This document shows positions 1 through 64,000 of a stretch of 64,000 nucleotides of DNA, piece after piece. The notes beneath the pieces are model-generated. The model worked only from the letters and a program-made list of their open reading frames with translations, was not told where the DNA came from and ran no database searches. Each line of letters begins with the position of its first letter. The first letter of the stretch is position 1. The stretch spans positions 31,499 through 95,498 of the forward strand of contig JABIQM010000036.1 in assembly GCA_018699415.1 (NCBI GenBank). Reading direction: 5' to 3'. A program made the translations under genes and the position numbers. The stretch is from Acidimicrobiaceae bacterium. GTDB taxonomy: Bacteria > Actinomycetota > Acidimicrobiia > Acidimicrobiales > Aldehydirespiratoraceae.

Positions 1-135
1 GTGCTCGCGGGGGCGATCACCACAACGATGAACCGTGTCAACCGGCGTCGCCACTGTTCCGGCACTCACTGCGATTCCGATGCGCTTGGCACCAAGATCG
101 AGGCCAAGAGCGCGGGGTAGCCGTGGAGTACTCAC
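1..135 (-). CDS. ruvX: Holliday junction resolvase YqgF/RuvX-like, N-terminal part only (runs off the left edge)
   Basis: Manual minus-strand translation from GTG at 135: VSTPRLPRALGLDLGAKRIGIAVSAGTVATPVDTVHR, the characteristic YqgF N-terminus; GTGA overlap with the alaS stop. Confidence 0.8.
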   Translation of the reverse strand, partial: MSTPRLPRALGLDLGAKRIGIAVSAGTVATPVDTVHRCGDRPREH

Positions 136-2705
136 CCCAGCCCGGCAGCAGCGCGGGCTTGGTCAAGCGCGTCGTCAAGCTTTTCGAGGTGCTTGCCTCC
201 CGCTACGGCCAGATCGGCACTCGGCTTGCCTCCACCACCGACAGTTTTCTTTGCGTCTTCGATGAGCGCGCCGGCGTTGAGTGCACTTTCGGGTGTGACG
301 GCGGCAACAAGGCCAACGCCACCCACATCAAAACCGGCGCCCAAGACTACAGCGTGCACATCTGGCTGGTCTCGGACCGATACCGCAAGGTCACGCAGGC
401 CGTCACGTTCCACACCTTCGACACGAGCGACGACAACACCATCGATTGCCTGGCTAGCCAAGGTAGGTGCTTGGCCGACCGCCATTTGCTGCTTGAGTCG
501 GGCCAGTTCGGAGCGCAACTCTTTCTGCTCAGTCTGGAGCCGCTGCACGCCGTGGAGCAAGTCATCGGTGGAAACGTTGAGTTCCCCGGCCGCAGCATTG
601 GCGGTGGCCACGGTGTCTCGTAGCAACTCGACTGTGGCCATGCCAGTGAGCGCTTCGACACGACGGATATTCGAGCCGATCGAACCCTCCGACACAATGC
701 GGAACAGACCAATATCGCCCAATGCTTTCACGTGGGTTCCGCCGCAGAGTTCGACAGAGTTCGAGCCAGCCTCAAGTACGCGAACCGTATCGCCGTACTT
801 GTCACCGAAGAACGCTATGGCGCCGAGATGCTCGGCCTGATCCATCGTGGTCTCGAAATGACGACAGCTCAGGTTCTCGAGCACCTCGCCATTGACCAGA
901 TCTTCGATCTCAACGGCCTGCTCGGTCGTAAGACCTTCGTAGTGACTGAAGTCGAAACGAAGGCGATCCGGGCCGACATAGGACCCCTGCTGCTTGACGT
1001 GGTCACCCAACACCCGGCGCAGCGCCCAGTGCAAAATATGGGTGGCCGTATGATTGCGACGGATGGCGGATCGGCGGTTGTTGTCGATCACCGCCGTGGC
1101 CCTTTGACCAACCTCAAGAGACCCCGAGCTAACTTCGATGTCGTGGATGTGGAGTCCCGGAACGCCGTAGCGGGTGTCTGTAACTACAACTTCCCCTGTC
1201 GAGGTCGTGATGATGCCTGTATCACCAACCTGACCACCGGACTCGGCGTAGAACGGTGTGCGATCGAGCACAACAATGGCGTCGTCGCGATAGAGAACCG
1301 TCGTCTCAGAGGAGATCTCAGCGCGGCCGGTGAAGTCGGTTTCACCGTGCTTCTCGAGGATTCCCGAGAGATGCGAGGTCTCCAGACCACCACCGACCTT
1401 CCGGGCATCCTTAGCGCGGCGCTGTTGCTCGGCCATCGCGGCTCGGAAGGCCTCAACGTCGACCACCACGCCGCGTTCTTCGGTGATTTCCTGCGTCACT
1501 TCGAGTGGGAAACCGTACGTGTCGTGGAGGAGGAAAGCGGTGTCGCCATCAAGGGGCGCTCCCTCGGCAAGAGAGGCGAGCTTCCCGTCGAGAATCGTCG
1601 AACCGGTACGGAGGGTCTCACGGAAGCGAACTTCTTCGCGATCGATGACATCACGAATGAACTCGTGGTTCTTTACCAGATCGGGATAGTCGGGGCCCAT
1701 GACCTCGACTACAGCGTCGACCATTCCGCCCATGACTGCGGTTTCGACGCCGAGGAGGTATGCGTGGCGAACTGCGCGGCGCAAGATGCGGCGCAGCACA
1801 TAACCTCGGGCTTCGTTGGACGGGAACACACCGTCGCTCACGAGCATCGACGTCGAACGGGCATGGTCAGCCAAGATCCGCAGCGATACGAGTCGCTCGA
1901 ACTCAGCAGTAGCCGGATCGACCCCGGTCAGCTTCGCGGCGGCAGCCTGGAGGGCGCTCAGTTCGTCGGTGTCCCACACGGAGTCGACACCCTGAAGAAC
2001 CGACACGGTCCGCTCAAGGCCCATACCGGTGTCGATGGACGGCTTGGGCAGCGGAGTCTGTGTCCCGTCCGCAGCCTGATCGAACTGCATGAACACGAGA
2101 TTCCATATCTCAATGAAACGGTCCTCGTCGCCGTGCTCGGGACCACCATCGGCGCCGAACTCTGGGCCTTTGTCCCAGAAAATCTCCGAGCATGGTCCGC
2201 ACGGACCGGTGTCGCCCATGCGCCAGTAGTTGTCCTCGCCCAATCGCTGGATACGTCCAGCGGGCACACCAACTTCATCACGCCAAATCGCCTCAGCCTC
2301 ATCATCGCTGTGATGAACCGTGACCCACAGGCGCTCGGGATCAAGAGCGAGCACCTCGGTGACGAACTCCCAAGCCCACGCGCAGGCTTCGGACTTGAAG
2401 TAGTCCCCAAAGCTGAAATTGCCCATCATCTCGAAGAACGTGAGGTGACGGCGGGGGCGGCCGATCTCATCGAGGTCGTTGTGCTTGCCACCGGCCCGAA
2501 CGCACTTCTGGATCGTGACCGCGCGGGGGTACGGCGCAGCTTCCTCGCCGGTGAAGTACGTCTTGAAAGGCACCATGCCTGCCACGGTGAAGAGCAAGGT
2601 CGGGTCGTGAGGGATCAGGCTCGACGATGGCTGATGGCTGTGGGCGCGCTCAATAAAGAAGTCAGTAAACGCCTGGCGTACTTCGTTAGCCTTCATGTGG
2701 GTCAA
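132..2705 (-). CDS. alaS: Alanine--tRNA ligase
   Basis: 857 aa ORF; RQAFTDFFIERAHSHQPSSSLIPHDPTLLFTVAGMVPFK, HTATHILHWALR, ELCGGTHV motifs. Start may be the internal Met at about 2696. Confidence 0.98.
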   Translation of the reverse strand: MTHMKANEVRQAFTDFFIERAHSHQPSSSLIPHDPTLLFTVAGMVPFKTYFTGEEAAPYPRAVTIQKCVRAGGKHNDLDEIGRPRRHLTFFEMMGNFSFGDYFKSEACAWAWEFVTEVLALDPERLWVTVHHSDDEAEAIWRDEVGVPAGRIQRLGEDNYWRMGDTGPCGPCSEIFWDKGPEFGADGGPEHGDEDRFIEIWNLVFMQFDQAADGTQTPLPKPSIDTGMGLERTVSVLQGVDSVWDTDELSALQAAAAKLTGVDPATAEFERLVSLRILADHARSTSMLVSDGVFPSNEARGYVLRRILRRAVRHAYLLGVETAVMGGMVDAVVEVMGPDYPDLVKNHEFIRDVIDREEVRFRETLRTGSTILDGKLASLAEGAPLDGDTAFLLHDTYGFPLEVTQEITEERGVVVDVEAFRAAMAEQQRRAKDARKVGGGLETSHLSGILEKHGETDFTGRAEISSETTVLYRDDAIVVLDRTPFYAESGGQVGDTGIITTSTGEVVVTDTRYGVPGLHIHDIEVSSGSLEVGQRATAVIDNNRRSAIRRNHTATHILHWALRRVLGDHVKQQGSYVGPDRLRFDFSHYEGLTTEQAVEIEDLVNGEVLENLSCRHFETTMDQAEHLGAIAFFGDKYGDTVRVLEAGSNSVELCGGTHVKALGDIGLFRIVSEGSIGSNIRRVEALTGMATVELLRDTVATANAAAGELNVSTDDLLHGVQRLQTEQKELRSELARLKQQMAVGQAPTLASQAIDGVVVARVEGVERDGLRDLAVSVRDQPDVHAVVLGAGFDVGGVGLVAAVTPESALNAGALIEDAKKTVGGGGKPSADLAVAGGKHLEKLDDALDQARAAAGLG

Positions 2706-2744
2706 GCCTACCGGCGCGCCGAACGCTCACTGGCGAGTTTCCAC

Positions 2745-3095
2745 TCAGTGCAGGGGTCGAAAACCCCGGCCTTCTTCGGCATCGGGTCGCAGATTGCGAG
2801 CCGAGCCGCTGTGCATGCTGTCATCGGCATCGAACTCGACAAGAAGATCAGCGCGTTCTCGCTGCATAGCTCCCACGCCTTCATGGGCCGCGTCTCGAAG
2901 ATCGATTACAACTTCACGAGCTCGGTCAATAGTGTCTTTGGCGCGTTGGACCGTGGCCTTACTCTTGGCTGAGACATCGGCCCGCATGTGCTCGGGGGCG
3001 ACGCGCTGAACCGCTCGTCGCATGCGCTTCTGCATGTAGAAGGAGGTGCTAAGGCCCAGCGAATAGCCCACGCCGGTCCAGATAACACGCCTCAC
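2745..3095 (-). CDS. Small conserved hypothetical protein with N-terminal hydrophobic segment
   Basis: 116 aa ORF between alaS and the DUF948-like gene, collinear with the operon. Confidence 0.55.
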   Translation of the reverse strand: MRRVIWTGVGYSLGLSTSFYMQKRMRRAVQRVAPEHMRADVSAKSKATVQRAKDTIDRAREVVIDLRDAAHEGVGAMQRERADLLVEFDADDSMHSGSARNLRPDAEEGRGFRPLH

Positions 3096-3111
3096 TGGGT
3101 CCTCCTAAGAT

Positions 3112-3504
3112 TCATTTTCGTCTCCCGCGTACCTCGATGGCGGTGCGGCGACGCGGTGTCCGCAAGGCTCGCCTGGCACGTCCTGCACCTTTCACGAACG
3201 ACAGAGTTTTGATCAACGGCGGCGCCATCGCCTTATACGTCAAGCGTGACGCCACATCGACCGTGGCGGTGATCCGTTCTGCTCGCCCAATCACGTCGTC
3301 GACTCGATCGAGTTCCTCGTTGGCCTTGTTGACCGTGGTGCGGAGATCATCGACCATCGGAAGCGTGTTTGATCGCAACTCGTCGACCGTGATTCGCAAC
3401 TCGCGAAGCGTGCGGACGAGAGCTTGAATGGCGATCACTAAAACAGCAACCGCAACAAGACACACGATCGTGACGATCACAGCAGCAAGGTCGACGGCAG
3501 ACAT
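3112..3504 (-). CDS. DUF948-like membrane-anchored coiled-coil protein
   Basis: N-terminal TM (VDLAAVIVTIVCLVAVAVLVIAIQALVRTLRELRITVDELR) followed by helical region. Confidence 0.65.
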   Translation of the reverse strand: MSAVDLAAVIVTIVCLVAVAVLVIAIQALVRTLRELRITVDELRSNTLPMVDDLRTTVNKANEELDRVDDVIGRAERITATVDVASRLTYKAMAPPLIKTLSFVKGAGRARRALRTPRRRTAIEVRGRRK

Positions 3505-3595
3505 CTCGGCCTAGTCAAGCACGCGTCGCCACCGGTACCCCGAAATTGTTGATGATTCCTGCTGATTGAGATGGGCCATCATCAATAATTTCGCG

Positions 3596-4882
3596 CTACG
3601 GGAAAGGCCAGCGGTCGCGGATTCGAGACTCGAAGCCGTGCGGGGACGGGTCGTAGAAGACCTGACCAGCGACCTCTTCTGGGAGATAGTCCTGCTCGGT
3701 CCAGCCGCGTTCGTCGTCGTGCGGGTACTTGTAGCCGTCCCCGTGACCGAGGGATGCCGCACCCTTGTAGTGAGCGTCACGGAGATGGACTGGCACCTCG
3801 CCAGCCCCTGCCTCGCGAGCCGCCGCTCTCGCGGCAAAGATCGCTTCGGTAACCCGGTTGGACTTGGGGGCAGTTGCCAGATGGATCACGGCTTGAGCGA
3901 GATTGAGCTGTGCCTCGGGGAGTCCCACGAACTCCACAGCACGTGCCGCTGCTTCAGCGATGAGAAGAGACTGCGGATCGGCCATGCCTACGTCCTCCGA
4001 AGCGAGAATCACAAGGCGACGAGCGATGAACCGAGCATCCTCCCCCGCCTCCAGCATTCTGGCCAACCAGTAGAGGCCGGCGTTCGGGTCCGATCCCCGG
4101 ATGCTCTTGATGAAGGCGCTTATGACGTCGTAGTGACCGTCCCGCCCGTAACGAACGGCTTTGGCGTCGACCGCTGACTCCGCATCGGCGAGCGTGATGT
4201 GGATCGGGCGACCACGACCTGAGGCCAGAGCGACCGCCACCTCAGTACTCGTCAGCGCGTGACGGCCATCGCCTCCTGCACGGCCCGCAAGATGGGCGAT
4301 CGCATCCGCATCAGCTGAAGCGCCCTCGATCTCGAGTCCCCGCCGAACGAGTTCGGCGACGTCTACATCGTCCAACGCGTGGAGTCGAAAGAGCGTTGAC
4401 CGAGACATGAGTGGCGGGTTGACCTCAAAGTGAGGGTTTTCCGTGGTGGCACCAATCAGCACAATCAGTCCTTCCTCCACTGCAGGAAGGAGAGTGTCCT
4501 GCTGCGCCTTGTTGAATCGATGAACCTCGTCAAGGAAGAGGATCGTGCCGGTTCCGCGCTCACCGAGGCGCTGGCGTGAGCTGGCGATTATCTCCCGCAC
4601 ATCCTTCACCGACGCGGTCACTGCCGAAAGCTCTTCGAAGACCTTCTCGGTCGTATGAGCGACAAGCCGGGCCAGAGAGGTTTTGCCGGTACCTGGCGGG
4701 CCCCAAAAGATCACCGACGACAAGCGGTCCGATTCGATCAACGAACGCAACGGCTGGCCAGGGGCGAGCAGGTGGCGTTGACCCACAACATCGTCCAAAT
4801 TTCGGGGCCGCAACCGGGCAGCTAGCGGTGAGCGAGTTTGCAGCCGTTGTTCGGCGGCAGCAGTGAACAAGTCGTCGGCCAC
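3596..4882 (-). CDS. rarA: Replication-associated recombination AAA+ ATPase RarA/MgsA
   Basis: FWGPPGTGKTSLARLVA Walker A, ILFLDEVHRFNKAQQD Walker B, YKYPHDDERGW C-terminal motif. Confidence 0.95.
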   Translation of the reverse strand: MADDLFTAAAEQRLQTRSPLAARLRPRNLDDVVGQRHLLAPGQPLRSLIESDRLSSVIFWGPPGTGKTSLARLVAHTTEKVFEELSAVTASVKDVREIIASSRQRLGERGTGTILFLDEVHRFNKAQQDTLLPAVEEGLIVLIGATTENPHFEVNPPLMSRSTLFRLHALDDVDVAELVRRGLEIEGASADADAIAHLAGRAGGDGRHALTSTEVAVALASGRGRPIHITLADAESAVDAKAVRYGRDGHYDVISAFIKSIRGSDPNAGLYWLARMLEAGEDARFIARRLVILASEDVGMADPQSLLIAEAAARAVEFVGLPEAQLNLAQAVIHLATAPKSNRVTEAIFAARAAAREAGAGEVPVHLRDAHYKGAASLGHGDGYKYPHDDERGWTEQDYLPEEVAGQVFYDPSPHGFESRIRDRWPFP

Positions 4883-4910
4883 GGCCGGACCTTAACCCTG
4901 TTCCCTTAGC

Positions 4911-5507
4911 TTGCGGGTCTCTCGTGCCGATAGGACCAAGGTGCGAGATCTCTTTGCTATTTTCTTCTGGTGTTGGTGTGCAACCTCGATCGTGGTCCTC
5001 CTCCGGCGGGTGATCACGAGAGGCACGCTGAAGTCGTCCTCTCGTGCGACGACGGAGATCGACCCCAAGGAGTCGTTTGAAGCCAAACTGCTGCGGGGTC
5101 CCGACTCAGCGACATCGGTGGAGGAAGGGCCCAGCGAACTAGATCACGATGCTCCCGTTGCTCAGCCTCTCACCGGCCGCCTGACAACGCTCGCCGAAGC
5201 GCTCGAAGGGATTGCCCTCCCGAATGGGCTTATGCCTGTCATCAGCGATCGAGTCGATCCACGCAACATGTTGTTCTCAAGCTCCGAGAATCCTTCCGAG
5301 ACAATCGCGCGCGGACTCACCGCCGAGGTTGAACGACTCGGGTTTTCTGTCGAGACCGTTGATGACGAGACGGTTCACGCCATCAAGGAAGACGCGGAGC
5401 TTCAGATTCGAATCCACCGCGATCTGGAGCGGGCACGAATGTGCGTCGGCTCTGGCCTTGTGGCGCTGCCAGAGTCCTCAGTCATTGTGCAGATGCGCCT
5501 TCGTTAA
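4911..5507 (+). CDS. Hypothetical protein with N-terminal hydrophobic segment
   Basis: 198 aa ORF on the opposite strand to its neighbours, followed by a hairpin/T-tract. Confidence 0.55.
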   Translation: MRVSRADRTKVRDLFAIFFWCWCATSIVVLLRRVITRGTLKSSSRATTEIDPKESFEAKLLRGPDSATSVEEGPSELDHDAPVAQPLTGRLTTLAEALEGIALPNGLMPVISDRVDPRNMLFSSSENPSETIARGLTAEVERLGFSVETVDDETVHAIKEDAELQIRIHRDLERARMCVGSGLVALPESSVIVQMRLR

Positions 5508-5536
5508 GGCGCACCAACTGGTGAATCGCCTTTTTT
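5506..5536 (+). terminator. Probable intrinsic terminator after the 4911..5507 ORF
   Basis: AAGGCG ... CGCCTT outer stem enclosing CACCA-ACT-GGTG inner stem and running into TTTTTT. Confidence 0.6.
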
Positions 5537-7292
5537 AGGTCCTCGGAGGAAGAACTCCGAGGCCAAGTTCTGCCAGATGCGCGGCGTCGATTGCCGACGG
5601 AGCGTTGGTCAGCGGATCGCTACCGGACTGCGTCTTCGGGAAGGCGATGACCTCACGAATGTTGGTCTCGCCGACCAGCAGCGCAGTGATGCGGTCGATG
5701 CCAAACGCGAACCCTCCGTGGGGAGGGGCGCCGAAGCGGAAGGCGTCAAGCAGGAAGCCGAATTTGGCGTTGCGCTCCTCTTCACCGATCCCCAGTAGCT
5801 CAAAGATTCTGTTCTGAATGTCTGGTCGGTTAATTCGGATCGAACCGGAGCCGAGTTCCCAACCGTTGAGAACGAGGTCGTAGGCCTGGGACCGCACGTC
5901 GAGCAGAGCGTCTCCTCCTTCGTCGAGGAGGGCCCAGTCGTCTTCATGGGGCATGGTGAACGGGTGGTGGGATGGCACCGGCTTGCCGTTCTCGTTGATT
6001 GACTCAAAGAGTGGGAAATCCACGACCCACACGAAGTTGAGGCCGCCCTCGTTGACGGGTGGACGACCGAGTTCGAGACGAAGCAGGCCGAGGACGTGTC
6101 GAACGAGACGACGCTCGTCAGCGACCAGGAACACCATGTCACCGGGTTGTGCCTTGAGCGCAGCAACGACCTGGCTTGACTCGTCGTTCGACAGGAACTT
6201 CGCGACACCAGCATCGAGTGTTGGTCCCGATTCACCGTCGATGACCTTCATCCAGGCGAGGCCCTTGGCCCCCCAGCGCTGGCAGGTTTCGACAAGGGCA
6301 TCGATCTGATTGCGGGACAGCGCTTCCATTCCGCCTTCCATGCAAATGCCCTTGATGCACGGAGCCTGAAACACGCGGGCTTCGGTGCCCTCGAAGATGG
6401 CGGTCAGCTCGACGAGCTCCATGCCGAAGCGGGTGTCGGGCTTGTCGCTACCAAATCGCTCTTGCGCCTCAAGCCAGGTGATGCGGGGGAACTCGGTGGG
6501 GCGCTCACCTGTCACGGCTTCGGTCGTAGAGGCGACGGTATGAGAGATCACGGCGAAGACGTCTTCTTGGTCGACGAAACTCATCTCGGCGTCGAGTTGC
6601 ATGAACTCGAACTGACGGTCGGCGCGAAGGTCCTCATCTCGGAGACAACGAGCGATCTGGTAGTAGCGATCGATGCCACCCACCATGCACAACTGCTTGA
6701 AGAGCTGGGGTGACTGGGGCAGGGCGTAGAACGCACCCGGGTCCTTACGCGAGGGCACGACAAAGTCGCGGGCACCCTCAGGCGTCGACGCGATCAACAT
6801 GGGCGTCTCAATCTCGACGAAGCCTTGGTCTTCCATCCCACGCCGAATAGCGCTGTTGACGATGGAGCGCGTCCGTAGGTTGGTCTGCATGCGGTTTTTT
6901 CGCAGATCGACATAGCGATGACGCAGACGGATTGTCTCATCAACGTCGGTGCGTTCGTCGAGTGGGAATGGCGGTGGCTCTGCCATAGCCAGAATTTCGA
7001 TGTCGGAGATCTCGATCTCGATCTCACCGGTCGGGAGTCCCATATTGGCGGTATCGGCAGGGCGCAGGCGAACTTCGCCAGTCATCTTGGTGACATACTC
7101 GCTGCGAAGGTCATGGCTGCGGTTGACCACGCACTGGACGATGCCCGTGCGGTCACGCAAGTCGATGAAGGCGAGATTTTCGCCATGCTCGCGGCGGGTA
7201 GCAACCCAACCGCAAACGCTGACGGTGCGACCGGCGTCGGCAGCGGTGAGTTGGCCGCACATGTCGGTGCGCATGGAGGTGGTGAGATCCAT
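5535..7292 (-). CDS. aspS: Aspartate--tRNA(Asp/Asn) ligase
   Basis: 585 aa; VSVCGWVATRREHGENLAFIDLRDRTGIVQ, RCLRDEDLRADRQFEFMQLDAEMSF, GFAFGIDRITALL motifs. Confidence 0.97.
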   Translation of the reverse strand: MDLTTSMRTDMCGQLTAADAGRTVSVCGWVATRREHGENLAFIDLRDRTGIVQCVVNRSHDLRSEYVTKMTGEVRLRPADTANMGLPTGEIEIEISDIEILAMAEPPPFPLDERTDVDETIRLRHRYVDLRKNRMQTNLRTRSIVNSAIRRGMEDQGFVEIETPMLIASTPEGARDFVVPSRKDPGAFYALPQSPQLFKQLCMVGGIDRYYQIARCLRDEDLRADRQFEFMQLDAEMSFVDQEDVFAVISHTVASTTEAVTGERPTEFPRITWLEAQERFGSDKPDTRFGMELVELTAIFEGTEARVFQAPCIKGICMEGGMEALSRNQIDALVETCQRWGAKGLAWMKVIDGESGPTLDAGVAKFLSNDESSQVVAALKAQPGDMVFLVADERRLVRHVLGLLRLELGRPPVNEGGLNFVWVVDFPLFESINENGKPVPSHHPFTMPHEDDWALLDEGGDALLDVRSQAYDLVLNGWELGSGSIRINRPDIQNRIFELLGIGEEERNAKFGFLLDAFRFGAPPHGGFAFGIDRITALLVGETNIREVIAFPKTQSGSDPLTNAPSAIDAAHLAELGLGVLPPRT

Positions 7293-7337
7293 CGTGATTC
7301 CTGATTCCTGGGGAGAGTTCGTTTGGGGGTATTGCGG

Positions 7338-8606
7338 CTAGATCGCGAGTAGTTGGTTGACTTCATACACGAGCGTGTCGAGCGCAACGCGGTGCTGGCC
7401 GGTATCGCCACGCAAATCGCGGAGCGTGACTTCACCAGCGGCGACTTCATCCTCACCGATGATGGCAGCGAAGGGTGCACCAGACCGATCGGCGACCTTC
7501 ATCTGAGCCTTCATGGAGCGGCCGCCATAGCTACGATCGGCACCGATACCGGCATCACGTAGTTCGTTGCAAACGCCGAGGGCGTGGCTTCCGCCGGTGA
7601 CGTCAACCACGAACACGCTCACGGTGGAGGATGGCATGGGGAAGACGTCTTCCGCATCGCAGGCCAACAAGATCCGATCGACGCCGAGCGCGAAACCGAT
7701 GCCGGGAGTGGCGGGACCGCCAAGGTTCTCGACAAGTCCGTCATAGCGGCCCCCACCACCGACTGCGTTTTGGGCAGTGGCAAGCGCGTCAGCGGCGAAC
7801 TCGAAGGTGGTGCGGGTGTAGTAGTCGAGCCCGCGCACGAGTCTCGGCGAAATCCCATACGGGATCCCAAGCGCATCGAGTCCGGAGCGCACCGCAGCGA
7901 AATGTTCAGCGGTGTCATCGCTCAGATAGTCGACCATCAGGGGTGCCGCATCGATGACGGCTTGGTCTTCAGGTCGCTTCGAGTCGAGCACACGAAGCGG
8001 GTTGCGCTCAAGCGTGACCCGGCTCTGATCACTCAGGTTCGCGGCGCTGGATTCGAGATAGCCGCGTAAGGCATCTATGTACGCGGGACGGCACGACGAG
8101 TCGCCGAGGCTGTTGAGGAGCAGGCTGACCTGTCGAAGACCGAGACTCTCGTAGAACCGCCAGGCCAACGCGATCACATCGACGTCCGCTTGCGGGTCAT
8201 CGGTGCCAAGAGTCTCGACTCCAACTTGAGAGAACTGCCGATAGCGGCCGGCCTGAGGCTGCTCGTAGCGGAACTGTGGGCCCTCGTACCAGACCTTCCA
8301 CGGCGGAACCGGCCGGTGCTCGGCGTAGGCGCGGCAAACGCTGGCAGTCAGTTCTGGGCGCAACGCAAGGTGCTGCGGTGGGTCGCCCTTGTCGAAGAAG
8401 TCGAACATTTCCTTCGTGACCACGTCAGTGGATTCGCCAAGCCGCTTGAAGACGCCGATGTCTTCAAAGATCGGCGACATAACCTCGCCGAAACCACCGA
8501 GTCCGGCCTGAGCAGCGAACGCGTCGATCAGGGCGCGACGGCGCCCAGACTCCGGTGGGAGGATGTCGCTCGTGCCCTTGGGGGCCTTGAATGTCGGCTC
8601 AGCCAC
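7338..8606 (-). CDS. hisS: Histidine--tRNA ligase
   Basis: APKGTSDILPPES, RYEQPQAGRYRQFSQVGVE, GLDYYTRTTFEF. The track start (8660) lies inside a palindromic repeat; GTG at 8606 (VAEPTFKAPKGTSD) is more plausible. Confidence 0.95.
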   Translation of the reverse strand: MAEPTFKAPKGTSDILPPESGRRRALIDAFAAQAGLGGFGEVMSPIFEDIGVFKRLGESTDVVTKEMFDFFDKGDPPQHLALRPELTASVCRAYAEHRPVPPWKVWYEGPQFRYEQPQAGRYRQFSQVGVETLGTDDPQADVDVIALAWRFYESLGLRQVSLLLNSLGDSSCRPAYIDALRGYLESSAANLSDQSRVTLERNPLRVLDSKRPEDQAVIDAAPLMVDYLSDDTAEHFAAVRSGLDALGIPYGISPRLVRGLDYYTRTTFEFAADALATAQNAVGGGGRYDGLVENLGGPATPGIGFALGVDRILLACDAEDVFPMPSSTVSVFVVDVTGGSHALGVCNELRDAGIGADRSYGGRSMKAQMKVADRSGAPFAAIIGEDEVAAGEVTLRDLRGDTGQHRVALDTLVYEVNQLLAI

Positions 8607-8653
8607 AACTGTCAAGGCTACCGCTCTCGATTGGTCCCGAAGGCGGATTTGAT

Positions 8654-8688
8654 AAAGCACGTCTGGGGACAGACCCTATTCGTGCTTT
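8654..8688. repeat. Palindromic REP-like element, copy A
   Basis: AAAGCACG-tc-TGGGG-acaga-CCCta-tt-CGTGCTTT; shares core and geometry with 22742-22776. Confidence 0.6.
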
Positions 8689-8728
8689 GCTCGCCACTGG
8701 TGCACACCGGAGACTGCCCCCATGTGAG

Positions 8729-10966
8729 TTAGCTGCCGCTGGCGACTCCGGGTAGGACGCGATAAGCGTCGTACACGGCTTCGATGCTGAGTACCGACGA
8801 CAAGAGCGAGTCGAGTTGGCTCACATCGGCGAGTTCGAAGTCGAACAGCATCTTGGCGATCGCGTTGTCACCGGTGTGACTGGAGACGCCATGGACACTG
8901 AGGCCGTGGTCACTGAAGACCGTGGCAACGTCGACCAGCAGGCCCTTGCGGTCGAGCGCACTGATCTCAACCGAGGTAGAGAACCGACCCGAGTGCTCCG
9001 AGTCCCACTCCACCTCGATGAGTCGGTCGGGCTGGCCTTCGGACAAGTCGCTGGCATTGAGACAGTCGTCGCGATGAACCGAAACGCCGCGACCACGGGT
9101 GACGAAACCGATGATCTCGTCCGGCGGCACCGGCGAGCAACACCGCGACAGGCGGACCATGATGTCGTCAAGGCCTTCGACGTGAACGCCAGCTCCGTGC
9201 GTCGGACGGCGCGGTGCGCCAGTTCGACGCGTCACCGTCGATGGCAACCGGTCGGCTTCGACAGGGTGCTCGTCGTCGCCTTTGAGCTCAGCGGCAATGC
9301 GGTCGGCGACCGATGCCGCTGCTACATGGCCCTCACCGATGGCAGCGAACAAGGATTCCTCATCGACATAATTTAGCTGCTTCATAGCATCGCCAAACGC
9401 CGGTTCCTTCAGCACGCGACGGGCCGGCAAACCCTCACGGCGCATCGCCTGGATCAGATCGTCCCGCCCGTGCTCAATGGAATCCTCGCGCCGTTCTCGC
9501 GTGTACCACTGCTTGATTTTGTTAGCCGCCCGGCGGCTAGCGACAAACTTCAACCAGTCACGCGATGGGCCAGCGCCCTCCACCTTCGAGGTAAAGACCT
9601 CGACCATGTCGCCAGACTCAAGACGTGTATCAAGCGGCACGAGACGACCGTTGACCTTGGATCCAATGCAGGCATGGCCAACATCGGTATGGATCGTGTA
9701 GGCGAAGTCGATTGTCGTGGCTCCAACGGGCAACTCAACAACCCTGCCCTTCGGGGTGAAGACAAACACCTCGTCCTGGTCGAGGTCGAATTTCAGATTG
9801 GACATGAACTCCGACGGATCGGAGGTTTCTTGCTGCCATTCGACGATGCGGTTCAGCCATGCAAGGTCCCCACCGCCACCGTCTTCCTTATAATCCCAGT
9901 GCGCGGCGACGCCGAACTCAGCGCGGGCGTGCATCTCCTTTGTTCGCAACTGCACTTCAAGCGACTTGCCCTGGGGACCAACCACCGTCGTGTGCAACGA
10001 CTGATAGAGATTGAACTTAGGCATCGCGATGTAGTCCTTGAACCGTCCCTGTACCGGCCGCCACGTGGCGTGGATCGAACCGAGGGCGCCATAGCAGTCA
10101 CGCACCGAGTCCACAATCACACGAATGGCGATGAGATCGAAGATCTCATCAAAGGACCGGCCCTTCACCACCATTTTCTCGTAGATCGACCACAGGTGCT
10201 TCGGCCGTCCATCGACATGAGCGACAATTCCCAGCTCAGCGAGACGGGCCTGAACATCGCCGATCACCTGCATGAGGTACAGATCGCGCTCTGGTGCTCG
10301 CTGCTGGATCATCTGATCGATCTCGGCGTAGCGACGGCTGTGCAGAGCGGCGAACGACAGGTCTTCGAGCTGGACTTTCAGATCCTGCATACCTAATCGA
10401 TGGGCAAGAGGGGCATAGACGTCGAGCGTCTCGCGTGCCACTCGCTCCTGCTTGTGTTGCGGCATCGCTGCGATGGTGCGGAGATTGTGAAGACGATCGG
10501 CGAGTTTGATGATCAGAACTCGGATGTCCTGGGCGATCGCCACGATCATCTTTCGCATTGTGGCGGCCTGTTGCTGCTCCTTCGAGTCGTACTTGACTCG
10601 CTCAAGCTTGGTGACCCCGTCGACGATGCGAGCGAGTTCGGCGCCGAACTCCTGCTCAAGCTGATCTATCTCAACGCCGGTGTCCTCCACCGCGTCATGC
10701 AGCAACGCTGCGGCAACAGCGATGTCATCGAGTCCTTGTTTAGCCACGATCGTTGCTACGGCCACTGGGTGACGGATGTAGGGCTCTCCCGACTTGCGGT
10801 TCTGTCCCTTGTGCGCAGTGTTGGCGAGCTTGAACGCCCGCTCGATGAGATCGATCGAGGCCTTGGGATGGTGCGAGGTGTACACATCAAGCAAATGAGC
10901 AATCTCGGCGGAAGCCGGACGGCTGGCCGCTCGCCGCCAAGGAAGAACGCGGGTGACTGTGGCCAT
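8729..10966 (-). CDS. relA: Bifunctional (p)ppGpp synthetase/hydrolase (RelA/SpoT, Rsh)
   Basis: 745 aa; HD domain (ALLHDAVEDTG), synthetase (YQSLHTTVVGPQGKSLEVQLRTKEMHARAE), TGS and ACT regions. Confidence 0.96.
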   Translation of the reverse strand: MATVTRVLPWRRAASRPASAEIAHLLDVYTSHHPKASIDLIERAFKLANTAHKGQNRKSGEPYIRHPVAVATIVAKQGLDDIAVAAALLHDAVEDTGVEIDQLEQEFGAELARIVDGVTKLERVKYDSKEQQQAATMRKMIVAIAQDIRVLIIKLADRLHNLRTIAAMPQHKQERVARETLDVYAPLAHRLGMQDLKVQLEDLSFAALHSRRYAEIDQMIQQRAPERDLYLMQVIGDVQARLAELGIVAHVDGRPKHLWSIYEKMVVKGRSFDEIFDLIAIRVIVDSVRDCYGALGSIHATWRPVQGRFKDYIAMPKFNLYQSLHTTVVGPQGKSLEVQLRTKEMHARAEFGVAAHWDYKEDGGGGDLAWLNRIVEWQQETSDPSEFMSNLKFDLDQDEVFVFTPKGRVVELPVGATTIDFAYTIHTDVGHACIGSKVNGRLVPLDTRLESGDMVEVFTSKVEGAGPSRDWLKFVASRRAANKIKQWYTRERREDSIEHGRDDLIQAMRREGLPARRVLKEPAFGDAMKQLNYVDEESLFAAIGEGHVAAASVADRIAAELKGDDEHPVEADRLPSTVTRRTGAPRRPTHGAGVHVEGLDDIMVRLSRCCSPVPPDEIIGFVTRGRGVSVHRDDCLNASDLSEGQPDRLIEVEWDSEHSGRFSTSVEISALDRKGLLVDVATVFSDHGLSVHGVSSHTGDNAIAKMLFDFELADVSQLDSLLSSVLSIEAVYDAYRVLPGVASGS

Positions 10967-11502
10967 CAGCCCTCCACCGCCATGACAGCCTCAATACGGT
11001 GTTGGTCGATGTTTTGACGACCATTGAGGAAGCACAACTCGATCAAGAAACCAAAGCCGAGTAGATGGCCACCCACGTTGCCGACAAGAGTCGCAGCCGC
11101 AGCTGCCGTGCCACCGGTTGCGAGCACGTCATCGATGACCAAGGTGCGGGCACCTGAACGTATCGCATCAAGATGCATCTCGATCGTGTCGACGCCGTAC
11201 TCCAGGCCATACGTAGCCGAGGTAGTTGCCGCAGGAAGCTTGCCAGCCTTGCGCATTGGCACGAATCCTGCCCCGAGAGCTCGAGCAACGGGTGCACCAA
11301 GGATGAAACCGCGAGCCTCAATGCCCACGACAGCTTCCACTCCCATATCCGTCCACGGCGACGCGATTGCGTCAACAGTGACAGCAAGACCCATGGCATC
11401 GCCAAGCAAAGGCGTTATGTCCTTGAACACAATCCCAGGCTTGGGAAAGTCCGGGATGTCGCGGATCAAACCCTGAATAGTGTCAACGGCGGACTCTGCC
11501 AT
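10966..11502 (-). CDS. apt: Adenine phosphoribosyltransferase
   Basis: IPDFPKPGIVFKDITPLLGD, VGIEARGFILGAPVA, TLVIDDVLATGGTAAA PRPP loop. Confidence 0.96.
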   Translation of the reverse strand: MAESAVDTIQGLIRDIPDFPKPGIVFKDITPLLGDAMGLAVTVDAIASPWTDMGVEAVVGIEARGFILGAPVARALGAGFVPMRKAGKLPAATTSATYGLEYGVDTIEMHLDAIRSGARTLVIDDVLATGGTAAAAATLVGNVGGHLLGFGFLIELCFLNGRQNIDQHRIEAVMAVEG

Positions 11503-11523
11503 GTTCTAACCGTATCGCTATTG

Positions 11524-12609
11524 CTACTTCTTCTTTTTCTTCCTCGGCCGAGGAGGAACGCCGGCCGCAGTTGGCCGATCAGCGGTCGCTCGCTTTGGAT
11601 TAGCTGTAGTGCCGCCAAGAGCGGCATCTTGCTTCGTAACTACACGTGTACCAACGTCGCCACCGGCACGAGTTATGACCTTCTTAGCGACTGCGGCATG
11701 GTCGGCTTCGCGTTCCTTCATGAACGCGACCAGTGAAGATGCCACGAAGATCGACGAGTAGGTGCCGACGACAATGCCAATAAGCAGCGCTATGGCGAAC
11801 TCTTGAAGGGTGAGCGCTCCAAGGAAGAACGAACCGATCACCAGCATCGACAGCACCGGCAAAACCGACGTGATCGATGTGTTGATCGAACGCATCAACA
11901 CCTGGTTGAGCGACTGATTCATCATCTCGGTGTATGTGTAGCGGCCGGTGACGCTGAGACGTCCGGCCACCTCACGGACCTTGTCGTAGACGACGATCGT
12001 GTCGTAGAGCGAGTAGCCCATGATCGTCAAGAACGCGATCACCGTCGCTGGTGTGACCTCAAACTGGAAGATTGCGTAGACGCCAACCGAGATCAAGATG
12101 TCGTGAGCCACCGCCACCAATGCACCCACGGCCATCTTCCATTCCAGACGGATAGCGATGTAGAACGCGATGATGATAAAGAACCAGATCAGTGCGTTGC
12201 GAGCTTTGCCGGTGATCTGATCACCCCAGGAGGGGCCGACCGTTGTGACGCTGACATCACCCGCTTGAACGCCGGCGAAGTCGCGGAGCGCCACGGTGAC
12301 TTCACTCACAGATGCCGGATCGTCGAGATCGGCGCGAACACGAATTGCTGAACTGCCAACAGTCTGGATCTTGCCTGCCGCAGCGCCTGTCCCTGATAGC
12401 GCATCCCGCGCCTCAGCGACCGACTGGCCGGGAGCATTGACCTCCCACGAGGTTCCGCCTTCGAACTCGATGCCGAGGTTCAGCCCGGCAACTAACAGCA
12501 CACCAACGCTGAGCAGGACAAGTGCTCCTGATCCCCAAAGGGCCTTGCGCCACATAAGCGGGAAATCGAAGTGGTGTTCACCTCGGTAGAGCATGCGAAG
12601 CGTTTTCAT
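11524..12609 (-). CDS. secF: Protein translocase subunit SecF
   Basis: FEGGTSWEVN, IMGYSLYDTIVVYDKVRE, RSINTSITSVLPVLSML. Confidence 0.96.
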   Translation of the reverse strand: MKTLRMLYRGEHHFDFPLMWRKALWGSGALVLLSVGVLLVAGLNLGIEFEGGTSWEVNAPGQSVAEARDALSGTGAAAGKIQTVGSSAIRVRADLDDPASVSEVTVALRDFAGVQAGDVSVTTVGPSWGDQITGKARNALIWFFIIIAFYIAIRLEWKMAVGALVAVAHDILISVGVYAIFQFEVTPATVIAFLTIMGYSLYDTIVVYDKVREVAGRLSVTGRYTYTEMMNQSLNQVLMRSINTSITSVLPVLSMLVIGSFFLGALTLQEFAIALLIGIVVGTYSSIFVASSLVAFMKEREADHAAVAKKVITRAGGDVGTRVVTKQDAALGGTTANPKRATADRPTAAGVPPRPRKKKKK

Positions 12610-14099
12610 GACGACACCTCAGCCGGGCTCGGGATTCCGAAACGCGATGGCTTCTCCTCTACCCCGTCCCGCGCTGCCAAGATGCGGATCGCCGGACCCA
12701 TGAAGAAGTATGTGGCCACGAGGTCAAGGACCGTGGCGAGGCCGAGGAACAAGGCGAAGCCCTTCACCTGACCAACCGTGAGGAAGTAGAGAACAGCTGC
12801 GGCGATAAGGCTCGCCACGTTGGCCTTCACGATCGTGGAGTAAGCAATCGGGAACGCCCGCTCGACGGCGGACCGAAGACTTCGGTCGTTGCGGACGTCT
12901 TCCTTCAAGTGTTCGAAGTAGACAACGTTGGAATCAACTGAGACGCCGATCGACACGATCAAACCGGTCACCCCGGCCAGCGTGAGTGCCAAGCCTTGGG
13001 TCTCCCCAAGCCACGCAATTATCGTCCACAACAACGAACCGGAGATGACAAGGCTCAAGATGGCGACAACGCCGAGTAGTCGGTAATAGGCAATCAGGTA
13101 AATCGACACCATGCCGACGCCGATGATGGCGGCGATAACACCTGAATCGAGCGCATCCTCACCGAGTGTGGACGAGACGATGCGACTCTCCTGTGGGATG
13201 AGTTCGAGCGGAAGAGCCCCGAAGCGAAGCACTAAGGCGAGATCTTTCGCCTCCTCCTCTTGCATGTTGCCACCGGAGATCACGATCCCATCACGACTGA
13301 AGTTAGCTACGGCGACGTTGGGTGCACTCTCAACGACACCATCGATCTCAATCGCAAGGCGTCCGACACCTCGGCCAGAGCTTCGATCGATTCCCGTGGG
13401 TGGGCATCCCGGAGAACCGGATGCACACATGCTGGCGAGGTTGTTGAAGTCGTCGATACCTGGCGAGCCGGGACGGAACGTGATGCTCACAATCCACTCA
13501 GGCACTTGGAAAAGCGCTGCCGCAGTTTCGAGCGACTCGCCGTTGAGACGATCGACACCGTCGCCGTCTTGCTGAAGCAACTCAGGTGCCGGGCCGAGGA
13601 GGTAGGCGACCGCATCATTCCGCTTGTCCGACCCGATCATGCACTCGTCAGCCGCAGCATCAGGAGTTGGAGCGGCGGCGAGCAGTTCGCTTGCGTTGGG
13701 GCACGAGGCAAGAGCGGACTCTGAGAAGGGCACCCCGAGCATGCCGTCGGCAAGAACCGGGCGAAAGCGAAGTTCTGCGGTCTGGCCTACGAGATCGATG
13801 GCGCGAGCCTCGTCCTCGACGCCAGGAATCTGAACAAGGATCGTGGCGCCTTGCCGGGTGACCTCAGGTTCACGAACACCAAGACCATCAACACGGTTGC
13901 GGATGATTTCTACAGCCTGGTCAAGGGTGTCCTCGTCGATCTCAGTGCCGTCTGCGGGTTCGGCCGGTTCAAGGACAACGCTGGCGCCGCCCTGCAGGTC
14001 AAGGCCGAGGAACGGCTCGTTGCCAGCGGCAAGGGTGTAGATGATTCCGCCAACCGACAGCAGAATGATCAGTACGACGTAGGTGACTTGACGACGCAT
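12606..14099 (-). CDS. secD: Protein translocase subunit SecD
   Basis: LGLDLQGGASVVLE, EIIRNRVDGLGVREPEVTRQGATILVQIPG; overlaps secF start. Confidence 0.96.
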   Translation of the reverse strand: MRRQVTYVVLIILLSVGGIIYTLAAGNEPFLGLDLQGGASVVLEPAEPADGTEIDEDTLDQAVEIIRNRVDGLGVREPEVTRQGATILVQIPGVEDEARAIDLVGQTAELRFRPVLADGMLGVPFSESALASCPNASELLAAAPTPDAAADECMIGSDKRNDAVAYLLGPAPELLQQDGDGVDRLNGESLETAAALFQVPEWIVSITFRPGSPGIDDFNNLASMCASGSPGCPPTGIDRSSGRGVGRLAIEIDGVVESAPNVAVANFSRDGIVISGGNMQEEEAKDLALVLRFGALPLELIPQESRIVSSTLGEDALDSGVIAAIIGVGMVSIYLIAYYRLLGVVAILSLVISGSLLWTIIAWLGETQGLALTLAGVTGLIVSIGVSVDSNVVYFEHLKEDVRNDRSLRSAVERAFPIAYSTIVKANVASLIAAAVLYFLTVGQVKGFALFLGLATVLDLVATYFFMGPAIRILAARDGVEEKPSRFGIPSPAEVSS

Positions 14100-14107
14100 C
14101 AGGTTGT

Positions 14108-14434
14108 TCAGGACTCGTCTTCGATTTCGATGAATTCGTCATCAGTCTCATCGTCGACGTCGTTCTCGTCATCATCATCGGTGTCGAAATCTGCAACCTT
14201 CTCGGTGACCGAAGACTTCATGATCTTGAGTTCGACCTCTGGTGCAACTTCGAGCCAGACAACATCGTCTTCAACTTCAGCAATGGCACCGAAAATGCCG
14301 GACGATGTGACCACCAAGTCACCCTCCTCGAGGGAACGCAACAGCGCCTGGTGGGCTTTCATCTTGCGCTGTTGAGGAACGATCATGAACGCATAAAGCG
14401 CTCCGAGCATCACGAATAGGATTACAACCTGCAT
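14108..14434 (-). CDS. yajC: Preprotein translocase subunit YajC
   Basis: MIVPQQRKMKAHQALLRSLEEGDLVVTSSGIFG; acidic tail; precedes secD. Confidence 0.9.
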   Translation of the reverse strand: MQVVILFVMLGALYAFMIVPQQRKMKAHQALLRSLEEGDLVVTSSGIFGAIAEVEDDVVWLEVAPEVELKIMKSSVTEKVADFDTDDDDENDVDDETDDEFIEIEDES

Positions 14435-14475
14435 GGGACGGCCGTTCTGCGGTGGGGTTTGAACCGAGGATGAGG

Positions 14476-15591
14476 CTACCGGCCCGACCAGACCTCATGA
14501 ACCCCCATACGAAAGGAGTCGAAAGTTCCTTCGCTGATGGCATCGGCCATCTGGTCCATAAAGCGGAGCAGCCAAGCCACGTTGTGCAACGTAATGATGC
14601 GAGCCGCGGTCGGTTCTTTGGTCTGAAGAAGGTGGCGGAGATAACCCTTGGACCAGCGAGCGGCCGGTGATCCCGGCCAATCCGGATCAAGCGGTTCATC
14701 GGATGTGCGGAACTCGGAGCGGGTCAAGTTGTAGCGGCCGGCGTCGGTGAGGATCGTGCCGTGGCGGGCGAGACGAGTGGGCAACACACAATCGAACATG
14801 TCGACACCTCGAGCGACGCTCTCCACAATGCCGATCGGATCGCCGAGCCCCATAAAGTACCGGGGCTGATCAAGTGGCAGGAGATCCATGCATGCGTCGA
14901 GGCCGTACAGCATCTCGTCGCGGTTCTCCCCTACGGAGAGGCCACCAATCGCGTAGCCGTCGAAGCCGACCTCAATGGTTCGACGGGCGGACTCGACCCG
15001 CAGCGCTTCATCGGTACCGCCCTGCACGATGCCGAACTGGCACTGGCGGCCAGCAGCGTCAGGATGCTCGAGAAACGTCTGACGACCCCGACCGGCCCAC
15101 AACGCAGTGCGATCAATCGCCGCGCGCAGGACCGAGCGATCAGCGACTGACGACGGGCACACATCGAGCACCATCTGGATGTCGGCGCCGATCTGGGCCT
15201 GAACCTCAACCGCCCGCTCGGGCGTCAGCAGGTGGGTGGTGCCGTCATATGTGGACTTGAAGGTTGCACCCTCGTCAGTAATCTGAGGCGCGAGTGAGAA
15301 GATCTGGTACCCGCCGCTGTCGGTGAGTACATGGCCATTCCAGTCGGCGAAGCCGTGGATGTGACCGAGCTTCTCGATCACGTCAGCACCCGGCCGCAGC
15401 ATCAGGTGGTACGTATTGGCGAGGATTACTTGAGCGCCCAGGTCCTCCATGTCGCTGGAGGCAAGATGCCGAATAGCGCCGCGGGTGCCGACCGGCATGA
15501 ATCGAGGCGTCGTGAACTCTCCGCGCGGGGTTGTCACAACCCCGCAGCGTGCACCGCCATCACGAGCGGTTTCGGTAAAGAGAGCCTTCAT
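14476..15591 (-). CDS. tgt: Queuine tRNA-ribosyltransferase
   Basis: TPRFMPVGTRGAIRHL, LANTYHLMLRPG, LTDSGGYQIFSL, RYFMGLGDP, FDCVLPTRLARHGT. Confidence 0.95.
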   Translation of the reverse strand: MKALFTETARDGGARCGVVTTPRGEFTTPRFMPVGTRGAIRHLASSDMEDLGAQVILANTYHLMLRPGADVIEKLGHIHGFADWNGHVLTDSGGYQIFSLAPQITDEGATFKSTYDGTTHLLTPERAVEVQAQIGADIQMVLDVCPSSVADRSVLRAAIDRTALWAGRGRQTFLEHPDAAGRQCQFGIVQGGTDEALRVESARRTIEVGFDGYAIGGLSVGENRDEMLYGLDACMDLLPLDQPRYFMGLGDPIGIVESVARGVDMFDCVLPTRLARHGTILTDAGRYNLTRSEFRTSDEPLDPDWPGSPAARWSKGYLRHLLQTKEPTAARIITLHNVAWLLRFMDQMADAISEGTFDSFRMGVHEVWSGR

Positions 15592-15782
15592 GGGGTGCAG
15601 GCTAGGCGCTGGCCTCGGCAGCCGGTTGCTCCATCAACTCGGAGGGGAAGATGACGCGCCTCGCCGTCGGTACAGCCGCCTGGTGTGCCCAACTGGAGGT
15701 GCTTGAGCGCTCCCGTTGGTCGTGATTGAGCGAGCAAGCGCAGTGCATCGCAGGCCAGCGTGGCCGGTGCGAGAATCTCATC

Positions 15783-16538
15783 ATGTCTCAGCCTGACTAT
15801 CTCGCGCTACCTGACCCACACCTCAATCCTGTGTTCGCAGCCGCCTACGACGACCCGACTCACGAGCTTTTTGGTCTGGATGCGGTCGGCGCAGCCGTCG
15901 GCATTCTGTCCGATCTCGCCGGGTGCGGAGCCGTGGTCGAGTTTGCAGTGGGCACTGGACGCTTGGCGCTACCTCTCGCTAAGACGGGGATCCGAGTCCA
16001 TGGCATTGATTTCTCGGAACCGATGCTGGCGGAACTGCAGAAAAAAGACGAAGCGAACCTTGTTTCGCTGACGGTGGGCGACATGACCAAGACTCGCGTG
16101 TGCGAAGACGCCGCCGTCGTGTACCTCGTCTACAACACCATCACGAATCTCCGAACGCAGCGGCAGCAGGCCGCTTGCTTTCGCAATGCTGCAGCTCATC
16201 TTGCACCGAGCGGGTGTTTCGTCATCGAGAACGGGTTGCCGCAGCGTCACCGACTACCTTTCGGCGAAACCGTCGCACCCTTTGACGTGTCAGCAAACCA
16301 CCTCGGCTTCGACGAGTACGTGGACCGTGTGAATCAGATCTCAATCTCGCACCACTACCACATCAACGGCAGCCAGGCTCGACGCAGTTCCTTGGCTTTT
16401 CGCTACGTCTGGCCATCCGAACTCGAACTGATGGCTGAGCTGGCCGGGATGACGCTCGAAGATAGATGGGCCGATTGGGACCGCTCTGTGTTCACTGACA
16501 AGTCGCGATCGCACGTATCGGTCTGGCGAAAGCTGTAG
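15783..16538 (+). CDS. SAM-dependent class I methyltransferase
   Basis: VVEFAVGTGRLALPLAKTGIRVHGIDFSEPMLAEL motif; Met at 15783 preferred over ORF start. Confidence 0.8.
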   Translation: MSQPDYLALPDPHLNPVFAAAYDDPTHELFGLDAVGAAVGILSDLAGCGAVVEFAVGTGRLALPLAKTGIRVHGIDFSEPMLAELQKKDEANLVSLTVGDMTKTRVCEDAAVVYLVYNTITNLRTQRQQAACFRNAAAHLAPSGCFVIENGLPQRHRLPFGETVAPFDVSANHLGFDEYVDRVNQISISHHYHINGSQARRSSLAFRYVWPSELELMAELAGMTLEDRWADWDRSVFTDKSRSHVSVWRKL

Positions 16539-16641
16539 TGGCGGGTCTGTGTCGACCCCAACGCGAGCTTCGCCGCATCGGATGCTGCCGGACTCAAAGT
16601 CGGCGCCGGCGAGCGAACCTGGCGCAGCCTGCGGCAGGGCC

Positions 16642-17664
16642 TCACGAAACGATCCTGTCCCCGTCAACCCCAAGGAGCATTGCGTCACCGAAGCTGAGGA
16701 AGCGATAGTCATCGTCGAGGGCAATGTCATAGAGGTCACGCCAGCGGGGGCCGACAAACGCGTCAACGAGGCAGAGTAGAGTGGATTCGGGGAGATGGAA
16801 GTTCGTCAGCAGGACATCGACGACCTGCCAGTTGAACGGGCGACGGATGAAGAGGTTGCTTCGACCTTCCGGATTGCCCGTCACTGCCCATGATTCGAGC
16901 GCTCTCACTGCGGTGGTACCAACTGCGACCACACGACCGGCCTTCCCGACCGCAGATTGCGTCGCAGCGGGGACGTGATACCACTCCGTGTGCATGACGT
17001 GGTCGTCGAGGCGGTGCACCATCACAGGACGAAACGTGTCGAGGCCGACCGCAAGTTCCACCGTCGCCACATTGATGCCCCGTTCGGCCAGTTTCGCGAA
17101 GACTTCATCGGTGAAATGCAAGCCAGCGGTTGGTGCAGCAGCCGACAGCGGGCGATCAGCGTAGACGGTCTGATAGCGATCTGAATTGTCGATCTGCTTC
17201 TCGATATACGGCGGCAACGGTGGCAGACCCACCTCCTCGAGGACCTCGAGGAGTGGGCGATCGCCTGTATCGAGGACAACCAGTCGTCGTCCGTCGCCGA
17301 GATTCTCGCCCATCTCGATGCGGAGGTCGCCGGTCGTCAGTTTCATGCCGGGAGCAAGCTTCCGGCTCGGACGGGCGAGTGCTTCCCAGCCTTCGTCGCC
17401 ACGGTTTTCAAGAAGAAGGATCTCGGCTCCTCCACCTGTTGGCCGCCGAGCCGGGATCCGCGCCGGCAGGACACGGGTATCGTTGACCACAACCAAGTCA
17501 CCCGGCTCCAGCAGTTCAGGGAGATCGGCCACGATGCGGTGTTCAACGCTGTCTTTGCAGTCGACGAGAAGCCGAGCGGAATCACGCGGCTCGATCGGCG
17601 TCTGGGCGATCGCCGATGGCGGCAACTCGTATCGAATATCAGCGAGGGTCTCGGGTCGATCCAT
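16642..17664 (-). CDS. queA: S-adenosylmethionine:tRNA ribosyltransferase-isomerase
   Basis: YELPPSAIAQTPIEPRDSARLL, VVNDTRVLPARI, AAPTAGLHFTDEV, TNFHLPESTLLCLVDAFVG. Confidence 0.95.
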   Translation of the reverse strand: MDRPETLADIRYELPPSAIAQTPIEPRDSARLLVDCKDSVEHRIVADLPELLEPGDLVVVNDTRVLPARIPARRPTGGGAEILLLENRGDEGWEALARPSRKLAPGMKLTTGDLRIEMGENLGDGRRLVVLDTGDRPLLEVLEEVGLPPLPPYIEKQIDNSDRYQTVYADRPLSAAAPTAGLHFTDEVFAKLAERGINVATVELAVGLDTFRPVMVHRLDDHVMHTEWYHVPAATQSAVGKAGRVVAVGTTAVRALESWAVTGNPEGRSNLFIRRPFNWQVVDVLLTNFHLPESTLLCLVDAFVGPRWRDLYDIALDDDYRFLSFGDAMLLGVDGDRIVS

Positions 17665-17709
17665 CGATGGGGAGGCTAGACCCTGCAGAGGCCCGCAAGG
17701 TTCCCGAGG

Positions 17710-18750
17710 TCAGCCGTCGAACAAGCCGGACTGCGGCGCAGTGTCGACCGCCGGTGGCGGCGACATCCCGAGGTGCTGGTAGGCAGCCGGGGTAGCGACG
17801 CGGCCCCGCGGGGTGCGCATCAGCAGACCCTGCTGGATCAGGTACGGCTCGTAGACATCTTCGACCGTTTCCGTCGGCTCACTCACCGAGATGGCAAGCG
17901 TTGACAAACCGACCGGGCCCCCGCCGAAGCGACGGCAAACGGAATCCAATACGGCGCGGCTGGCCTTGTCGAGGCCGAGTTCGTCGACGCCGAAAAAAGC
18001 CAGACCGTCAGAAGCGACCTCAGCATCGACATGTCCGTCACGCTCAACTTCGGCGTAGTCACGGACCTGGCGCAGCAGTCGGTTGGCGATACGAGGCGTG
18101 CCTCGCGATCGACGGGCAATCTCCCACGCGCCGCCTTCATCGATGTCAACGTGAAGGATTCGAGCGGCTCGCATAGCGATCGACAGGAGGTCATCGACCT
18201 CGTAGTAGTCGAGGCGAGCAACCAAGCCGAAACGATCACGAAGCGGGCCGGTGATCAGCCCGGTGCGGGTCGTGGCGCCGACCAATGTGAACCGGGCGAG
18301 GTCCAATGGGATTGAACGAGCGGCCGGCCCCTTGCCGAGCACGACATCGATCCGAAAGTCTTCCATGGCGGGATAGAGCACTTCTTCAACAGGACGAGGC
18401 AGACGGTGGATCTCGTCGATAAAGAGGACGTCACCCTCTTCAAGCTTCGACAGAATCGAAGCGAGATCGCCCGCCCGCTCAAGCGCTGGGCCCGAGGTGA
18501 CGTTGAGGTTCGAACCCATCTCCGAAGCGATGATATTGGCCAGCGTGGTCTTGCCGAGACCAGGAGGACCAGCGAACAAGAGGTGATCAGAGGCTTCATT
18601 GCGGCGGGCGGCAGCACCCAGCATCACACCGAGGTGGCCTTTCAACTCGGCCTGTCCGACAAATTCAGCCAGCGTGCGAGGCCGTAAACCTGGTTCCTCG
18701 ATGATGTCTTCTGGCTCTTCAGCCGGGGACAGGAGTTCTTCGCGTGCCAT
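17710..18750 (-). CDS. ruvB: Holliday junction branch migration ATPase RuvB
   Basis: [54 protein letters not shown]. Confidence 0.97.
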
Positions 18751-19424
18751 CAGATGCCCGATGCCAGACGACGCAGGGCGTCCCTTAGAAGGTCAGATGT
18801 TTCGCCACCAGCAGGCAAATCAACCAGCACGGCATGAATCTCGTCAGCCGCATAGCCGAGGCCCTCTAGGGCCGAGCGCACGTCAGCGCGTGCGCCACCA
18901 GCGACTGCTGCGGGCGATCCGTCGGTCAAAACCACGACGTCGGAATCAGGAAGGTCGAGCTTCGACTTCAGCTCCATGACCAGTCGAGCAGCGGTCTTCT
19001 TGCCGACGCCGGGAACGAGACAGAGCGCAGCGACGTCATCGTTGGCGACTGCTATGCGCAGCGCATCGGGACCGTGCACAGACAAGATGGCAAGACCGAG
19101 TGCCGGGCCTACCCCATGAGCGCTGATGAGGGACTCGAAAACACGCCGTTCAGCGATCGTGGCGAAGCCATAAAGCGTCTCGCTGTCTTCTCGAACCGCG
19201 TGATGCGTGTGAACGAAGACCTCGTCATCGAGCTCACCGATCGTGACCGACGTGGATGGCGTGACCTGCACGCGGTGGCCGATCCCCGCCACCTCGATCA
19301 GTAGCTCTCCGTCATGGCCGCGGTCGAGTAGCCGACCTCGCAGCGATCCGATCATCCGACCATTCCTCCGACTCGTTTCATGGATGCAGACGTGCGTCGC
19401 GACGGTACACGGGCAAGATGACAC
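18750..19424 (-). CDS. ruvA: Holliday junction branch migration protein RuvA
   Basis: [49 protein letters not shown]; start likely MIGSLRG (about 19355). Confidence 0.93.
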
Positions 19425-19867
19425 AGGGCGACGGCAACTGCATCCGCGGCATCAGCCGGCGACAGCCGCTTCGGAAGCCCCAGCAGCGTCTGGACCATGG
19501 CGCCAACCTCGTCCTTGCCAGCTCCGCCCCAGCCCGCAACCGCGTGCTTGATCTCGTTGGGCGAGTATTCGACCACATCGCAGCCGACGCTGGCGGCTTC
19601 GGCCATCGCCAGACCGCTGGCCATGCCGACACCCATGGCCGTAGACACATTGGTCTGGAAGAGCACTCGCTCCACCGCGACAACATCTGGTTTCAGCTCG
19701 GCGATCAGATCGCGGAGCTCTCGTTGGAGCTCCGCCAGACGAATCGGGCGGTCAAGTTTGGGGTCGGTCCGGATAACACCCGCAGCGACGGCACGAGGCT
19801 TGCGTCCGTGCTCCAAACAGCCGTAGCCGCACCGGGAAAGCCCGGGGTCGATACCTAAGACGAACAC
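19352..19867 (-). CDS. ruvC: Crossover junction endodeoxyribonuclease RuvC
   Basis: [48 protein letters not shown]. Confidence 0.95.
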   Translation of the reverse strand: MFVLGIDPGLSRCGYGCLEHGRKPRAVAAGVIRTDPKLDRPIRLAELQRELRDLIAELKPDVVAVERVLFQTNVSTAMGVGMASGLAMAEAASVGCDVVEYSPNEIKHAVAGWGGAGKDEVGAMVQTLLGLPKRLSPADAADAVAVALCHLARVPSRRTSASMKRVGGMVG

Positions 19868-19922
19868 ATGTACGACTCTAGTCCGACATCAAGATCGGGT
19901 GGTGCCAGCCGATGTATGAGGT

Positions 19923-20900
19923 GTGAACACTGTCGCTCATACCCCTGCTGTGGCTCTTCAAGGAGTCCACAAGTCTTTCAATGACACTCCAGCGCTGACC
20001 GATCTCGAGGTGGTCGCTCCCAATGGGAAGATCACCGTACTACTCGGTCCCAACGGCGCTGGGAAGACAACCGCCATTCGGTGCATTACCGGAGCCATGT
20101 CGGCCGACAGTGGCAGTGTTCGCACTCTTGGGCTCGATCCCGAACGTGATGGCGAGGAAGTTCGAAGCCAGTGCGGTGTCGTGTCGGCCAGGCCAGCCCT
20201 CTACGACCGCCTGACTGGATGGGACAACCTGATTTACGCTGCGGAGCTACATAGTGTCGAACGACGAATCATGAAGGATCGCATCCGTGTATCTGCCGAA
20301 CGGTTCGGAATCGAACAGTCCCTCGACGTCCAGGTCGGCGGCTACTCCACCGGTATGAAGACTCGGCTGGCCTTGGCCCGCTCTGTTCTCCACGAGCCTC
20401 AACTCCTACTCTTTGACGAACCGACCTCGGGACTCGATCCCGAATCGGCGCAAGCAGTGCTCAAACTTATTCGTGAGATGACGGCCGACGGCCACACCAT
20501 CGTCATGTGTACCCATCATCTCGTCGAAGCCGAAGGATTGGCTGACCATGTGATCATGCTCGACGGCGGCACCGACCTTGTATCCGGCCAGCCCGGTGAT
20601 CTCACCCGTACCTTCTGGCCGGAAGATTCGGTTGACATCTCGATCGATGATGACCCGTCAATACTCGGGGATCTCAGCATCATTGCCGGCGTCCGTAGCG
20701 CAGAACCAATGAACCGAGGCGTTCGCGTCATCCTTGATGATCCATCGGTCACTCCCGATGTTGTCTCGGCAATCGTGCACGCCGGTGCTCGCGTCACACG
20801 AGTCGTACCCCACGAGCCAACGCTTGAGGATCTCTACTTCGCCGTGCGGCGTGATGCCCACGACCTCGGTGAGTCCATGCCTAAGGAGATGGCACGGTGA
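19923..20900 (+). CDS. ABC transporter ATP-binding protein (NatA-like)
   Basis: LLGPNGAGKTTAIRCITG, GGYSTGMKTRLALARSVL, LLLFDEPTSGLDP. Confidence 0.92.
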   Translation: MNTVAHTPAVALQGVHKSFNDTPALTDLEVVAPNGKITVLLGPNGAGKTTAIRCITGAMSADSGSVRTLGLDPERDGEEVRSQCGVVSARPALYDRLTGWDNLIYAAELHSVERRIMKDRIRVSAERFGIEQSLDVQVGGYSTGMKTRLALARSVLHEPQLLLFDEPTSGLDPESAQAVLKLIREMTADGHTIVMCTHHLVEAEGLADHVIMLDGGTDLVSGQPGDLTRTFWPEDSVDISIDDDPSILGDLSIIAGVRSAEPMNRGVRVILDDPSVTPDVVSAIVHAGARVTRVVPHEPTLEDLYFAVRRDAHDLGESMPKEMAR

Positions 20901-21721
20901 GTTGGCATCGCACGTTCACGGTCGCTCGAACCGACATTAGACAACTCGTTCTCGCCAAAGACTTCTGGATGCCGATGAGCATCCTCGGCAGCATCTTCTT
21001 CGTGGTGGTGCCGCTTGTGCTCTTGTTTTCGATCGCGTCACTCGGTGATGTTGATGCCGTGCAAAACATCGCCGACACACTGGAGGTTCTTCCCGCCAAG
21101 GCCCAGGCCCAGATCAAGGGCGACACGCCCCAAGGCCGCACCTCGTACGCACTGGCCGTCTTCTTGTTTGCTCCCATGGCCGTCGTGGTGCCGCTGACGA
21201 TCTCGACTGCGGTTGGCGCCGCCACCCTGGTCGGCGAACGTGAGCGTGGCACCGGAGAGTTTCTCGCTCACTCCCCTGCTGCCACCAAAGAGATCTACCT
21301 CGGCAAGCTCATGGCGTCGCTCGTTCCCGGCTACTTGACGACGATGGTCGGCTTCACGCTCTACAGCCTGATCGTAAATCTCATCGTCGGCCCGGAGGTC
21401 GGCGGATGGTTCTTCCCGACGCAACAATGGTGGCTGTTGATGCTGTGGGTTCTTCCCGGTTTCCTCTTGATCGGACTGTCTCTCGTTCTTCGGCTCTCCG
21501 GTCGAGTGAAATCGACGGCTGCCGCCCAGCAAGCGTCCGGTCTGATTACGCTCCCGTTGATCGCAGTTAGCTACGCCCAAGCATCCGGAGCGATCTACGG
21601 CACGATCACAACCACAATCATGATCGGCGCCATCGCCTGGTTCATCGGTCTGGTATCGACCTCGCGAGGGATGTCAGGCATTCGGCGCCAACGGTTGCTT
21701 GGTGTCGCTGACGGCGTCTAA
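20897..21721 (+). CDS. ABC transporter permease (ABC-2/NatB-like)
   Basis: Polytopic membrane protein overlapping the upstream ATPase by 4 nt. Confidence 0.85.
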   Translation: MSWHRTFTVARTDIRQLVLAKDFWMPMSILGSIFFVVVPLVLLFSIASLGDVDAVQNIADTLEVLPAKAQAQIKGDTPQGRTSYALAVFLFAPMAVVVPLTISTAVGAATLVGERERGTGEFLAHSPAATKEIYLGKLMASLVPGYLTTMVGFTLYSLIVNLIVGPEVGGWFFPTQQWWLLMLWVLPGFLLIGLSLVLRLSGRVKSTAAAQQASGLITLPLIAVSYAQASGAIYGTITTTIMIGAIAWFIGLVSTSRGMSGIRRQRLLGVADGV

Positions 21722-21731
21722 CTCAGCGTTC

Positions 21732-22694
21732 TCAACTCAGTCCGAATGCTCTACGGAGTGCTTCACGCGTGATGCGTGCGTCCTGCTTCGAGATCCTCGC
21801 GCCAGGCACCATCGCCGATCCATGAAAAGTTCCGGGGAACGAGTGCAGTTCAACGGATACTCCTGCCTGCATCAGTCGGACGGCGTAGTCGATCCCTTCA
21901 TCACGCAACGGGTCGAATTCCATTGTCGTCACAAAGGTCGGCGGCAGTCCCGAGAGATCCTCACAACGCGACGGCGCCGCGTAATATGGCACATCGTCGG
22001 AGCCATATAGATCACCGAGATAGTGCTTCCAACTCCACTCGGCGCTCAGGCGGTTCCAAATTGGCGTGTCCGTGAAGGTGCGCATGGACCATGTCTCGCG
22101 GCGGTCGTCAACCTCGGGGATCTGAAGAAGCTGGTAGCACAACGCTGGCCCACCCCGATCCCGAGCCATGAGAGCCGTGCCAGCAGCCAAACCGCCACCG
22201 GCTGATGGCCCCGCAATGGCGATTCGATCCGGGTCGACGCCGAGTTCGTCGACGTTGGCGGCGAGCCATTGGAGTGCGGCATAGCAATCGTGAACACCGG
22301 CCGGGTACGGATCTTCGGGCGCCAACCGGTAGTCGACAGAGACCACCACAATGCCCAGCGACTCGACCCAGTTTCCAAGCATGGCGTCCGATTGGTCGAC
22401 AGTGCCGGTCATGAATCCGCCGCCGTGAATGAAGACGATGCCCGGCACCGGACTCGCCAACAAGGCCGATGGCCGGTAGACCCGCACCCCAATGTCGGGA
22501 TCACCGTCAAGTCCAGGAACGATCCGATCCTCGCTCGGAATCGGATCTCCCTTCGGCGCACCGGACAACACGGAAAGGCGGCTACCGGTCCGCGACCGCT
22601 TGATCGCTTCTGGATCCGACCAGTCCACAGACTCAATGGCAGCAATGATCGCAAGGACGTCATCGAATTCAGGGTCGAAGGCGTACAAACTCAT
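21732..22694 (-). CDS. Alpha/beta hydrolase fold-3 esterase (HSL family)
   Basis: GIVFIHGGGFMTGT (HGGG), IAGPSAGGGLAAG nucleophile elbow, TFHGSAM; start Met at 22694 preferred. Confidence 0.88.
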   Translation of the reverse strand: MSLYAFDPEFDDVLAIIAAIESVDWSDPEAIKRSRTGSRLSVLSGAPKGDPIPSEDRIVPGLDGDPDIGVRVYRPSALLASPVPGIVFIHGGGFMTGTVDQSDAMLGNWVESLGIVVVSVDYRLAPEDPYPAGVHDCYAALQWLAANVDELGVDPDRIAIAGPSAGGGLAAGTALMARDRGGPALCYQLLQIPEVDDRRETWSMRTFTDTPIWNRLSAEWSWKHYLGDLYGSDDVPYYAAPSRCEDLSGLPPTFVTTMEFDPLRDEGIDYAVRLMQAGVSVELHSFPGTFHGSAMVPGARISKQDARITREALRRAFGLS

Positions 22695-22741
22695 AGCGGT
22701 GCACCCTAGTAACCCTTGGGTGACTGCACCCAAGGCCAACC

Positions 22742-22776
22742 AACGCACGTTTGGGGTCTGTCCCCATACGTGCGTT
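22742..22776. repeat. Palindromic REP-like element, copy B
   Basis: AACGCACGT-t-TGGGG-tctgt-CCCCA-t-ACGTGCGTT; reverse complement has the same core as 8654-8688. Confidence 0.6.
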
Positions 22777-23545
22777 ACTCGGCGGCGATGGCGTCCATGA
22801 TCTCGTCGGAAACGTCCATGTTGCCGTGGACGTCTTGAACGTCGTCGAGGTCGTCAAGTAGGTCCATGAGCTTCATGAGCTGTTTGACCTGACCGGCATC
22901 GGTGATTTCAACGGTCGACGTCGGCAGCATCGCCACATCGGCCGACTGGACGGTGATACCGCCCTCATCGATAGCCTCGCGGACCGTCGGCAAATCGCTG
23001 GGATCAGTGGTGACTCTCCACATTTCACCCTCATTGACGATGTCTTCGGCGCCCGCCTCGAGCGCAACCATCATCAACTCGTCCTCGTCGACCGTGGTGG
23101 GCACGAGCACTATGCCCTTGCGTTCGAACTGCCACGCAACCGCTCCAGGTTCGGCGAGAGATCCGCCGTTCTTGCCGAGGGTTGACCTCACGTCCCCCGA
23201 TGAGCGATTGCGGTTGTCAGTCAGACATTCGATCAACAACGCGACACCACCCGGCGCGTAGCCCTCATAGGTAATCGTTTCGTAATTGACGCCCTCGAGC
23301 TCTCCAGTACCGCGCTTTACCGCGTTTTTGATCGTGTCGAGCGGTACCGAATTGTCGCGGGCCTTCTGGAACATGGTGCGAAGCGTCGGGTTGGAATCGG
23401 GATCACCGCCGCCGGTACGCGCCGCCACTTCGACCTGCTTGATCAGTTTTGCGAACAATTTGCCGCGCTTGGCGTCGGCCGCACCCTTCTTGTGCTTGAT
23501 CGTCGCCCACTTGGAATGACCGCTCACGAGATCTCCTTCAACCAC
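22775..23545 (-). CDS. yebC: YebC/PmpR-family transcriptional regulator
   Basis: [54 protein letters not shown]. Confidence 0.96.
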   Translation of the reverse strand: MVEGDLVSGHSKWATIKHKKGAADAKRGKLFAKLIKQVEVAARTGGGDPDSNPTLRTMFQKARDNSVPLDTIKNAVKRGTGELEGVNYETITYEGYAPGGVALLIECLTDNRNRSSGDVRSTLGKNGGSLAEPGAVAWQFERKGIVLVPTTVDEDELMMVALEAGAEDIVNEGEMWRVTTDPSDLPTVREAIDEGGITVQSADVAMLPTSTVEITDAGQVKQLMKLMDLLDDLDDVQDVHGNMDVSDEIMDAIAAE

Positions 23546-24102
23546 ATGCTGTGGAGCCGATCATCGTCAGCCAGCTCCGGATGAAACGAGGCGACGGTGA
23601 CGTTCGCCTGTCGGCACAGTACGGCGTCATCGTCCACCGAGGCGAGTACTGATACAGACTCGCCCAACCGCTCAACGATCGGTGCGCGAATAAACACACC
23701 GTGAAACGGCGCATCGAGGCCCGTGATCTCGAGATCGCTCTCGAACGATTCGGTTTGACGGCCGTAGCCATTTCGTCGCGTCGTGATATCGATCGCACCA
23801 AGCACCCGCTGATCCGGGCGGCCGTCCATGACCTCCGATGAGAGCAGGATCATGCCGGCGCATGTGCCAAACACTGGCAAGCCTTCGGCGATACGTGCGC
23901 TGAGCGGTTCGAGCATGCCCGAACGTTCGAGCAGCATCGACATCGTCGTAGATTCACCGCCCGGCATCACGAGCGAGTCGACAAGATCAAGCTGATCGTC
24001 CTTGCGGATTTCGGTCGTGGAAACGCCGAGCCGTTCAAGAATTGCTGCGTGTGCCGCGAATGCGCCCTGAAGGGCGAGGACGCCGACAATTGGGGCTACC
24101 AA
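23524..24102 (-). CDS. pdxT: Pyridoxal 5'-phosphate synthase glutaminase subunit
   Basis: [50 protein letters not shown]. Confidence 0.96.
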
Positions 24103-24989
24103 CCTCGTTCGGCCAGCTTCGTTTCGAGCGTGGCGATCTCAAGACCCTTCATGGCGCTACCGAGACCGGTGGACACCTTCACGAGAATGTCGGGGTCGTT
24201 GTAGTGGGTGGCCGCTTCGACGATAGCTGTGGCCATCTTGGCAGGCTCGTCGCTCTTGAAGATGCCAGAGCCGACGAAGACAGACTGGGCACCGAGCTGC
24301 ATTGCAAGTGACGCATCGGCTGGCGTCGACAGACCACCGGCACAGAACATCGGTACTGGTAGCTCACCGGTCTCAGCAATTTCCTGCACGAGCGGCAGCG
24401 GGGCTTGCAACTGCTTGGCCCAGTCGAACAGCTCAGCAGAATCAGCCTTGGTGATCTTGCCGATGTCACCCATGATGGAGCGAAGGTGGCGCACGGCCTC
24501 AACAACATTGCCGGTTCCGGCCTCACCCTTGGAACGGATCATGCATGCGCCTTCGCTGATGCGACGAAGCGCTTCGCCGAGGTTGGTGGCGCCGCATACG
24601 AACGGGACGGTGAATGCCCACTTGTCGATGTGGTGCGCTTCATCAGCCGGCGTAAGAACCTCAGATTCGTCGATGTAGTCGACGTCGAGCGCCTGAAGAA
24701 TCTGCGCCTCAGCGAAGTGGCCGATACGAGCTTTAGCCATGACCGGAATCGACACCGTCTGTTGGATGCCGATGATCATCTCCGGGTCAGACATGCGTGA
24801 AACGCCGCCGTCCCTGCGGATATCGGAAGGCACACGCTCAAGCGCCATGACGGCAACTGCGCCAGCATCCTCCGCGATCTTCGCTTGTTCAGGATTGACG
24901 ACGTCCATGATGACGCCGCCCTTCAACATTTCGGCAAGGCCACGCTTGACGAGCGGGCTGCCAGTGGCGCGTTCAGTCGACTCACTCAT
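24096..24989 (-). CDS. pdxS: Pyridoxal 5'-phosphate synthase lyase subunit
   Basis: [55 protein letters not shown]. Confidence 0.98.
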
Positions 24990-24999
24990 ATACCTCAGC

Positions 25000-26115
25000 T
25001 TAGCCGGGGTTACCGAGTACCAGTCCCTGAGTTTCGTCGTCGACGGCGAACTCGTAGCTGTCCGCTAGGGCAAGGATGAGCCAGGTCTTGCCCGGCTCCA
25101 ACTCGATTACTGAACCATCATCACCGGTCAATGTATACAAATCGGTAACAGCATCTCGGTGCCAGATGCCGGCAACCCGCTGGCCGCCAATCAGGACATG
25201 GACAAAACCCTTGCCGAGGGTCACCGCATCAACGCTCTGAGCATCAATCAGGCTCGGCTGATACTCGGTCTCCATCACAATGAGGTTGGTCACAACGATG
25301 TCGTGTCCATCACGCGTGGAGTGCACCGCATCGTCCTGCACCCGGACGTACCCCCGAGAGGGGTCGAAAACGAAGCTCACAACATCGCGACCAACGACGG
25401 TGACGCCTACCTCAGCTACGCCACCGGAACGATCCCGTGACCCATCGCTACGAAACTGGAACGGCCCGACGGCGGCACCGGCTTGGGCTGCGAAATCTTC
25501 ACGAATCAACTGGGGATACGCAAACAGATCGGCGGGATTTCGATAGTCCGCATCACGAAACTGGTAGATCCCAGAGTCGTCGTTGGCCACGAGCACGATG
25601 TCGCCTCGGCTCGCCGACTCTCGCAACTGACCAAGAACGCCAATATTGGCACCGGAGAACGCAAAGATCGGCGTTCCGAGGTTGGCCAGAATATTGATAT
25701 CGGTCGTTCGGCCAGACCGGATCGGGCCGACGACCTCCGGGACGTCCGAGTGGAAGACGGCGGCGAATCGTGTGGCGCGGTCCTCGATGCGTTCTTCGAT
25801 CACGAGATCGGCGCGGTCGATTCCGATGAGAGATTCGAGACTGCGGTCATCGTTGTTGCCGATCTTCACTACGACAGCTGGCTGGTCCAGCAGGTGTTCG
25901 TCAGAGGGAAGGCCGGTGAACGGCGCCTTCAACCCCACCTCGATCTCCGCAAGGACCGTCGTCGTGACGGTCGTCGTCGAACTCAACACTGTGGGCTGCG
26001 AGTAATCGCTGGCTCCGGATTCGGCGAGAGCATCATTTCCGCCGGCGCACGAGACCAGCGTCACGGAGACCCCCACCATGGCGCTCATACGCCAAATCCA
26101 ACCCGCCCGCATCAC
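25000..26115 (-). CDS. DUF3048-domain lipoprotein (YerB-like)
   Basis: Lipobox [45 protein letters not shown]. Confidence 0.8.
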
Positions 26116-26822
26116 AGTTCTCGGAGCGTATCAATCCGTTCGACCAGGAGGGGCTGAACACCGGCCCGAGCGGGTCCGACCATCCAGAGATGACAGCTCA
26201 TCGGATCATGATCAACGGCTACACCAGCGCGAGCCTTTTCGAGTGCTTTGGCCAACGCGGGCGGGTACCGAGTGAGCTGAACGCCATCGATATCGGCTCG
26301 AGCTAGACGACGACCGTCGAGCAATCGACCTTGAATGGTTGATCGCAACGGACCAACCGCCTTACTCACTGCGACCATCGCAGTGGCTGCGCGGATGCCG
26401 TTGCCAAGGAGCGATAGCTCACGACCAACGACAGCCTCAAGCTCAAGACGATCCAGCTTCTCGAGCGCACCTCTGGTGATCACCAGCCGAGCGTCGTCGG
26501 CATGGCCGACCACAGCCGCGTCGATCGCGTCGGTGTCAACGGTGTAGAGCTGTGGTTCGGTAATACCGAAGCTCGCACAGATGCTCTCGACGAGACTTTC
26601 CACCCTTGGATGAAGCGCTTCCTCAAGCGGCTGAGCGCCAAGGGCGGAAAGGGCAAGCCCTGGAGCACGGGCCAACAGCGACCATCCGATTCCTGCAGCA
26701 ACCACCAGTGCCACCGCCGCCGCGAGCGGGGGCGAGATGACAAAGACGAGAGCGAGCAGCACAACGACAAAAGCGATCGCTGCGGGGATGGCAACAAGAA
26801 CGCGGGAAGAGACAGTTGGCAT
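26112..26822 (-). CDS. M48-like membrane protein, apparently lacking a canonical HExxH
   Basis: Two N-terminal TMs; ITRGALEKLDRLELEAVVGRELSLLGNG resembles M48 helix where HELxH is expected. Confidence 0.65.
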   Translation of the reverse strand: MPTVSSRVLVAIPAAIAFVVVLLALVFVISPPLAAAVALVVAAGIGWSLLARAPGLALSALGAQPLEEALHPRVESLVESICASFGITEPQLYTVDTDAIDAAVVGHADDARLVITRGALEKLDRLELEAVVGRELSLLGNGIRAATAMVAVSKAVGPLRSTIQGRLLDGRRLARADIDGVQLTRYPPALAKALEKARAGVAVDHDPMSCHLWMVGPARAGVQPLLVERIDTLREL

Positions 26823-26841
26823 CAGTGGATTCCGAAGCTGC

Positions 26842-27393
26842 TCAGAACTCGACGCTGACGTTACCGCGTGACTCATCGTCGGCCTCGAAGTACTCACGCT
26901 CGGCGAAACCGAGCATGCCGGCAATGACCACGGCGGGGAAGGTCTCGATAGCAGTGTTGTACTTCGTGACCTGGTCGTTGTAGTGCTGACGGGCGTATGC
27001 GATACGGCCCTCCGTGGCGGTCAACTCTTCCTGCAGTTCAAGGAAGTTCTCATTGGCCTTCAACTCCGGGTAGGCCTCGCTCACAGCAAACAACTGACGA
27101 AGAGCCCCGGTCAGCATGTTCTCGTTTGCGGCCTGCTCGGCGGGTCCAGATGCCGTCGTGGCAGCGTTGCGAGCAGCGATGACTGCTTCGAGGGTTTCGC
27201 GTTCATGCGATGCGTAACCCTTGACCGTTTCAACGAGGTTCGGTATGAGATCCCAGCGTCGCTTGAGTTGCACGTCGATCTGTGCCCATGCATTCTCAAT
27301 GCGGTTCCGCAGCTTGACCAGCTTGTTGTAGAAGCTGATCACAAAGATAACCAGCAGTACCATGAGCGCGAGAATGATCAATACGACAACCAT
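26842..27393 (-). CDS. LemA family protein
   Basis: YNKLVKLRNRIENAWAQIDVQLKRRWDLIPNLVETVKGYASHE. Confidence 0.95.
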   Translation of the reverse strand: MVVVLIILALMVLLVIFVISFYNKLVKLRNRIENAWAQIDVQLKRRWDLIPNLVETVKGYASHERETLEAVIAARNAATTASGPAEQAANENMLTGALRQLFAVSEAYPELKANENFLELQEELTATEGRIAYARQHYNDQVTKYNTAIETFPAVVIAGMLGFAEREYFEADDESRGNVSVEF

Positions 27394-27460
27394 GTTGGCC
27401 TTCCATGCGACACCGGAGGCCGCAAACTTTCAATGTAGCGGCCCTACGGCCGCGTCACCG

Positions 27461-28552
27461 TCACCCGGGCCGGACAGCGGACCGAGCCATCAACCGCTCG
27501 TAGCGTTCTAGGTACAGCGAAGCCAGGCGAGCCATAGAAAAATTGTCCGCTCGCTTGCGACCAGACTCGATCAATGCATCTCGACGACGGGGCTCCGTCA
27601 GCACCTTGCGAATGGCCTCCGCCAGCATCTTGGTGTCGCCGGGCGACACTAAGACTGCGTCGCTGCCGTGACGGGCGACATTGGCGTAGCCGGGGATGTC
27701 GCAGGCCACCACCGGAGTACCGGCGGCCATGGCCTCCAATAAGACAATTCCGAAGGACTCGCCGTGAAGCGATGGAGCGCAAAACACGTCTGCTCCTCGC
27801 AAGCGGGAAATCTTCTCAGTCTCACCGATTGTGCCCAACCACTCGACTCGGGCATCTCCAGCGAAGCGGGCCTTGAGCGCATCGGTCTCTGGGCCTTCGC
27901 CAGCCACCCACAGACGCGTATCCGCTGGGAGTTCCTGGAGCGCCACCAACAGGTCGGCCAAGCCCTTCCGAGGTTCATGGCGACCAAGGAACAGAATTGT
28001 GGGGCCCTGCGTCGGATGTGGCACACCGCTGCCGAAGCGAGCGATCTCGACGCCGTTGAAGGTCAGGTCGTACGAGCCTCCAACACCGGCGATCGCCATC
28101 TTGCGAGCGTCCTCGGACACAGCGCAACGATCATCGAGACGGTTGGCGAGAAAGCGCACCACATTCGGCATCATCTCATAGGCCAACGAACTGCCGGCTG
28201 CGTGGAACGTGCCGATCATCGGTGCCGGCCGAGTGAGTAGCGTTGTGGTGGTCGGGCCCGGTGCGAGCGGTTCGTGCAGGTGCACGACATCGAAGACCTC
28301 GTCCCGCATCGCTCGGATGACCCGCAACTGGGCCGCGGGGTCAGGCGCCACCGGTGCAACCGAACCATTGGCAGCGGTGGGCAGGCTGCTACCGAGCGGC
28401 GTTACGCCAGCATCCGGTGGTGGGCCATCGCATGGAGCCAGCACACGGACCCGTTCCCCTTGCTTTCGCAGGGATCGGGCGAGACCAAGGACCTGCATCT
28501 GCACGCCCCCGGGAACGGTGAGGCTGTACGGACACACGATTCCGATACGCAT
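27461..28552 (-). CDS. GT4 glycosyltransferase, phosphatidylinositol mannosyltransferase PimA-like
   Basis: RIGIVCPYSLTVPGGVQMQVLGLARSLR, FLGRHEPRKGLADLL, ESFGIVLLEAMAAGTPVVA; next to PIM acyltransferase and PgsA. Confidence 0.88.
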   Translation of the reverse strand: MRIGIVCPYSLTVPGGVQMQVLGLARSLRKQGERVRVLAPCDGPPPDAGVTPLGSSLPTAANGSVAPVAPDPAAQLRVIRAMRDEVFDVVHLHEPLAPGPTTTTLLTRPAPMIGTFHAAGSSLAYEMMPNVVRFLANRLDDRCAVSEDARKMAIAGVGGSYDLTFNGVEIARFGSGVPHPTQGPTILFLGRHEPRKGLADLLVALQELPADTRLWVAGEGPETDALKARFAGDARVEWLGTIGETEKISRLRGADVFCAPSLHGESFGIVLLEAMAAGTPVVACDIPGYANVARHGSDAVLVSPGDTKMLAEAIRKVLTEPRRRDALIESGRKRADNFSMARLASLYLERYERLMARSAVRPG

Positions 28553-29469
28553 CAGGTCAGCTCCCGCAGGTGGTCTGGCAGATCGAGACCGAGCGCCTCG
28601 TAGTCACTCGGCCAGTTAGGGCTGAGGAGGTGCCACTGCTCTGGTGCCATTCGGATCAGTTGCTCGAACTCGTTGGCGATCATCTGGGTGACCCGTTGAA
28701 CGTCGTCGCGCAACCGGCCCTCGCGCTCGACGACGAGCGGAGGACGAGCCAAACCATGGCGGGCGTGTTCACGCCAGAAGACTGCTGCAGGAATGAGAGG
28801 CACTCCCGTGCGAAGAGCAATCGTGGCGGGACCCCCGGGTAGCGTCGTTCGCTCGCCAAAGAAATCGACGGGCACCCCGGTGCCCTGCAAATCTCGGTCG
28901 CACAACAAGCACACGAGGTGACCACGCTTGAGCGCCGAGATGATCTGGCGACCAGCGTCAGGGCCAAGCGGATAAATCTCCATACCCAAGGACTCACGAA
29001 GTCCAACAAACCAATCAAATAGCTCAGGCGGGTCGAGCGGCTCGACGATAGCGGTGACTTTGACATCGGCGACTCTGGCAAGCCAGAACGCGGCCCATTC
29101 CCAGGTCCCCAGGTGTGGGAGGGCGAGGATCGCTCCGTCCTTGCCTTCGCCACAGTGAGCGTGGATGGTGTCGACGCCCTCGTAGCTGAACTCGTGGTCG
29201 AGTTGTTCCACAGGGATCGACGGCAGCTTGAAGCTCTCTACGTAATAGCGGGCGTACCACTCGAACGTCTGATTCACCTTGCGACGCCGTTCGGCTGCTG
29301 ACAACGGACGACCGAGTGCGCGTTCGATATTGCGAGCGACAATTTTTCCCTTGTCGCCTGACACGGGCCCAACCCCGGCCCCGATAAGGCGCGCTGCACC
29401 AGCGCCGACAGCATCGGGCGCCAATCGTGCAAGGCGCGACCCCGCCTTGTAGACGGAGGCAGAAGCCAC
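28552..29469 (-). CDS. Phosphatidylinositol mannoside acyltransferase-like (LpxL/HtrB family)
   Basis: LALPHLGTWEWAAFWLARV; DRDLQGTGVPVDFFGERTTLPGGPA. Confidence 0.88.
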   Translation of the reverse strand: MASASVYKAGSRLARLAPDAVGAGAARLIGAGVGPVSGDKGKIVARNIERALGRPLSAAERRRKVNQTFEWYARYYVESFKLPSIPVEQLDHEFSYEGVDTIHAHCGEGKDGAILALPHLGTWEWAAFWLARVADVKVTAIVEPLDPPELFDWFVGLRESLGMEIYPLGPDAGRQIISALKRGHLVCLLCDRDLQGTGVPVDFFGERTTLPGGPATIALRTGVPLIPAAVFWREHARHGLARPPLVVEREGRLRDDVQRVTQMIANEFEQLIRMAPEQWHLLSPNWPSDYEALGLDLPDHLRELT

Positions 29470-29472
29470 GGA

Positions 29473-30159
29473 CTAGGAGTCGCGAACGGCACGGCGCTCG
29501 CGCATGCGCTCGCGCCAGAGCGATTCGCGCTGACGTTGACGCGGCGTGCGACGAGCTCGACGAACAGGTAACGGCCGATCGACCGATGCCTGACGCCACA
29601 CCTTGACGAAGCGTTGGCCCGCAGTAATCGCAGTAAGGACCAACATGACCCACAGCGTGACTAGTAAAAGCTCGGGAAACAGCAAGGCGAAAGCAAGCAC
29701 GATGATCCGCTCGGCCCGCTCCATGAGCCCGCCCTTGGCGTCGAAACCAAGCGACTCGGCCTTGGCACGCTGGTAGGAAACGAACATGGCCAATGCCATG
29801 ATCGCCACCGGCAACATCATGATGCGGCCAGGTTCGGTGCTCGCAAGGTGCCACGCAACGCCACCAAACAACAATGCGTCGGTGAGTCGATCGGCGACCG
29901 AGTCGAAGAACGCACCGCGCACGGAGCCCGTGCCCGCGGCTCGCGCTACCGCTCCATCGAGGGCATCAGGGATGGCAGTGAGAAGCAGGAACAAGAAACC
30001 GACGCGCAGGTAGCCGGCACCGATAGTGACGGCGGCGACACCGGACATCATGATTCCGATGACGGTGATGACGTCGGGTGTGATGCCGGTCTTGACGAGG
30101 CTGCGGCCGATGGGGGTCAGACCGCGATCGACTTGGGCACGCAAGTTGCCGTCGAACAT
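29473..30159 (-). CDS. CDP-alcohol phosphatidyltransferase
   Basis: DALDGAVARAAGTGSVRGAFFDSVADRLTD fits D(x)2DG(x)2AR(x)8G(x)3D(x)3D. Confidence 0.92.
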   Translation of the reverse strand: MFDGNLRAQVDRGLTPIGRSLVKTGITPDVITVIGIMMSGVAAVTIGAGYLRVGFLFLLLTAIPDALDGAVARAAGTGSVRGAFFDSVADRLTDALLFGGVAWHLASTEPGRIMMLPVAIMALAMFVSYQRAKAESLGFDAKGGLMERAERIIVLAFALLFPELLLVTLWVMLVLTAITAGQRFVKVWRQASVDRPLPVRRARRTPRQRQRESLWRERMRERRAVRDS

Positions 30160-30206
30160 GAGAACTCCCAGGTTTGGGGACCCGCCAAGGCTAGCAGCGC
30201 CGCCCG

Positions 30207-30776
30207 TCAGGACGTGTAGGCCGACCAGTCCTCGGGATTAGTCTCGACGAATCTATCGATGATTTCGCCGTCGACACCGTCAACGAGTACGAGACCTCTG
30301 TTCTCAGGAATGGCCTCGTTGGAGTAGAGCAGGATCCGCCAGGTAGGGCGGCTACGAAGACCGCGCCAGCCCAGCTGAGCTGAAGCGTGGCCGATCGGGA
30401 AGCCGACATCCTTGGTGGCAGCACCAAGCGCCTGCTCCTCATCGAACGAGAGATCCCAACCGCCCTGCCAATGGTACAAAGCGACGGCAATCAAGACGAT
30501 GCCAGCGATCAGGGTGCCCTTGTTGATCAGTACTGGATCATCGCCTGCGGTGGCATACAGAGCCATACATCCGAGGCCAATCACCGTATAGAGCACGGCA
30601 GGAAGCTTGCGCCGACTGTTGTTAGGGAAGAGGTACGGGGCCTCGACCATTCCTGGTTGAAGGTCCGCCGGCAGTGCGTCGCGCACGTTTCCGTCACCTG
30701 CCCGAGCAAGTTCATCGCTCCGAACGAGCTCTTCAGCCGTATCGAGTTCGTCGCCGGTTTCTCGGTCGTCAGCCAT
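30207..30776 (-). CDS. Conserved hypothetical membrane protein
   Basis: 189 aa with two TM segments in the HIT-pgsA cluster. Confidence 0.65.
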   Translation of the reverse strand: MADDRETGDELDTAEELVRSDELARAGDGNVRDALPADLQPGMVEAPYLFPNNSRRKLPAVLYTVIGLGCMALYATAGDDPVLINKGTLIAGIVLIAVALYHWQGGWDLSFDEEQALGAATKDVGFPIGHASAQLGWRGLRSRPTWRILLYSNEAIPENRGLVLVDGVDGEIIDRFVETNPEDWSAYTS

Positions 30777-30785
30777 GCCCTGAGG

Positions 30786-31277
30786 CTACGGCCAGGCAGC
30801 CACGATTCGACGCCAACTGTCGATCATCGCTTCGGGCAAGACGCGCGTGTTAGCGATCGTCGTCATGAAGTTCGTGTCACCATCCCAACGCGGCACGACA
30901 TGAATGTGGAGATGGTCGGGAATACCGGCACCCGCTCCCCTGCCGAGGTTCGCCCCAACGTTGATCCCGTGGGGGGAAAATGCAGCCGTGACCGCAGCAA
31001 CTGCAGCCCGCACGCCTTCCCATAGCTCGGCTGACTCATTGTCGGTGAGATCAGCGAGTTCGGCCACGGCGCGCTTCGGCAGGACCATCACATGGCCAGA
31101 CGTGTACGGATGGAGGTTCATCACGGCAAAACATTCTTCACCGCGCCACACGATGAACGTCTCTTCATCGGGCAGGTTCGAATCAAGGATCACCTCAAAC
31201 ACTGTGGAGCCCTCGAGCTCCTCAACACCCGTTTCCACATAGGCCATCCGCCAACCGGCCCACAGGTGCTCAACCAC
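30786..31277 (-). CDS. HIT family protein (AP4A phosphorylase-like)
   Basis: HPYTSGHVMVLPKRAVAELADL; GAGIPDHLHIHVVPRW (HxHxH). Confidence 0.93.
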   Translation of the reverse strand: MVEHLWAGWRMAYVETGVEELEGSTVFEVILDSNLPDEETFIVWRGEECFAVMNLHPYTSGHVMVLPKRAVAELADLTDNESAELWEGVRAAVAAVTAAFSPHGINVGANLGRGAGAGIPDHLHIHVVPRWDGDTNFMTTIANTRVLPEAMIDSWRRIVAAWP

Positions 31278-31292
31278 GATCGAGGCCTTGCA

Positions 31293-33266
31293 TCAGCGCT
31301 TCTCCTCGACCTCTGAGCGCAGACGGCCAATGAAATCGTCAACAGTGACGTCACGCTCGGGCTTGCCTTCGCCGCGTTTATTGACACCAACGCTGTCGTT
31401 GGCGACATCGTCGTCGCCCACCACCAGAATGTAGGGCAGCTTCTCAACTTTGCCGTTTCGCACACGCTTACCTAGCGGTTCAGCAGCGCTAACGACGTCA
31501 ACGCGAAATCCCTCGGAGCGAAGGCGAGCCGCGACCGCGTAGGCAAAGTCGTCATGCACTTCGGCGACGGGAAGCATCCGCACCTGAATCGGCGAAAGCC
31601 ACGCGGGGAACGCACCGGCGTAATGCTCGATGAGCACGCCGAAGAAGCGTTCGATAGAACCCATCAGGGCTCGATGGATCATCACCGGCCGCTTGCGAGT
31701 GCCGTCCGACGCTATGTACTCCAGGTCGAAGCGTTCAGGCAGGTTGAAGTCGAGTTGGATGGTGGACAGCTGCCACGCTCGACCGATGGCGTCCGTGACA
31801 TCGACATCAATCTTCGGTCCGTAGAACGCGCCGCCACCCTCGTCTACGACATAGTCAAGACCGTGCGTGTCAAGCGCGGCCCGAAGCCCTGCGGTGGCTT
31901 CGTCCCAAATTTCGTTGTCGCCAACAGCTTTCTCGAGCGGTCGGGTCGAGAGCTTCGCCTGGAAATCCTCAAAGCCGAAAGCCCGCAGCACCGACAGAAC
32001 AAAATCAAGGAGCGAAGCCAACTCAGTCTGGATGTCTTCACGAGTGGTAAAGATGTGACTATCGTCCTGGGTGAAGCCCCGGCTTCGCATGAGACCGTGA
32101 ATGGCGCCTGACAACTCGTAGCGGTACACGGCGCCGAGTTCGAAGAACCGCAACGGCAGCTCGCGATAGCTCCGCTGGTTCGACCGGTAAACCATCACGT
32201 GGAACGGACAGTTCATCGGCTTTGGGTAGTACGAGGCCCCGTCCATCTCCATCGGCGGGTACATGCCGTCGGCGTAGAAGTCGAGATGGCCCGACGTCTC
32301 CCACAACACGGATTTGGCGATGTGTGGCGAGAAGACGTATTCGTAACCGCCATTCTCGTGACGGTCGCGACTGTAGTCCTCCATAAGTTTACGAATCAGC
32401 GCGCCCTTAGGGTGCCAGACAGCAAGGCCGGGGCCGAGTTCATCGGGCCAACTGACGAGATCAAGTTCCTGGGCGAGACGCCGATGGTCACGCTTCTCGG
32501 CCTCTTCGAGCATCTGGAGATGTGCTTTTAACGACTTCTTGGAGTCCCATGCAGTGCCATAGATCCGTTGGAGCATCGGACGGCTGACATCGCCTCGCCA
32601 ATACGCACCAGCCACCGACTGAAGCTTGAAATGACCAAGCTTGCCGGTGCTGGGCACATGAGGGCCAGTGCACATGTCACGAAAGCCATCGCCGTTGGCG
32701 TAGTACGAGATGGTGTTGCCATCGGTACTGACCTCGCCAGCGTCCTGGCCGGGAGCGGCACCTCCGGTGACGCGCTCAATAATCTCGGCCTTGTACAACT
32801 CGTCAGCAAAGAAGATTGCTGCCTCCGCAGCCGGCAGTTCGTGACGAACGAATGGCTGATCGGCCGCAACGATTTCCCGCATCCGAGCCTCGATCTTCTC
32901 GAGGTCTTCCTCTGAGAGGGTCTGTCCATCAGGCAGGTCGGCGTCGTAGTAGAAGCCGTGCTCAATCGGTGGACCAATGGCGAGTTGCGCGCCGGGATAG
33001 AGGTCCAGTATCGCTTGCGCCATCACGTGGGCGGTGCTGTGGCGGATGGTGCGAAGGCCACGGTCCGAGGGTGCAGTGACGATCTCAACGACAGCGCCAT
33101 CGCGCAGAGGCCGATTGAGATCAAGTTCCTCGCCATCGACGACAGCGATGAGCGCAGCACGAGCGAGACCGGCACCGATCGAAGCGGCCAGACCGGCGGT
33201 CGTCGTCCCGGCTGGGATTTCACGCGCAGAGCCGTCGGGAAGTTGAACGGTAATCACATCGGACAT
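31293..33266 (-). CDS. thrS: Threonine--tRNA ligase
   Basis: 657 aa; TGS domain, MNCPFHVMVY, RSRGFTQDDSHIF, HRALMGSIERFFGVLIEHY. Confidence 0.98.
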   Translation of the reverse strand: MSDVITVQLPDGSAREIPAGTTTAGLAASIGAGLARAALIAVVDGEELDLNRPLRDGAVVEIVTAPSDRGLRTIRHSTAHVMAQAILDLYPGAQLAIGPPIEHGFYYDADLPDGQTLSEEDLEKIEARMREIVAADQPFVRHELPAAEAAIFFADELYKAEIIERVTGGAAPGQDAGEVSTDGNTISYYANGDGFRDMCTGPHVPSTGKLGHFKLQSVAGAYWRGDVSRPMLQRIYGTAWDSKKSLKAHLQMLEEAEKRDHRRLAQELDLVSWPDELGPGLAVWHPKGALIRKLMEDYSRDRHENGGYEYVFSPHIAKSVLWETSGHLDFYADGMYPPMEMDGASYYPKPMNCPFHVMVYRSNQRSYRELPLRFFELGAVYRYELSGAIHGLMRSRGFTQDDSHIFTTREDIQTELASLLDFVLSVLRAFGFEDFQAKLSTRPLEKAVGDNEIWDEATAGLRAALDTHGLDYVVDEGGGAFYGPKIDVDVTDAIGRAWQLSTIQLDFNLPERFDLEYIASDGTRKRPVMIHRALMGSIERFFGVLIEHYAGAFPAWLSPIQVRMLPVAEVHDDFAYAVAARLRSEGFRVDVVSAAEPLGKRVRNGKVEKLPYILVVGDDDVANDSVGVNKRGEGKPERDVTVDDFIGRLRSEVEEKR

Positions 33267-33346
33267 AGATAGCGAGACTACCGGCGCGACCTCCAGCCGA
33301 AGGTGGCTTTTCGATGCGGTATCTCACACCGGCCCATCGACCAGCG

Positions 33347-33508
33347 CTATTTCCGCAGCAAGAGCCCCGCGAAAGTTTCGATGCGGTTGTCCAGATAACC
33401 CGGTGCGGGGCAGTTCATCGTGGCAAGTTGGTTGACAACGAAGAAGGCACCTCCGCGGACCTCATAACTCAGGATGCCATCTCTGATTCGACCTAGTGGG
33501 TCATGGCG
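33347..33508 (-). other. Possible coding relic continuing in frame after the GGDEF-EAL stop
   Basis: 54-codon open stretch (then TAG): RHDPLGRIRDGILSYEVRGGAFFVVNQLATMNCPAPGYLDNRIETFAGLLLRK; protein-like composition but no start codon other than an internal ATG. Confidence 0.3.
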
Positions 33509-36430
33509 TTAGTTGTTGCTCTCTTGTTGCACGAGTAAGGCACGAAATTCAGATGCTGGCATCGGCTTGTGGAAGAAATATCCCTGGGCTCGTTTGCATC
33601 CGAGACCGGCCAGAATCTCTACCTGATCTTGATTCTCGACGCCTTCCGCAACGACGTCCAGATTCAGTGCGCTGGCGAGCGACAAGATCGAGTTGATAAA
33701 CGTCACACTTTCGTTGTCAGTCGCCAGGTCGTTCACGAACGACTTGTCGATCTTGAGTGAATCCACCGCCAGGCGCTTGAGATACGAGAGAGAACTGTAT
33801 CCAGTGCCAAAATCATCCAACGAGAGCCGCACGCCAGACCTACGGAACTGATTCAACACGCGCACGGCTTGGTCGAGATCTATGATCAGCGCTGACTCGG
33901 TAACTTCCAGACAGAGCCGTGACACCGGAAGGCCTGTGCTGACCAGCACGTCCGCCACCCGCTTTAGTATCAGTTCATCTTCGTCACAGACCTGCTCTGC
34001 AGCCATGTTTACCCGTAGAACAGGCGCTTGGAGCCCTCCGGGCCAAGATGCAGCTTCTTCGCACGCTTCGGCGAGAACGAGTTCACCGATCTCGGCTATC
34101 AGCCCTATCTCCTCGGCTTCTTCGATGAATTGTCCGGCGGCAAGAAGACCACGCTCGGGGTGGCGCCACCGAACCAACGCTTCGGCACCGACGATCTCCC
34201 CGCTGGGCATCGATACCTCAGGCTGATAGTGCACACAGAATTCACCACGAGCCAGCGCATGTCTGAGTTCGCCCTCCATGCGCATACGGAAATGGATCTC
34301 TTCCTTCATGCCCTTGTCAAATACGGCAAGTCTCCGTCCACCCGCTCCCTTCGCCTTGTACATCGCCGCATCCGCTTCCAGAAAGACGCCTTCAATGTCG
34401 CTATCGATCGTCGAGTACGCAATCCCGGCGCTCAACGACGGGTAATGCCGGTGCCGGCCAAGCACCATGACTGACCCGACGCTTTCGATGAGTTCGTGGA
34501 CAAGTTTCCGGGTTTCCGCGTCGCTGATCGGTCCCTTGAACGCAATCGCGAATTCATCGCCCCCAAGCCTGGCCACGACGTCGCCTGGGCGGATATGAGT
34601 CGCGCATCGGTCAGCAATCCGCCGAAGGACGGTATTTCCCGTCGCGTGTCCAAGTGAGTCATTGACATACTTGAATCTGTCCAGATCCATGACGACCAGC
34701 GCAGATGAACCCGAATCGCTTTGCATGTCAGCAAACTCACGACGTAATCCACGTCGGTTGAGCAACCCGGTGAGTTCATCGTGCTCTGCGAGAAACTCGA
34801 GCCTGCGTGCCGCCTTGCGACGTTCAGTGATGTCCAACGCGTGCACGAGAATAAACGACTCGTCCTTTACCGGCTCTACTCCCACACATCGGATCTGAGC
34901 GAGGATCGGCCGCCCTTGTGGACCCCTGTAGACCTGGATTTGCGACGTACCACCGTCGCTAGTTTCAATGGCTGTGTTCGTGGTTTCGTTGAACATCCAA
35001 GCAGAAGACGTTCGGAACTCTTGAGCGACGTCGGCAAGGCTCTCGAAGAGGACCTTGTCTGGTTTTGTGCCGAGCAAAGAATCGACTGATGGCATACCAA
35101 GCATGGACACAAACGCACCATTGCAATCAAGGATCCGAAGATCCTCCTGGCTCCGGAGCACAATCGGAATCGGAGAAGAGTCAAGAACAGCCGAGGCGCG
35201 TGATTCGACGACCAAGCGGTTCTCGACCAACGAAATAGTCGCGCTCATGCGCTGGAGGGCCTCAACATTTCCGCCGTCCCACACGGCGGTTTCAACAGAG
35301 CCGGCAACAATGATCGCGGAGGGGTGGTCCGGATCTCCACGAGGCATCGCGAGCTGCTTCCGAAGCTCGAGTATGGGCTGATCAGACTTTGCCAACGTTT
35401 TTGTCAACCGTGCCGAATCCAGCAGATCATGGGTCCCAAATGGGACCTTTGTTCTTACCTCGCGAGGCGTGAGGGATTCATGCAGCCACATCCGGGTACG
35501 GACATACATCTGGTTCGGGTAGTCGATGTACCAATCGGAAATAGCTGGAAACTCAAGTAATTCAGCCGTCTCTGTCAGCGCCTTCAGGAGCAGTTCATCG
35601 AAGTTCTCAGGGGAGGCCGCCATCAAGGCGGCTGCGCTTTTCATCAGGCTGCCGTGATCGCTCATACGACGTTCGCTTGAAGTTCTGAGTTCAGCCTCAG
35701 CGTCTATGCGGCGCAAGAACTGCGCGAGCAGGATCATTAGTCCGCGGAGCAGGTAGTTCACGCTTCGATCCATGTCGTACCCAGATCCAGCGGCGGTAAC
35801 AGCCGCTATTCTGAGCGTCCCGTCCACCTTGGCGAACACTCCGGCGTGGATCGACACATCATCGCGGTCTTTGCTATCGCCGTCTTCGCCGTCAAAGAAG
35901 GCATCGACATCAACCAAGGCTTCGTTCAAGGATGACTTGATCACTGCCCCCGTTGCGTCAAGAGACGCCAAACGCTCGACGTAGTCTCGCCGGATCGAAC
36001 CCGGACCCGCAGATGGGAGTCGGGGTTGCGAACTCAGGAGAGGCCGCCAGTTGTGCACGAGGCGGAGTTCCAACGAACTAGCGTCAATTTCCCAGATCCC
36101 GACTCCCCTCGCTCCACATGCCAAACCGAGAGACTCAATTGCAGAAAAGATTGCTTCGCCAGCTTTGTTGAGACTCGCGCCGTTTAGATCATTGCCGATC
36201 TGCCAAAGTACGTCGTGATTCGATGCCCGTTCCCTGGCCTGAACCCGATCCAGTTCCTCTGTGAGGCTAGCGGTGAGGTCGTTAAGGTCAAAGAGTTGCC
36301 TCTGGAGCATTCTCTTTGCTTCATTCGCCTGCTCCAGCTTTTCGCTTGCGATCTTCTCCGCTTCCAGGCGCGCAGTCTTTTCGCGCTTCGCGCGCTGCGA
36401 CAACCGTTCGAGGCGATCTGAATCGCTCAT
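33509..36430 (-). CDS. Multi-domain GAF/PAS-like sensor with GGDEF and EAL domains (c-di-GMP synthase/phosphodiesterase), H-NOX-associated
   Basis: N-terminal coiled coil; PAS-like region; RPGD-VVARL-GGDEF (I-site + active site); GAEALVRWRHP, EVTES, DDFGTGYSSLSYLK, AEGVEN, QGYFFHKP. Confidence 0.95.
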   Translation of the reverse strand: MSDSDRLERLSQRAKREKTARLEAEKIASEKLEQANEAKRMLQRQLFDLNDLTASLTEELDRVQARERASNHDVLWQIGNDLNGASLNKAGEAIFSAIESLGLACGARGVGIWEIDASSLELRLVHNWRPLLSSQPRLPSAGPGSIRRDYVERLASLDATGAVIKSSLNEALVDVDAFFDGEDGDSKDRDDVSIHAGVFAKVDGTLRIAAVTAAGSGYDMDRSVNYLLRGLMILLAQFLRRIDAEAELRTSSERRMSDHGSLMKSAAALMAASPENFDELLLKALTETAELLEFPAISDWYIDYPNQMYVRTRMWLHESLTPREVRTKVPFGTHDLLDSARLTKTLAKSDQPILELRKQLAMPRGDPDHPSAIIVAGSVETAVWDGGNVEALQRMSATISLVENRLVVESRASAVLDSSPIPIVLRSQEDLRILDCNGAFVSMLGMPSVDSLLGTKPDKVLFESLADVAQEFRTSSAWMFNETTNTAIETSDGGTSQIQVYRGPQGRPILAQIRCVGVEPVKDESFILVHALDITERRKAARRLEFLAEHDELTGLLNRRGLRREFADMQSDSGSSALVVMDLDRFKYVNDSLGHATGNTVLRRIADRCATHIRPGDVVARLGGDEFAIAFKGPISDAETRKLVHELIESVGSVMVLGRHRHYPSLSAGIAYSTIDSDIEGVFLEADAAMYKAKGAGGRRLAVFDKGMKEEIHFRMRMEGELRHALARGEFCVHYQPEVSMPSGEIVGAEALVRWRHPERGLLAAGQFIEEAEEIGLIAEIGELVLAEACEEAASWPGGLQAPVLRVNMAAEQVCDEDELILKRVADVLVSTGLPVSRLCLEVTESALIIDLDQAVRVLNQFRRSGVRLSLDDFGTGYSSLSYLKRLAVDSLKIDKSFVNDLATDNESVTFINSILSLASALNLDVVAEGVENQDQVEILAGLGCKRAQGYFFHKPMPASEFRALLVQQESNN

Positions 36431-36969
36431 GACAACGCGTCTAACACCTTCACTATGAATCGGGCATCCGTGGGCGACGACGCACCCAGCGGTTCTATCT
36501 TAGTTTCTTCGCCGTAAAGGTCCCCACCGCCCACGATGAGTCCTTGGGTCGACGCCAAGAGCCTCCTAGCGGAGACATAGTGGCCGAGGATCCCGTCATC
36601 AATCTCGGAAAATTTATGCATAGGCAGAACCACTCTAGAATACGACAACTCCACCTCCGGATGGATGATGTCATCGACGGAACGCAATAGCTCCTCCGCA
36701 CACAGAAATTGAGCAGTGACGTTACCCAGGCGTTTGGTGCGTTGAGGGAGCAAGTGTCGGCCAATGAGCCTCAAGGGGTCATCAATGCTCTGGCCAAGCA
36801 GAGCCCCAGCCACAGCAACCAGCGCTTCGGTATCTGCTTCCTCGTAGTTTCCGAGTGCGGTATAAGCAGCGCTCACGCCGCTGTTACCAAGCAAAATATC
36901 CCATGTGTCTTCCCCATAGAGTCCGAGCACTGTCTCTTCAACGGCGTGGAAAATAACCCCTTTGAGCAC
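36427..36969 (-). CDS. H-NOX (HNOB) haem nitric-oxide/oxygen sensor protein
   Basis: MLKGVIFHAVEETVLGLYGEDTWDILL; IIHPEVELSYSRVVLP (proximal His); HYVSARRL (YxSxR); ATGA overlap with the GGDEF-EAL gene. Confidence 0.9.
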   Translation of the reverse strand: MLKGVIFHAVEETVLGLYGEDTWDILLGNSGVSAAYTALGNYEEADTEALVAVAGALLGQSIDDPLRLIGRHLLPQRTKRLGNVTAQFLCAEELLRSVDDIIHPEVELSYSRVVLPMHKFSEIDDGILGHYVSARRLLASTQGLIVGGGDLYGEETKIEPLGASSPTDARFIVKVLDALS

Positions 36970-37217
36970 GGCGGTTCATCCTCTTTCGCTGGGTCCGCGG
37001 TTATTAGCTACGCAGCAAAGCTGTAACGCAGGAAAGAGCTGCCTAGATCCTCGTGCAGACAGCCGGTTCGCGACCTGATGCTGCCAAGACAGCTACCGAA
37101 ATGCTGCACACCAACAGAGTAGACCACCCTTTTCTGGGACGAACAGCGACCTACCGGCAAGCCGATCACCGGGTCGTAATCGACGGCGACAATGCCCACC
37201 ACCAGTCGAGACAAGGG

Positions 37218-38018
37218 TTAAGGGCCAGCCGCGCCGAGGACGTCGGCTGACGACCGCCGCTCGGGCATCTCGGGAGTGCCGGTGGATTGCAGGGTCTCAG
37301 CGGCGGCCGTCTTTGCTTTGGTGGCGTACTCGTTGACGTAGACCTGTCCGGTGAGCGCCCGGATCTCGAACATCAACTCATCGGTCATCTGCCGGTATCG
37401 CAAGCGAGCGTCAGTGACCGATGTCGACTCCGCTGGATAGATCGGCCGACCGAATCGAATTTCAGCAGGGCGGAAACACTTGGGCATCGATGAGCCGCGC
37501 GGCTGTATCGCCCTGGTGCCGAGAATGCCGACCGGGATGATCGGCGCGCCGTTGGACACCGAGAGGCGGGCTACCCCGGTATGCCCCTTGTGCAATAAGC
37601 CGAAGCGAGAACGGGTGCCCTCGGGATAGATGCCAAAGAGGTGCCCACCATCGAGAACCTCGGCCGCCGCGTCGAGCGCACGCGTCGACGCGTCACCGCC
37701 ACTGCGGTCAATCGGGATCATTCCCAGCGCAGGAAACAGGCGGCGAGTCTTCCAGTCGTCAAGGTACTCGGCCTTGCCAACGAAGAAAACCGGGCGGCCG
37801 GCTACCACAGGCAGAAAGAATGAATCGATGACCGAGTTGTGATTGGCAGCGAGAATCGCTGGCCCGTCGGTCGGGAGTTGGTCACGACCGACCACCTTGA
37901 TTCGCCAAAGAAACGAAAATAGCGGACTCATGATGGAGAGCACCGCCTGCTGCAGACTGGCTCCTTCCGGCGGTGAAATCGTGGCGCTCATGGGGTCCCC
38001 GGCCGCATCATTCCTCAT
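37218..38018 (-). CDS. 1-acyl-sn-glycerol-3-phosphate acyltransferase
   Basis: ILAANHNSVIDSFFLP (NHxxxxD), LFGIYPEGTRSRFG. Confidence 0.92.
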   Translation of the reverse strand: MRNDAAGDPMSATISPPEGASLQQAVLSIMSPLFSFLWRIKVVGRDQLPTDGPAILAANHNSVIDSFFLPVVAGRPVFFVGKAEYLDDWKTRRLFPALGMIPIDRSGGDASTRALDAAAEVLDGGHLFGIYPEGTRSRFGLLHKGHTGVARLSVSNGAPIIPVGILGTRAIQPRGSSMPKCFRPAEIRFGRPIYPAESTSVTDARLRYRQMTDELMFEIRALTGQVYVNEYATKAKTAAAETLQSTGTPEMPERRSSADVLGAAGP

Positions 38019-39219
38019 CGCCGAGACGAACGCCGAGCAACTTGGCCGCCTCGCTCACGCCCTCACCAGCGCTGGCAGCTCGGTCAATCGCCCTCATGGC
38101 CGCTGGCACGTCAAGGTCATTATCAAGCGCAGCCCGGACCCCGGCCAGAGCAGCAACCCCCGGACCCGCCGCGTTCCACTCAGCAAGGCGAACGATGGCC
38201 TCATCGAGAAGCGAATCGGTCCAGTTCCATGGCCGCCGATAGTGATGAATCATGAGCGCGAGTCGGATCGCCATCGCATGAACCCGGTCCCTTAGTTCGT
38301 GCACAAAAACAAGGTTGCCAGTCGACTTCGACATCTTGCGGCCATCAAGATGCACCATCGACTGGTGCAGCCAATGGCGAACGAACGGCTCCCCGGTGGC
38401 GGCCTCCGACTGAGCATTCACGCACTCGTGGTGGGGATACAGCAGGTCCACGCCACCACCGTGAAGGTCGATTGTCTTGCCCAGTTCACGTAGCGCTAGC
38501 GCGGTACATTCGATGTGCCAGCCCGGCCGCCCTCTCCCCCACCTTGACTCCCATGCTGGCTCGCCGGCCGCCGACGGACGCCAGAGTACGAAGTCAAGGG
38601 GGTCGCGTTTGGCCGGATCATCGGGCTTTTCGCCCCACTCTTCGGCCAACACCTGCATCCGGGCACGACCCAGCGAGGCCACTTGACCAAAGTCCTCAGC
38701 AGACCGGGTATCGAAGAAGACGCTGCCAGCCGTTTCGTAGGCGTTTCCGGCCTCGACAATCGCGTTAATGACACCGCGGACGTCGGGGATCGCGCCTGTC
38801 GCTCGCGGCTCGGACCACGGAGCGAGCGTGTTGAGTGCCTCCATGTCCTCATCGAACCTGGCCGTCTCGCCAAAGGCCAGATCGAGATAGTGCACATCAC
38901 GCTTCGCCGCAGCACGAAGGATGTCATCGTCGACGTCAGTGATGTTGCGGACGTAGCGAACCTCGTGTCCGCGGTCAATGAGGCGCCGCTGGAGGATGTC
39001 GTAGGTGATGTAGGTGGCAGCATGTCCAAGATGTGTCGCGTCATAGGGCGTGATGCCACACACGTACATACGCACAATCTCAGGCGGGTCAAACGGCACA
39101 ACCGCTCCGCGACGGGTGTCATACAGCCGCATGGTTGGATGCTCACTGCCGATCATGTCGCCGACGGTAGCGCCGAGGTCGTAATGTTCGGCGGAACCGA
39201 CCGGACAGAAGTCGGTCAC
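38008..39219 (-). CDS. mshC: L-cysteine:1D-myo-inositol 2-amino-2-deoxy-alpha-D-glucopyranoside ligase (mycothiol biosynthesis)
   Basis: MYVCGITPYDATHLGHAATYITYD is the MshC rather than CysS signature; GRPGWHIECTALAL; GRKMSKSTGNLV. Confidence 0.88.
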   Translation of the reverse strand: MTDFCPVGSAEHYDLGATVGDMIGSEHPTMRLYDTRRGAVVPFDPPEIVRMYVCGITPYDATHLGHAATYITYDILQRRLIDRGHEVRYVRNITDVDDDILRAAAKRDVHYLDLAFGETARFDEDMEALNTLAPWSEPRATGAIPDVRGVINAIVEAGNAYETAGSVFFDTRSAEDFGQVASLGRARMQVLAEEWGEKPDDPAKRDPLDFVLWRPSAAGEPAWESRWGRGRPGWHIECTALALRELGKTIDLHGGGVDLLYPHHECVNAQSEAATGEPFVRHWLHQSMVHLDGRKMSKSTGNLVFVHELRDRVHAMAIRLALMIHHYRRPWNWTDSLLDEAIVRLAEWNAAGPGVAALAGVRAALDNDLDVPAAMRAIDRAASAGEGVSEAAKLLGVRLGDEE

Positions 39220-39245
39220 TTCTCCCAGAAACCGAAAGGACCATC

Positions 39246-40013
39246 GTGGGCATTCTCGACGGCAAGAAGATCGTGATCACCGGCGTACTCACCGATGCCT
39301 CGCTGGCATTCGGCATCGCCAAGCTCGCTCAGGAGGAAGGGGCCGAGATTGTCCTGACCGGTGCGGGCCGTGGTCTGCGACTCACCCAGCGCACCGCTCG
39401 TAAACTACCCAACGAATGCGACGTCTTTGAGTTCGACGTCACCGATGCCTCCCACGTCCAATCGCTTCACAATGAACTCACCTCAAAGTGGGGACGCGTT
39501 GACGGCGCCCTACACGCCATCGGGTTCGCCCCTGAGGTCTGCCTCGGTGAGGACTTCATGGCAGCGACCTGGGACGACGTGAAGGTCGCCATGGAGATCT
39601 CGGCGTACTCGTTGAAGACTCTTGCCGAGGTTGTGTCCCCGCTCATGACCGACGGTGGCTCGATTGTCGGTCTCGACTTCGATGCAACTCGGGCTTGGCC
39701 GGCGTACAACTGGATGGGCGTGGCCAAGGCCGCCCTTGAGTCAACAAATCGGTATCTGGCTCGCTTCCTTGGTCCCCAGCAGATCCGTTGCAACCTCGTC
39801 GCCGCCGGTCCGGTTCGCACAATGGCAGCGAAGTCCATTCCCGGTTTCTCGCAGTTCGAGGACAGCTGGCAGGAACGTGCGCCTCTCGGTTGGGACGTCG
39901 ACGACAGTTCTGCCGTCGCTCGTTCGACCGTTGCCTTGCTCTCCGATTGGTTCCCGGCTACCACCGGTTCGATGATTCAGGTCGACGGCGGGTACCACGC
40001 AGTCGGCGCCTAG
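39246..40013 (+). CDS. fabI: Enoyl-[acyl-carrier-protein] reductase (FabI/InhA)
   Basis: MGILDGKKIVITGVLTDASLAFGIAKLAQEEGAEIVLTG; YNWMGVAKAALESTNRYLAR; GSMIQVDGGYHA. Confidence 0.94.
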   Translation: MGILDGKKIVITGVLTDASLAFGIAKLAQEEGAEIVLTGAGRGLRLTQRTARKLPNECDVFEFDVTDASHVQSLHNELTSKWGRVDGALHAIGFAPEVCLGEDFMAATWDDVKVAMEISAYSLKTLAEVVSPLMTDGGSIVGLDFDATRAWPAYNWMGVAKAALESTNRYLARFLGPQQIRCNLVAAGPVRTMAAKSIPGFSQFEDSWQERAPLGWDVDDSSAVARSTVALLSDWFPATTGSMIQVDGGYHAVGA

Positions 40014-40132
40014 CCACGCACTGCGATGACTGATGGCGTTAATCCTGACGGGCTCGTCGGGCGATGCCGGAGCACCAGCGCTGCACCATCAGCCCAAACC
40101 TCAACCGGATAGGGCCAGCCCGGATGGCTTGG

Positions 40133-41188
40133 TCAGGCTGGTTGTTCGATATCGGTTTCGTCGGTGATATCACCGACGAGCGCTTCGAGCACGTCTTCAA
40201 GTGTGACCAAGCCAAGCAATAGCCCGTCATCGGCGCGGACCAGCGCAAGGTGCCGGCGCTCACGGCGCATTGCCCGCATGAGGTCGCGGACAGGTTGGTC
40301 AGGCGGGACAATCAGCATCCGGCGAATCATCTCTAGCGGCACTTGATCGGTGCGCTCGTCGGCTCCGAAACGCAAGAGATCCTTCGAGTGCACGAATCCG
40401 ATCACATCACCTGGCCCCGTTGCGGTTACCGGAATTCGAGAGTGGCCTGATTTCGCTACGAGCTGCTCGAGATCAGCGACCGAGGTCGATCGAGGCCGAG
40501 ACACCATGCGAGCCGACGGCACCATGATCGAACCGGCAGTTCGAGCCCGAAAGTCGAGCGCCCCCGACAGCAGGTCGTGTTCCATACCCTCAAGGGTGCC
40601 GCCCTCGACGGCACCGTCAAGAAGCGTATGGAACTCGTTGACCGTGAGCGCTGTGTTGAGTTCATCGACCGGCTCGAAGCCCAACATTCGAACGAATCCG
40701 TTACTCACCCAAGTGAGGAACCACACGAGTGGGCGTAGCAAGGTGACATACGCACCGTGCAAGGGCGCCAACAGTCGTGCCGTGGCTTCCGGCGCGGCAA
40801 TGGCCAGGTTCTTCGGCACCATCTCGCCCAGCACCATGTGGACGACGACCACGATTGACAGCGCAACCGTGAGCGATATGGCGTGGATCACACCAGCTGA
40901 CGGATGCCAGAATTGTTCGATGCCACGTTCGATGAGGTGGGCTACCGAGGGCTCGGCGACGTAACCAAGCCCAAGCGAAGCCATGGTGATGCCGAGCTGG
41001 GCCCCTGCAAGTTGGGGTTGGAGGTCTCGCACCGCGTCGAGGGCGATTGCCGCCAGCTCGTCGTCACCAGACTCGACCATCGGTTCAAGTCGGGCAACCC
41101 GGCTTGCGAGCAATGCAAACTCGACAGCCACAAAGAACGCGTTAGCGATCAGCAGGAGGACGGCGGCAACAAGGAAGCTAGCGGTCAC
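40133..41188 (-). CDS. CNNM (DUF21)/CBS-domain membrane protein
   Basis: FFVAVEFALLASRVARLEPM, AQLGITMASLGLGYVAEP, HMVLGEMVPKNLAIA, CBS pair. Confidence 0.9.
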   Translation of the reverse strand: MTASFLVAAVLLLIANAFFVAVEFALLASRVARLEPMVESGDDELAAIALDAVRDLQPQLAGAQLGITMASLGLGYVAEPSVAHLIERGIEQFWHPSAGVIHAISLTVALSIVVVVHMVLGEMVPKNLAIAAPEATARLLAPLHGAYVTLLRPLVWFLTWVSNGFVRMLGFEPVDELNTALTVNEFHTLLDGAVEGGTLEGMEHDLLSGALDFRARTAGSIMVPSARMVSRPRSTSVADLEQLVAKSGHSRIPVTATGPGDVIGFVHSKDLLRFGADERTDQVPLEMIRRMLIVPPDQPVRDLMRAMRRERRHLALVRADDGLLLGLVTLEDVLEALVGDITDETDIEQPA

Positions 41189-42606
41189 GACGCACCCTCA
41201 GTCGTGACTGACTCCACAGGAGCCACGATTCGCACCGACGCCACCCTCAGTCGGTCCATGGCCACAACTTCGAGACGCCAGCCGCGGACCCTGCACATGT
41301 CGCCCGGTACTGGGATCTTGCCCAGCCGGTCGAGCACAAGGCCTGCCAACGTCTCGTATTCGCCCTCCGGCATATCGAAGCCGGTGGCGGAACGAACCTC
41401 GTCTGGATGCAGCGACGCCTGGATCACGGTGGACCCGCGTGCCTCCACTCGAGTGAGCATTGCCGGAGCGGAGTCATACTCGTCGTCGATCTCCCCCACG
41501 ATCTCTTCAAGAATGTCTTCGAGCGTGATGATCCCGGCGGTGCCACCGTGCTCGTCGATCACCACAGCGAGCTGCGAACCACCTTGGCGGAGATCAATGA
41601 GTAACTCGTCGAGGTCTCGAGCCTCGGGCACGGCCAGTACCGGCGCCATCAACTCTTTGACCATTGTGGTGGAGCGTCGATCGACCGGCACAGAGTGCAC
41701 GGCCTTGACGTGCACGAAGCCGAGAATGTCATCCAGGTCATCACCGATGACCGGGAAGCGGGAGTGACCGGTCACAACCGCGAGTTCGACCAGATCATCA
41801 ACCGTGCCAGATGCGTCAAGCGACGCCACCGAGACCCGGGGAACCATGGCGTCGTCGGCAGACTTGTCTGCCAGACGGATTGATCGTGTGAGTAGCTCGA
41901 CCTCGCCTGCGTCGAGGGTTCCTTCCTCGCCTGACGAGCGGATCAGATGCTCCAGTTCGTCACGGCCGGGAATGGATTCAAGTTCCTCTTTAGGTTCAAC
42001 GCCTAGGCGACGGGTGATACGCGCAGCGAGTCCGTCGAGCAGCACCACAACCGGACGAGCGAGGATGCCGTACACCGCAGTCGGTCGAGCAAGAACGAAT
42101 GACGCCTCCAGCGGCTTGCTGGTCGCCAGCGACTTCGGGATGAGTTCACCGAACACCATCTGCGTGAAGGTGGCGATCAGCAGCGCCAGGCCGATCGACA
42201 CCGCTGCCGGAGCCTCGCCGAAGATGCCTTCGAGGACGGGCTCGAGAAGGGATGCGATTGCCGGCTCGGCGAGGAAGCCGAGCAGCAACGAGGTGATCGT
42301 GATGCCGAGCTGCGCGCCGGACAAGTGGTACGAGAGGCGCGACAAGAGGCGCTGGGTCTGACGGGCACGACGGCTCCCTTGGCTGGCGCGCTCCTCGACA
42401 CGCGTACGGTCGACGGCGACCAACGCGAACTCAGCGGCAACGAACCCGGCATTGGCGCTAACCAGGGCCACCACGGCAATCAGCTGAAGGGCGGTATCGA
42501 TCGGGGTCCTCCATCGGATCCGTGCGGTGGGCGGTTCTCTGCGTACGGTGTAGCCAATGGCAAGCGTAGTGCCCGGGAGCGGGGTCACGATCGACGAGGC
42601 GGGCAC
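41185..42606 (-). CDS. CNNM/CBS/CorC_HlyC-domain membrane protein (start uncertain, likely downstream of 42557)
   Basis: NAGFVAAEFALVAVDRTRVEE, AQLGITITSLLLGFLAEP, QLAVVIDEHGGTAGIITLEDILEEIVGEI. Confidence 0.9.
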   Translation of the reverse strand: MPASSIVTPLPGTTLAIGYTVRREPPTARIRWRTPIDTALQLIAVVALVSANAGFVAAEFALVAVDRTRVEERASQGSRRARQTQRLLSRLSYHLSGAQLGITITSLLLGFLAEPAIASLLEPVLEGIFGEAPAAVSIGLALLIATFTQMVFGELIPKSLATSKPLEASFVLARPTAVYGILARPVVVLLDGLAARITRRLGVEPKEELESIPGRDELEHLIRSSGEEGTLDAGEVELLTRSIRLADKSADDAMVPRVSVASLDASGTVDDLVELAVVTGHSRFPVIGDDLDDILGFVHVKAVHSVPVDRRSTTMVKELMAPVLAVPEARDLDELLIDLRQGGSQLAVVIDEHGGTAGIITLEDILEEIVGEIDDEYDSAPAMLTRVEARGSTVIQASLHPDEVRSATGFDMPEGEYETLAGLVLDRLGKIPVPGDMCRVRGWRLEVVAMDRLRVASVRIVAPVESVTTEGAS

Positions 42607-44395
42607 TTCGACCCGGAGCGATGATCCTCGCTACCCGCGCCCGGTCGCGGCTATCAATCCCGACACCAGTTTGTTCTGGGTTCGGCGAATCTGGCCAGTC
42701 GTCTGGTCACAGAAACTTCCTTTCGTCGCGTCCATCATCGCCGGGCTGATCGGCATCACCGCCACGGTGTTCGTCCCGGTGATGATCGGCCGAGGCATCA
42801 CAGCCGTCGACGATGCCAACACGGTGCGTCCCTACGTCATCACCCTGGTGATTCTGGCCGTCATACGGTTCGTATTTGGCTTCGCATACCGGTTCGGACT
42901 TTTCCGTTCGGCCCTTCGGATCGAGAACGATCTTCGCAATCTGATGTACGAGCGATTAACCGAGCTTTCGTTCGACTTCTGGGACCGCACCCAAAGCGGC
43001 CAGATCATCAGTCGAGCAAACACCGACATTCGATCGATTCAAATGCTGTTCGCGTTCGGGCCACTGGTCGCCATGCAGCTTGTACTCCTTGGCATCGCCC
43101 TTGTGGTGATGTTGCTCGTCGATGTGACGCTCACTGCGGTAGCTCTCGCCCCGCTGCCATTCGTCTACATCATTGGAATCCGGCTCCGAAACCGGATATT
43201 CCCGCTTTCGTGGGTGGTAACGGCCCGGCAAGCCGAAGTGGCCACGATCGTCGACGAGAACATCCAGGGCATTCGGGTCGTGAAGGCCTTTGCGCAGGAA
43301 CGGCGCCAAGTACAGGTCCTTGCCCGCGCCGCACGCCGGCTCCGCTGGGCGGGCACCACGTTGGCCGAGACTCGGGCCCGGCACGCTCCGGCGATGGAAT
43401 CTCTTCCCCGACTCGGCCTCGCGCTCGTGCTGTTCTATGGCGGCCAGCAGGCCATCGACGGCGAGATCAATATTGGTCATCTCGTGGCATTCAGCACGTA
43501 TGTGGTTCTGCTGGCTGCGCCGTTCCGCATGCTCGGATTCATCCTGCTCCAATGGGAACGAGCTGGGGCAGCGGCAGTCCGAGTGTTCGAGATTCTTGAT
43601 GAGCAGCCCTCGATCCGCGATCCCGACGACCCGGTGCCACTCGGTCCAGTCGTGGGACGAGTCGAATTCGACAATGTTGGATTTTCGTACCCGACGAGCG
43701 AAGGCGAGGCTGTGCTCGACGGTCTATCGTTTACTATTGAGGCGGGTGAAACCATCGCTCTCGTTGGCGCTACCGGTAGCGGGAAATCGACAATCGCTCG
43801 TCTGCTTCCCCGCTTCTACGACGTCGACAGTGGCGCAGTACGCGTCGACGGGCACGACGTTCGCACCCTCAAGGTCACCGAACTCCGCACAGCCGTATCA
43901 CAGGTAACCGATGATCCGTTCCTGTTCGCCACGTCGGTGCACAACAATGTGGCGTTCGCTCGCCCCGATTGTGACGATGCCATCGTCAATGCCGCGATCA
44001 ATGACGCAGCCGCCACTGACTTCGTTAACGACCTACCTCTCGGCGTCGAGACCGAGATAGGCGAACGTGGGCTCACCTTGTCCGGTGGTCAGCGCCAACG
44101 CCTCGCCATCGCCCGCACCCTGGTCGCCGACCCTGCTGTGCTGGTACTTGACGACGCCACCAGCGCTATCGACGTGGCAGTCGAGGAACGCATCCACGAC
44201 GCACTCACGCGCCGACGAGCCAATCGCACCACCATCCTCATCGCCCATCGACTCTCCACTATCGCTCTCGCCGACCGAGTGGTCCTGATCGAGGACGGCA
44301 AAGTTTCAGAAACGGGTCGACACCACGACCTGCTCGCCTCCAACCCCCGCTACGCGGCGATTCTTGCTGATACCACAAACGGTGGTGACCGCTGA
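42557..44395 (+). CDS. ABC exporter half-transporter, degenerate NBD partner
   Basis: GATGSGKSTIARLLPRFYD; LSGGQRQRLAIARTL; Walker B VLVLDDATSAID (Asp at the catalytic Glu position). Confidence 0.94.
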   Translation: MASVVPGSGVTIDEAGTSTRSDDPRYPRPVAAINPDTSLFWVRRIWPVVWSQKLPFVASIIAGLIGITATVFVPVMIGRGITAVDDANTVRPYVITLVILAVIRFVFGFAYRFGLFRSALRIENDLRNLMYERLTELSFDFWDRTQSGQIISRANTDIRSIQMLFAFGPLVAMQLVLLGIALVVMLLVDVTLTAVALAPLPFVYIIGIRLRNRIFPLSWVVTARQAEVATIVDENIQGIRVVKAFAQERRQVQVLARAARRLRWAGTTLAETRARHAPAMESLPRLGLALVLFYGGQQAIDGEINIGHLVAFSTYVVLLAAPFRMLGFILLQWERAGAAAVRVFEILDEQPSIRDPDDPVPLGPVVGRVEFDNVGFSYPTSEGEAVLDGLSFTIEAGETIALVGATGSGKSTIARLLPRFYDVDSGAVRVDGHDVRTLKVTELRTAVSQVTDDPFLFATSVHNNVAFARPDCDDAIVNAAINDAAATDFVNDLPLGVETEIGERGLTLSGGQRQRLAIARTLVADPAVLVLDDATSAIDVAVEERIHDALTRRRANRTTILIAHRLSTIALADRVVLIEDGKVSETGRHHDLLASNPRYAAILADTTNGGDR

Positions 44396-46317
44396 TGTTT
44401 TCGATGGGAGGAGGCGGCGGGGCTGGCAGCTTCATGGGCGGACCCACGTCGATGCAGGCGAACGCAGCAGCCGGACTGCCCGCGGCAGACGTACCCGGCG
44501 ACTTGCGCCGCAAGGTTGAGGCCGCTCTTGAACACGAGCCTGAACACACCGTCCCCACGATCGAGTGGGAACCCGATGTCTGGGATCGCCAACCATTCTC
44601 GCTCGTCCGTTTCCTTTGGCCACACCGGCTTCGGCTGCTCGGAGCCATCGGTCTCGTCGCCATCGAAACTGTGGCACTCCAACTCGGACCGGTCCTCACC
44701 CAAATCGGCATCGATGACGGTGTCCGGGCTAGCGACAAGCGTGTGCTCGTTGCCACGGCGAGCATCTACGTGGTCGCCGTGCTACTCGCCGCTGTTCTTG
44801 GTTGGGCGCGCGTCTCCTACACGGGTCGACTGGGCGAACGACTGAACGAGACCCTGCGCATTCGAGTGTTCTCCCATCTCCAGCGCCAGGGCATCGCCTT
44901 CTACACCGACGAGAAGGCAGGTGTTCTCCTTACCCGAATGACGTCCGACATCGAAGCGCTGGCAGTCCTCTTCCAAGAGGGCATCGTCAACTTACTTGTA
45001 CAGGTCTTCACTCTCCTGGTCATCACGACTGCACTGTTTTGGTACGACCCACTGCTCGCCACGATCACCCTGGCCGTCGCACTTCCACCAACGCTCTTCA
45101 GTTCGCTATGGTTCCGCAAAGTCTCCTCGGCCGGCTACCTGCGAGTACGAAATCGCATCGCGGATCTCCTCTCGGATCTACAGGAGTCGCTCGCCGGCGT
45201 CCGGGTGATCGCCGCGCACAACCGTCGCACCGTCAACCTCCGTAACCATCGTCGAGTGGTCGGCGAACACCGCGACGCCGCCACCGCCGCCGCCCGAGCA
45301 AACTCGATTTACGCCCCTGGTACGGAGATGATCGGCATTGCCACGCAAGCGATCTTGCTCGGCATCGGCGCAACCATGGCAGCCAACGGACGAATTACCG
45401 TCGGCGAGTTGGCCGCCTTTCTGCTCTTCCTCACATCGTTCTTTGCCCCCGTCCAAACGCTCGTCCAGCTCTACAACAGTTATCAACAGGGCGGCGCCGC
45501 CATCGTGAAGCTACGAGAACTCCTCAGCACCGAGCCAATCGTCGCCCAAGCTGCAGGTGCGTCCGAGCTCCCATCCATCGAGGGCGAGATCGCCCTGCAC
45601 GACGTGACGTTCTCGTACGTTCCTGAACGACCTGTACTCCACAACGTGGATCTACGAATACACCCTGGCGAGACCGTCGCCTTCGTCGGCGAAACTGGCT
45701 CAGGCAAGTCGACCATCGCACGTCTCATCACCCGCTTCCATGATCCTGACTCCGGCACGATCACCATCGACGGTCACGATCTCCGGACCGTCACCCTTCG
45801 CTCCCTTCGATCGCAGCTCGGCGTCGTACCTCAAGAACCGTTCCTGTTTGCCGGATGCATTCGAGACAATGTGGCCTTCGCCAGACCCGACGCCACCGAC
45901 GACGAGCTTCGCCAGGCTCTCGAAGCGGTCGGAATCGACGATCTGGTCGACCGTATCGGCGGCCTCGACGCCCCCGTCCACGAACGTGGTGCATCTCTTT
46001 CGGCCGGCGAGAGACAGTTGCTGGCTCTCGCCCGCGCCTTTGTGGCGCGACCCAGGGTGCTCGTTCTTGATGAAGCGACCTCGAACCTCGATCTCCATTC
46101 TGAGTCACGCGTCGAGCAAGCACTCGACGTGGTTCTCGAAGGACGAACGGCTGTCATCATCGCCCATCGTCTCGCAACGGCTCGCCGTGCCGACCGAATC
46201 GCCGTCGTTGATGCCGGCGAAATTGTGGAATTGGGGGCACACAATGAACTTGTCGCTCTTGGCGGCCGCTACGCCCAGATGTATGACACATGGGTCGCTC
46301 ACGGCGGGGCCGAATAG
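44395..46317 (+). CDS. ABC exporter half-transporter, consensus-Walker NBD partner
   Basis: GETGSGKSTIARLITRFHDPDSG; LSAGERQLLALARAF; VLVLDEATSNLD; TGATG overlap with previous gene. Confidence 0.94.
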   Translation: MFSMGGGGGAGSFMGGPTSMQANAAAGLPAADVPGDLRRKVEAALEHEPEHTVPTIEWEPDVWDRQPFSLVRFLWPHRLRLLGAIGLVAIETVALQLGPVLTQIGIDDGVRASDKRVLVATASIYVVAVLLAAVLGWARVSYTGRLGERLNETLRIRVFSHLQRQGIAFYTDEKAGVLLTRMTSDIEALAVLFQEGIVNLLVQVFTLLVITTALFWYDPLLATITLAVALPPTLFSSLWFRKVSSAGYLRVRNRIADLLSDLQESLAGVRVIAAHNRRTVNLRNHRRVVGEHRDAATAAARANSIYAPGTEMIGIATQAILLGIGATMAANGRITVGELAAFLLFLTSFFAPVQTLVQLYNSYQQGGAAIVKLRELLSTEPIVAQAAGASELPSIEGEIALHDVTFSYVPERPVLHNVDLRIHPGETVAFVGETGSGKSTIARLITRFHDPDSGTITIDGHDLRTVTLRSLRSQLGVVPQEPFLFAGCIRDNVAFARPDATDDELRQALEAVGIDDLVDRIGGLDAPVHERGASLSAGERQLLALARAFVARPRVLVLDEATSNLDLHSESRVEQALDVVLEGRTAVIIAHRLATARRADRIAVVDAGEIVELGAHNELVALGGRYAQMYDTWVAHGGAE

Positions 46318-46323
46318 GCCACT

Positions 46324-47046
46324 GTGATCGTCGAACCTGAGGTCATGCTCATCGCAGGGCTGATCCTGCTCATCACCGCCACAGTCCAGGGCACGATCGG
46401 GTTCGGCTCCAACCTGCTCGCCGTTCCACTGTTCTCAATTCTCGACGCCCGTCTCCTTCCCGCCCCCATCTTCATCGCCACAATGGCGATGGCGATCTCC
46501 ACCGCTGCGCGCGAACGTCACAACATTCAGTGGACGGTTGTTCGGTGTGTCGCCGTTGGCCGCATACCGGGCACGATGATCGGTGCGATCGTGTTGGCCT
46601 CGGTAACAGTGGCCTCGATGCAGATTCTCATCGGTGGGCTGATTCTGTTGGCCGTAGCGGTGTCAGCCAGAGGTCTATCGCTCCCGGCCACTCGGCGTGT
46701 CTACACCACAGGCGGACTGGTGGCGGGCTTCACCGCCACCACATCGGGCATTGGTGGTCCGCCTGTCGCGCTCACGCTCCAACACTTGGACGGGCCTGCG
46801 TTGCGGTCGACCATGGGTGCCTCGTTCGCGCTCAGCGTAGTCATCACCCTGACCGGCATCGCCGCAGCCGGCCGCCTCGGCGTCGATGAACTCCTCGTCG
46901 GACTCGCACTCATGCCTGCTGCCCTTGTCGGCTTCCTCATTTCGGGCCCACTACGTTCTCACATCAACCCGTCTCGACTCCGCACAGCCGTGCTTGTCTT
47001 GTCCACGGCGGCAGCTCTGGCCGCACTCACCCGCGGCGTCTTCTAG
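46324..47046 (+). CDS. TauE/SafE-family membrane protein
   Basis: TATVQGTIGFGSNLLAVPLFSIL and TTSGIGGPPVAL repeats typical of the family. Confidence 0.85.
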   Translation: MIVEPEVMLIAGLILLITATVQGTIGFGSNLLAVPLFSILDARLLPAPIFIATMAMAISTAARERHNIQWTVVRCVAVGRIPGTMIGAIVLASVTVASMQILIGGLILLAVAVSARGLSLPATRRVYTTGGLVAGFTATTSGIGGPPVALTLQHLDGPALRSTMGASFALSVVITLTGIAAAGRLGVDELLVGLALMPAALVGFLISGPLRSHINPSRLRTAVLVLSTAAALAALTRGVF

Positions 47047-47127
47047 ATTCGACCGATTCCTTCAGCTGTCTTGTCCATGCTCGGCGTGGCTCGTCGCGGA
47101 TCACGTCAAAGAGATTCCAGCTGCCGC

Positions 47128-47793
47128 TCAGCCTTGAGCATCGCCACACCCGCTGGCGGGCGTGGGCGAACTGATCGCCAGCAGCACACCTGAGTCCAGC
47201 TGAATCGTCGGCCCAGCCGTCTTGACGACATTGGCGATTGCCCGAGCGACAAAGGGATCGAGGCTCTCGCCCTTGAGCGCGTAGTGCACTCCCTGGCTCG
47301 TGATTCCAATTGCTGAACCGCCAACGGCATGAAGCGAGAGGTGGTCGCCCGGCTGCAGCGGCAAGGTTCGCTTGTCGTGCACAGGCCAGACCTGACTTGA
47401 TCCGACAAGAGCGCTGATCTCCAGACCTGCCCATCGCGGTGACGCCAAGACTGTGAGGTTGGCGAGAGCGTGATCTAGTCGCCCGCCATCGCGAACGACA
47501 ATCCTTGCCCGCGTGGCACCGCGCTCAACCGCCGCGATGAGTGCTAATTCTAGATCGCTCTCGTCTTTCGTCGCCGGATGCCGCTCGATCTTCGCGCCTG
47601 CACACTTGGCTTGCTCGAGTTGCTCGTCGTTAACGGAGTCCATATCGCCGACTACCAAGTCGGCCTCAACGGACTGTGCTTGGGTGTTCGCCAGTCCCCC
47701 ATCCACGGCAATCACAAAGTCGGCTTCATCGATCCAGTGGCCAGGGATCAGGCTTTCACCAGCAGCGACAATCAACGCTGTTTGCTCAGTCAC
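47128..47793 (-). CDS. Thiamine diphosphokinase
   Basis: IVAAGES, VIAVDGGL, ADLVVGDMDSV, TKDESDLELAL, GGRLDHALANL; GTG start at 47793. Confidence 0.88.
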   Translation of the reverse strand: MTEQTALIVAAGESLIPGHWIDEADFVIAVDGGLANTQAQSVEADLVVGDMDSVNDEQLEQAKCAGAKIERHPATKDESDLELALIAAVERGATRARIVVRDGGRLDHALANLTVLASPRWAGLEISALVGSSQVWPVHDKRTLPLQPGDHLSLHAVGGSAIGITSQGVHYALKGESLDPFVARAIANVVKTAGPTIQLDSGVLLAISSPTPASGCGDAQG

Positions 47794-47833
47794 GCCGCGA
47801 GCGTAACGCTGGGGCCAGCGACTCGACCCCCCC

Positions 47834-49126
47834 CTAGGGCAAATAGGGCCCTGGGTCAACTGCGATTCCTTCAACGCGCAACTCCAGGTGCAGGTGTGGG
47901 CCGGTCGACCAGCCGGTACTGCCGACGAAACCAATCGTGTCACCACCCGAAACGGACTGGCCGGGGCTGGCTCCAACCTCCGACATGTGCGCATACAGGG
48001 TTGTCAAACCGTTGCCGTGGCTGAGCACCACGGTGTTGCCGTAGCCATTTCGCCATCCCACGGTAAGCACCACGCCATCAGCACCGGCAATAATGTCTTC
48101 GCCAAGATCGCCGTTGAAGTCGATGCCTTTGTGGGCTCGCAGGTAGCCGAAAATCGGGTGTATCCGGTTGCCGAAGGGGCTTGTCATCACCCCGGGCACT
48201 GGACGATGGGTCAGGACGAAATCTCCCACGACGATGGGGTCGTCGGAGTCAGTGTCACCCTCCTCCGCCTCTCGACGAGCTTCCTCTTCCTCAGCGCGTC
48301 GACGAGCTTCCTCTTCCTCTGCTTTTCGTTCAGCCTCGGCTTCAAGCTGCTGAATCTCACGCGTCATTTCCCGATCGGCCGCCTCAATTTCGGCACCGAC
48401 GGCCTGCCACTCGGCGATCCGGCCCTCGACCTGGTTCCGAAGTATCTCCGCGTCACGCTTGGCGTCGTCAAGTTCGGCGAGGCGGTCTTCGAGGGCGACT
48501 CGTTCAACTTCTACATCAGCAACCAAGTGCTGGGCGACTCGCTCGGCCTCGGCTTGCTCAGCTTCCTTGGCACGAAGTTCGTCGACAAGATCATATTCGT
48601 TTCCGATTACCTGCTCGCGTAGCGACTTTCGAGTAGCTGACGCAAGAAGGTCACCGACATCGAGTTCGGCGAGACCACGATCGTCCGTGCCGACAAATGC
48701 CTCGACAGCACTGCGACGGAGTCGATCACGCACTTCATCGATCTCTTCGCCAATGTCTGCTGCAAGGCGGCGCGCTTGGATCGCTTCTTCCTCGGCGGCG
48801 TCGATCGCGTCGAGGCTCGCAGCAACCTTCGCCTCTTGGAGTTCGATATGGGAATCGATGGCAGCGAGTGCCACCACAAGTTCGGCGTCTTCAGCCGAGA
48901 GTCCATCAAGTTCAGCCGCTACCAGGGCTGCATCACGTCGATTCTCCTCGCGTTCGCCGCGCAGATCCTCGATCTGATCTTGCGCCTGACCGCTGGTAGC
49001 AGCACTTACAAGGAGCGCAAAACTCATCCCCACAGCCGCGACATACCGGATGTTCATCGAGCCCAAGGAGCGATCAGGTCTATTGCTTTGGTTTTGCACA
49101 GCCTGTGAATCGTAACACGAACGCAA
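47834..49126 (-). CDS. M23 murein endopeptidase with N-terminal coiled coil (EnvC/NlpD-like)
   Basis: RIHPIFGYLRAHKGIDFNGDLGEDIIAGADGVV, GNTVVLSHGNGLTTLYAHMSEV, GPHLHLELR. Confidence 0.9.
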   Translation of the reverse strand: MRSCYDSQAVQNQSNRPDRSLGSMNIRYVAAVGMSFALLVSAATSGQAQDQIEDLRGEREENRRDAALVAAELDGLSAEDAELVVALAAIDSHIELQEAKVAASLDAIDAAEEEAIQARRLAADIGEEIDEVRDRLRRSAVEAFVGTDDRGLAELDVGDLLASATRKSLREQVIGNEYDLVDELRAKEAEQAEAERVAQHLVADVEVERVALEDRLAELDDAKRDAEILRNQVEGRIAEWQAVGAEIEAADREMTREIQQLEAEAERKAEEEEARRRAEEEEARREAEEGDTDSDDPIVVGDFVLTHRPVPGVMTSPFGNRIHPIFGYLRAHKGIDFNGDLGEDIIAGADGVVLTVGWRNGYGNTVVLSHGNGLTTLYAHMSEVGASPGQSVSGGDTIGFVGSTGWSTGPHLHLELRVEGIAVDPGPYLP

Positions 49127-49184
49127 TAGTTTCTATCTGCACGGAGCCCGGGGCCGCTTCGAGAGGATATGCCAAGATGTCCCG

Positions 49185-49985
49185 ATGCCACTCGCCGACT
49201 ACTCCAGCGAATCGTTCACCAACAATGGTATTACACACGAGGTGTTTCACCGAGGATCCGGGCCGTGCGTCTTGGTGGCGCCCGAGATCCCAGGAATCAC
49301 CCCTGCCGTGGTGGCGTTCGCCGACCGCCTCGTCGATCTCGGAATGTCAGTAGCGATTCCCTCGATGTTCGGCGTTCCAGGCAAGCCAAGCACCCGACCA
49401 CGGGCCATCCGAGTCCTTATCCGCTCGTGTATCAGTCGAGAGTTCCATGCGCTCGCTCTTGGCGACACCGCTCCGGCAACGGTATGGCTCCGTGCCCTTT
49501 CCCGTTCCTTGCACGAGCGTCACGGCGGGCCCGGAATCGGCTTCGTCGGCATGTGCTTCACCGGCGGCTACGGGCTCGCCATGATGCGTGAAGATTCCGT
49601 CATCGCTCCTGTCCTCTCACAACCATCCCTCCCGCTCCCCATCGGCAAGACGCGCTCGGCGAACGTCGGCCTTTATACCGAACAACTTCGAGTCGTAGCT
49701 GAACGAGCGGAGGCCGGCTGTCCAGTGCTAGGACTCCGATTCACCAGCGATCTAGCGGTGCCTGCGGAGCGGTTTGCAACGCTCCGCGCCGCGCTCGGCG
49801 ACCACTTCCTCTACGAAGAGATCACCAGCCCCGATGATTCGCTCGACCCAAGGGTCCAGAAACTCGCCCATGGTGTGCTCACCGAGGACCTTGCCCCCGA
49901 TTCAAGTCCGGAACACCCAACTCAGGTCGCATTGAGTCGCACACTCAAGTTCCTCAGCGAGCGACTACTTCCGTCCGCTGACTAG
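49185..49985 (+). CDS. Dienelactone hydrolase family protein
   Basis: VLVAPEIPGITPAVVAFADRLVDLG; IGFVGMCFTGGYGLAM nucleophile Cys. Confidence 0.85.
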   Translation: MPLADYSSESFTNNGITHEVFHRGSGPCVLVAPEIPGITPAVVAFADRLVDLGMSVAIPSMFGVPGKPSTRPRAIRVLIRSCISREFHALALGDTAPATVWLRALSRSLHERHGGPGIGFVGMCFTGGYGLAMMREDSVIAPVLSQPSLPLPIGKTRSANVGLYTEQLRVVAERAEAGCPVLGLRFTSDLAVPAERFATLRAALGDHFLYEEITSPDDSLDPRVQKLAHGVLTEDLAPDSSPEHPTQVALSRTLKFLSERLLPSAD

Positions 49986-51358
49986 GCGCCGAGAAGCAGA
50001 AATAGCCCGATAACGGTGTAGAGGATCATCACGAACAGCATCGGGTACTGCGACCGCACCGCCGTGCGGTGGTCGTATCGACTGATCGCCACATCGTGCG
50101 CCGCAGCAACCGCAAGGACATGGCCCACGGCAATCGCCAGCGTCTGCACCCATGCGATCGTCGATGGGGATACCAGCGTGAAATTGATGGCGTAGTCCTT
50201 GGTGCCGAACAGATCCCAACCCTTCCCCAACGGATCGCTGATCTGGATGATCATACGTTGGCCGTCGAGCACAAGCAGGCTGAAGTAGTGAGCAACTGCA
50301 TAGGCGGCGGCGATCGGCACCAGCGTCGGGCCAAAGATCTCGCTCAACTCGGACGCATCCTCACCGGTCAGTGACGACATCATGCTCATAGCAACGAAAT
50401 AAACCATCGCCACTAAGCCGACAATCACGAGCAGTCCCACCGTGCTGGTGATTGTCCGATCCCAGCCCACCTGACCCCCGGCTACACCAAGCCAGAACGA
50501 ACTCCTGGTGAACCCGTCAAAAGTCGTGGACCCAAGTACCACAAGGACAAACGGCACCGTCCCTGGGGTGTGGGGTAAACGGCTCAGTCCCGTGAGCGGT
50601 GAACGGGCCCGGAGGCGTCCATCCTCAACAAAGAGCGGAGCCATCGCTGCGAGCTTGCCGAAGAGCACGGCGAAGCCCTCCGCTGTTCGCACAAAACTCC
50701 GACCGTGCCGAACGGCACCGCCGAGTACCGCAACGCTGTACACAGCGAGGAAGACGCCAATCGAACGCGGGGATTCCGTCGAGTGATACGCAAGCTCGTA
50801 CCAGAGGTAGACGAGTATCGACCCCACCGCAGGCCACAACGTCATTCCATCGATATTCACCGGTTCAAGCGATTGGCCACGGGTACGAGCCCAGAGCCAG
50901 GCTGCCCCGTCAGCGATGGTCTCGAAGGGATTGAACAACCGCCAGACGTCACCAATCAGAAATGATGCCACCTGGAGACCGACCCAGAACCAGATAAGAA
51001 ACGCATCACCAGAAAGATTGACAGCGCTGTTGATGTTGCCCGCCCACGCCGCGATTAGGACAATCACAAAGAGGAACAGGCCAAACAGTCGGGTCAGCGA
51101 GAACAGCACCCTCATGCCGGTCGTCCGCACACTTAGCAGCGAACGGCCAACGGCGGCGTCGGCGAGGCGGGGCGTGGACCAGAACGCTCCCAGAGCAACA
51201 AACGAGCTTGCCACGGCAAATCCTGCGGCCCATACCAACTGCCAGGCTGGCAGCGGAAGATCAGTCCGGCCGCCAATACCGTGGGCGGAGGCTGGACCCA
51301 TTACCCCAAAAAGCGCCGTCGTAATGAATACGAGGGCAAACAACACGCGACGGATCAT
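49982..51358 (-). CDS. Polytopic membrane protein of unknown function (resembles actinobacterial proteins annotated as fenitrothion hydrolase-like)
   Basis: 458 aa, about 10 hydrophobic segments; N-terminus SAHGIGGRTDLPLPAWQLVWAAGFAVASSFVALGAFW. Confidence 0.75.
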   Translation of the reverse strand: MIRRVLFALVFITTALFGVMGPASAHGIGGRTDLPLPAWQLVWAAGFAVASSFVALGAFWSTPRLADAAVGRSLLSVRTTGMRVLFSLTRLFGLFLFVIVLIAAWAGNINSAVNLSGDAFLIWFWVGLQVASFLIGDVWRLFNPFETIADGAAWLWARTRGQSLEPVNIDGMTLWPAVGSILVYLWYELAYHSTESPRSIGVFLAVYSVAVLGGAVRHGRSFVRTAEGFAVLFGKLAAMAPLFVEDGRLRARSPLTGLSRLPHTPGTVPFVLVVLGSTTFDGFTRSSFWLGVAGGQVGWDRTITSTVGLLVIVGLVAMVYFVAMSMMSSLTGEDASELSEIFGPTLVPIAAAYAVAHYFSLLVLDGQRMIIQISDPLGKGWDLFGTKDYAINFTLVSPSTIAWVQTLAIAVGHVLAVAAAHDVAISRYDHRTAVRSQYPMLFVMILYTVIGLFLLLGA

Positions 51359-51705
51359 CTCACCGTCAATTCAATGATCAGCTGGCCTGACTCCTCGAAC
51401 TCGATCTCGAACCGACCCGGAATCAAGGCGTCAAAAACAATCGACCCCTGGCCGTTCTCGAGCTCTAGATAAAGGTCATAGCCGTGGATATGGATCTGGT
51501 CTGTTCCATCGCCGGTGGCCATGAGCGTGATCGTGTCTCCGATCGACGCGCTCTCTCGACGAACTCCGCCAACCAACTCGCCGTCCTCGATCACCAGATC
51601 GAAAGTCGGGCCAGCGGTCAATTCCCCAATTGGTTCGGGTCCTACACCGCATGCGGTGGCGCCAAGTACTATCGCTACGAGTACGACACGTCGCCAGAAC
51701 AACAT
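51355..51705 (-). CDS. Small lipoprotein, cupredoxin-like beta domain
   Basis: Lipobox LGATACG; DQIHIHGYDLYLELENGQGSIVFDALIPGRFEIEFEESGQLIIELTVR; ATGA overlap with 49982..51358. Confidence 0.7.
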   Translation of the reverse strand: MLFWRRVVLVAIVLGATACGVGPEPIGELTAGPTFDLVIEDGELVGGVRRESASIGDTITLMATGDGTDQIHIHGYDLYLELENGQGSIVFDALIPGRFEIEFEESGQLIIELTVR

Positions 51706-52640
51706 CAGCCGACCGTAATCGTCGTCTGCGCCTCGACGGCTTCGCCATTGACAACGTAGGGCGCATGATCGTTGCTGTAGGCTGCGACAGTGATCTCCAG
51801 ATCGCCTTGCGGTAGAGCGCCGATATGGGTCGCTCCACCATAAAGACGGCCAAGTTTCTGGCCGTTCACATAGATGTGCAGATGCCCCTCGCCGTCCACC
51901 GGGTCCTGCGATGCGTGTGCGCCGGTCAGAACCATGCCATCGACCTCAATAAACGCGTTGTAGCCAGACTTTGGATCAGGTAAGACCTGAAGTGAGAGGG
52001 TCGGCGCGGGCCCGGCAAACTCAACTTCGGTCGGCTCTCCATGGCTGTGAGCATCGTGGGTGTGCTCAGGCATCGAGAACGTCGCCATCGCGTGGATCGG
52101 CTCGCCGTTATAGGCATAGCGCCGATGGTCGTTGGCCGAAAGTTCGACCATGATCTCAGTCACGCCCTCGGTGACCCCAGCAAAGTAGATCCACTCGTTA
52201 TAAAAGCGAAGGACCTTCTCGCCATCGATGTACAGATGGAAGTGGCCTTCGCCCTCGACATGTTCGGTCGAAGCTGAGCGCGCCGCGACCGTGTAGTTAG
52301 TGGTGTTGACCGCGATGTTGATACCACCAGCTGGGTCGGCGATCACCTCGATGTTGATCGTCGGCACCGCATCGCCCACGAACTCGACAGCATCGCTGTG
52401 CATCTCATCTCGGTCATGCTCAGCACCGCTGGGCATCTCATCTCGGTCATGCTCAGCACCGCTGGGCATCTCATCTCGGTCATGCTCTGCACCGCTGTGC
52501 ACTGAGGTGTCATCGGCTGCCGGTTCGGGGGTCCCCTCTTGACCAGCCGAGGTGATTCGGTCGTCGTTGCTACACGAAGCGGCAAGGAACACCGGCAGAG
52601 AAAGGGAGGCAATAAGCCACATAATCGCACGTATATGCAT
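51705..52640 (-). CDS. Lipoprotein with His/Asp/Glu-rich repeats and two tandem HxH beta domains
   Basis: Lipobox FLAASCS; three SGAEHDRDEM repeats; duplicated GEGHFHLYIDGEKVLRFY / GEGHLHIYVNGQKLGRLY domains. Confidence 0.8.
   Translation of the reverse strand: MHIRAIMWLIASLSLPVFLAASCSNDDRITSAGQEGTPEPAADDTSVHSGAEHDRDEMPSGAEHDRDEMPSGAEHDRDEMHSDAVEFVGDAVPTINIEVIADPAGGINIAVNTTNYTVAARSASTEHVEGEGHFHLYIDGEKVLRFYNEWIYFAGVTEGVTEIMVELSANDHRRYAYNGEPIHAMATFSMPEHTHDAHSHGEPTEVEFAGPAPTLSLQVLPDPKSGYNAFIEVDGMVLTGAHASQDPVDGEGHLHIYVNGQKLGRLYGGATHIGALPQGDLEITVAAYSNDHAPYVVNGEAVEAQTTITVG
52401..52499. repeat. Three tandem copies of a 33-bp unit inside the lipoprotein gene
   Basis: catctcatctcggtcatgctcagcaccgctggg at 52401-52433, 52434-52466 and 52467-52499 (last copy with two changes). 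Confidence 0.95.
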
Positions 52641-52702
52641 AAGTAATCTCCTGAAGAATCGTCGAATCGAACTTGAACAGCGCCGCGCGAACGGCGCCTA
52701 CG

Positions 52703-53161
52703 TCAACTGATTCGTGCAGGAGGTCCGCGGCGCCCGACCATGGCGGGAACGAACGTGACAGGCAGCCGCTGGAGATCGACCGATGTAGCGACAACACGCA
52801 CGGGTGTGAGCAGGAAAATGATGTTTTGATCAACGAGGCGCTCTATTGCAATACGGCCAATGCTGAGGCCAGCGCGAACGGCGCCAATTACCTGCCGGAC
52901 GAGGAATCCCATCACGAAGCCAGCACCCAGAGCACCCAGGCCACCAACTCCCACAGACGCATCGGTGGTCGACGCGACATCAGCCAAGACTGACACCATG
53001 GTGACCGAAACAAACGGAATCGCAGCAATGCCAGCGATCACAGCGCCGGTAGCGCGTGTCGAAGCGATCGGGTGAGCCACAGCAGACAACGATACCAATG
53101 AGGCGGCCTTCTCAAAAGCGGGGCAACATGAAACGCCGGATGGAGGAATCTCACGGCCCAC
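52703..53161 (-). CDS. Hypothetical membrane protein
   Basis: 152 aa with Gly/Ala-rich hydrophobic segments; no recognised family. Confidence 0.4.
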   Translation of the reverse strand: MGREIPPSGVSCCPAFEKAASLVSLSAVAHPIASTRATGAVIAGIAAIPFVSVTMVSVLADVASTTDASVGVGGLGALGAGFVMGFLVRQVIGAVRAGLSIGRIAIERLVDQNIIFLLTPVRVVATSVDLQRLPVTFVPAMVGRRGPPARIS

Positions 53162-53502
53162 GCAGCATCAGTGTTGACATTGACCTACGACAACGAGCAG
53201 GGTGCGGAAATTGCTCAGTTGGAACGATGCCAGTAGCCGTGGAGAGTGCGGCCCCCATACGTACTTGTCTCCTGGCGAACACTTGGGTATGGCCTCCTGA
53301 ACAAGCGTCTCGCTTCCGTCATGAGATATGTCACTTCCATGCCTGGACACAAGGTTCTCGAGCCCTGCGTCGCAGACTTCGCGACATCTGTTCTCCCTGT
53401 GATCTTGGCCTCACAAATGCCAATCGGGGCTGTGAACGACACAAACGGAATTGGACCACATGCCCTATCGATGGAGATCCCTCACCTTGGGATACTGAAA
53501 GA

Positions 53503-54126
53503 ATGACTCGGACTCGGTTCTTCCCGTACGCGCGATCGCGGCTAACCGCGGGCGATGAACGGGGGACATCTCTCATTGAGTACGCACTTCTTTTGGCGAT
53601 GATGGGTGCATCGGTCACCGCTGCGGTTGAGGGCACCAGCACTGCATTTGAAGCGAAGATCAATGAAGCCTCCGCTGGTATCAGCCACGGCGTCTCGGAT
53701 GCGACCACCACGACTGCGTCAAACGAGACAACCACAAGCACGACAACCACAAGCACGACAACCACAAGCACGAAGACGACTGCAGCTCCGACGGCAAACA
53801 CCACCACCGAGTTCCAGGACAAGTCGAAGAAGAACCAGGACAAGGCCAAGATCGCACTGAAGTTCTTCGACGGAAATAGCGCCAAGATCGGTGGTATGGA
53901 AGTCGTGATTCGCTTCACCTATGACGACGGCACGTGGGAAGAGACCACCGTGACCACCGGTTCAAGTGGCGGTGGAAAGGGCAAGATAAGCGTGACCCGT
54001 CACAACGTGGGAACCTGCTGCAGCCCCACCGACGGCTGGGACGTTATCGCCACGATCATGAGTGCCGAGAAGGATGGAATCAGCTATATCCCTGACGCCA
54101 GCATCTTTACTTTGAACCATAGCTGA
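53503..54126 (+). CDS. Flp/Fap-type pilin-like protein with Thr-rich linker and C-terminal beta domain
   Basis: AGDERGTSLIEYALLLAMMGASVTAAVEGTSTAFEAKINEAS; T-rich repeats; then about 75 aa globular-looking domain. Confidence 0.72.
   Translation: MTRTRFFPYARSRLTAGDERGTSLIEYALLLAMMGASVTAAVEGTSTAFEAKINEASAGISHGVSDATTTTASNETTTSTTTTSTTTTSTKTTAAPTANTTTEFQDKSKKNQDKAKIALKFFDGNSAKIGGMEVVIRFTYDDGTWEETTVTTGSSGGGKGKISVTRHNVGTCCSPTDGWDVIATIMSAEKDGISYIPDASIFTLNHS
53728..53772. repeat. Three perfect copies of a 15-bp unit encoding Thr/Ser-rich linker
   Basis: acaaccacaagcacg x3. Confidence 0.95.
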
Positions 54127-54175
54127 CGTCAGCACCGGCACTCTGGTGCCGACACCGAACCCGGCACAAAATGAC

Positions 54176-54203
54176 AATCGGCGGCCCCGAAGGGCCGCCG
54201 ATT
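54176..54203. terminator. Bidirectional intrinsic-terminator-like hairpin between convergent genes
   Basis: AATCGGCGGCCC-CGAA-GGGCCGCCGATT, perfect 12-bp stem; minus-strand exit reads GTCATTTTG, plus-strand exit TCGTG. Confidence 0.7.
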
Positions 54204-54221
54204 TCGTGTAGTCAGACGTGC

Positions 54222-55136
54222 TCAGCCAAGAGCGGCAGCAAGGGCCTCAACCGACGGAGCGAAATAGTACGAACCCGAAGCGGGCGTCGAGTAGTCGGTG
54301 ATCGCATCAGTCTCATGGTCGTTGTGACCGTACATGGCTTCCATGCGTTCACGCAGAGGAGCCTGCGTCTTACAGAAGCCCATGAAGTACAGGCCGACAG
54401 TGCCGTCGTGGAAGGCGTACGGCGTTGACCGGCGAACCATCTCACCACGCTTGGCGGTCGACTCGTCGGCCGTGGCGCCTTCACGCAGCTCCACATGAGA
54501 GAGATGCGAGCGAGGAACCTGAACGTCGAGCTTGGTCGAGTCTGCCTTGGTACGGCCGAACACGTTCTCTTCCTCGTTGAGGCTCAGCGATGCCCAGTAG
54601 TTCATGTCGTGAACCCAACGCTGGGCGATGCAGTACGAGCCACCCGCGCCGGCTTCACCGTCGGCGATGATGCCTCGGTCCTGCTGGTCTTCGGGGGCGG
54701 GGTTCCCTGTGCCGTCAATGTGCCCGGTGAGGTCAAGGCTGTTCTTGTAGATGAAACACGGGGTCTCACGTGCAACCGACATGTGACCCGCCAGCGCGCG
54801 GCGAGCCGTGTGCTGCACTTCCCAAATCAGATCCTTGTCGGCGTGGTGGACCCACAAGAGAAGCTCTTCCTGAGTCCCCTTGGCGACCTTGGAGCCGTCG
54901 GGAGATTCGTAACCGGGGTAGTCCTGGAAGTCGCCACCGGTCTCAATGCCGAGATCAGTGGCGAGGGACGGACCCACAAGGATGCACAGGTTGACACCCT
55001 GCGCTGCCGCGTCGGCCTGTGCCTCTTTGAGAGCCTGCTTGATGACGCCCAAATCGGCGCCCTCAGTGCGGCTCATGTGGACGTACCACTGGTACTTCTG
55101 GAGATCCCCGAGGATCGCCGGTTGCGAAGTTGCCAT
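54222..55136 (-). CDS. DyP-type haem peroxidase
   Basis: LDLTGHIDGTGNPAPED (GxxDG); RSTPYAFHDGTVGLYFMGFCKTQAPLRERMEAMYG. Confidence 0.88.
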   Translation of the reverse strand: MATSQPAILGDLQKYQWYVHMSRTEGADLGVIKQALKEAQADAAAQGVNLCILVGPSLATDLGIETGGDFQDYPGYESPDGSKVAKGTQEELLLWVHHADKDLIWEVQHTARRALAGHMSVARETPCFIYKNSLDLTGHIDGTGNPAPEDQQDRGIIADGEAGAGGSYCIAQRWVHDMNYWASLSLNEEENVFGRTKADSTKLDVQVPRSHLSHVELREGATADESTAKRGEMVRRSTPYAFHDGTVGLYFMGFCKTQAPLRERMEAMYGHNDHETDAITDYSTPASGSYYFAPSVEALAAALG

Positions 55137-55257
55137 AGAAAGATTCCCTGTTCTTGTGTGCGATGGAGACGTTCTAACCTTAGACCAAGTCCAGCGTAGA
55201 AGGGCATCGCGAACAGCCCTTTTTCCAGATCGCGGATTTGAGACCTACTGTGAGGCC

Positions 55258-56520
55258 ATGACAATATCGAAAGCCGATCTCGATACAGCGATCATCACGT
55301 CAGAGGCGTACGGCGAGCAGAGCTTTCCGTTCGAGGAATGGCGATGGCTGCGGGCGAACGACCCGATCCATTGGACCGATGTCGACAAACTCGAAAATTT
55401 CTGGGCTATCACCCGACATCGTCACATCACTGAGATCTCCTCCCAACCAGAGGTGTTCTCAAATGAAGCTGGCAACATCGTGATCTTCCGCGAAGAGCAG
55501 GCGGCCACCTTTGATCGCGAAGACAACCCTTTCAATTCAATGCGGGTGATCATCCAGATGGATCCACCGGATCATCGAGAGTTCCGCAATGTGGCGAGTG
55601 GCTTCTTCACACCACGCGGTATCACCCGACTCGACGAGATCGTCACCAATACCGCCAGGATGGTTATCGACCGCCTCAGCGAACACGGATCCGAGCCGGT
55701 CGATTTTGTTGCCGAAGTCGCCCAACGACACCCACTACGGGTCCTGTGCACGATTCTCGGGGTCCCGCCCGAGGACGAGGATCGCCTTCTCGAACTCACG
55801 TCCCAACTATTCGCCTTCGACGACCCGGACCTCGGTCCTCCCGGAGAGGACCGCCAGGCAGCGGCCGATCTCTTGGGATTGCAGTTCTACGACCTCTTCA
55901 ACGTCATCATCGAAGAGCGTCGAGAAAACCCCCGTGATGACCTCGCATCACTGCTCGCCAACGCTCAACTTAAGAACGGCGAACCCATGGGACTCATCGA
56001 AACGCTCGGCTATTACCTGATCGTCTTCAACGCCGGGCACGACACCACCCGGCATTCCCTTTCTGGAGCAATCGGCGCATTCCTCGAACACCCCGAGGAG
56101 TTCGCTCGACTGAAGAAAGACCCGAGTCTGCTGAAGACTGCCGTCGACGAGATCGTGCGCTACACCGCGCCAGTCAACTACATGAAGCGAACTGCCATGC
56201 AGGACTATCAACTTGATGACACACTCATCAAAAAGGGCGACCGGCTCTGCATGTTCTACGGTGCCGCCAATCGTGACGAGGAGATCTTCGACGATCCAGA
56301 CCGTTTCGATGTCGGCCGAGAGCACAACCGGCACCTGGGCTTTGGATGGGCCGAGCACTACTGCCTCGGAGCACACCTGGCAAAGGCGAGCATTTCAGCG
56401 CTGCTGGAACAGATGATCGAACGAATCGAGTCCATGGAACCCGCCGCCGAGCCCACCTACACCGCCAGCAGCTTCGTACACGGGTACAAGACCCTCCCGG
56501 TGAAGGTGAACTGGACCTGA
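55258..56520 (+). CDS. Cytochrome P450
   Basis: NAGHDTTRHSLSGAI (I-helix), EIVRYTAPV (ExxR), HLGFGWAEHYCLGAHLAKASI (haem Cys). Start ATG 55258 preferred over track start. Confidence 0.95.
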   Translation: MTISKADLDTAIITSEAYGEQSFPFEEWRWLRANDPIHWTDVDKLENFWAITRHRHITEISSQPEVFSNEAGNIVIFREEQAATFDREDNPFNSMRVIIQMDPPDHREFRNVASGFFTPRGITRLDEIVTNTARMVIDRLSEHGSEPVDFVAEVAQRHPLRVLCTILGVPPEDEDRLLELTSQLFAFDDPDLGPPGEDRQAAADLLGLQFYDLFNVIIEERRENPRDDLASLLANAQLKNGEPMGLIETLGYYLIVFNAGHDTTRHSLSGAIGAFLEHPEEFARLKKDPSLLKTAVDEIVRYTAPVNYMKRTAMQDYQLDDTLIKKGDRLCMFYGAANRDEEIFDDPDRFDVGREHNRHLGFGWAEHYCLGAHLAKASISALLEQMIERIESMEPAAEPTYTASSFVHGYKTLPVKVNWT

Positions 56521-57374
56521 TGAAAAGCTTTACCGACAAGATCGTTGTCGTCACCGGCGGCGGAACCGGCATGGGTCGTGAACTCATCCGTCAACTGACA
56601 GCAGAGGGGGCACGGGTCGCGACCTGTGATGTCAGCATCGAAAACATGGAAATAACCGCTGCGATCGTCGCCGAGGAGACCCCCACCGCCAACCTGCTCA
56701 TCCATCGCGCGGATGTATCGAGCGAGTCCGACCTCGAGTCGTTTCGCGATGCAATCCTTCAACACTTCCACACCGACCACATCCATGCCGTTTTCAACAA
56801 CGCCGGGATCGCCGGCGGCGGGAGCATGTTCGACGAACGAGCGAACTGGGATCGCACATTTGCCGTCACGTGGGGCGGCGTCTATCTCGGTTGCCGCGTC
56901 TTCCTTCCGTTTGTCGTGGCCGCTCCCGAGGGCTTGATCGTCAACACGAGCTCGGTGAACGGGTTTTATGCGAGCTTCGGCAAAGGCCGCCCCCACACCG
57001 CATACTCCACCGCAAAGTTCGCGGTCAAAGGATTCACCGAGGCGCTGATGGAGGACCTTGAGGTCAATGCACCCCACGTCCGGGCTGCGGTGGTGATGCC
57101 CGGACACATCGGCACGCAGATCATTACCAACTCAATGCATGCTCGGGCGATTGAACCAACGCCTGAGGAAGCCGAACTCCAACTCTTGGCTGCACAACAG
57201 TTCGAGACGCTGGCACCAATGACGGGCGAGGAAGCCGCAACTGTCATCCTCGATGCAGTCAAGGCCGGAACGTGGCGCATTCTCGTCGGTGCCGATGCTC
57301 ACGAACTCGACGAGGCAGTGCGCGCCGACCCGGAAAACGCCTACGAGCGAGATCTCTTTAGACTTCTCGGCTAA
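56520..57374 (+). CDS. Short-chain dehydrogenase/reductase
   Basis: MKSFTDKIVVVTGGGTGMGRELIRQL; NNAGIAGG; YSTAKFAVKGF; TGATG overlap with P450. Confidence 0.92.
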   Translation: MKSFTDKIVVVTGGGTGMGRELIRQLTAEGARVATCDVSIENMEITAAIVAEETPTANLLIHRADVSSESDLESFRDAILQHFHTDHIHAVFNNAGIAGGGSMFDERANWDRTFAVTWGGVYLGCRVFLPFVVAAPEGLIVNTSSVNGFYASFGKGRPHTAYSTAKFAVKGFTEALMEDLEVNAPHVRAAVVMPGHIGTQIITNSMHARAIEPTPEEAELQLLAAQQFETLAPMTGEEAATVILDAVKAGTWRILVGADAHELDEAVRADPENAYERDLFRLLG

Positions 57375-57420
57375 CAACTGGTCTACCATCTCGCATTCCA
57401 ACGATGAACGGAGACGCCTG

Positions 57421-58788
57421 ATGGCCGCCGACTACAGCAAGGTTCTGCTCGAAGAGTCCGAGATGCCTACGCAGTGGTACAACGTGATACCGGACCTTCC
57501 GACGCCGCCTCCTCCGCCGCTCCATCCTGGCACCCACGAACCGATCGGCCCCGACGACCTGGCCCCGCTATTTCCTATGGCCTTGATCATGCAAGAAGTC
57601 TCCCAGGACTCGTACATCGATATCCCGGGAGGCGTACTCGACGTGTACAAGCTGTGGCGCCCGAGTCCGCTGTTTCGTGCGCGCCGTCTCGAACAGTTGC
57701 TGGATACCCCCGCAAAGATCTTCTACAAGTACGAGGGTGTGAGCCCGGCGGGCTCGCATAAGCCCAACACTTCGGTACCCCAGGCGTATTACAACCATCA
57801 AGAAGGCATCACAAAGCTGACGACGGAGACCGGAGCCGGGCAGTGGGGCAGCGCTCTTGCGTTCGCCACTGCTCAGTACGGCATCGAATGCGAAGTGTGG
57901 CAGGTTGCAGCCTCGTACCGGGCTAAGCCGCACCGCAAGACGATGATGGAAATTTGGGGCGCCACTGTTCACCCGTCTCCAAGCGATTTGACCGAGTTCG
58001 GTCGGTCACTACTGGCCCAGGATCCGAATCACAATGGCAGCCTCGGTATTGCTATCTCTGAGGCTGTGTCGATGGCAGTCGAAGACCCAAACACTCGCTA
58101 CGCGCTCGGCTCCGTGCTCAACCACGTGCTCTTGCACCAGACGATCATCGGCGAGGAGGCCCTGCTCCAGTTGGCAAAGGTCGGCGAGACCCCCGACGTG
58201 CTTGTTGGTTGCACCGGCGGCGGCTCCAACTTCGGTGGCCTCAGCTTCCCGTTCCTACGCGAGAAGCTTGCCGGCCGGATGAACCCGACGATCCGATGTG
58301 TCGAGCCCGCCGCGTGTCCATCGCTCAGCAAAGGCGAGTACCGCTACGACTTCGGCGATACGGCCGGAATGACACCACTGGTGAAAATGCACACGTTGGG
58401 TCATTCCTTCGTTCCGGATCCGATCCACGCCGGCGGCCTTCGCTACCACGGCATGTCTCCCCTGGTCTCGCACCTCTACGAAACAGGCCTCGTCGAGGCC
58501 GAGGCCATCGGCCAGACCGAGTGCTTCACCGCTGCGCTGCAGTTCGCACGGTCAGAAGGCATCGTGCCCGCACCCGAGCCGACCCATGCGATCGCCGCGG
58601 CGATCCGTGAGGCGATGGCGTGCAAGGAGTCCGGCGAGGAAAAGACGATCCTCACCGCACTATGCGGCCACGGTCATCTCGACCTCGCCGCCTACGAACA
58701 CTTCCTGTCCGGCGAGATGGTCGATTACGACCTCAGCGACGATGCCATCGCCGCCGCCATGGCCCAGGTCCCCGTCCTCGATGCCTGA
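57421..58788 (+). CDS. TrpB2-type tryptophan synthase beta-like PLP enzyme
   Basis: GRPSPLFRARRLEQLL-like segment, YKYEGVSPAGSHKPNTSVPQAYYN (PLP Lys), VGCTGGGSNFGGL. Confidence 0.92.
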   Translation: MAADYSKVLLEESEMPTQWYNVIPDLPTPPPPPLHPGTHEPIGPDDLAPLFPMALIMQEVSQDSYIDIPGGVLDVYKLWRPSPLFRARRLEQLLDTPAKIFYKYEGVSPAGSHKPNTSVPQAYYNHQEGITKLTTETGAGQWGSALAFATAQYGIECEVWQVAASYRAKPHRKTMMEIWGATVHPSPSDLTEFGRSLLAQDPNHNGSLGIAISEAVSMAVEDPNTRYALGSVLNHVLLHQTIIGEEALLQLAKVGETPDVLVGCTGGGSNFGGLSFPFLREKLAGRMNPTIRCVEPAACPSLSKGEYRYDFGDTAGMTPLVKMHTLGHSFVPDPIHAGGLRYHGMSPLVSHLYETGLVEAEAIGQTECFTAALQFARSEGIVPAPEPTHAIAAAIREAMACKESGEEKTILTALCGHGHLDLAAYEHFLSGEMVDYDLSDDAIAAAMAQVPVLDA

Positions 58789-59412
58789 TCAGGTGCCGGA
58801 AGGGCCTGGGTCCGCAGCACCGATCCAGGCTCGAAGATCGTCATAGTCCGTGAACGATGGCAGGTCCGCGTTCTCGACGATCACGTTTTTTGGAGCGTTG
58901 AACAACGCTCCAGCATTTGCCGCGCGCAGCATCGAGAGATCGTTGTAGGAGTCTCCGGCCGAGACAACCTGGTAGTTGAGCGAACGAAACGCCTCCACAG
59001 AACGACGCTTGTGGTCGTCAATCCTCAGCACATAGTCGACGATGTGATCATTTGTCACGCGCAACTGGTGACACAGGATGGCGGGATACCCGAGCTGGCT
59101 CATCAGCGGGGCCGCGAACTGTTCGAAAGTGTCGCTGAGAAGCACGACCTGGTAGTCGACTCGCAGTGCATCGAGGAACTCACGGGCACCGTCGAGTGGT
59201 CCCATATCAGCGAGCACAGAGCGAACATCACTCATGTTGACGCCGTGCTCATCGAGTATCGACAGGCGTTTTTGCATGAGGCGGTCATAGTTGGGTTCGT
59301 CACGAGTGGTGACCATCAGCGCGTCGATTCCAGTGCGGCGGGAGAGATTGATCCACACCTCTGGGATGAGAACGCCCTCGACATCGAGGGTCACGAGTTT
59401 CTGCGGCCGCAT
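58789..59412 (-). CDS. thrH: ThrH-like bifunctional phosphoserine phosphatase/homoserine phosphotransferase (HAD)
   Basis: LVTLDVEGVLIPEVWINLSRRTGIDALMVTTRDEPNYDRLMQKRLSILDEHG; VVLLSDTFEQFAAPLMSQLGYPAILCH; SAGDSYNDLSML. Confidence 0.85.
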   Translation of the reverse strand: MRPQKLVTLDVEGVLIPEVWINLSRRTGIDALMVTTRDEPNYDRLMQKRLSILDEHGVNMSDVRSVLADMGPLDGAREFLDALRVDYQVVLLSDTFEQFAAPLMSQLGYPAILCHQLRVTNDHIVDYVLRIDDHKRRSVEAFRSLNYQVVSAGDSYNDLSMLRAANAGALFNAPKNVIVENADLPSFTDYDDLRAWIGAADPGPSGT

Positions 59413-59436
59413 CGTGCAGATGCTAATGGTTAGGCC

Positions 59437-60372
59437 GTGCACTCCGCCGCCGAATTTCCACGTTCCGGAATCAGCCCTGAAGCTCAGGCCTGGCTAGACG
59501 CCAACCCTTCAGCTCCACGCGAGATTGTCACGCTGGAGAACGCCGAACGAATCCGAGCAGAAACTCTCGCCGGGTTTGGGCCGGCGATGACCGCAGCACG
59601 CGCCGAGTTCCCCGTCGATGAGAGCGACGTCATCGAGGGTGGAGTGCCGTGCAGCGAGATCGCGGGAGGCGACCGGGCAGACGCTGTCGTCCTCTACTTC
59701 TTTGGCGGCGGCTACGTCGTGGGTTCCCCTGGAGAGGACATCGTGATCACTGCACCGATCGCCTCGGCACTCCGCGGACGCGTTCTGGCACCGCTCTATC
59801 CCCTCAGTCCAGAGAATTCGTTTCCGGCCGCATCCGACGCTGGCTTGGATGTCTATCGCTCCCTCCTCACCGCGTTCACACCCGACCGCATCGTCGTTGC
59901 AGGCGAGTCCGCCGGAGGAAACCTGGCGCTGGTCACGATGCTCAGAGCTCGCGACGAAGGCCTGGATCTCCCAGCCGGACTCGCGCTCCTCTCTCCCTGG
60001 GCCGATCTTGGGTTCAGCGGCGACAGCCACATCACCAACCGCGACCCAGTCCTACCGCTAAGCGACGGTGCGCTACGCACGATGGCAGACGACTATCGGG
60101 CCGATCGGCCAGTCAACGATCCACTCATCTCACCGATCTACGCTGACTTCACTGGCTTTCCCCCGACGTTCATCTCAACGGGTACTCGAGATCTATTACA
60201 GTCTGACGCTGTGCGCGTCTCGGCAGCCATGAGCGAAGACGGCGTGGACGTCACCCTCAGAGTTTGGGAAGGCATGTGGCACGTCTTCGAGTTTTACCGA
60301 GAACTCCCCGAGGCCCGTGCCTCCATGACCCAGATCGCTGACTTTATCCTCAGTCGGCTCGGGCCCACATAG
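59437..60372 (+). CDS. Alpha/beta hydrolase fold-3 esterase (HSL family)
   Basis: VLYFFGGGYVVGSPGED, VVAGESAGGNLALV, GMWHVFEFY. Confidence 0.9.
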   Translation: MHSAAEFPRSGISPEAQAWLDANPSAPREIVTLENAERIRAETLAGFGPAMTAARAEFPVDESDVIEGGVPCSEIAGGDRADAVVLYFFGGGYVVGSPGEDIVITAPIASALRGRVLAPLYPLSPENSFPAASDAGLDVYRSLLTAFTPDRIVVAGESAGGNLALVTMLRARDEGLDLPAGLALLSPWADLGFSGDSHITNRDPVLPLSDGALRTMADDYRADRPVNDPLISPIYADFTGFPPTFISTGTRDLLQSDAVRVSAAMSEDGVDVTLRVWEGMWHVFEFYRELPEARASMTQIADFILSRLGPT

Positions 60373-60437
60373 CCGTAGCCACCCAACGAACAGACGATCA
60401 TGGAAAATCTCACCCATACAGTTGGGCTCCATCCACG

Positions 60438-60986
60438 ATGGTTGATATGAGCGCACAGGCAATGGTCGGGCAACCCGCCCCAGCGATCGAGTTGGCTGAT
60501 CGCCATGGCAGTCCATGGCGGCTGGCTAGTCAGCGGGGCAAGACCGTCGTCTTGATCTTTCATCGCCACATCCATTGACTCCCGTGCGCTGCTCATGCGA
60601 TCGCCGTGCGCGACCGCCTCGACGAGTTCGGCGCTGACACAGAAATCGTCATCGTCACCTTCACCAAGCCCGAACAACTCGACGGCTATCTCGCCATGAA
60701 CGATCTACCGTTGACCATTCTCCTCGACCCAAACCAAGTGAGCTATGACGCGTTCGGTCTTGGCCGCGGATCGCTACTGCGCGTCTGGAGTGCCCGAGTG
60801 GCGTGGCGCTATGTGCTGTTGTCCTGTCAGGGAAAGTGGCGAAACATTCGCCGACCGATCGAGGACACCCGTCGACTCGGAGGCGATTTCATTGTTGATC
60901 CCGAAGGCGTCCTCATCTATGGATTCTGGAGCAAACGCCCCGACCATCGACCAAGTGTCGACGAGTTGATCACCGCAATCCCCTGA
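60438..60986 (+). CDS. Probable selenoprotein: peroxiredoxin-like (AhpC/TSA, thioredoxin-fold) with in-frame TGA (60576-60578) as Sec in a UxxC motif
   Basis: Manual in-frame translation: MVDMSAQAMVGQPAPAIELADRHGSPWRLASQRGKTVVLIFHRHIH-U-LPCAAHAIAVRDRLDEFGADTEIVIVTFTKPEQLDGYLAMNDLPLTILLDPNQVSYDAFGLGRGSLLR...GGDFIVDPEGVLIYGFWSKRPDHRPSVDELITAIP. Both halves are one Trx-fold protein in one frame; the ORF track only shows the C-terminal part from 60606. Confidence 0.82.
60584..60611 (+). promoter_or_regulatory. Candidate bacterial SECIS hairpin
   Basis: CATGC (60594-60598)/GcCGTG (60603-60608) stem with GATC loop; loop G at 60599 is 21 nt after the TGA; possible GCG/CGC outer extension. Manual folding only. 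Confidence 0.4.
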
Positions 60987-61033
60987 CAGCCCAACGGCGC
61001 CGACGGTGAACACCCTGCTCAAACGACCCAGCG

Positions 61034-61990
61034 CTAGATACCCGTGGGGATCACTTCGTAGCCTGGCGATTCGGGTTCGTCGTCAAGGATGTCAGCAGGA
61101 AACCCGTCGGCAAGTATCGAAAGGCCGGTGGCTTCCTCAAGACGCTTGATGACGTTGGGTGACCATTCTCGGGGGCCATAGCGAGCCTGGGCATCCAAAA
61201 AGATTTCTCGCAACAGGGGCGAGACCTCCAACGGCACCTCGGCTCTGTCCGCCACATCTTGAAACAGCGAGATGTCCTTCACAACGAGATCCATTGTGAA
61301 ATTGATGTCACGGCTGCCGTTGAGAATCACCTGGCTCTCGGTCTCGTGAACGAACGAGTTCCCCGATGAGATACGAATCGCCTCGTACGCGGTGTTGAGA
61401 TCCATTCCTGCGGCCTTTGATGTCACAAGAGCCTCACAGAGCGTGATGAGGTTGGCCGTGGCGAGATAGTTCGTCACAACCTTCAGGACCGACGCCGACC
61501 CAAGGTCGCCTGTGTGCAGGATACGACGGCCCATGGTGGCGAGAATCGGCAACATCCGGTCAAACGTGTGCCGCTCGCACCCTGCGAAGATCGCGATGTT
61601 CCCGGTGGCAGCCCGGTGGCAACCGCCGGACACGGGGCAGTCGACTGGTTCCGCGCCAACAGCCCGCACGAGGGCACCAAGACGAGTCACCTCGGCCTCA
61701 TCCGTGGTCGACATCTCGGCCCAGATTTTTCCCGCACTAAGACCTGCGAGCAGGCCATCATCGGCCTCCATCACTGCGGCCGACGCCACCGGCGAAGGAA
61801 GACACGTGATCACAAGATCGCAAGCCTGCGCCATCGCCTTGGGCGACTCACCCCAGTGGGCGCCTCCGTCAAGGAACGGCTGAGCAGCAACTGGATCAAG
61901 GTCCCGTACCGTCAGGTCGTAGCCGTTGCGCAACAGGGAACCCGACAACTTCGCACCGACATTTCCAAGTCCGATGAATCCGACCTTCAT
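61034..61990 (-). CDS. 3-hydroxyisobutyrate dehydrogenase-family NAD-binding protein
   Basis: MKVGFIGLGNVGAKLSGSLLRNGYDLTVRDLD; DCPVSGGCHRAATGNIAIFAGC; GSASVLKVVTNYL. Start at 61990 preferred over track start 62209. Confidence 0.92.
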   Translation of the reverse strand: MKVGFIGLGNVGAKLSGSLLRNGYDLTVRDLDPVAAQPFLDGGAHWGESPKAMAQACDLVITCLPSPVASAAVMEADDGLLAGLSAGKIWAEMSTTDEAEVTRLGALVRAVGAEPVDCPVSGGCHRAATGNIAIFAGCERHTFDRMLPILATMGRRILHTGDLGSASVLKVVTNYLATANLITLCEALVTSKAAGMDLNTAYEAIRISSGNSFVHETESQVILNGSRDINFTMDLVVKDISLFQDVADRAEVPLEVSPLLREIFLDAQARYGPREWSPNVIKRLEEATGLSILADGFPADILDDEPESPGYEVIPTGI

Positions 61991-62161
61991 GAGCACCTCT
62001 GATCGAGTGGGCACGACAGCCCGATGAGTAGCGAGATCGTAGGCCAAAGTTGTGTCAAACCACAGACCAACTGACCCGTCCCCGGTCCGAGCAGCCATCT
62101 CGCCCCAGGTCCTAACGCCGGCGCTTCGCCTCGGGGGCCTGGTGACGACTACCGTCGCGCT

Positions 62162-62944
62162 ATGGCATTCGAAACGATCACCTACGAAGTCCGTGACCGG
62201 GTTGGTCACCTACATCTAAACCGGCCACAGGGCGCCAATGCAGTCAACCCGACACAAGCCCGTGAACTTCGCCAGGCCATGCTCGATATCAAGTACGACG
62301 ACAACGTCAAGGCCGTCGCCATCACTGCCGAAGGCAAAGTCTTCTGTGCTGGTGGCGACCTAAAATTCTTCCATGAACAAGGTGAGCGGCTACCCCAGGT
62401 TGCCCACGACATGCTCATCGATTTCCATGCCGCCATCAATCTGATGAACAACATTCCGAAACCATTCATCGCCGGCATCCGCGGCGCCGCCGGTGGGGCA
62501 GGACTGTCGCTCATGAGCGCCTTCGATCTGGTGATCTCTGGTGAGTCGGCCAAATACACCATGGCCTACACCCGAGCAGGCGTGACCCCCGATGGCACAT
62601 CTTCCTACTTCCTCTCCCGACACATTGGCCTTCGTCGCATGCTTGACCTCACGCTCACGAATCGCGTGCTCTCAGCCCAAGAAGCGGAGCAGTGGGGCTT
62701 GGTCAATCGGATCGTCCCTGATGACGATGTCGATTCAGCGACTCGTGAACTCGCACAGAAACTCGCCACAGGGGCGACCGGCGCATTGGGCGAAGCCAAG
62801 CGTGTCATCTATCACGGCGCCGATCACAGCCTGGAAACAGCTGGCGAGTATGAATCTAAAATGATCACCGCTGCAATGGGGAGCAGCGATGGGCAAGAAG
62901 GCATCGCCGCCTTCGCCGAAAAGCGTGCCCCCGAATTCGACTGA
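62162..62944 (+). CDS. Enoyl-CoA hydratase/isomerase family protein
   Basis: LNRPQGANAVNPTQARELRQAM; VFCAGGDLKFF; IRGAAGGAGLSLMSAFDLVIS. Confidence 0.93.
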   Translation: MAFETITYEVRDRVGHLHLNRPQGANAVNPTQARELRQAMLDIKYDDNVKAVAITAEGKVFCAGGDLKFFHEQGERLPQVAHDMLIDFHAAINLMNNIPKPFIAGIRGAAGGAGLSLMSAFDLVISGESAKYTMAYTRAGVTPDGTSSYFLSRHIGLRRMLDLTLTNRVLSAQEAEQWGLVNRIVPDDDVDSATRELAQKLATGATGALGEAKRVIYHGADHSLETAGEYESKMITAAMGSSDGQEGIAAFAEKRAPEFD

Positions 62945-62953
62945 GGACAATTC

Positions 62954-64000
62954 ATGAATGATCTAGATCGTCTCCGCTCTCTCGATGGCGTCAAGTGGTC
63001 CAAGTACGGCCCTGACGTGCTTGCGTCATGGGTCGCCGACATGGACTTTCCGCCAGACCCACAGATCGGCGAAGCGATCATCGACGTGTGCCAGCGCGGT
63101 GATCTCGGCTACAACTTCCGTGCTCTCGATCGCGTGCACAGCGCATGGGCAGCATGGGTAAAGCGGCGTCATGGACTCGATCTCGACACCGAACGGATGA
63201 CGACCTTTACCGGTGCACTCCACGCCATGGAGGTCGTCATGGATGTGATGACCGAACCCGGAGATGGTGTTGTCATCTTCACGCCCGTCTACCACGTGTT
63301 TATTAACGCAACCCTCTCCGGAGGACGCCGAGTAGTCGAAGTTCCGCTCGGACCAGATTCGACGCTGGATGCCGAGGCGTTCGCGGCCGCCTGCGACGAG
63401 ACCACAAAGCTCGTATTTTTCAGCCAGTCGCACAATCCGACCGGGCGGATCTACACCCCCGAAGAACTCCAGGCCTTCGGAAAAGTTGCCGCCGAGCACG
63501 ACCTCACAATCATCAGCGACGAAATCTGGGCCGACCTCACCCACGCCCCAAATCGCCATCTCCCAATGTTGGTAGGTGACCCCAGCCTTGCGAACCGCAC
63601 CGTCACGATCGGCAGCGCATCGAAGGCGTTCAGCGTTGCTGGCTTGAGCCTGGCCGTCGCCCATGTCGGTGATCAACGGGTACTCGACGCAATGGACGCA
63701 CAATCGGCTCATCTCCACGGCCGCCCCAGTGCATTGAGCGCAGAAGGCACGGTCACAGCCTGGGAGCGCTGCGAGCCGTGGCTTAACGACACGATGGCTA
63801 AGATCACACGAAATCGCGATCACCTCGCCGAACGGCTTGCTGCCGAAACGCCTGAGGTTGGCTACACCCCACCCGAGGCGGGTTACCTGGCGTGGCTCGA
63901 CTTCGGCGCCACCTCGCTGGGCGCAGATCCAGCCGCCGTCTTGCTTGAGAAGGCTGGCCTCGCGTTAAACCGTGGCATGGACTTCGGCTCGAACTCCGAA
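62954..64000 (+). CDS. MalY/PatB-type PLP aminotransferase (cystathionine beta-lyase-like), truncated by window end
   Basis: VLASWVADMDFPPDPQIGEAII, FFSQSHNPTGRIYTPEEL, IISDEIWADLTH, IGSASKAFSVAGL (PLP Lys); open to the last base. Confidence 0.9.
   Translation, partial: MNDLDRLRSLDGVKWSKYGPDVLASWVADMDFPPDPQIGEAIIDVCQRGDLGYNFRALDRVHSAWAAWVKRRHGLDLDTERMTTFTGALHAMEVVMDVMTEPGDGVVIFTPVYHVFINATLSGGRRVVEVPLGPDSTLDAEAFAAACDETTKLVFFSQSHNPTGRIYTPEELQAFGKVAAEHDLTIISDEIWADLTHAPNRHLPMLVGDPSLANRTVTIGSASKAFSVAGLSLAVAHVGDQRVLDAMDAQSAHLHGRPSALSAEGTVTAWERCEPWLNDTMAKITRNRDHLAERLAAETPEVGYTPPEAGYLAWLDFGATSLGADPAAVLLEKAGLALNRGMDFGSNSE

Follow-up and report, generated by a model that had tools for sequence, protein, structure and literature searches.

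What does an H-NOX gas sensor do next to a cyclic di-GMP enzyme in an actinobacterium, and how might its signal reach that enzyme? The question is raised by a pair of genes at positions 33509-36969 of the window, a 64,000-nucleotide stretch from an Acidimicrobiaceae genome. The original prediction, which gave the pair this same extent, read it as a link from nitric oxide (NO) to c-di-GMP. That link, like the coupling of the two genes, draws support from domain profiles, protein fold, synteny in a second genome, a paralogous pair, and the adjacency of H-NOX and GGDEF-EAL genes across the family. We lean toward the view that the two genes form an NO-to-c-di-GMP switch of the H-NOX/DGC-PDE (diguanylate cyclase/phosphodiesterase) kind, in which NO-bound H-NOX, docked on an N-terminal coil of its partner, would shift that partner from synthesis to hydrolysis. 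The features are collected in Table 1.

Table 1. Features of the H-NOX/GGDEF-EAL locus, in positions of the window
Feature	Position	Strand	Basis
H-NOX (HNOB) protein, 180 aa, GTG start	36427..36969	-	Pfam, PDB, fold, conserved columns
ATGA overlap, H-NOX stop / GGDEF-EAL start	36427..36430	-	Sequence; same overlap in orthologous locus L013, 4827-4830
973-aa partner: coil, GAF-like (?), GAF-like (?), PAS, GGDEF, EAL	33509..36430	-	Pfam, translation, model
H-NOX-partner coil, partner residues 5-43, RxxREKxARxxAExIA...	36302..36418	-	A3 profile; helix in model
Two weakly defined GAF-like regions, partner residues 71-410	35201..36220	-	Not significant in Pfam
PAS domain, partner residues 413-538	34817..35194	-	PAS_8 Pfam match
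GGDEF (diguanylate cyclase) domain with RPGD I-site, partner residues 548-699	34334..34789	-	PF00990 and motifs
EAL (c-di-GMP phosphodiesterase) domain, partner residues 721-956	33563..34270	-	PF00563 and motifs

The sensor gene is readily recognized. Its product matches the Pfam HNOB profile (PF07700) with 75.9 bits (E 4.4e-21; cut-off 25.5) over profile positions 1-162 of 163; the NCBIfam search returned no model for it. The nearest PDB sequences are the H-NOX proteins of Shewanella woodyi (6ocv, the top match) and S. oneidensis, and an AlphaFold model (pLDDT 71) finds its best fold match in the latter (4u99; TM 0.81, E 7.8e-11). Conserved columns retain the proximal His103 (IIHPEV), Pro116, and the haem-propionate motif YxSxR (Y131-x-S133-x-R135). 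Profile, fold, and haem-pocket residues thus agree on the identity first assigned: by sequence and model, this is a standalone H-NOX, predicted to bind haem and NO. The 3-Cys zinc site is absent from the protein, which has a single Cys near residue 90, in mid-protein, and none in its C-terminal part; zinc-redox sensing was ruled out because these cysteines are lacking.

The partner gene begins within the end of the H-NOX gene, an overlap that can be read directly from the sequence, as originally described. Its catalytic half is unambiguous, with Pfam matches to GGDEF (E 3.9e-33) and EAL (E 1.6e-70). The I-site lies intact five residues before the GGDEF motif (RPGD-VVARL-GGDEF), and the translation contains EAL, RVN, EVTES, DDFGTGYS, KIDKSF, AEGVEN, and QGY, among them every motif that the original prediction had listed. 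Active-site residues of both domains (GGDEF, RxxD, EAL, N, E, DD, K, E, and Q) are present. The protein scores far under every equivalog cut-off in NCBIfam.

Between coil and catalytic domains the picture is less settled. Of the profiles searched, HNOB, GGDEF, EAL, and PAS found matches, the last as PAS_8 at residues 413-454 (E 1e-7; 32.1 bits against a cut-off of 21.8); GAF had no Pfam match in the window protein at E<=1. The GAF_3 profile gave a sub-threshold match in one paralogue (E 0.004), residues 71-250 have a GAF-like order of secondary structure in a low-confidence model, and a PDB sequence search with the GAF-like regions returned no significant match. GAF domains are therefore possible. 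An AlphaFold prediction of residues 1-545, made from two sequences, has a mean pLDDT of 42 and is usable only for residues 3-68, a well-predicted helix. The multi-input node for NO, light, and redox envisaged earlier thus reduces to one supported PAS domain and two unproven GAF-like stretches; redox input found no evidence, and light or phytochrome-type input was rejected because no domain match supports light sensing.

How, then, might H-NOX act on this enzyme? A candidate contact point, on which the original prediction was silent, is the charged N-terminal helix of about 40 residues that we call the coil (consensus LERRxxRERxARxEAExxAERxxRxLYxANxEL). It occurs on both GGDEF-EAL enzymes and histidine kinases partnered with H-NOX, at loci in Actinomycetota, Campylobacterota, Alpha- and Gammaproteobacteria, and Bacteroidota; kinases are among the H-NOX partners in other actinobacterial families. 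Three profiles, grown from seeds picked by eye from partner genes, were searched against sets that excluded their sources. Profile A1, from 14 coils of which none came from the window's family, had nine matches in the 51 family genomes. All nine adjoin an H-NOX gene, in 9 of the 10 H-NOX genomes and in none of the 41 others (Fisher 3e-9). Profile A2, from six non-actinobacterial coils, had eight matches in 396 Acidimicrobiia genomes, seven of them next to H-NOX and the remaining one marginal at E 0.006 (Fisher 3e-10); both Fisher values are optimistic because related genomes are not independent. Only 1 of 150 Campylobacterota genomes has H-NOX, so the reciprocal test was run on six named non-actinobacterial records (7.3 Mb). 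There profile A3, whose eight source coils are actinobacterial but come from other families, had six matches, every one beside H-NOX, including a rhizobial partner initially scored as lacking the coil.

GGDEF has 12 matches in the window's own genome, yet A3 scores the two H-NOX partners highest there (E 3.9e-4 for the window; E 2.9e-8 for a second pair, described below). Among 518 open reading frame N-termini from the loci, the best 27 are all H-NOX partners, at 12.9 bits or more, although eight of these were coil training sequences; the next best scores 3.4 bits, against 19.5 bits for the window partner. The window copy is nonetheless a weak member, since A1 and A2 both missed it at E<=0.01. 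Nor is the coil universal: the Coriobacteriia-like H-NOX loci (a guessed taxon) and the second H-NOX copy of family f59 have no coil-bearing partner. Judged by sequence, the coil is a mark of H-NOX partner proteins across distant bacteria. It may already have been described, for example in the 2018 HDX-MS mapping of the Vibrio cholerae H-NOX/kinase interface.

A separate observation concerns rhizobial annotation. At the Bradyrhizobium and Sinorhizobium plasmid loci (L064 4990-5400; L062 4960-5400) the partner's coil and the GAF-GGDEF region downstream of it are read in different frames, a frameshift that arose by sequence error or by mutation. In Bradyrhizobium, the coding sequence as annotated omits the coil.

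The surroundings of the pair are conserved. A plsC-like acyltransferase gene (37218-38018) is next upstream, 248 bases from the H-NOX gene, and the neighbors, which we take to be housekeeping genes, have been named as threonyl-tRNA synthetase and genes of mycothiol and phospholipid metabolism. Their order is kept in a second genome (G019, record JAACCU010000010), where locus L013 holds orthologous H-NOX and GGDEF-EAL genes with the identical ATGA overlap. Both genomes also carry a paralogous H-NOX/GGDEF-EAL pair (L015 and L016), likewise overlooked before; L015, that of the window's genome, lies on contig C87 at 5838-9289 of G000. A GGDEF-EAL gene adjoins H-NOX at L013, L015, and L016, and at every family H-NOX locus read save L020, whose neighbor is an untyped, coil-bearing protein of 455 residues.

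Between window and orthologue, H-NOX shows a dN/dS of 0.33 and the partner one of 0.23; eight neighbors range over 0.02-0.17. By this measure both genes are under purifying selection, yet change faster than their housekeeping surroundings. Within the partner, dN/dS is 0.17 for the coil, 0.39 for the first GAF-like region, and 0.11 for EAL, so that the coil is one of the protein's more constrained segments.

HDX-MS experiments locate the kinase contact of H-NOX on helices A-C and F (PMC7108781); a 2022 review knew of no structure of an H-NOX-partner complex (PMC8738867). Given this kinase-binding surface, the sharing of one coil that is itself constrained, and a well-predicted helix, docking on the coil with transmission along the helix is proposed. 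We propose that the A-C/F surface finds its natural match in the coil that unrelated effectors share, and this coil may serve as the docking element of the window partner. A broader idea, on which we are evenly divided, is that standalone bacterial H-NOX proteins in general dock on such a coil and signal through it: effectors would be NO-responsive by virtue of carrying it and would have been swapped under a fixed interface, the window locus being one actinobacterial case. The H-NOX tree puts the window clade in one group with H-NOX proteins from other families whose partners are kinases (support 83/79, modest); this is compatible with effector exchange behind a retained coil, though not proof of it.

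The resulting model begins with NO, which would bind the ferrous haem held by His103. Binding would reorient the two H-NOX subdomains and alter their seating on the partner coil (residues ~5-43). The coil continues into a helix of about 65 residues, which would relay the signal, via the GAF-like/PAS region, as far as GGDEF and EAL. If S. woodyi is a guide, NO-bound H-NOX would turn cyclase activity down and phosphodiesterase activity up, and so NO would lower c-di-GMP. For the window pair, haem and NO binding, gas selectivity, physical docking, direction of control, and output behavior are inferred; gene and domain content, intact catalytic and haem-ligand residues, the conserved pairing, and the recurrence of the coil on H-NOX partners are what the sequences show. 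Precedents for H-NOX control of c-di-GMP enzymes come from S. woodyi, Legionella, and Dinoroseobacter; the direction of control, less synthesis and more hydrolysis with NO, is borrowed from the first of these and could differ here (PMC8846402). Nor can NO-dependence be assumed, because in one report the Fe(II)-NO H-NOX of Caulobacter crescentus does not inhibit its kinase (PMC12329717).

Each step of this model can be challenged. The coil might be a generic dimerization helix of GGDEF and kinase proteins, tied to H-NOX by common descent of the partner gene rather than by docking; it is after all a charged helix, coils are common, and the partners within one clade are related by descent. Descent, however, sits poorly with a coil found on effectors as unrelated as histidine kinases and GGDEF-EAL enzymes, with profiles from one group that match almost only beside H-NOX in others, with its absence from the H-NOX-negative family genomes, and with the ranking of both H-NOX partners above the other GGDEF proteins of the window's genome. 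We judge this reading unlikely. The gas is also open to challenge, since responses to O2 or to oxidation are on record for some H-NOX proteins (PMC8738867; PMC7108781). That the window H-NOX senses O2 or redox state and not NO appears very unlikely to us, given the missing 3-Cys zinc/redox motif and the behavior of standalone H-NOX of this kind, which are NO sensors in the cases studied. Furthermore, the Tyr found at position ~140 of the O2-binding T. tengcongensis H-NOX is replaced by other residues in this protein and its relatives.

A more specific challenge comes from the window H-NOX itself, whose accelerated change had previously gone unmentioned. With the two paralogues as outgroup, it carries 21 private changes against 7 in its orthologue (p 0.013), and partner changes are even (37 for the window and 34 for the orthologue). 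Its branch in the H-NOX tree is 5-6 times longer (0.42 versus 0.075), and it has altered conserved columns (L77R, L109S, P111S, and F118H) that orthologue and paralogues keep. By these comparisons the window H-NOX, but not its partner, evolved faster than the orthologue. The lost positions and long branch suggest that its haem binding could be poor or its signaling altered; relaxation, retuning, and loss of haem affinity are all conceivable. Carried further, the protein would be abandoning gas sensing to become a haem-poor or haem-free structural subunit, leaving NO to the intact second pair on contig C87, whose HNOB match is stronger (112 bits versus 76), as is its coil. Against this outcome, which we consider improbable, stand the retained proximal His, Pro116, and YxSxR, a dN/dS still below 1, and an intact reading frame and overlap. 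An NO-responsive switch remains the reading that we prefer.

Known systems place this switch in context. Among the closest is the S. woodyi SwH-NOX/SwDGC pair (HaCE), source of the top PDB match, in which a standalone H-NOX likewise adjoins a bifunctional GGDEF-EAL protein; the window locus differs in being actinobacterial. Its partner protein is also much longer than SwDGC, since a PAS domain and GAF-like regions separate the coil from GGDEF. In Legionella (plasmid locus L067; Hnox1-Lpg1057 in L. pneumophila) H-NOX also overlaps a coil-GGDEF-EAL gene, but this gammaproteobacterial partner has only 506 residues, with no intervening PAS or GAF-like region. The H-NOX/HnoK pairs of Shewanella, Vibrio, and Caulobacter share the sensor family. 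Their output is a kinase acting via a response regulator, whereas the window partner would be a direct DGC/PDE; the likeness in the coil rests on kinase-type partners at L042, L065, L066, and L068, not on HnoK of the named species.

The original prediction also held that H-NOX is uncommon in Actinobacteria, and the counts bear this out: 10 of 398 genomes of the phylum sample, 16 of 396 in the class Acidimicrobiia, and 10 of 51 in the window's family. Rarity is right, but absence from the literature is not. A published sequence-similarity network already includes H-NOX from Acidimicrobiaceae, Nocardioidaceae, Micrococcaceae, and Mycobacteriaceae (PMC8738867). Its group 3 (Acidimicrobiaceae and others) shares sensor family and bacterial class with the window but is published only as a network cluster of uncharacterized function, and groups 2-4 are described with a 3-Cys motif that the window H-NOX lacks (PMC8738867). 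Because actinobacterial H-NOX is already in print, the locus belongs to a known kind, the H-NOX/DGC-PDE pair, in a bacterial group unusual for it, an under-studied phylum; the same 2022 review found no functional report of NO sensing by H-NOX from gram-positive bacteria (PMC8738867). It thereby offers an actinobacterial H-NOX system to test. The shared coil, a concrete candidate for the docking site, could account for the control of unrelated enzymes by a single sensor family; it also serves to pick out H-NOX partners, and might be used in the construction of NO-controlled enzymes.

Other arrangements came to light in the survey. The second, divergent H-NOX copy of family f59 (L045, L047, and L051) has no kinase or GGDEF partner, and is followed in all three loci by a conserved 157-residue protein. 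Loci L069, L071, L073, and L076, from other Actinomycetota, form a distinct H-NOX group (MACL..HVKSTK) with no adjacent effector gene. Finally, a 748-residue protein at L052 (3314-5560) has a GGDEF match and, at its N-terminus, a weak match to HNOB that falls below the cut-off (E 7e-4); here an H-NOX-like domain may be joined directly to GGDEF.
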